Virus record (IMG/VR): IMGVR_UViG_3300042691_019371
Coordinates: 1-23,178 of that record
Length of the DNA: 23,178 bases
DNA from: a virus
Direction: 5' to 3' (one strand)
The notes beneath the pieces are model-generated. The model was not told the origin of the DNA. It ran no database searches and saw only the letters and a program-made list of their open reading frames with translations. Made by a program: the position numbers and the translations under genes. Below, in pieces: positions 1-23,178 of the stretch (its first letter is position 1; each line of letters opens with the position of its first letter).

Positions 1-142
1 CCCAGACGCGGCGAAGGCGGGACGGCGTGACCACGAACGGCTCCAGTTCCGGCGTCACCTCATCCGGCGTGACGTTCACATGCCAGCCGGTCAGCAGGTC
101 GCCCGCGTCGTCGTAGAGGGGTCCGATCACATCAACGCTCAT
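1..142 (-). CDS. Small conserved phage protein, partial (3' end off the left edge)
   Basis: Forty-seven codons are visible from an ATG at 142; the gene runs out of the window. The protein begins MSVDVIGPLYDDAGDLLTGW and continues with HVNVTP and a basic SRLRRVW segment. Short proteins with this DVIGP...GWHVNVTP...LRRVW pattern are, from memory, common near the end of structural or lysis regions in alphaproteobacterial phages, without an assigned function. Its ATG lies inside the last codons of the upstream HExxH gene, an 11-base overlap typical of the coupling seen across this operon. No membrane segment or catalytic motif is visible in the part present. Function unknown. Confidence 0.6.
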   Translation of the reverse strand, partial: MSVDVIGPLYDDAGDLLTGWHVNVTPDEVTPELEPFVVTPSRLRRVW

Positions 143-455
143 GAAAGGCGCTCCATCCGTTCACATGGCCCAGCTCATGGCAGGCGAGCGTGGCGTAAGC
201 GTCCCGCCAGCGGCAGGGGTTGGGGAGGTAGATGGTCCCGCCGACCGTGCATCCGACCGCATAGCGAACGCCGGGGCACATGGCCTGTACGCCGCCCTCA
301 GTCGTGAAGACGACGCCCGCCACCGCATCGCCCTGGTATCGGGTCGGAGGCCGGTCGCGCCATGTCCCCTGACCGGCGGGCAGGAGCGAGAACAGCCCCC
401 ACCAAGCGACGCCGGAGAGCGCGAAGACGGCGACCCAGGCGATCAACTTACGCAC
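132..455 (-). CDS. Membrane-anchored mini zinc-peptidase-like protein (HELGH motif)
   Basis: A 107-residue protein with a GTG start at 455, inside the stop region of the upstream adhesin gene (8-base overlap). Residues 5-25 form one hydrophobic membrane or signal-anchor segment after a basic MRK start. The rest is probably periplasmic, with four cysteines (60, 69, 81, 92) that could form disulphides. The extreme C-terminus carries HELGH at 93-97 followed by VNGW and His105, giving HExxHxNGWxxxH. HExxH is the zinc-binding and catalytic signature of gluzincin and metzincin peptidases; a third ligand could be His105, although its spacing is not the classical metzincin one. The domain is very small for a peptidase. 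Position at the end of the virion genes suggests a role in lysis or cell-wall/envelope breaching, but that is inference. Confidence 0.7.
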   Translation of the reverse strand: MRKLIAWVAVFALSGVAWWGLFSLLPAGQGTWRDRPPTRYQGDAVAGVVFTTEGGVQAMCPGVRYAVGCTVGGTIYLPNPCRWRDAYATLACHELGHVNGWSAFHER

Positions 456-1581
456 TGGTCAGCGCCTGTAGCTCTGCATCATTCACAGCGCGGGGGATGA
501 TGCGGATGCGGCGGATGTAGCCGTTCGTTGGAGTGCCGCTGTCGAAACGACCGATGTTGATGAGGGTTTGAGCGGGAAGCGTCAGGCTCGCCGTGGCCAC
601 AGCTTGTCCGTTGACGCTTTGACGCTGCGCCGTTGCGCCGTCGAAGGCCACGGCATGCATCAAAGTGGTGCTTATCACACGGCTCACGCCGCTGCTTGCG
701 TCCGTAGGCGGTGAAGCCAAGCGCATCCCAATGCGACCCTGCGGAGAACTGTCGCCACGGCTCCAAGAGTAGATGAAGTTCGTGCCACCCAACGCCGCCG
801 GAAATCCGTTAAGAGCGGTCGCGCTTTCCCACTCGGAAATCGTCGTGAACGGCGGGGTCAACAGCGACGCCAATCCAGAGAGCGCAGCCGTGTCCGGCCC
901 CCTCGTCCCAGCCGCACCCGTGGTGATGATGGGGGAGGTGGGGAAGGAGCCGATACCAATGTCAGCAAAATCAGCTGTCGCAGTTACGGCTGCACCAGAT
1001 ACCGTCGTGATCCTAGCAATGCAGGATGTCAGGCCCGAGCCGCCAATAGTCCGGACCACAGAATAAGCAGTGGGTGTCGCCGTCAGGGCTATATCAAGCG
1101 GGGTGCCCGCAAACGCACCGCCGTTATCAATAATCGCAATCCTGATGTTGCCGGTGCCAGACAGGCGAACCTGCCACACCGCAGTTTGCCCGGTTCCGAT
1201 GTTGACGACTTGCTCTATTCGCGAGTTGACGCTCGCAGTCAGGCTAACGGTGTTGGCGTCTGGGGCGGTCGCGCCGGAAATCTTGTTCCACACCGCATTT
1301 GTGAAATCACGCGACCACAGCGCCAGATTCGTCCGCCCTTCCTCAACCAGCAATCCCCGGTTCGTAATACGGGGAACACCCGTGGCGAACTGGATCGCGT
1401 TGCCAGCAAGGTCGAGGGCGGTGCCTCCTCCCGTGCGCGAGAACGACCAGCCAGCCGGGAACGACGACCCATACGGGCTGTTCAGCGCATAGCGGCCGTT
1501 CACGAAGTCGAGGTCGAGGCCCTGCACGCCCCCAGAAGGGGAGGCAAGGCCAAGCCCGAGGCCGAGGTAGAGGCCCGGCAT
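448..1581 (-). CDS. LamG/concanavalin-like phage adhesin (head-spike fibre-like protein)
   Basis: A 377-residue protein starting at an ATG that shares bases with the stop of the upstream gene (TGATG). The N-terminal part (about 20-90) has the layout LDLDFVNGRY...FSRTGGGTALD...GLLVEEGRTNLALWS, typical of the phage head-spike/fibre family whose members carry an EGRTNL..S.DF....W motif. The C-terminal half ends in NGYIRRIRIIPRAVNDAELQAL, which matches the usual last strand of LamG/concanavalin-A-like lectin domains. The composition is Ser/Thr/Gly/Ala-rich and beta-prone, with no transmembrane segment. A carbohydrate-binding virion adhesin or a second receptor-binding protein besides the tail fibre at 2471-3976 is likely. 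Lectin activity is inferred from the family. Confidence 0.75.
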   Translation of the reverse strand: MPGLYLGLGLGLASPSGGVQGLDLDFVNGRYALNSPYGSSFPAGWSFSRTGGGTALDLAGNAIQFATGVPRITNRGLLVEEGRTNLALWSRDFTNAVWNKISGATAPDANTVSLTASVNSRIEQVVNIGTGQTAVWQVRLSGTGNIRIAIIDNGGAFAGTPLDIALTATPTAYSVVRTIGGSGLTSCIARITTVSGAAVTATADFADIGIGSFPTSPIITTGAAGTRGPDTAALSGLASLLTPPFTTISEWESATALNGFPAALGGTNFIYSWSRGDSSPQGRIGMRLASPPTDASSGVSRVISTTLMHAVAFDGATAQRQSVNGQAVATASLTLPAQTLINIGRFDSGTPTNGYIRRIRIIPRAVNDAELQALTSA

Positions 1582-1898
1582 CAGGCGTCCTTGATGAACA
1601 GCTTCTCGCCGGCCGCGCGAGGAGAGTAGTTTCGGCTGGTTCCCTCGGGAATGGCGTAGCCAACGTCATTGCCAGTGGGGGCCGACGCGCCAAAGAAGAC
1701 GCGGCAAGCTCCGCCGCTCAATACCGTGATATCCCAGAAGCCGCTCACGTCGGGGGCAGGGAACGACGTCACCTCCGCCCAGGATGACGTTGAGGTGGCG
1801 GTCTTGGCCTGGACGGGCGAAGAGTCGATCACGGGCATGGTGAGACCGTTGCGCGAACGCCCCTTCACATAGCCGAAGGTCGCATGGATGACGGACAT
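1581..1898 (-). CDS. Small beta-rich phage structural protein of unknown function
   Basis: A 105-residue protein. The start at 1898 has a GGAG Shine-Dalgarno-like sequence about 8 bases upstream. It has no membrane segment and no cysteine pair, and alternates Ser/Thr/Gly with aromatic residues (WAEVTSFPAPDVSGFWDITV, then CRVFFG). It ends GEKLFIKDA, which looks like the last strand of a beta-sandwich. Similar short proteins precede adhesin genes in other alphaproteobacterial phages (recollection, not a search). Translational coupling to the LamG-like gene (TGATG) suggests the two are made together, so a fibre-associated chaperone or base protein is possible. Function not recognised. Confidence 0.65.
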   Translation of the reverse strand: MSVIHATFGYVKGRSRNGLTMPVIDSSPVQAKTATSTSSWAEVTSFPAPDVSGFWDITVLSGGACRVFFGASAPTGNDVGYAIPEGTSRNYSPRAAGEKLFIKDA

Positions 1899-1914
1899 GG
1901 GGAGTCTCCGATTG

Positions 1915-2169
1915 TCAAAGGTTGCGGCGGAGGCGGGCCGCCGACTGGATAAGGCGCACGATGTGCTCAGCGGCCGGCGCGATCAGGTAGTAGGTGGCCA
2001 GCAAGGCGCAGAGGCCGATCAAGGCATAGGCAAGCCCGGCCAGTGGTCCGTCGTCATCCAGCTTGTGAATGATCCAGGCCACGCCACCGAGGGCAAGAAG
2101 GGTGACGACGTAGGAGTAGGCGCGGCGATAGGTCCACGACGACTCGGGAAGCGGATCTTGGTCGGTCAT
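1915..2169 (-). CDS. Two-transmembrane small membrane protein, putative holin
   Basis: An 84-residue protein starting at the ATG at 2169, which overlaps the stop of the upstream gene (ATGA). A longer in-frame reading exists but runs through the upstream gene out of frame, so the short start is preferred. Residues about 19-37 (VVTLLALGGVAWII core) and 43-65 (a Leu/Ala-rich stretch ending ATYYLIAP) are two hydrophobic segments joined by a short KLDDDG turn. A charged, Arg-rich C-terminus (RLRRNL) is expected in the cytoplasm. Size, two membrane segments, basic tail and position after the tail genes fit a class II holin. No sequence signature proves it; a generic membrane protein is the alternative. 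Confidence 0.7.
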   Translation of the reverse strand: MTDQDPLPESSWTYRRAYSYVVTLLALGGVAWIIHKLDDDGPLAGLAYALIGLCALLATYYLIAPAAEHIVRLIQSAARLRRNL

Positions 2170-2471
2170 TCCGCTGCCCTCCGCTTGGGTGCCAGTTTTT
2201 CTACAAGGTCGGTCAGGTGGATCAGGCGCTCGTCCATGCGGATCAGGGTCTCCCGCATGTCCTGGGCCGCCTTGGCGTCGGACAGCGACTTGGCCGCCGC
2301 CACCCTGAGATCGGCGTCGTATTTCTCCGAGGCCGCCTTCTGGTCTGACCGGACGAGCTCGATCTCCCTGTTCTGGGACTGGACCTTGCTTTCCAGGCGG
2401 ACAAGCCATGCGATGAAACCAACTGCCGCCAAGGCAAGCGTGATCCAGTGGCCGGGTTGCAGATCGCCCAT
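2166..2471 (-). CDS. N-terminally anchored coiled-coil membrane protein (possible spanin or lysis accessory)
   Basis: A 101-residue protein whose ATG overlaps the stop of the tail fibre gene (TGATG). One hydrophobic segment lies at residues 9-25 (ITLALAAVGFIAWLV). The remainder is a highly charged helix of roughly 70 residues with heptad-like spacing (LESKVQSQNREIELVRSDQ ... MDERLIHLTDLVEKL), i.e. a probable periplasmic coiled coil. This resembles inner-membrane spanins (Rz-like) or small phage membrane coiled-coil proteins. It is directly followed by the two-TM putative holin, so the pair may be a partial lysis cassette. No lipobox-bearing outer-membrane partner was found overlapping it, which weakens the spanin idea. 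Confidence 0.72.
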   Translation of the reverse strand: MGDLQPGHWITLALAAVGFIAWLVRLESKVQSQNREIELVRSDQKAASEKYDADLRVAAAKSLSDAKAAQDMRETLIRMDERLIHLTDLVEKLAPKRRAAE

Positions 2472-3976
2472 CAGAAGTTCCGGCTCACTTCGACCCAGTT
2501 GCCGACGTTATTCCGCATCAACGTGATGACGTTGTTGTTGCCCGGCGTCACGTTTGACCCACCGCGAAGGATCAGGGTTGACCCGTTCTGCAGCGTCACG
2601 TTGGAGTTGGTGAACAGCAGGGTGATCGTCCGGGCACCCGCGCCACCCGTGAAGTTCGTGATCGTCGTGGAAGACCCATGGATCATCACGATGTTGTCGG
2701 GCTGGCCAGATATGTCTGGCGTCGTGCCCGAGTTGAGTGAGCCCCAACCGCCCGTCGCCTGGACCACGTTGCCGTCGACCTTGAACTGGAACGCCGCCGC
2801 CGCTGCGCTCCACTCCAGCGACTCTCCGCCCAGCACGGTTTCGTCCGGGAACAACAGGCTGTCGGCGTTGGTCGAGTTGAAGTCGATCTTCTGGCCCGCC
2901 GCCAATGTGATGGCGGCGCGAGAGATCGTTGCCGTCGACAGGTCGATGCCAATCCCGATAGGACCGCGCGCTGACCATCCGGCGTCAATCGGCTGGGTGC
3001 CGATCGACTGCAGACGATAGCCTATGGCGGTGCATTTCTGACCGCCAGTGGCGTTCGTGCGCTCCATATTGGCCACGTCGTGGATCATCGACACGTCGAA
3101 GCCGCCGTCGTCGTAGATGACCTCGCCGCCGTTCAGATAGACGTAGTCGGCCCCCGCCAGCATGTCGCCGTTGACGCCGACCACGGCGGGGTTGGCCAGC
3201 CAGACCGTGGCCCCGACCTTTTGCGTTGCGTTGATGAAAGCGCTGAAGTTGTAGGCCGAGGTGTCGCCATCCGCCTTGCTGGATGATGGCGTCGAACCGA
3301 ACGTCGAGGTGATGTTGACCCGCATGGCCGGAGATCCGGTGCGGCCGTTGTTGTCCGTCGTGCCCTGGTTATGGCCTGCGCGGTTCAGGTGCCACAGGCG
3401 GAACGGGATAGCCTCCACGGTGTAAAGATAGCCGGAGGTCGGGGCACCCAGGATCGTCTGCGTTCGCAGCCGGGAGCGAAGCGCAAACGCCGTGTACGTC
3501 TGCTCTCCGTTGAATGCCGCCAGGATGCCGCCGCTGTCGTCGGCATTGGGATTGAGTGGCCGTACGTCGCAGATGATGTCGCGATACAGTTTCGGCATCC
3601 CGAGGATGGCCGTTGCGGGGTCGATGGCCTTCTCAGTGACGGACCCGGCCTGCACTTCCGTCCAGGTGGCAAAAGCGACGTCACCCGCCTCGCCGACCGG
3701 GCGCACGTCCTCCAGATACCCGATCTGGGCATCTGCCGACGTGGTGACCTTGACGTCATAGAGCGCAGCCGAGTCGACGAAGATTCCGGGAAACTGCCCT
3801 GCGCTGTCGGCTACGACAGGGTTGGACAGCGGCGTTGCCAGGGTCGAGTCGGAGAACACCGAGACCGGCGTTGTGGTGCCGGCGCTGTAGACATAAGCCT
3901 TGGCGCCCGACAGCCTTGCTCCCGTAGAGCTGGCGGCGGGCTGGAAGCCCTCGAAGATCAGCCGTCCACTGGCCAT
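2471..3976 (-). CDS. Tail fibre / tailspike protein
   Basis: A 501-residue protein. The N-terminal ~100 residues (SGAKAYVYSAGTTTPVSVFS, then a DS..ATPL.NPVVADSAGQFP pattern) match the virion-attachment domain found at the start of many podovirus and prophage tailspikes and fibres. The middle and C-terminal parts are rich in Asn/Gly/Thr/Ser with strongly alternating hydrophobic residues. The end (about 415-501), including TITNFTGGAGARTITLLF and LILRGGSNVTPGNNN, reads like beta-helix turns capped by a short tail. It should form the host-recognition appendage attached to the tail hub. No depolymerase active site can be named from the sequence. Its start has a GAGG element about 8 bases upstream. 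The divergent plus-strand gene at 4005 starts 28 bases beyond it. Confidence 0.85.
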   Translation of the reverse strand: MASGRLIFEGFQPAASSTGARLSGAKAYVYSAGTTTPVSVFSDSTLATPLSNPVVADSAGQFPGIFVDSAALYDVKVTTSADAQIGYLEDVRPVGEAGDVAFATWTEVQAGSVTEKAIDPATAILGMPKLYRDIICDVRPLNPNADDSGGILAAFNGEQTYTAFALRSRLRTQTILGAPTSGYLYTVEAIPFRLWHLNRAGHNQGTTDNNGRTGSPAMRVNITSTFGSTPSSSKADGDTSAYNFSAFINATQKVGATVWLANPAVVGVNGDMLAGADYVYLNGGEVIYDDGGFDVSMIHDVANMERTNATGGQKCTAIGYRLQSIGTQPIDAGWSARGPIGIGIDLSTATISRAAITLAAGQKIDFNSTNADSLLFPDETVLGGESLEWSAAAAAFQFKVDGNVVQATGGWGSLNSGTTPDISGQPDNIVMIHGSSTTITNFTGGAGARTITLLFTNSNVTLQNGSTLILRGGSNVTPGNNNVITLMRNNVGNWVEVSRNF

Positions 3977-4004
3977 GAGCGAACCTCGGGAGTAGGGTGA
4001 TGGG

Positions 4005-4262
4005 ATGACGCCAGCCGAGTTCCAGCGACTGCCCGTTGACGTTCAGCGGGCGTGGGAAATGGTCTGGCTGTGGAAACTGCGGCCCGGAGACGAGCATCCG
4101 ACCCGCAAGGGTTGGGTTCTTCAGAACGAGTTGGGGGAGGGCCTGGAGCCGCTTTGGTTCAAGCCGCCGCATCCGGTCTGGAAGGTTGTCCGACCGGTTC
4201 TCTTTGCTCTCTGGATAGGCGCGATCCTTGTAGGGATCGTCGCTACTGTCCTGTTTGGTTAG
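4005..4262 (+). CDS. Plus-strand small tail-anchored membrane protein (candidate moron)
   Basis: This is the only gene on the plus strand: 85 residues starting MTPAEFQRLPVDVQRAWEMV. A soluble N-terminal part of about 60 residues is rich in Trp, Pro and charged residues. It is followed by one C-terminal hydrophobic segment (about 64-84, VLFALWIGAILVGIVATVLF), so the protein is probably tail-anchored in the inner membrane with its N-terminus in the cytoplasm. It fits exactly between two minus-strand genes, starting 28 bases from the tail fibre ATG and overlapping the stop of the large ejection gene by 20 bases, so it is not a shadow of another gene. A GGAG element precedes the ATG at rather long spacing. 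No family recognised. Opposite orientation and membrane location fit a lysogenic-conversion or superinfection-exclusion gene, which is inference. Confidence 0.6.
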   Translation: MTPAEFQRLPVDVQRAWEMVWLWKLRPGDEHPTRKGWVLQNELGEGLEPLWFKPPHPVWKVVRPVLFALWIGAILVGIVATVLFG

Positions 4263-7161
4263 ACGCCGCCGTCGCGCCTGACCCTTGGGCCGACAGGCGA
4301 CGAATGGCGCGGACGGTCTGACGCGCTTCCGTCCGGCTCATGCGCTCCGCCAGCATGTCGATCACTTCGCGGGTGCGTGCCGGATCGATTGCCGCCATGA
4401 CAAGGGCTTCCGACTCTGCGTCTGAAAAGCCGCGCGACACGAACCGTCGGCCAAAGCGCCCGATCAGGCCGGGCAGGTTTCCAGTCGCGGCCTCCCGCGC
4501 CGCTCCGGCCACGTCGCCGATGTTCTCGACGATGTCCGACATGTTCCGGGCCGTCGGGGAGCCCGTGCCAGGGCTGGTCTCACGAGCCGCCATCAGGGCG
4601 TCACGTTCGGCCCGCATGGCCCGCTGCATCGTTTCGGGATCGTCCAGAAGCGCACGGTTGCGGATGCCCTGTTCGCGCCCCCCCGACAGCCGCTGCGCGA
4701 CCCCGGGGGCCTGGCCTTGGGTTCCCGCTGCGCGCTCAACGGAACGGCGGGCGGCCGCGCGCGCAATGGCGATCTCGTCCGGGGTCATCCTCGCCACGGC
4801 GGCCGCGAACTGGTCGGCCTCCATCCGCATGAACTGTTCGCCCAACGTCGCGGCCTGGATCAGGCGAGAGTCGTCACCATAGGCCTTGAGTGCCTGGTCA
4901 TAGCCGTCGACCTGACGGCGCGCGGTTCCCCGAAGAGCCTCGGCAAGACGGAAGAACGAGGCCGCCGCGTCGTTGTCGCCCGGAGCCGTCACCGTGCCCT
5001 TTCTGGCCTCTCCCAAGCCATTCAGGGTCCGGGCGATGCGATCAGCCATGCCGACAGTGATCTGGACGCCTGCCGGATTGTCCAGGGCGTCGCCTGCGAG
5101 TTGGCGGAGCTGGTTTGCCGTCTCGATGTCGCCTCGGTTGGCGGCGCGTTCGGCTGCGTCTTCAACGGCACGGCGGCCCGCCGGTGTACGAAGGGCCTCG
5201 ACGATCTGGGGCTCGGGCGTCAGCAGTTCGTTGCGAACGGCACCGAAGGCCGCGTCACCCTCCCTTGTCCGGCGGGCCGCGACTTCGGTCCTGATCTCAT
5301 CCGGTGAGCGCGGATCGTCCGAGATGGTGCGACGAGCCTGCGTCGAAACCCGGTCCTGCAGATCCTCGGCCCGGCGCTCGGCAAAGTCCTGGGCGGCCTG
5401 ACGGGCGGGCGTCTGGCGCGTCGCGGCGGCGCGGAGCACACCCCGGCCAGCGGCGTCGGTCAAGTCCGCAAGCGTCGGCTCCATCGCCATAGACGCCATC
5501 TCGTCGGCTTGGGCGCGCATCGCCTGGGGATCGGGGTTGATGCGGCGGGCGAACTTGCCGACGGCCGACGTCAAGGTGTTCGGCTGATTGGCGGCGGTCA
5601 TGGCCTCGCCCGCATCGATCCCGAGCGCGGTCATGGCACGACCGGTGTTGCGACCGATCATCCGCCCGACCGATTGGGCCGCGTTAGCAATAGGCTCGAC
5701 CACCCTGGGACCAAGCGCCGTGGCGACAGGCGCGACGACGGCACCAGTCAAAGCCCCGGCACCGGCTCCGGGCGCGCGCTCGACGACCGAACCGTCTCCC
5801 GCCCCTGCGCCAGCGACGCCGCCGCCGACAAAGCCTGTAACACCCATGCGGAGCGCATTGCGAAGCGATTGACCGCGAACAAGCGCGAGCGCCGTTCTGC
5901 CGAGTTGGGCGCCGGGCACAAGGGCGCCCGCGACATTGCCCGCGCGCCTTGCCCACAACACGTCCTCGCCGTCGGCTTCATCAACCGCTCGCTGGACGCG
6001 GAGGTTGTTGCCGTAGCGCGTACCGAAGTCGCGCCCCACGCCTTGGCCAAGGGCGGCATCCGCTGCCGCTGCGCCCTCGTCGGCCCACTCAAACGACAGG
6101 GTATCCGCCGCACCGCGCCCAAAGGCGTCAATGGTCCGCAGGATCGGGTTCATCTCACGGCGCTGAGCGACCGCGCTTTCCGGCGTCCATCCGCGCTGTT
6201 CCGGTGTCAGCTCGTCCTGCGAGCGAACCACGGCCGCGCCTTCACGGGTGTCGCTCGCCCGCATCGAACCATCGCGGAACGGTGCCGAGGGCAGGGCGTA
6301 GACGGTGCCGTCCTGACGGCGCACGAACTGGCCCGGCTGGAGCGCCAAGAGCTCGTCCGGCCCCAGAGAGCCAAGGTCAATCGGGTTGCCCTGAGAGCCC
6401 GGGGCGTTCGGATCGCCGCCAGCCGGCGTCAGAGGGATTTCCTCCGCGCCAGCCACACGAGCGGTAATGCCGGGATAGGTCGGCAGGCCTGTGGCCGGAT
6501 CAACAGGACCCGCACCACGATTGATGCCAGGATAGTCCGGCAGAGTCGACGCACCGGGGCCAGCCGTCACCCGAGTTCCGGCATATGTGTCGGCGCGCGA
6601 CTGGTAGCGTTGAGCCGAAAGCTCGTCGTTTCCACGATCAAAGTTGATGGCTGCGACGCGGGAGATTTCCGGCTGCGTGGCGGCTGCCCCCGTGAGTTGG
6701 CGGAGGTTGCCCTCTGCCCAACGGCGCTCGGCCTGGACGCCACGGTCGGAAACGTCGTCGCGGATCAGGCGGCCGAAAAAGTCACCGTCGAAGGGAATGA
6801 CGCCCGCGACAGCCGCCGCTTGGTTCCGGAACGATCCGGGATCGTATCCGTCCTCGCGAGCGCGCTGATAGTCGCGCTCGGCACCGGCCATCATGCCGCC
6901 ATAGAGGACGGCCTTGCCTTGTGCTTCGGTCAGGTCGGCGGGCGCACCGGTCGCAGCCTCTCCACCACGGCGCAGAACGGTCGTGCCGCCACGCGGGCCG
7001 TATCGAACGACGCTGCCGTCGGGAAGCTCAACAGCACCCGGACCCCATGCCGGGGCCTGACGCGGCCCAACGGCTTCCCAAGAACTCTCTTGCGAGGGAT
7101 CGCCGCCCTTGAAGCGGAAGCCGTCCTCAATCGTGCCTACGGCAGGCGCTTGTTGCTGCAT
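4243..7161 (-). CDS. Large DNA-ejection / internal virion protein
   Basis: About 972 residues from the ATG at 7161, which overlaps the upstream stop (TGATG) and has GGAG about 10 bases ahead. A GTG at 7176 would add five residues and is less likely. Residues about 75-200 (QGKAVLYGGMMAGAERDYQR ... AAVAGVIPFDGDFFGRLIRD) resemble a region seen in large podovirus ejection proteins. Residues about 405-485 form a Gly/Ala/Val-rich, glycine-zipper-like hydrophobic region flanked by charged helices, as expected of a protein that leaves the capsid and crosses the envelope. The C-terminal half is long, charged helix. No lysozyme or transglycosylase catalytic motif is visible. It follows two smaller ejection-type genes, the usual three-protein set. 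Assignment rests on domain layout and context. Confidence 0.72.
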   Translation of the reverse strand: MQQQAPAVGTIEDGFRFKGGDPSQESSWEAVGPRQAPAWGPGAVELPDGSVVRYGPRGGTTVLRRGGEAATGAPADLTEAQGKAVLYGGMMAGAERDYQRAREDGYDPGSFRNQAAAVAGVIPFDGDFFGRLIRDDVSDRGVQAERRWAEGNLRQLTGAAATQPEISRVAAINFDRGNDELSAQRYQSRADTYAGTRVTAGPGASTLPDYPGINRGAGPVDPATGLPTYPGITARVAGAEEIPLTPAGGDPNAPGSQGNPIDLGSLGPDELLALQPGQFVRRQDGTVYALPSAPFRDGSMRASDTREGAAVVRSQDELTPEQRGWTPESAVAQRREMNPILRTIDAFGRGAADTLSFEWADEGAAAADAALGQGVGRDFGTRYGNNLRVQRAVDEADGEDVLWARRAGNVAGALVPGAQLGRTALALVRGQSLRNALRMGVTGFVGGGVAGAGAGDGSVVERAPGAGAGALTGAVVAPVATALGPRVVEPIANAAQSVGRMIGRNTGRAMTALGIDAGEAMTAANQPNTLTSAVGKFARRINPDPQAMRAQADEMASMAMEPTLADLTDAAGRGVLRAAATRQTPARQAAQDFAERRAEDLQDRVSTQARRTISDDPRSPDEIRTEVAARRTREGDAAFGAVRNELLTPEPQIVEALRTPAGRRAVEDAAERAANRGDIETANQLRQLAGDALDNPAGVQITVGMADRIARTLNGLGEARKGTVTAPGDNDAAASFFRLAEALRGTARRQVDGYDQALKAYGDDSRLIQAATLGEQFMRMEADQFAAAVARMTPDEIAIARAAARRSVERAAGTQGQAPGVAQRLSGGREQGIRNRALLDDPETMQRAMRAERDALMAARETSPGTGSPTARNMSDIVENIGDVAGAAREAATGNLPGLIGRFGRRFVSRGFSDAESEALVMAAIDPARTREVIDMLAERMSRTEARQTVRAIRRLSAQGSGATAASNQTGQ

Positions 7162-7904
7162 CAGTAGCGCTCCCACGGACGCCCGGCCGGACGCGACGGC
7201 GCGGCGGCGGGTTGAGACGATCCACCACCACTGGATCGGGGGCGCGGCGGCGCACGACGCGCGGAGGAAACGCGACTGGCTTGGGCCGGATCAGCCGGCC
7301 CACCCGGAACGAACACTTGCCGGGTCCGGCTGGCGTCGGTCCACATGTAGCCCGGCGACGCGCCCTCGCGCGGGTCGAACGGGGGAGCGTAGGCCTCCTC
7401 GACCCCACCGCCATAGGGCAGCGTCCGGACGATACGGCCGTCACCTCCGCTCATGTAGGAGCCTTCCTCGACCTCTCCGCCGTACATGCCGATGATCGAC
7501 TCCAGAGAGCCGTCGGCGAGGTCTTCTGTCGTGATCGTGTCCAGATCCTCTGGCGACACCCCTTCCTGGATCAGATAGGGGCGGACGCGGGAGTTGAAGG
7601 TCTGCCACCGCTGCTCAAACGGCATCCGGCGCAGGCCCTCGGCACCGGCGGCAAAAGCGGCGCGTTGACGCTCTCGCGCTTCGTCGGCAACCCCGGCCTG
7701 GGCTTCATCAAACTGCATCACGGCTCCCAGGTCACCGGTTTGGGCCAAGGCGTTCCGAGCGCCGCCGAAATCGCCCGCGCCATAGGCTTGGGTCGCCTGT
7801 GTCAGGGCCGTGCGCCGCGCGGTGTCCACCGCTTCGGCGCGAGCTCGTTCGCCGTTCCGTAGCGCGGTGTCTCGGGCGCGGAGGTAGGTGTCGAAGGCTG
7901 CCAT
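7161..7904 (-). CDS. Probable ejection-associated structural protein
   Basis: A 247-residue protein from the ATG at 7904 (MAAFDTYLRARDTALRNGER), one base after the stop of the preceding gene. The longer reading from 7976 runs through the upstream gene and is rejected. Residues 1-110 are Ala/Arg-rich helix with an AYGAGDFGGARNALA segment. The middle holds FEQRWQTFNSRVRPYLIQEG and EDLDTI, a pattern common in phage proteins next to ejection genes. The C-terminal 50 residues are a low-complexity Ser/Pro/Arg/Gly tail ending in RPWERY, probably disordered. No enzyme motif is seen. Its place between the p32-like protein and the large ejection protein suggests it is the second of three ejected virion proteins, but direct similarity is not claimed. 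Confidence 0.68.
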   Translation of the reverse strand: MAAFDTYLRARDTALRNGERARAEAVDTARRTALTQATQAYGAGDFGGARNALAQTGDLGAVMQFDEAQAGVADEARERQRAAFAAGAEGLRRMPFEQRWQTFNSRVRPYLIQEGVSPEDLDTITTEDLADGSLESIIGMYGGEVEEGSYMSGGDGRIVRTLPYGGGVEEAYAPPFDPREGASPGYMWTDASRTRQVFVPGGPADPAQASRVSSARRAPPRPRSSGGGSSQPAAAPSRPAGRPWERY

Positions 7905-7905
7905 C

Positions 7906-8565
7906 TCAGAACCCCACGAAGCGAAGCGCGGTCTTGGCCAGGTCGGCGGTCTTTCCGACGTTGCCGAGCGAGCCACTCACTGTGCCCCAGAACCCCGCCT
8001 TGGCATCAGCGATGTCGCGATAGCTGGAGCCGAGCCGGTCGGCATTGGTCTGCACGGCCTGCGACGAGACGTTGGCCATGTTCTGGCCGGCCGACCCTCC
8101 TTGCGACGTGGCCGTCTGCCCGATGCCCGCGATGGCCCCGAGCGCGCTCCGCTCCTGGTTAAAGATGCGGTCGCCGTAGTCCTGACCGTATCGAAGAGCA
8201 GAACGGACAGCGGCGCCGGACGTGGTCAGGCCTCGTCTTGCCAAGGAGGTCTCCAGTGACCGCTGGCCCTCACGGAAGTTGAAGTCATAGCCGGGCGTGG
8301 ATCGCAGCCAGTCCGACACCTGAGAGCCTGACATTCCCGGCTGGCCATCCACCGACAGGCCGGACAGGGCCGCCAGCCTCTTGGTGGCCGCGTCTCCCGC
8401 TTGGCGGCCGGTTTCGGTCGCGCCCCAGATGCGGTCGAACTGCTCCCGCTGGAGGGCGAGGGTCTTGTCCGTGGCCTCGCGCGAGGCGTCTGCGGCCTGC
8501 CTGGCGGCCTTTTCCTGCGCCTTGGCGGCCTTGTTGGCCCCAAACAGGTCAGCGACAAATCCCAT
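7906..8565 (-). CDS. DNA transfer (p32-like) ejection protein
   Basis: A 219-residue protein. It starts MGFVADLFGANKAAKAQEKA, a hydrophobic start followed by an Ala/Lys/Gln-rich helix. It contains TPGYDFNFREGQRSLE and LARRGLTTSGAAVRSALRYG followed by QDYGDRIFNQERSALGAIAG. This GYxFxxxEGxxxLExxxARRGLxxSGAAxxA pattern is the hallmark of the family usually annotated 'DNA transfer protein p32' in podoviruses. These proteins are packed in the virion and ejected with the DNA to help it cross the envelope. The ATG overlaps the stop of the GNAT gene (TGATG). It leads the three-gene ejection block. Confidence 0.82.
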   Translation of the reverse strand: MGFVADLFGANKAAKAQEKAARQAADASREATDKTLALQREQFDRIWGATETGRQAGDAATKRLAALSGLSVDGQPGMSGSQVSDWLRSTPGYDFNFREGQRSLETSLARRGLTTSGAAVRSALRYGQDYGDRIFNQERSALGAIAGIGQTATSQGGSAGQNMANVSSQAVQTNADRLGSSYRDIADAKAGFWGTVSGSLGNVGKTADLAKTALRFVGF

Positions 8566-8969
8566 CAGACCCTCCGGGCGAAAACGTGTTCAAGCGGCCG
8601 GTAGCCGGCGCGCTCATAGAGACGATCCAGACGCGGATCAGTGTGGGCGTGGCGACACATGACGATCAGGCCATCGGCCCATCGTTCGCCGGCCCGACGC
8701 AGGGCGTCCCCGCCCTCGGTGGCGTAGAAGAAGACCTCTGTCGTGAGGGTTTCGGCCTTGTTGAACCAGAGGGGAAAGCGAGCCAGCATCAGCACGCCCC
8801 TGGTCGAGACGAGAACGGTCCCGTGTTCACCGTCGATCAGGCCTTGTGCCGCCTCGCGAACGCTGTCCGGGTCGAACTCTGCCAGCCCCTCCCAGGCGGA
8901 CCCGGTGTGCGCTTCGCGGGCGAGCTCGACGATCAGGTCAAGGTCGTCCGGATTGGCTTCCCGGATCAT
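8565..8969 (-). CDS. GNAT-fold phage protein
   Basis: A 134-residue protein. It starts MIREANPDDLDLIVELAREA, the typical first strand and helix of GNAT N-acetyltransferases. It ends LDRLYERAGYRPLEHVFARR, matching the terminal LYxRxGFxxxExxF motif. The middle region (FYATEGGDALRRAGERWADG, 81-100) sits where the acetyl-CoA pyrophosphate loop is expected but lacks a clean R/QxxGxG/A signature, so catalysis is doubtful. Small GNAT-like proteins commonly stand just upstream of ejection proteins in podoviruses and may be assembly factors or virion components. ATGA overlap with the upstream gene; TGATG overlap with the p32-like gene. Fold confident, substrate unknown. Confidence 0.78.
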   Translation of the reverse strand: MIREANPDDLDLIVELAREAHTGSAWEGLAEFDPDSVREAAQGLIDGEHGTVLVSTRGVLMLARFPLWFNKAETLTTEVFFYATEGGDALRRAGERWADGLIVMCRHAHTDPRLDRLYERAGYRPLEHVFARRV

Positions 8970-9496
8970 GGTGTGTCGTAGATCACATCACCCGGATAGC
9001 TGGGTGGGGTTGAGCCGCTGCCGGTCTCTGGAGGGGAGCCGCTGGTCGGAGGGGTGGTAACCGCTCCGACGAAATGCCGGAACCGGTTCGTCGCGCTCGT
9101 CACCGCGTCGCCTGCATTGGTGGTCGACGCATAGGTGACCGCCCCGCCCGACCGGTCCTCATCGTCGTAGTAGACGCTGTAGGTGGTGTTGTAGGCCAGG
9201 CCCGCGATCGACCCGCTGTTCACGCTCGCGGTCGCGTCCGTATAGACTCGGGTGTGAGCCGAAACACTGATCGTCGCCGTCGCCCCGGCCGCCGTCGCTG
9301 TCAGCGTTAAACCGTTGGCGTAGGAGTTGCCGATGGTCTGGACCTTCAGGCCGTCGATCTGAGTCTGCAGGTCAAGGAGCAATCCCTCGACACGCGAGGC
9401 CAGGGTTTCAAAGTAGCGAAGATGCGCAGGCGTCGGCAGGCGCTTGTTGTCGACGATCTCGACCCGGGCGCTTGGACGTGGAAGGCGGTCTGTCAT
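8966..9496 (-). CDS. Probable tail structural protein
   Basis: A 176-residue protein. The N-terminal 50 residues (RPSARVEIVDNKRLPTPAHL ... RYFETLASRVEGLLLDLQTQ) are a mixed segment ending in an amphipathic helix. The rest is beta-prone Thr/Ala/Ser/Gly sequence with YNTTYSVYYDDEDRSGGAVT, a fibronectin- or Ig-like strand pattern seen in phage decoration and fibre modules. It ends in a Pro/Ser/Gly-rich, probably flexible tail (SGSPPETGSGSTPPSYPGDV). The ATG overlaps the stop of the gp10-like gene (ATGA). Given its place between the tail hub protein and the ejection block, it is probably a tail-needle, adaptor or small fibre protein. The exact role is not recognised. Confidence 0.68.
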   Translation of the reverse strand: MTDRLPRPSARVEIVDNKRLPTPAHLRYFETLASRVEGLLLDLQTQIDGLKVQTIGNSYANGLTLTATAAGATATISVSAHTRVYTDATASVNSGSIAGLAYNTTYSVYYDDEDRSGGAVTYASTTNAGDAVTSATNRFRHFVGAVTTPPTSGSPPETGSGSTPPSYPGDVIYDTP

Positions 9497-10839
9497 CGGC
9501 CGCGCCCGCCCAGCGGGGGATTGAGGTCAACGCCGGAAAACCGGATCGGGGCGTTGTCGGTGATCCTGTGCTCAAACAGTCGGCCCGGCGCGTCGATCAT
9601 CCCGAGACGACGGTACCGAACGCGCTTGCGATAGGCGCCCTCGTCTCCGATGGTGTCGCTTTCCCATGTCGACCAGGTGCGGCCCTGATCGTCGGACCAG
9701 CGGAGCTGAAGTGTGGCTGGCGAGCCGAGGACTGACGTGCCGCTCGACAACACCACTTCTATGCAGTCGCACGAGACCGGCCCCTTCGCCGGGGCGACGG
9801 ACGTGAACAGCCGCTCTATCTCGGCGCCGTCGTCGTTGGACCGGTCGGCCATGACGAAGACGCGGTCTGTCAGTCCGACGTAGGTCTGGTTTCCGGCGTA
9901 GAGACCGACCGGGGCGAAGCGCCCGCCGTCATAGGTTAGTTCGTGCCATTGCTGGGTTGCGACGTCGTAGCAGAGCGTTTCGGTGTCCAGCGTGACCACA
10001 TACATGGCGTGGCCGGCCGTCTCGTAGGTCCAGGCCTTGACGGTCGATGACGCCTCGATCTGCTCCTCGATGCCGTGATCGGAGATGCGCTGGGGCGTTC
10101 CCCCGCCCCGATAGGCCTTGTTGTCCTCGCCGACCCAGAAGACCGTGTTGTCCAGAAGCGCGATGCTGTCGCGATCCTTGACTCCACGTTGAATGGCCCG
10201 GCCGTCCAGGCGCTCGAATGGCACCTCCGTCTCGCCGGTTGGATAGTAGGGCTCGATCGAGGTGGTGCCAAAGACCCAGAGCTCGTCGCCGACCTTCTTG
10301 ACGGCGATGGCGGGATCTTCCTCCCGCTCGGCCGAGAAGAAGTTCAGCCCGTCCCAAGCACCCTCTCCGGCGAAACGGTAGTAGACCCGGCCATTGTCCG
10401 ACCGCACGGCGACCAGAATGTTGTTGATCGAGGCTATGGAGGCGACCGCCGCAGAATCCGGAAAGGTCGCGTCCGGTGACCACGCCAGGCCGTCGGTACT
10501 GGTCTGGATGACGCCGTCCGCCAGCAGGAACATGCCGTCGGTCGTGTACGCCCATTCCACCTGATCCGAACCGGTCACCGCGCCGGAGACCGTTCCGTCC
10601 GTGTAGATCGTGGCCCCATGAACGCTGATCAGGCTGCCAAACAGCACCCCGTCCTGTTTGTAGAAGCCACGCGGGGCGCCGCTGACAGTGTAGAGGCGTT
10701 CCAGCCCCGGCCTCTGGATCAGGGCCACACCGGCCTGAGCCGTCGGCGCTTCCTCCGCGAACAGGTTGATCAGCCGGACGCGCGGAAGCCGTCCGTTTCC
10801 CCGCGAGTAGGCCCCGAGGCCAAACGCAAGGCTAGGCAT
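9493..10839 (-). CDS. P22 gp10-like packaged-DNA stabilisation / tail hub protein
   Basis: A 448-residue protein from the ATG at 10839 (MPSLAFGLGAYSRGNGRLPR); the longer reading from 11013 runs through the upstream gene in another frame and is rejected. The opening with VRLINLFAEEAP and RPGLERLYTVSGAPRG is characteristic of P22 gp10-like tail accessory factors (P22 gp10 is of similar size, about 470). The body is a repeated beta-strand pattern suggesting a beta-propeller-like fold, with DELWVFGTTSIEPYYPTG and AYRGGGTPQRISDHGIE segments typical of the family. In P22 this protein extends the portal/gp4 channel and carries the needle and spikes, closing the filled head. It overlaps the gp4-like gene by 8 bases, the classic gene order. 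Confidence 0.87.
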   Translation of the reverse strand: MPSLAFGLGAYSRGNGRLPRVRLINLFAEEAPTAQAGVALIQRPGLERLYTVSGAPRGFYKQDGVLFGSLISVHGATIYTDGTVSGAVTGSDQVEWAYTTDGMFLLADGVIQTSTDGLAWSPDATFPDSAAVASIASINNILVAVRSDNGRVYYRFAGEGAWDGLNFFSAEREEDPAIAVKKVGDELWVFGTTSIEPYYPTGETEVPFERLDGRAIQRGVKDRDSIALLDNTVFWVGEDNKAYRGGGTPQRISDHGIEEQIEASSTVKAWTYETAGHAMYVVTLDTETLCYDVATQQWHELTYDGGRFAPVGLYAGNQTYVGLTDRVFVMADRSNDDGAEIERLFTSVAPAKGPVSCDCIEVVLSSGTSVLGSPATLQLRWSDDQGRTWSTWESDTIGDEGAYRKRVRYRRLGMIDAPGRLFEHRITDNAPIRFSGVDLNPPLGGRGR

Positions 10840-11506
10840 GGTAATCCACCTGCAGGAACAGGCTTTCCATGTCCTGATCCTGTGCTTCGAGGTCCTTGAC
10901 CAGACTCTCGGACGTGTCCTTGAGGTAGGCCAGAACGTCGCTGCCGTATTCCGCCCCCAGCCGATAGGCCAGGCTGAACGACAGGGCCTCCAGCCACTCC
11001 TGCGGCATGTCAAAATCGTCGTCCAGGGTGTCGATGTCCTCGATCACCCGGCGCACCGTGACACGAAGTGTCGTGTTGGCGGCGATGGCCGCTGTCGGCA
11101 CGGGCCAGACGTAGAGGCGACGGGTGGACCGCTGCGGATCAAACCAGGCGCTCACGGGAATGCCGGAACCCGCCTTGTTCGGCAGGAGGTCGTAGTCGAC
11201 CCGGTTCAGAAGGTTCAGGGGCGTGTCGATCCCGTTTGTGCGGCGCCGGACGCTCTCGACGCGGCGGGCGTCGCTCATGGCGTAGCTGTCGGTCGCGGCG
11301 ATCAAGGTGACGGCCCGCTCTTCCCTGATCCACAGGCGCTCTTTCGTCGCCCAGGTCTTCAGCAAAAGGTTCAGGGTCTTCAGGGCGTCATCGGACTCGC
11401 TGGCCTTTGGGTTCTCGCCCGCCGAAATGATCTTGGCCTGCCGAAAGGCGCGCGTGATCAACTCGCGGGCGTTCAGGGTGAAGTTGGTTGATCCCGACGT
11501 GCTCAT
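10832..11506 (-). CDS. P22 gp4-like tail accessory / head-completion protein
   Basis: A 224-residue protein. It contains ARELITRAFRQAKIISAGEN followed by DALKTLNLLLKTWATKERLW, the diagnostic opening of the P22 tail accessory factor gp4 family, where this helix bundle binds the underside of the portal. The centre (PLNLLNRVDYDLLPNK, then SAWFDPQRSTRRLYVWPVP) and the last third (DMPQEWLEALSFSLAYRLGA) follow the same pattern. It is longer than P22 gp4 (about 166 residues). It directly precedes the gp10-like gene. Its ATG overlaps the stop of the small cysteine-containing gene (ATGA). gp4 in P22 also has a reported muramidase activity; nothing here shows whether that is shared. Confidence 0.87.
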   Translation of the reverse strand: MSTSGSTNFTLNARELITRAFRQAKIISAGENPKASESDDALKTLNLLLKTWATKERLWIREERAVTLIAATDSYAMSDARRVESVRRRTNGIDTPLNLLNRVDYDLLPNKAGSGIPVSAWFDPQRSTRRLYVWPVPTAAIAANTTLRVTVRRVIEDIDTLDDDFDMPQEWLEALSFSLAYRLGAEYGSDVLAYLKDTSESLVKDLEAQDQDMESLFLQVDYHA

Positions 11507-11733
11507 AGGCTCTCCGGGGTCACATCGCCGGGGTCGAGAAACACGTCCGGCTGTTCAGGGCGAGTCCAGGGCACCGAAGGATTGTCCTTGACGCCCTTGA
11601 GGAAGTCCTGCGGATGCCGGGGCTCGGCAAACCGCTTGAGCACCCGGAGACCGTCCCAGGTCAGGACGGTCTCAGAGGCCATGCACTCGAAACCGGAGCG
11701 GTCGCAGACAACCTTCCAGTCGCGGGCGGTCAT
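11503..11733 (-). CDS. Small conserved phage protein with a CDRSGFEC motif
   Basis: A 76-residue protein from the ATG at 11733, overlapping the upstream stop (TGATG); longer readings run through the upstream gene out of frame. The sequence contains WKVVCDRSGFECMASE, then TWDGLRVLKRFAEPRHPQDF and a Pro-rich end (PWTRPEQPDVFLDP). This CDxxGFxxxxxxxxxTWDGLxV......EPRHPQDF layout occurs widely in small proteins between capsid and head-completion genes (recollection). Relatives often keep more cysteines and look like zinc ribbons; here only Cys10 and Cys17 remain, so metal binding is uncertain. Function unknown; it probably helps head-tail joining. Confidence 0.72.
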   Translation of the reverse strand: MTARDWKVVCDRSGFECMASETVLTWDGLRVLKRFAEPRHPQDFLKGVKDNPSVPWTRPEQPDVFLDPGDVTPESL

Positions 11734-12155
11734 CAGATGTACGAGACGTGCAGCAGGATCGTGCCGTCCTGCGAGGCGGCCGTGCCCCCGGACGAGGCCA
11801 CGGTGAAGTGGATCGCCCCCGACGGGTTGCGGAAGGCGTAGAGCAGCGTCAGGGCCACAAAGCCTTGCGCCTTGACGTCCACGTCCGCGACGTATTGCTG
11901 CCCGTTGGCAGCCGAGCCAAGGCGAAGATTGGTGTTGGTCGGCGTGCCGGGAATGGCCGTCGCGGTTTCGGCCCAGGCGTTGATGGACTTGGCCCCCGAC
12001 GGCAGGGTGAAGGTGCCGGACGCGGCGCCGTCGACGACGTTGATGGTCACGGTCTGGATTGCCGAAACCTTGTGCGTGGTGCGCGACAGGATGGGGCCGT
12101 CGGTGAGGAAGCCTTCGGTCGCTCGGACCTGGCCACGGAAAGTCGTTCTCGACAT
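11733..12155 (-). CDS. Structural protein of unknown function downstream of the capsid
   Basis: A 140-residue protein with a good AAGGGAGA ribosome-binding site about 9 bases before the ATG at 12155. It is beta-prone, rich in Thr/Ser/Ala/Gly, with no cysteine and no membrane segment (for example KVSAIQTVTINVVDGAASGT, then YVADVDVKAQGFVALTLLYA). The pattern suggests a virion surface or decoration protein, or a head-fibre subunit. It is the first gene after the terminator that follows the capsid gene, so its transcription depends on read-through or on a promoter not recognised here. No family identified. Confidence 0.68.
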   Translation of the reverse strand: MSRTTFRGQVRATEGFLTDGPILSRTTHKVSAIQTVTINVVDGAASGTFTLPSGAKSINAWAETATAIPGTPTNTNLRLGSAANGQQYVADVDVKAQGFVALTLLYAFRNPSGAIHFTVASSGGTAASQDGTILLHVSYI

Positions 12156-12220
12156 GCGAGGTCTCCCTTGAGGATGTTGAGGACCGCCCGTCTCTCAAGG
12201 CGTCGCCGAAGCGTCGGGCG

Positions 12221-12251
12221 GAAAAGAAAGGGGGAGACCGAAGCCTCCCCC
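12221..12251 (-). terminator. Strong intrinsic terminator after the capsid gene (UUCG tetraloop)
   Basis: On the minus strand a 9-bp stem (GGGGGAGGC paired with GTCTCCCCC, one G-U pair) is closed by a TTCG tetraloop at 12239-12242. It is followed at once by TTTCTTTT (12229-12222). This has all the parts of a rho-independent terminator. It begins 12 bases beyond the stop of the major capsid gene. Confidence 0.88.
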
Positions 12252-12262
12252 TCCGATGGCGC

Positions 12263-13174
12263 TTAGGCGCCGGCCGAGCCGTACAGGCCACGCGGATCGG
12301 TCCAGCCGAAGCTGTACCGCTCGTAGCCCTTGTACTTCAGGTTCGAGGTGTCGAAGTCGTTGTCCTGGGCAAACTCCGCAGCGGTGCGCTGGAAGTGCTT
12401 CAGGCCACGCGGCGCGTTGGTCCGGATGAACCAGGCGTCGGCGTCGGTCAGATAGTGGTTGACCGACGCGCCTTCCGGGAACAGCCCCATCTGGCGGATG
12501 GCGTTGATCGCGTTGTTGGCGGTGTCGTTCTGACCCGACGACTTCAGGATGCGGGTCGCCTCGAACGCCAGAGCGGTCGGGACGATCAGCTTGCGGGGCA
12601 TAAGGCTGATCTTCAGACCACGGTCGTTGACCGCGTTCATGATCTGAATGCACAGATCCTCGATGGCCGTCTCCGACAGGTCGGCCGGAGTGGCCAGTTC
12701 GTTGGAGAAGGTGCCGGCCTGGATCGGGTGATCCGTCGCCAGCAGTTCCTTGCCGTCGCCGCCAACGTACGACGAGCTGAACGCCCGATTGTAGACGTTG
12801 GCCCCGACGTTCTCCTTGGTCTGGCGGAACGAGAAGGCGAGGTCCCGGGTCGAGCCCAGGGCGCGCTTCTCATACTGGTTGTCGTCGATCGCCTCGCGGG
12901 TCACGATGAAGCCCAGGCCGTACGAGACGTTGGTGTAACGCGAGGTGTAGCCCTGCGACGTCGAGTCATAGGCGATGCCCTGACCCTCCGCCTTGATCGG
13001 AGCCAGACCAAACCCGGGGACCAGAACCTCTTCCTCATAGGCCTTGGTCGAGTCCTCGGTGTCGAACAGATCCCGATACTCCATCGGGTGTTCCACGTAC
13101 TCCTTGCCCCAGACGGCGTTCAGGCCAGGCCAGAGCAGTTTGGCGATATTGCCGGTCGTGATGGTTCCAGACAT
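12263..13174 (-). CDS. Major capsid protein
   Basis: A 303-residue protein preceded by a near-perfect AAGGAG ribosome-binding site about 8 bases ahead of the ATG, the best in the window, as expected for the most abundant virion protein. Sequence features typical of HK97-fold capsids of this size include the N-terminal WGKEYVEHPMEYRDLFDTED and SYGLGFIVTREAIDDNQYEK segments. The ELLATDHPIQAGTFSNELAT segment (about 145-160) is a pattern seen in many phage coat proteins. The C-terminal part includes LKHFQRTAAEFAQDNDF. It sits after the cement-like gene and scaffold and is followed by a strong terminator. No cleavage protease is encoded nearby, and a separate scaffold gene is present, consistent with P22-type assembly. 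Confidence 0.88.
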   Translation of the reverse strand: MSGTITTGNIAKLLWPGLNAVWGKEYVEHPMEYRDLFDTEDSTKAYEEEVLVPGFGLAPIKAEGQGIAYDSTSQGYTSRYTNVSYGLGFIVTREAIDDNQYEKRALGSTRDLAFSFRQTKENVGANVYNRAFSSSYVGGDGKELLATDHPIQAGTFSNELATPADLSETAIEDLCIQIMNAVNDRGLKISLMPRKLIVPTALAFEATRILKSSGQNDTANNAINAIRQMGLFPEGASVNHYLTDADAWFIRTNAPRGLKHFQRTAAEFAQDNDFDTSNLKYKGYERYSFGWTDPRGLYGSAGA

Positions 13175-13187
13175 GGGTCAATGCTCC

Positions 13188-13751
13188 TTACACGCCGGTC
13201 GTGGCTTTGAGTTCATGCTCGTTGATCATCACGAGCATCTTGGCGTTGGCGCCGATTTCGTTGTCCGCGCGCTGGGCGAAACCCAGAATGCGAAGCTGCG
13301 CGGTGCCGGTCTTCTTGTCGCTGGAGTCCAGTTGCATTCCCGAGCGGCCCGTGATGGTCGAGCCGGCCGCGACAACAAGGTCAGCGTTCAGACCGACGTC
13401 ATCCGCCCCCAGGGCTCCACCAACGGCGTCTTCCTGGACCTCGAACACGAGATCGGGGTCGTCGGCGACGAAGGCATAACGGGCGGTCGAGGCCACGCGA
13501 TAGGTCGGGCTGTCAGCCGTCACGGGCTGGAAACCGACCACGACGCCACGGATCGTGTCCCCGGCCGCCGCTTGGGCGACGGTGGCGACACCATCGGCAT
13601 CGGCGGAACCGGCGGATTTCACCGCGTCGCCGATGAAGACGGCGGTCGAGTCGGAAGCGGGAATGAAGTAGCGGGCGGACGCGCCGTTGTAGGGCGCACC
13701 GTTGCGATGCCGAACCGGACGAAGGCCGGACGGCACATTGGCGTTAGGCAT
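13188..13751 (-). CDS. Capsid cement / decoration-like protein
   Basis: A 187-residue protein with AAGGA about 9 bases before the ATG. It begins MPNANVPSGLRPVRHRNGAP followed by YNGASARYFIPASDSTAVFIGD, a pattern widespread in phage proteins annotated as structural cement or head-stabilising proteins. It is beta-rich, with the D-x-I-x-G-V-V-V-G pattern (DTIRGVVVGFQP) common to that group. No membrane or catalytic motif. It lies 13 bases upstream of the capsid gene in the same operon, so it is probably co-expressed with it and decorates the shell. The detailed family is not certain. Confidence 0.75.
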   Translation of the reverse strand: MPNANVPSGLRPVRHRNGAPYNGASARYFIPASDSTAVFIGDAVKSAGSADADGVATVAQAAAGDTIRGVVVGFQPVTADSPTYRVASTARYAFVADDPDLVFEVQEDAVGGALGADDVGLNADLVVAAGSTITGRSGMQLDSSDKKTGTAQLRILGFAQRADNEIGANAKMLVMINEHELKATTGV

Positions 13752-13770
13752 GTGCGTTGTCCTTTGATGG

Positions 13771-13795
13771 GCGCCCGGCCTCGTGGGCTAGGCGC
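13771..13795 (-). repeat. Intercistronic hairpin upstream of the cement-like gene
   Basis: Inverted repeat with a 5-bp outer stem (GCGCC at 13771-13775 with GGCGC at 13791-13795), a 2x2 internal loop, a 3-bp inner stem (13778-13780 with 13786-13788) and a 5-base loop. No T-run follows on the minus strand, so it does not look like a terminator. It could stabilise or process the mRNA for the highly expressed cement and capsid genes. Some pairing is expected by chance in DNA this GC-rich. Confidence 0.4.
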
Positions 13796-13800
13796 GAGGG

Positions 13801-14220
13801 TCAGGTGAGCGAGCTGCGGTCGCGCGGCTCGTAGGTGTCCTGAAGGCGGCCTTGGGTGTCCCTGCCGGCGCGGAGCGCATCTTCAAAGGGCTTCAGGCTT
13901 TCTTCTTTCTCGCGGATGCCCTGGGCGTAGTCGCTCTCGGGGGTCTCCATGAGCACCAGATGCTGGGGCTCACCATTGGCTCGCTTTCCGCCGAACCGCT
14001 GGGCGCGGGTGCCCAGGCCGTCGGTCGGGATGTCCTTGTCTTGGACCGGTTCGTAGCCAAGCTCCTGCATCGCCTGGATGCGGGAGGGGTCGTTGTCCAC
14101 CCATCGGCGGACATAACCGGGCCGCGCGGGGGCCGCCAGTTTGGTCTGGAGGGCCGTCAGCGAGGCACGGCGTCTGCGGGCCGGTTTCGCTGTCTCAGCG
14201 GTCTTCACTTGCTCGTTCAT
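13801..14220 (-). CDS. Conserved phage protein next to the scaffold
   Basis: A 139-residue, charged, soluble protein. A basic N-terminus (KPARRRRASL) precedes the best-conserved-looking part, PARPGYVRRWVDNDPSRIQA followed by MQELGYEPV, a pattern recalled from many phage proteins encoded between scaffold and capsid. The C-terminal half (QHLVLMETPESDYAQGIREK) is helical. Its ATG overlaps the stop of the scaffold gene (ATGA). Function unknown; position suggests a capsid-assembly accessory or minor internal protein. Confidence 0.75.
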   Translation of the reverse strand: MNEQVKTAETAKPARRRRASLTALQTKLAAPARPGYVRRWVDNDPSRIQAMQELGYEPVQDKDIPTDGLGTRAQRFGGKRANGEPQHLVLMETPESDYAQGIREKEESLKPFEDALRAGRDTQGRLQDTYEPRDRSSLT

Positions 14221-15020
14221 CCGAAGAAGTCCTTCACGTATTGCTCGCGGGTCATCAGACCCTGTTTGACCATCCGTTCGGCGAACGACTTGGCCTCGGA
14301 GGGCAGATCGGCCCAGGTCTTGCCCGGCTTCCGGGCGGGGGCGGGAGTGCCCTCGACGGCGGCGGCGGCGGCACGGCGTTCGTTCTGGAACTTGTGGGGA
14401 AACTCGGCCCGGATGCGCTTGGCGATCTCCGCCAGTTGCTCCGCACCGCGCACGCCCTTGTCTTCCAGCTCGGCCGCGATGGCAGCGGCGGCGCCGGTCA
14501 TGGCGCGGTCGCTTTCAAACCAGGCGTTCTCGGCCTTCCACGCCGCCAGCGTCCGCTGGTGTTCGGGCGTGTCGTAGGGGTCGGCGTCCTTCTCGTCGGG
14601 CTTCATGCCCTGCGTCAGGTCGACGATCTCCTTGGTGGTCTCCCGGACGGCTTTGATGTCGCCCGCTTCAACGGCCTCGGCCTGTCGGGCCTGGAGATCC
14701 TTCATCGCCCGCTCGTAGGCCCGTTGTTGGGTCTCGGAGTGGTGCTTCTTGAACTCCTTGAAGGTCGACCGCATCTCGGCGATCTCTTCCTTCGCCTTGG
14801 TGAGACTGGCCTCCAGCTTCTTCTTCTCGGCGCGGACGATGGGCAGAACCTCATCGGCCCGGCGGACAAACTCGCCAGCATCAACCCACTTGTCGGGGTC
14901 GCCTCGCCAGTCGTCCTTGGGTGCCCACCCCATGTCACGGGCACGATCCTCGACGGACGGGCCGGCATCGGCTTCGGCGGTCTGGTCGGTCTGGTCTTGG
15001 ACTTGGTCGAGCGCGCTCAT
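14217..15020 (-). CDS. Capsid scaffolding protein
   Basis: A 267-residue protein from the ATG at 15020, which overlaps the upstream stop (ATGA); the longer reading from 15233 is an out-of-frame extension through the neighbour. The N-terminus is acidic and disordered (residues 1-20), followed by DRARDMGWAPKDDWRGDPDK and WVDAGEFVRRADEVLP, the recognisable opening of phage scaffolding proteins. A long charged coiled coil follows at about 65-135 (EKKKLEASLTKAKEEIAEMR onward). A basic C-terminal domain ends MTREQYVKDFFG. Scaffolds of this kind guide coat assembly and leave or are degraded before DNA packaging. Position between the portal and capsid genes fits. Confidence 0.85.
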   Translation of the reverse strand: MSALDQVQDQTDQTAEADAGPSVEDRARDMGWAPKDDWRGDPDKWVDAGEFVRRADEVLPIVRAEKKKLEASLTKAKEEIAEMRSTFKEFKKHHSETQQRAYERAMKDLQARQAEAVEAGDIKAVRETTKEIVDLTQGMKPDEKDADPYDTPEHQRTLAAWKAENAWFESDRAMTGAAAAIAAELEDKGVRGAEQLAEIAKRIRAEFPHKFQNERRAAAAAVEGTPAPARKPGKTWADLPSEAKSFAERMVKQGLMTREQYVKDFFG

Positions 15021-15304
15021 CGGCTCGGTTCCTTCTCGGTCAGTTGCTGCATTCCGGCGTCCATCCACGCCACCCAGCACTCCATGCAGTAGACACGGCG
15101 AATGCTGAGCGGGTTGGGTGCCTGGCGTTCGACGCGAATGTCCATCGCGGCCATTGAGCCTTGGTCTCCGTGGGTCGGGCAGACGTATTGCGGGTTCCGA
15201 AACTGGAAAACGACCGGCTGCGACATCGTCCACAGATCGCCGTTGTTGGCGAAGGCCCTGTCACTCGCCGTGTTGCCGAACTCGCTTTCAGCGACGGCGC
15301 TCAT
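15017..15304 (-). CDS. Small putative zinc-binding phage protein
   Basis: A 95-residue protein from the ATG at 15304 (ATGA overlap with the GroES-like gene). It has one CxxH pair (Cys42, His45 in VCPTHG) and one CxxC pair (Cys73, Cys76 in YCMECW) about 30 residues apart, a zinc-ribbon-like layout of four possible ligands. Between them is a mostly hydrophilic linker. The N-terminal 35 residues look disordered. No family recognised. Being between the co-chaperonin and the scaffold, it may act in head assembly or bind nucleic acid; neither is shown by the sequence. Confidence 0.7.
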   Translation of the reverse strand: MSAVAESEFGNTASDRAFANNGDLWTMSQPVVFQFRNPQYVCPTHGDQGSMAAMDIRVERQAPNPLSIRRVYCMECWVAWMDAGMQQLTEKEPSR

Positions 15305-15615
15305 CGGCCCGCCTCCAGCAGCGAGATCACGTCCTCGTCGTTGACGAGACGGTATTCTTCGCCGTCCAGGCCCTTGATGTTCACGCCCGCGTATTGGGCG
15401 GTCACGACCCGGTCGCCGGGCGAAGGCTTCCGCGCATCGCCCCAATCGGCGAAGGCGTTCTCGCCTGTGGCCAAGATGATGCCCCGGACAGTGGCGTACT
15501 TCTCTCGGTCCTTGGTGGTGTCGGGAATGAAGATCCCGCCAGCCGTCTTCTCTTCGACGCGATCGGGCTGAATCAGCACTTTCACGTCCAGTGGCGCGAT
15601 GCCGCTGGGGTTCAT
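15301..15615 (-). CDS. GroES-like co-chaperonin
   Basis: A 104-residue protein, the usual length of GroES/Cpn10 (about 95-100). Features in order: an opening strand VKVLIQPDRVEEKT like the GroES N-terminus; GGIFIP (26-31), which matches the GGIVIP motif of the mobile loop that contacts GroEL; TVRGIILATGE (42-52), the second conserved strand; PGDRVVTAQYAGVNI (66-80), equal to the conserved GDxVLF.xYxG motif; and EEYRLVNDEDVISLL (86-100), equal to the C-terminal EEYLxxxxxDILA motif. A phage co-chaperonin would cap host GroEL while capsid proteins fold, as T4 gp31 does. Its place between portal and scaffold supports a head-assembly role. Confidence 0.85.
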   Translation of the reverse strand: MNPSGIAPLDVKVLIQPDRVEEKTAGGIFIPDTTKDREKYATVRGIILATGENAFADWGDARKPSPGDRVVTAQYAGVNIKGLDGEEYRLVNDEDVISLLEAGR

Positions 15616-15653
15616 GGCTTTCTCGTTTTCTCGGGGGTTTGGACCCTGTCGGG

Positions 15654-15872
15654 TCAGCCGGTCTCAGGACCGGATTGCTCGGGGAACCAGTCAGACCAGT
15701 CCAGGTCCGGGATTTCCCCCAATATCTTGGCCATCGTCTGCGTTTCCGGCGCCAGGGAAGCCCCCGCCGCCCATTGCGCCGCCAGGGCCGACTGCCGGGC
15801 CTTGAGCCCCGCCATCGCCTTGACCGTCAGCGGGTTGGCCCGCCACTCCCTGAACTCGGCTTCCGTCATCAT
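15654..15872 (-). CDS. Small conserved phage protein overlapping the portal 3' end
   Basis: About 72 residues from the ATG pair at 15872/15869 (MMTEAEFREWRANPLTVKAM). The reading has high third-position GC throughout and an ordinary soluble, helical composition ending LDWSDWFPEQSGPETG. Small proteins starting MTEAEFREW..-PLT are, from memory, common just after portal genes in podoviruses, function unknown. It overlaps the last 182 bases of the portal reading frame, in another frame, which is far more than any other junction here. This suggests either true dual coding or that the portal frame has lost its original stop near 15870. Confidence 0.7.
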   Translation of the reverse strand: MMTEAEFREWRANPLTVKAMAGLKARQSALAAQWAAGASLAPETQTMAKILGEIPDLDWSDWFPEQSGPETG

Positions 15873-17721
15873 CGGACTGCATCTCCGCCCGGACAATTCG
15901 CGCCACGGCCTCAAACAGGGCGGGGTCGGTCAGCAGGCTTTCCAGCGTGATCTTTTCGGCTCCCGCCAGCTTGGCGGCGATCTCGGCGTCGGCCTGACGC
16001 TCCTTGAGCCGCAGCTCGCGATCCCTGGCCGCTATGTCAGCCTTGATCTTCATCTCTTCCGGAGAGGGTGGCGGCGGCCCCTGCGGGAACAACTCCTCAA
16101 TGTCCGGAATCGAGGCCGCTCCGAGCACCCGCTCGGTGATGACCTTGTCGTTCATCCCCTTGCCGAGGAACTGCATCAGGAACTGCGCCCGGCCGATGCG
16201 CTGCATGTCGGAGACAACAGTCGGGTCGCTCACGGGAATGACGTCGACATCGCCCGACTCGTAGTCCGCGCGGGCCGCGACACCGGGCTTGTCGTGGAAC
16301 TCGAAATACACCTGGTCGTCGAGGAACAGGCGGTTGAGGCGGGCCAGCTTCGTCAGCTCGCTCCGCAGCGACCGGTGAACCCGCTTGTAGATGGCCGAGA
16401 AGACCTTCAGGCCCTGCTCAATCATGGCCAGCGTCGTGCCGACCGGCTGGTTGGCCTGCTGCGTCTCGCCGGTCAGGATGTCCTTGGTGGCGGTGATGTC
16501 CTTGGCCGCTTCAACCATCATGCCCAGGAGCGAGAACAGGACCGCCGACGGCTCCCTGACGGGCAAGGGGACGATGTTTCGGGCGAGGTCCCCGCCCTCG
16601 TTCTGGACGCGCTTCCACTCGCCGAGCTTGAAACTGCTCGACCCGCCCTTGAGCGTCACGCCCCCGCCGATGAATCCCCCGCCAGTGTTGGCCAATGCGC
16701 CGGCGTCGAGCAACTGGTTGATCGTGGCGTTGATCGTCTCGTTGAGCGAGTGCAACAGGTGGCCGAAGCCGATGTCGTACCAGGACCCGTCCAGCGACGG
16801 GATGAAGCCGTACTTGGTGTAATACGGCACGCCACGGATTGCCCGAACCGTTCCATCTGGGTTCAGTGTCACCCCGTCCTCGTCATAGCGGGCGACGATC
16901 CGGACGACCTTCTGCTGATCCTTGTGGACGGTGACGATGTAGGGCTCGGGATAGCCGTCGCCGTCCAGATCCAGCAGGCGGTGCTGCTCCAGGAACTCGA
17001 CCGGGGCCGACTCGTCCGCTTGACTGTCCAGCACGATGTCAAGCCACAGGCCCGACCGCACCCGCTCCAGCACTTGGTGCGGATACAGCGGGACGATCTC
17101 GGTCTCGCGCGGCTTGTCCTCCGTCGCCATGTAGTGGACGACGAAGCGCTCGGGCGGGATCAGGCGGGACTTGTTGCGCCCTTCAATCGGGTCAAACCAG
17201 GTCTTGCGGATCATGCACCCGACGACGGGCAGCATGTGGAGCAAGCGGTCGGTGTCGGCCTCCCATTCCGGCATCTCTTCGAGAAGCTGCCATGACAGGT
17301 GATTGCCGACCCGGTCGGCCCGGTCGCGCTTCTCCGGCGTCGGCTTGCCGAGCACCTTGCCCTTGGCCACGTTCCAGCCGTCGACGATGGCCGGATAGGC
17401 GCGGGCCGCGAACTGGATGGCGGCCGTGGTGACCAGCGGGTACTTGATGTTCGCCGCGTTCTGCCAGGGGAAGGTCTTGGCCTCCCTGACCTGCATGGCC
17501 AGCTTCACGGCCTGGTCGTGCTTTTCGTCCCAGCCCGCGTCCTTGCGGGACTGCAGGTCGATCTGGAACTCCTCGACCACCTTGGCGCCAATCTGGCCAA
17601 GGTCGGTGTCTTTCATCAGCGCCGCCAGATTGGGCGAACTGATGTTGGAGAGAATGGCTGGGATCAGGGACGGCTCGGGAGCCTGTTCAGTATCCGGAGT
17701 GAGGGTTGGCGTTTCGATCAT
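15691..17721 (-). CDS. Portal protein
   Basis: A 676-residue protein with GAGGAG about 8 bases before the ATG; it overlaps the terminase 3' end by 35 bases. Portal features include the N-terminal AKTFPWQNAANIKYPLVTTA segment, RLIPPERFVVHY, LLDLDGDGYPEPYIVTVHKD (wing region), the stem-like NETINATINQLLDAGALANT, and ATKDILTGETQQANQPVGTT. The last is the recognisable core of large P22-type podovirus portals. The late part (EEMKIKADIAARDRELRLKE) is a helical barrel-like segment. The final ~60 residues after MQSDDDG are a Gly/Pro/Gln-rich stretch unlike the rest. They overlap another gene in a different frame, so they may be an extension caused by a frameshift. The dodecameric portal is the DNA channel and docking site for terminase. 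Confidence 0.9.
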   Translation of the reverse strand: MIETPTLTPDTEQAPEPSLIPAILSNISSPNLAALMKDTDLGQIGAKVVEEFQIDLQSRKDAGWDEKHDQAVKLAMQVREAKTFPWQNAANIKYPLVTTAAIQFAARAYPAIVDGWNVAKGKVLGKPTPEKRDRADRVGNHLSWQLLEEMPEWEADTDRLLHMLPVVGCMIRKTWFDPIEGRNKSRLIPPERFVVHYMATEDKPRETEIVPLYPHQVLERVRSGLWLDIVLDSQADESAPVEFLEQHRLLDLDGDGYPEPYIVTVHKDQQKVVRIVARYDEDGVTLNPDGTVRAIRGVPYYTKYGFIPSLDGSWYDIGFGHLLHSLNETINATINQLLDAGALANTGGGFIGGGVTLKGGSSSFKLGEWKRVQNEGGDLARNIVPLPVREPSAVLFSLLGMMVEAAKDITATKDILTGETQQANQPVGTTLAMIEQGLKVFSAIYKRVHRSLRSELTKLARLNRLFLDDQVYFEFHDKPGVAARADYESGDVDVIPVSDPTVVSDMQRIGRAQFLMQFLGKGMNDKVITERVLGAASIPDIEELFPQGPPPPSPEEMKIKADIAARDRELRLKERQADAEIAAKLAGAEKITLESLLTDPALFEAVARIVRAEMQSDDDGSRVQGVAGQPADGQGDGGAQGPAVGPGGAMGGGGFPGAGNADDGQDIGGNPGPGLV

Positions 17722-19027
17722 CCCACTCCTCTTCGTCGTCCCAGCCCGCGTCTCGTTCTTGCGGCTTGCCCACCGCGAAGGTGCGGAAGGCGTCGGCCGG
17801 GTGCGAAGCCCAGTCGTGCAAGGGCGCGTCCCGGTAGGCCTTCAGCTTCTCGTCCCAGACCCGGCGGTAGGATCGCAGGGCGTCGATTCCGTGGGCACAG
17901 CGCTCCTTGTCGAACACTGTAACCGGCAGGATCTTGCGGACCTCGTTGATGTCGTTGGCGACACTTGGCGTGCGAGGCACTACCCGGACGTTCTTGAGCC
18001 CCAGCGACCGCACCGTGGCCGCGATGCTCGCCGCTTCAGGCAGGGCCACGTTCTTGTTGTCGGCGTCATGCGGGAGCAGGTGCTCCCCGTAGATATAGGG
18101 GCGGGACTGAATCTCGCGGACGTACCAGTCAATGCCCTGGGAGGTGTTGGCGACGTAATCGATCGCGGCCCATCCGCCGGCCGTGCGCTGCATGAACCAG
18201 ATGACGAACGTGTCGGAAGCACCAATGTCCCATGCGGTGTGAACCTGGCGACCCGGATTGTACGGAACCCGGTCAATCCCGCCTTCACGCTCCAGTTTGT
18301 CGATAACGCGGGCGTAGTAGGCCCCGGGCAACGCCGCTGACCACGAGCACATATACTCCTGCTCGTAGATGGCCTCTCCGTCGGCTTCGCCGCGCTCGGC
18401 GATCAACTCGGCCTTTTCACCCGCCAGGGCCTCGGGAGAGAACACGCCCGTGTCCAGCGAGGTGAGATGCTCGGAAAACCACTCTTCCGACCCTTGGGCC
18501 ATCTGGAACATGCGGTGAGCATGGTTCCGACCGCGTGGGGTTGTGATGAACATGGCCCAGCCGCCGTTTTCCAGCAGGATTGGGCGGATCAGAGACCACG
18601 CCTGCGGATTGGACAGCGCCCACTCCGAAAACACCACCCCAATGGGTGGTGTCCCCACCAAGGCGTCATAGTTGTCAGACCCGATCACCTGCCATGTGCT
18701 TCCGGTCTTGAACCGGACCATCATGTCCTGCTCTCGGGTTGTCTCCCTCAGCGCCTGGGGGAAGGCATCGTCAATGCGACGCCGCCCCGTGTGCGGGTTT
18801 ACGGCGTCCCAGATCGCCTTTCGGGCCTGGTTCTGCTGGGGAAGCAGGTGCCAGTAGACCCCGACCCGCTCATGCGCGGCGCAAGCGGTGAAGTGGAGCG
18901 CTAGGTCGTCCTTGCCGTGGCGGCGGGGCCAGATGGCAACGGCCCGCTTCCCGCCGCCGTGCATGTAGCGCCAGAGCGGTTCCTGATAGGGGCGGGGTTG
19001 CCACTGATGCGGCAGATCGATCTTCAC
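17687..19027 (-). CDS. terL: Terminase large subunit
   Basis: A 446-residue protein from a GTG start at 19027 that overlaps the stop of the small subunit gene (GTGA). ATPase motifs: a Walker A variant WPRRHGKDD (33-41), a Walker B-like VVFSEWA (131-137) and coupling motif TTPRG (162-166). Walker B has Ser where many terminases have Asp before the catalytic Glu, a form recalled from podovirus terminases. The C-terminal RNase H-like nuclease domain shows three acidic positions: Asp267 in WDIGASD, Asp321 in HDADN and Asp412 in HPADAF. It docks on the portal, drives DNA into the prohead and cuts the concatemer. An acidic C-terminal tail (DDEEEWDD) precedes the end. Gene order TerS-TerL-portal is standard. 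Confidence 0.93.
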   Translation of the reverse strand: MKIDLPHQWQPRPYQEPLWRYMHGGGKRAVAIWPRRHGKDDLALHFTACAAHERVGVYWHLLPQQNQARKAIWDAVNPHTGRRRIDDAFPQALRETTREQDMMVRFKTGSTWQVIGSDNYDALVGTPPIGVVFSEWALSNPQAWSLIRPILLENGGWAMFITTPRGRNHAHRMFQMAQGSEEWFSEHLTSLDTGVFSPEALAGEKAELIAERGEADGEAIYEQEYMCSWSAALPGAYYARVIDKLEREGGIDRVPYNPGRQVHTAWDIGASDTFVIWFMQRTAGGWAAIDYVANTSQGIDWYVREIQSRPYIYGEHLLPHDADNKNVALPEAASIAATVRSLGLKNVRVVPRTPSVANDINEVRKILPVTVFDKERCAHGIDALRSYRRVWDEKLKAYRDAPLHDWASHPADAFRTFAVGKPQERDAGWDDEEEWDDRNANPHSGY

Positions 19028-19458
19028 GCGGGCTTGTTGATGACAATCTGAAGCGGCGCGTCACCCTCGGCGCCGCCCGTCAGCGCAACCTTGTCGCCGT
19101 AGCGCTTGGGGTCCCACTTCGCGAGAAGCTTCAGGCGGGTGTCGATCCGCAGCTTGGCGCGCTGGACGAACTCGGTGTCACAGACCTCGCGATCATCCGC
19201 ACCGACCAGCTTGACGTCATTCGACTTGTCGTCCGCGATTTCCAGGCACTGAACCGCCAGAGCATCAAAGCCCTCATCCCTCGCGCGCGCGAAGTCGGCG
19301 GAAAAGGTTTCGTGCGCCGCCTTCCAATCGCTGACCGTGCGAACAGCCGGCATGTGGTCGTCGCGACAGATGACGGCGAGCGGCTCGCCTTTTGCTAGGC
19401 GCGCACAGATTTCGTCCGCTATCTCTTGGGTAAATCCGCTTGGGCGCCCTAGGGGCAT
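19024..19458 (-). CDS. terS: Terminase small subunit
   Basis: A 144-residue protein from the ATG at 19458, with GGGAGGG about 5-10 bases ahead; the longer reading to 19701 runs through the upstream gene and intergenic space and is rejected. The N-terminal half (MPLGRPSGFTQEIADEICAR, then LAKGEPLAVICRDDHMPAVR, TVSDWKAAHETFSADFARAR) is the typical DNA-binding HTH of small terminases of this class. TRLKLLAKWDPKRYGDKVAL (about 108-128) is the conserved core that follows. The C-terminus ends APLQIVINKPA. It recognises the packaging start and hands DNA to the large subunit. Start and stop overlap between the two subunits suggests balanced synthesis. Confidence 0.92.
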   Translation of the reverse strand: MPLGRPSGFTQEIADEICARLAKGEPLAVICRDDHMPAVRTVSDWKAAHETFSADFARARDEGFDALAVQCLEIADDKSNDVKLVGADDREVCDTEFVQRAKLRIDTRLKLLAKWDPKRYGDKVALTGGAEGDAPLQIVINKPA

Positions 19459-19559
19459 GGTCCCTCCCTCGCCGCGCTCGTGCGGCTGTCTGGATGGGGT
19501 GGTGATTGGGTTGGTCCCAGCCCTTGGCCTGGTCTGGTCGCTGGGGGAGTAAGGCGCGG
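19459..19559. other. Intergenic segment before terS
   Basis: About 100 bases without a gene between the stop of the 19560-19889 gene and the terS start. The plus strand is markedly G+T-rich with several G-runs (around 19493-19552); the minus-strand mRNA is correspondingly C-rich and would be little structured. Apart from the terS ribosome-binding site, no promoter or terminator is recognisable. A packaging (pac) site near or in terS is usual in P22-type phages and could lie here, but no motif proves it. Confidence 0.3.
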
Positions 19560-19889
19560 CTACGATTGGTTGCGGGTTCCGCCGACTGTGAGCGTCGGTC
19601 GCCAGTCGTCTTCGATGGCTGCCTCGGCGATGCTGTCGCGGAGGATGCTGGCCACCGTGTCGGGGAAGGCGCGCATAGGGAGGCAGGCGCCCGTGTCCCA
19701 ATAGGCGTAGCTGGACCCGTCGCTGGCGATGCCGACCAGGGCATAGGCGCGAATGTCGCGCTCCCTGACCAGATCACCGGCTATGGATCGGAGGTCCTTG
19801 CCGAGCTCGCGCTTGCGGCGCTGCTCCACGGTGTTCTTGTGCGCGGTCAGGCTGACCGGCTTGGCGTGTCGCTTTCCCGTGCTGGCCAT
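19560..19889 (-). CDS. Unknown phage protein, first gene of the late operon
   Basis: A 109-residue protein. The start at 19889 has GAGGTG about 7 bases upstream. Residues 1-45 are strongly basic (KRHAKPVSLTAHKNTVEQRR, then KRELGKDLR). This is followed by RERDIRAYALVGIASDGSSY AYWDTG and a helical end. The layout resembles small prophage proteins annotated only as hypothetical. It is the first gene after the promoter/terminator leader at 19925-20020 and is followed after about 100 bases by terS. A basic N-terminus might bind nucleic acid; nothing further can be said. Confidence 0.7.
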   Translation of the reverse strand: MASTGKRHAKPVSLTAHKNTVEQRRKRELGKDLRSIAGDLVRERDIRAYALVGIASDGSSYAYWDTGACLPMRAFPDTVASILRDSIAEAAIEDDWRPTLTVGGTRNQS

Positions 19890-19924
19890 CGGCGCACCTC
19901 AGAACACAGACGGGCGGGCAGATA

Positions 19925-19956
19925 CGACAAAGCCCCGCGCTCTTGAGAGCCGGGGC
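19925..19956 (-). terminator. Leader terminator / attenuator upstream of the late operon
   Basis: On the minus strand the 6-bp stem GCCCCG/CGGGGC (19951-19956 with 19932-19937) stacks on a 4-bp stem GCTC/GAGC across one bulged base, with loop TCAA at 19943-19946. It is followed by TTTGTCGT (19931-19924). The T-run is short, so termination may be partial. A smaller GCGC-TTC-GCGC hairpin lies just before it (19969-19979). Confidence 0.7.
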
Positions 19957-19990
19957 CTGTCTCCGGACGCGCGAAGCGCCTCTTACCCTT

Positions 19991-20020
19991 TTGATAGGTC
20001 GATTTGCGCGGAAACGTCAA
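19991..20020 (-). promoter_or_regulatory. Putative sigma70-type promoter for the late operon
   Basis: On the minus strand TTGACG (20020-20015; five of six consensus bases) and TATCAA (19996-19991; four of six) are separated by 18 bases. The -35 box overlaps the TGA stop of the upstream gene. A start site would be near 19984, followed within about 60 bases by two hairpins and a T-run. Confidence 0.5.
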
Positions 20021-20754
20021 GCCGCCTCTCGCTTGGGAAGCAGCCTGAACGCGACGCTGGCCATGTCAAGGGCAAGGCGCAGTTCGGACTCCATCACCAA
20101 AACGGCGCGATCATCGCCACCGACCAGTTGGCGAAGGTTCTGGCCTTGGCCGCAAACCGCCTCGATGACTGATGACAGGCGGGTCGCGCCGGTGGCCTGA
20201 TCCAGATGGTGGTGGACGGCGCGGATCGCGTCGGCTGCGTTCTGCTTATCGAAGGCCCGGCGCTTGATCTCCTCGATGGTCGGCTCGATGCCGCCGCCCC
20301 GATTGTCGTTCGCGCTTATGCGAAGGTCGTCTTTCTTGGCCTGGGCGTATAAGTCCGCGTATCGGTTGCCCGTCGTGATCTGAGCCCCGCTTAGGCGGCG
20401 CTGCTTGCGGGTCGTGAGCCATACCCATCCGTCGCGGGTTGTGCCCTCGTGGGCTTTGTCGGTTTCAATCCCGCGACCAGCCAAAAGCCGGGCCTGCTCC
20501 TCGCCCGCGTGGGCCATTTCCTCGTCGGCCAAACGCTCGGCATAGTCCGCCAGCTTGCGGTCGATCAGGTCCATGTCCTCCCGCGCCTGGTTGAGCATCC
20601 GCAGGGCGATGTAGTTTTCGGCCTTGGCCAACGGCCCGGCCTGATGGGCTCCCGGCATGGCCTCGACCCGGGCGCGCAGGATCTCGGCTCGCTTCTCCAG
20701 CTTCTTGCGCTCAAGGGCGGCCTTGGCGTTCGCGTTGGCGGTCAGGCGGGTCAT
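20017..20754 (-). CDS. Phage protein with a DUF6456-like C-terminal region
   Basis: A 245-residue protein. Residues 1-90 are a charged helical region (coiled-coil-like, ERKKLEKRAEILRARVEAMP onward). The second half includes LSGAQITTGNRYADLYAQAK, SANDNRGGG and a C-terminal helix pair with IEAVCGQGQNLRQLVGGDDR and LRLALDMASVAFRLLP. This arrangement, a TxAQxxAGxRxxxDY-type motif followed by a 'V-C-G-x-G' helix and a terminal 'LRLAL' helix, recalls the alphaproteobacterial DUF6456 family, whose role I cannot state. Assignment is tentative. The ATG overlaps the upstream stop (ATGA). Being in the replication module it may be a regulator or replication accessory; that is inference. Its stop lies in the -35 box of the next promoter. 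Confidence 0.7.
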   Translation of the reverse strand: MTRLTANANAKAALERKKLEKRAEILRARVEAMPGAHQAGPLAKAENYIALRMLNQAREDMDLIDRKLADYAERLADEEMAHAGEEQARLLAGRGIETDKAHEGTTRDGWVWLTTRKQRRLSGAQITTGNRYADLYAQAKKDDLRISANDNRGGGIEPTIEEIKRRAFDKQNAADAIRAVHHHLDQATGATRLSSVIEAVCGQGQNLRQLVGGDDRAVLVMESELRLALDMASVAFRLLPKREAA

Positions 20755-20963
20755 GCGGCTTTGTCTCCGGTCTGGCGGGGGAGGTCGTTGGCGGGGCGGA
20801 TCATGGCTTCGTCGGCGGCCTGGATTGCCATGTCGGCGTCGAGCAGGTTCGCCGCAGCCTCACGCAACAGCCGTCCGCCCTCGCAGCCGCGTGGACGACA
20901 CTCGGCCCGGTGGATCAGGCCGTCAGCGATGACGCGAAGCGTAGTATCGTTTGCGGGTTTCAT
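20751..20963 (-). CDS. Small unknown phage protein
   Basis: A 70-residue soluble protein (MKPANDTTLRVIADGLIHRA ...). It is mostly helical, Ala/Arg/Asp-rich, with two cysteines (Cys22, Cys27 in AECRPRGCEGG). It ends RPANDLPRQTGDKAA. It has ATGA overlaps at both ends, with 20017-20754 downstream and with the doubtful frame at 20960-21208 upstream. Its expression may come from the promoter at 21090-21117. No family recognised; third-position GC is high as in its neighbours. Confidence 0.6.
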   Translation of the reverse strand: MKPANDTTLRVIADGLIHRAECRPRGCEGGRLLREAAANLLDADMAIQAADEAMIRPANDLPRQTGDKAA

Positions 20964-21208
20964 GCGGCCTCGGCTTGGCTAGACATGGCGCGATGTTGGA
21001 AACCCTCGCGCGCGGTAACGGACTCGGTGTAACCGTTGTTGGAAAGTCCCTTGAGGGACTTCCAACAACTAACCAAACATCGAGTAGTTATTATAATATA
21101 TATATTTAATATCTCAAACGCGCGCGAGCGCGCGCGCCTGAAAGGTCCGTTACGCCCGTTACGTCGGGCCGTTACGGATGCGTAACGGGGGCCGTAACGC
21201 GGGGTCAT
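20960..21208 (-). CDS. Doubtful 82-residue frame across the regulatory region
   Basis: A frame from the ATG at 21208 to the TGA at 20960 has ATGA overlaps with both the primase stop and the next start, exactly like the true genes around it, which argues for it. Against it, the middle (21070-21117) is AT-rich and encodes an unlikely run (EILNIYIIITTRCLV), the 5' part merely translates the CGTWACG repeats (RYGPRY, RRNGRNG), and third-position GC is lost. It may be a real gene that hosts regulatory DNA, a decayed gene, or chance. No similarity recognised. Confidence 0.25.
   Translation of the reverse strand: MTPRYGPRYASVTARRNGRNGPFRRARSRAFEILNIYIIITTRCLVSCWKSLKGLSNNGYTESVTAREGFQHRAMSSQAEAA
21035..21069. 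repeat. Long hairpin (15-bp stem, one bulge, 4-base loop)
   Basis: Left arm 21035-21050 starts GTTGTTGG; right arm 21055-21069 ends CCAACAAC. The arms pair over 15 bp with a single bulged A and a TTGA loop at 21051-21054. No T-run follows on either strand, so it is not an ordinary terminator. It lies about 15-50 bases downstream of the start site expected from the promoter at 21090-21117, so it would be at the 5' end of that RNA. A partial copy of the arm (TGTTGGAAA) recurs at 20994-21002. Confidence 0.75.
21090..21117 (-). promoter_or_regulatory. Near-consensus sigma70-type promoter in AT-rich DNA
   Basis: On the minus strand TTGAGA (21117-21112) and a perfect TATAAT (21095-21090) are 16 bases apart; shifting the -35 box to TTTGAG gives 17. 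The segment 21080-21116 is almost pure A+T in a genome that is otherwise about two thirds GC. Transcription would run left into 20751-20963 and onward. The same AT-rich block could serve as an unwinding element. Confidence 0.6.
21147..21199. repeat. Cluster of five CGTWACG palindromic repeats
   Basis: CCGTTACG occurs at 21147, 21156 and 21169; the opposite orientation follows as CGTAACGG at 21181 and CGTAACG at 21193. Because CGTTACG and CGTAACG are reverse complements, each copy is an odd palindrome CGT-W-ACG. Spacings are 9-13 bases, near one helical turn. A related GTAACGG lies at 21015-21021 and GTAACCG at 21029-21035, on the other side of the promoter. They look like operator or iteron sites. 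Confidence 0.7.
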
Positions 21209-23151
21209 CGGCGGAACCTCGTCAGGTATTGGCCGCCGTCCGCCGTGATCCACATCCAGCGGTCGCAGCGCCCGATGAAGCCCCGAGTGAGAAGGCCGTC
21301 GCCCTCCCGCTTGATGGCTTGCCGCAGCGCGTTGTCGTCCAGATCAGAGCCCCGCATCCGTCGATACAGGTCCCGGAAGTGGTCGTATTCCACCCCATAG
21401 GCGTTCTGGGGGGCAGGCACGTTCGGCGGGATCATCCCGCCCTTCTGGGCGATCACGTCGTCCAGGACAGTCAGGAACAGGTGCGGCCCGTGCGCCAGTT
21501 GTCGAAGTTGATACCCGGTCTGTGACGATCCAACCTCGGCGGGGACCACGACACAGGAGGTCATGGGCTTGCCGCTGTCATAGGTCCCGATGGTCACGGA
21601 TTGCAGGTCAAAGCCGATCTTTTCGCCGTCTTCGCCGTCCTTGATCTTGACCAGTTTGAGTGAGCGATTGTCCTCCTCGTCTCTGTTGACTTCGATGGCG
21701 CTGTCCACGTTGGCGCGGAGGGACGTGTGCCCCCGCTCCCGGTCTCCAGCGGCGTTCTTGTGGTGGACCCAGAACAGGGCCACGCCGAGCTTCTGCACCT
21801 GATCGCCAAAGGCCAGAAGGCGGCTCATGTCCTCGCTGGAGTTCTCATTGGCACCGGGCGAAGCGCACGACAGGGTGTCTATGAATATCGCGGCGAGGTC
21901 GGGATGCACGGCCTTCCACGACACGATCTCGTGAAGCAAATCCTGGGCGTCGCCGTCCTCGGAGAACAGGTTGACGCGAGAGGGCAGGAGAACGAACGGA
22001 ACGTCCCCGACCACCATGTTCTGCTGCCGATAGGCCCGAAGGCGCTTGACCAGGCCCTTGCCGCCTTCGCCGGCCTGATACAGCACGGCCCCTTTGCGGG
22101 TTGGCTTGCCAAGGAACGGGACGCCCCGTGCGATCGACAGGCCCATGTCCACGGCGAGGAACGACTTGCCCGACCCCGAGGCTCCGAAGATCAGGGCAGA
22201 GTCGCCCTCGAAGATCAGATCCTCGACCAGCCAGTCCTGGCGGATGCCAACGGCGTCAATCTCGCTCCACTGGATCGCGCCGAACCGGCTTTCCGGGGGC
22301 TTGGGCGTCCAGAGCGGGGCGCGGGCGGCAAAGTCAGGCAGGGCCTTCGCGTCATTGCCGTCCGCGATCCAGTCCGACACGTCGCCCTTGACGGGCAGGG
22401 CAGGAAGGGTCAGCACCCTGACGCTGTTGGCATAGTCACGGACGGACGCGGCCACGACGTCGGCGTGCTTGCGGCCCGCCTCGTCGTTGTCGGGCACGAT
22501 CACCACGTCCAGACCGTCGAAATAGGCGGACAGGTCCTCAGGCCACTTCCCGGCCCCTCCGGCATTGCAGGTGGCGGTCAGGCCATGCGAGGACAGAAGG
22601 TCCGCGTCCTTCTCCCCCTCGACCACATAGACCGTTCCCCGGCCCTCCAAGGCGAACAGATCAGCCAGCCGATAGGGAACCTGCTTGACGCCCTTGACCG
22701 ACCAGCTCCAGCCGTCCGGGGCTTGCGGATCGGGGCGGCGCTGGCGGAAGTCCTTGGGCTCCATCCGCACGACCTGAAACACCGTCTTCCCGTCAAGGTC
22801 GGCGTAGTCATAGGTCGCCACGATCTTGCGGGGCGTCGCGTCATTGGCGGGCTTTGGGCGCGTCGGCAGGTGATCCGGGCGAGCGTCGTCAATCTCCAGC
22901 CCGACCATGTTCCGCAGATACCGGACGGCCTCGGAACCCTTCATGCCGTTCTCGCGCTCAACCAGGGCCATGACGCCGCCGCCCGTTCCGGCCTCGTGGT
23001 CACACCAGACGCCCTTGGTCAGATCGACGGACTTGGACCCCCGCGCACCCCAGCGCAGCTCGCCGTTTAAGCGTTGCGCCGGATCGCCCCAGAAGTGGAC
23101 GGCAGCGGCCTCGATGCCGCTGGCGAGTTGGTGCGCGAAGGCCTCGCTCAT
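21205..23151 (-). CDS. Bifunctional primase-helicase (TOPRIM + RecA-like ATPase)
   Basis: A 648-residue protein. Residues 15-65 (RWGARGSKSVDLTKGVWCDH, then EAGTGGG) correspond to the degenerate zinc-finger-like start of phage primases, without the full CHC2 cysteine set. TOPRIM domain at about 172-240: VYVVEGEKDAD (174-184) gives the conserved Glu, and VPDNDEAG (219-226) the DxD. The helicase/ATPase domain starts near 305: Walker A GASGSGKS (323-330), Walker B AIFIDTL (421-427) and a sensor-like WVHHK (461-465). The C-terminal 80 residues may be a small DNA-binding domain (DDNALRQAIKREGDGLL). It should make primers and unwind DNA at the phage fork. It overlaps neighbours by ATGA at both ends and lies beside the repeat cluster at 21147-21199. 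Confidence 0.9.
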   Translation of the reverse strand: MSEAFAHQLASGIEAAAVHFWGDPAQRLNGELRWGARGSKSVDLTKGVWCDHEAGTGGGVMALVERENGMKGSEAVRYLRNMVGLEIDDARPDHLPTRPKPANDATPRKIVATYDYADLDGKTVFQVVRMEPKDFRQRRPDPQAPDGWSWSVKGVKQVPYRLADLFALEGRGTVYVVEGEKDADLLSSHGLTATCNAGGAGKWPEDLSAYFDGLDVVIVPDNDEAGRKHADVVAASVRDYANSVRVLTLPALPVKGDVSDWIADGNDAKALPDFAARAPLWTPKPPESRFGAIQWSEIDAVGIRQDWLVEDLIFEGDSALIFGASGSGKSFLAVDMGLSIARGVPFLGKPTRKGAVLYQAGEGGKGLVKRLRAYRQQNMVVGDVPFVLLPSRVNLFSEDGDAQDLLHEIVSWKAVHPDLAAIFIDTLSCASPGANENSSEDMSRLLAFGDQVQKLGVALFWVHHKNAAGDRERGHTSLRANVDSAIEVNRDEEDNRSLKLVKIKDGEDGEKIGFDLQSVTIGTYDSGKPMTSCVVVPAEVGSSQTGYQLRQLAHGPHLFLTVLDDVIAQKGGMIPPNVPAPQNAYGVEYDHFRDLYRRMRGSDLDDNALRQAIKREGDGLLTRGFIGRCDRWMWITADGGQYLTRFRR

Positions 23152-23178
23152 GCCGCCTCGCTGTCGTTGGCGGGGTTG
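23148..23178 (-). CDS. C-terminal end of an unknown gene, partial
   Basis: A frame entering from the right edge ends NPANDSEAA followed by TGA at 23150-23148, overlapping the primase ATG (ATGA). Only nine residues are visible. The PAND motif also occurs near the ends of neighbouring proteins. The junction type matches the rest of the operon, which is the main evidence that it is a real gene. Confidence 0.5.
   Translation of the reverse strand, partial: NPANDSEAA

Follow-up and report, generated by a model that had tools for sequence, protein, structure and literature searches.

Setting and elements of the cassette

The window, i.e. the whole stretch of 23,178 nucleotides analysed here, is a complete IMG/VR record (IMGVR_UViG_3300042691_019371) and represents a linear fragment with an overall GC content of 65%. 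Its minus strand harbours the ORF of a 648-aa primase-helicase (21205–23151), which combines a TOPRIM domain with a RecA-type AAA_25 helicase as evident from profile matches (phrog_239, 4.9e-43; AAA_25, 2.3e-32) and fold matches (T7 gp4, Twinkle and RSF1010 RepA). Directly 3' (downstream) of this gene, which it separates from the late genes, lies one conserved cassette composed of repeats, an AT island and a hairpin. The adjacency to the primase-helicase gene, already pointed out in an earlier note on this DNA, was borne out, the 3' side being the one occupied. No match was obtained in Rfam or by DNA search among named phages, and a genome collection scan for relatives retrieved none.

The intergenic array (21148–21199) begins 5 bases past the primase-helicase stop and consists of five CGTWACG palindromes at 21148, 21157, 21170, 21181 and 21193. 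Their spacings of 9, 13, 11 and 12 nt agree with the near-helical-turn phasing noted before, while the span amounts to 52 rather than 53 bases and contains all five copies present in the 23-kb record. Across 500 dinucleotide shuffles, in which 128 classes of 7-nt odd palindromes were counted per 60-nt span, no class exceeded 3 copies and the CGTW class reached 2 at most, so that the clustering above expectation anticipated for a whole-genome motif count was indeed found. The commonest 6-mer in the 260 nt past the stop occurs 6 times, a number equalled in none of 173 windows elsewhere in the record. Two outlying repeat-like copies were recognized by sequence match beyond the AT island: GTAACCG (21029–21035) and GTAACGGAC (21015–21023). 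The latter is the exact inverse of 21145–21153; the match had been reported before, with its partner placed at 21146–21154.

Iterons and AT island are separated by a GC-alternating run, which was also described earlier and belongs to a 13-nt inverted repeat (21114–21126/21129–21141); a GCGCG run occupies a like position in relatives. The AT island (21079–21118), a candidate DNA unwinding element, has a GC content of 15%, and only 0.02% of the record windows are as AT-rich. The sigma-70-like promoter proposed within it was confirmed as the minus-strand match TTGAGA-16-TATAAT (21117–21090), which agrees in 11 of 12 positions and is the sole one in 700 nt (0.2 expected). The hairpin (21035–21069) is likewise real and comprises 15–16 bp with one bulged base (DNA folding, z = -5.5; RNA folding of 20964–21085, z = -4.4). 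Its former interpretation as the 5' end of a message fared less well: since the hairpin arms of several relatives are inverted copies of their respective repeat, an origin DNA element is more likely than an RNA leader. A terminator scan yielded none at the hairpin, and a CCC-loop-GGG tip, seemingly common to close relatives, was not found in the wider set and discarded as a feature.

Relatives of the cassette and primase loci

A second phage contig, listed as L008/L115, shares 97% identity over 20987–21395, i.e. the primase end and the whole cassette, and only two short matching pieces beyond. The window has nothing that corresponds to the terminase- and portal-like proteins of this contig, the homology stopping at the cassette edge. 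Within the array the two sequences differ at 3 positions, all of them in spacers and none in the cores, small as these numbers are. At the mosaic edge (window 20749–20987; L008 410–475), both share an identical 51-nt piece (20749–20799); a 70-aa gene located in the window between this piece and the cassette is absent from L008, and the late genes are unrelated.

Judged from sequence comparison, five primase relatives retain most or all of the cassette layout with changed repeat letters (primase identity: L250, 62%; L001, 57%; L255, 56%; L252, 55%; L256, 39%). Each has repeats arrayed behind the primase stop, together with a GCGCG run and a hairpin, with repeat core and hairpin sequence being its own in every case. 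Conservation in relatives, which the earlier note had advised to check, applies to the place of the array beside the primase but not to its core, which reads CGTSACG (L250), TGTWACG or CGGACA. An AT-rich stretch precedes the hairpin in L001, L250 and L255, is weak and without a clear island in L256, and in L252 the most AT-rich window sits at the primase stop. A more distant relative (L257, 36% primase identity) carries a GTACCC array. Upstream of the L001 primase, an ORF resembling DNA methyltransferases (L001:20-793, DPPYG motif) was observed, and methyltransferases also adjoin clusters in L021 and L071.

A survey of primase loci, based on 60 primase clusters at 70% identity and 57 dereplicated loci with a 3' side, revealed arrays of at least 5 repeat copies 3' of the primase in 19 of 57 cases (33%) versus 1 of 56 (1.8%) on the 5' side and 9 of 364 (2.5%) after other genes (Fisher p = 5e-12). 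Stems of at least 10 pairs amounted to 12/56 in the primase survey versus 10/321. The number of copies of the commonest 6-mer in the 260 nt past the primase stop was 7 in L250, 11 in L256 and 6 in L257, and 12, 10 and 8 in Rhizobium phage RHph_X2_25, Roseobacter phage CRP-821 and a Methylobacterium plasmid, respectively. This k-mer test was weak for L001 and L255, and the L252 repeat is too degenerate for it; L330 and L371 possess no array behind the primase and gave no outlier. In RHph_X2_25, 14 of the 17 genomic copies of an 8-mer fall in a 437-bp gap. The dense arrays behind the primase/helicase genes consist of GCGTGACA in this gap (L373:3569-4005, 45816-46252), of GCGCAACA in the Methylobacterium plasmid (L374:3587-3734) and of GTATAA in the Roseobacter phage (L372:3530-3704), and all three terminate in hairpins built from inverted repeats.

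Scanning viral contigs for three CGTWACG within at most 33 nt yielded at least 120 stretches. Among the matches listed, 62 of 122 loci, some being near-copies of one another, have the cluster within genes of a single protein family, usually about halfway along the gene; the members scanned carry annotations for replication or its initiation, some of them as DUF1376. The reversed pattern GCAWTGC likewise gave at least 120 stretches, with 88 of 120 among the matches listed located inside the same initiator family. It is evidently another repeat type of this family and was rejected as a control; the mere number of CGTWACG stretches hence says little, and it is the gene position that counts. Over the entire collection, a non-palindromic control of like composition produced 40 matches; most of these are simple tandem repeats, and none of the 40 lies in the initiator family. 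DUF1376/phrog_22470-type genes apparently constitute a single initiator family that has several types of repeat; their CGTWACG or GCAWTGC arrays were seen near the middle of the gene in many viral contigs (L010–L249; e.g., L014:10960-10990, L018:4624-4678 and L138:4867-4895), often with a phase of 11–12 bp. CGTTACG triplets were also encountered inside a family of 380–450-aa proteins (L011, L022, L024, L030, L060, L068, L080, L086 and L124), whose one scanned member, that of L011, lacked a PHROG match within the threshold applied. At further loci, a CGTWACG cluster is located directly 3' of a primase or helicase gene, as in the window.

Probable replication origin and its candidate reader

The region is most likely a phage replication origin with the five CGTWACG as iterons, since the layout is conserved, arrays are positioned 3' of primases and the same repeat type resides inside initiator genes. 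As in iteron origins, several short repeats in helical phase are combined with an adjacent AT-rich stretch (21079–21118) as putative unwinding element. Of the two readings previously offered, the origin with iterons and unwinding element is thus well supported, while no sigma-70 match was seen at the like place in five relatives. DnaA boxes are common near iteron origins, albeit not universal; no exact one was detected, none lies in the cassette, and the nearest site with one mismatch (21246–21254) is inside the gene, such sites being as numerous as expected by chance. The cumulative GC skew, which had been expected to inflect at the array, shows no turn there in the window, nor at the arrays of three complete relatives, and lends the origin no support.

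The iterons are in all likelihood part of an origin that is probably read by the primase-helicase itself, by means of its C-terminal domain. For residues 552–648 (21208–21498, minus strand), AF2 predicts a winged helix (pLDDT 80–91 in the whole model, 87 alone), with structural matches at Z of about 9–10 near the winged helices of RosR, MarR and ORC; its sequence profile gave chance-like matches only against solved structures and Pfam. Identities to relatives of 45, 48, 43, 42 and 24% for this domain, versus 63, 58, 55, 57 and 41% for the whole chain, indicate that the winged helix is more divergent than the remainder of the protein. According to the model, we infer that the predicted winged helix would occupy neighbouring iterons along a single face of the DNA. 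Melting of the AT island would follow, the opened strand would receive the RecA-type ring, and priming would fall to the TOPRIM domain, while the hairpin could, as DNA, assist in keeping strands single or in exposing them. Together with the 200 bases that follow it, the gene would form a self-contained initiator-origin unit, mobile between phages.

Alternatively, the same origin could have its iterons read by a separate small initiator, comparable to RepC acting for RepA in RSF1010. The record being a fragment, such a gene may lie in the missing part; moreover, the helicase domain resembles RSF1010 RepA, whose origin another protein reads, and a separate initiator serves other phages that carry CGTWACG arrays. 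However, the two initiator families sought (DUF1376 and phrog_22470) were not found in eight records of relatives, which reach 68 kb in length, in a search that recovered PF07120 in positive controls. Furthermore, the primase-helicase has its own predicted winged helix, and the array keeps its position right behind the primase-helicase gene. A separate initiator is rather unlikely.

We regard it as improbable that the cassette is an operator-controlled sigma-70 promoter for the late genes, with a repressor or activator bound to the phased CGTWACG and the hairpin at the 5' end of the message. The 11/12 promoter match, the location between replication and late genes and the phased palindromes, which would suit regulators as well, speak for it, but a scan for the sigma-70 type found no match at a like place in L250, L001, L252, L255 and L256. 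In addition, repeat arrays specifically follow primases, the repeat type is found inside initiator genes, and several relatives build their hairpin arms from inverted repeats. This phage may yet make use of the promoter. That the repeats are coding sequence of a small overlapping gene (20960–21253, minus strand) is very unlikely: its frame is open in the window and in L008, but at 97% DNA identity this common openness says little, GC-rich DNA yields many open frames (141 listed), and other repeat sequences occupy this region in L001 and L250.

Returning to the origin read by the primase-helicase, a wider proposal can be put forward tentatively, with doubt slightly outweighing confidence: a family of T7 gp4-like primase-helicases in tailed phages would be their own initiators, in which a fast-evolving C-terminal winged helix and the iteron array right after the gene change together; each phage would thereby have a private origin code, and gene and array would travel as a joint mobile cassette. 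No description of this arrangement in such phages was found in the open-access literature and, to our knowledge, most environmental tailed phages have no mapped origin. A simple rule for finding such origins is suggested by the survey, namely to inspect the DNA 3' of a primase gene for short repeats in phase, together with an AT stretch and a hairpin. The survey also offers protein-repeat pairs from which DNA reading by winged helices could be learned. A T7-like primase-helicase may, moreover, do without a separate initiator.

Comparison with known systems

The RSF1010 origin is an iteron-containing oriV, which RepC reads for the helicase RepA. It shares with the present case the iteron origin and a RecA-fold hexameric helicase of RepA type, but RSF1010 divides the helicase, initiator and primase functions among three proteins, which a single polypeptide would combine here. 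In phage SPP1, the repeats and unwinding element of oriL are contained in gene 38, which encodes the initiator gp38 (PMC6316719). Direct repeats and an AT-rich unwinding element for a phage initiator are likewise proposed here, whereas the present array is intergenic, in the gap after the primase-helicase gene. In the pri-rep-ori of Gram-negative PICIs, iterons flank an AT-rich stretch on both sides (PMC6092414) and the primase/Rep gene adjoins, similar to the window, in which the far-side GTAAC copies are weaker; PICIs are, however, satellite islands and have a Rep family of their own.

Origin stem-loops directly behind a primase-helicase gene are known from plasmid pRN1, where the gene, for ORF904, also encodes a C-terminal winged helix (PMC4234260); here, too, the stem-loop structure is conserved and its sequence is not, but pRN1 employs an archaeal-type primase and an SF3 helicase and lacks iterons. 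In P4 alpha, a winged helix binds the origin repeats (PMC4234260), and TOPRIM-type primase, helicase and winged helix (the latter predicted here) are likewise united in one protein, although helicase type and repeat differ and P4 is a satellite. In SaPIs, the Rep helicases use their C-terminal domain to recognize iterons located directly 3' of their own gene, and the SCCmec helicase Cch2 likewise binds downstream of its own gene (PMC7581432). The present protein similarly combines a helicase (AAA_25) with a putative C-terminal DNA-binding domain, predicted as winged helix, and is directly followed by a short-repeat origin candidate. While those systems rely on DUF927 or D5/Primase_Cterm helicases, the tailed-phage protein described here joins a TOPRIM primase and a RecA-type helicase; because of this helicase type, the protein is not assigned to the SaPI Rep, D5 or P4 alpha families. 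By analogy, the primase-helicase and its cassette would function like the known self-loading initiator systems, with a different type of helicase.
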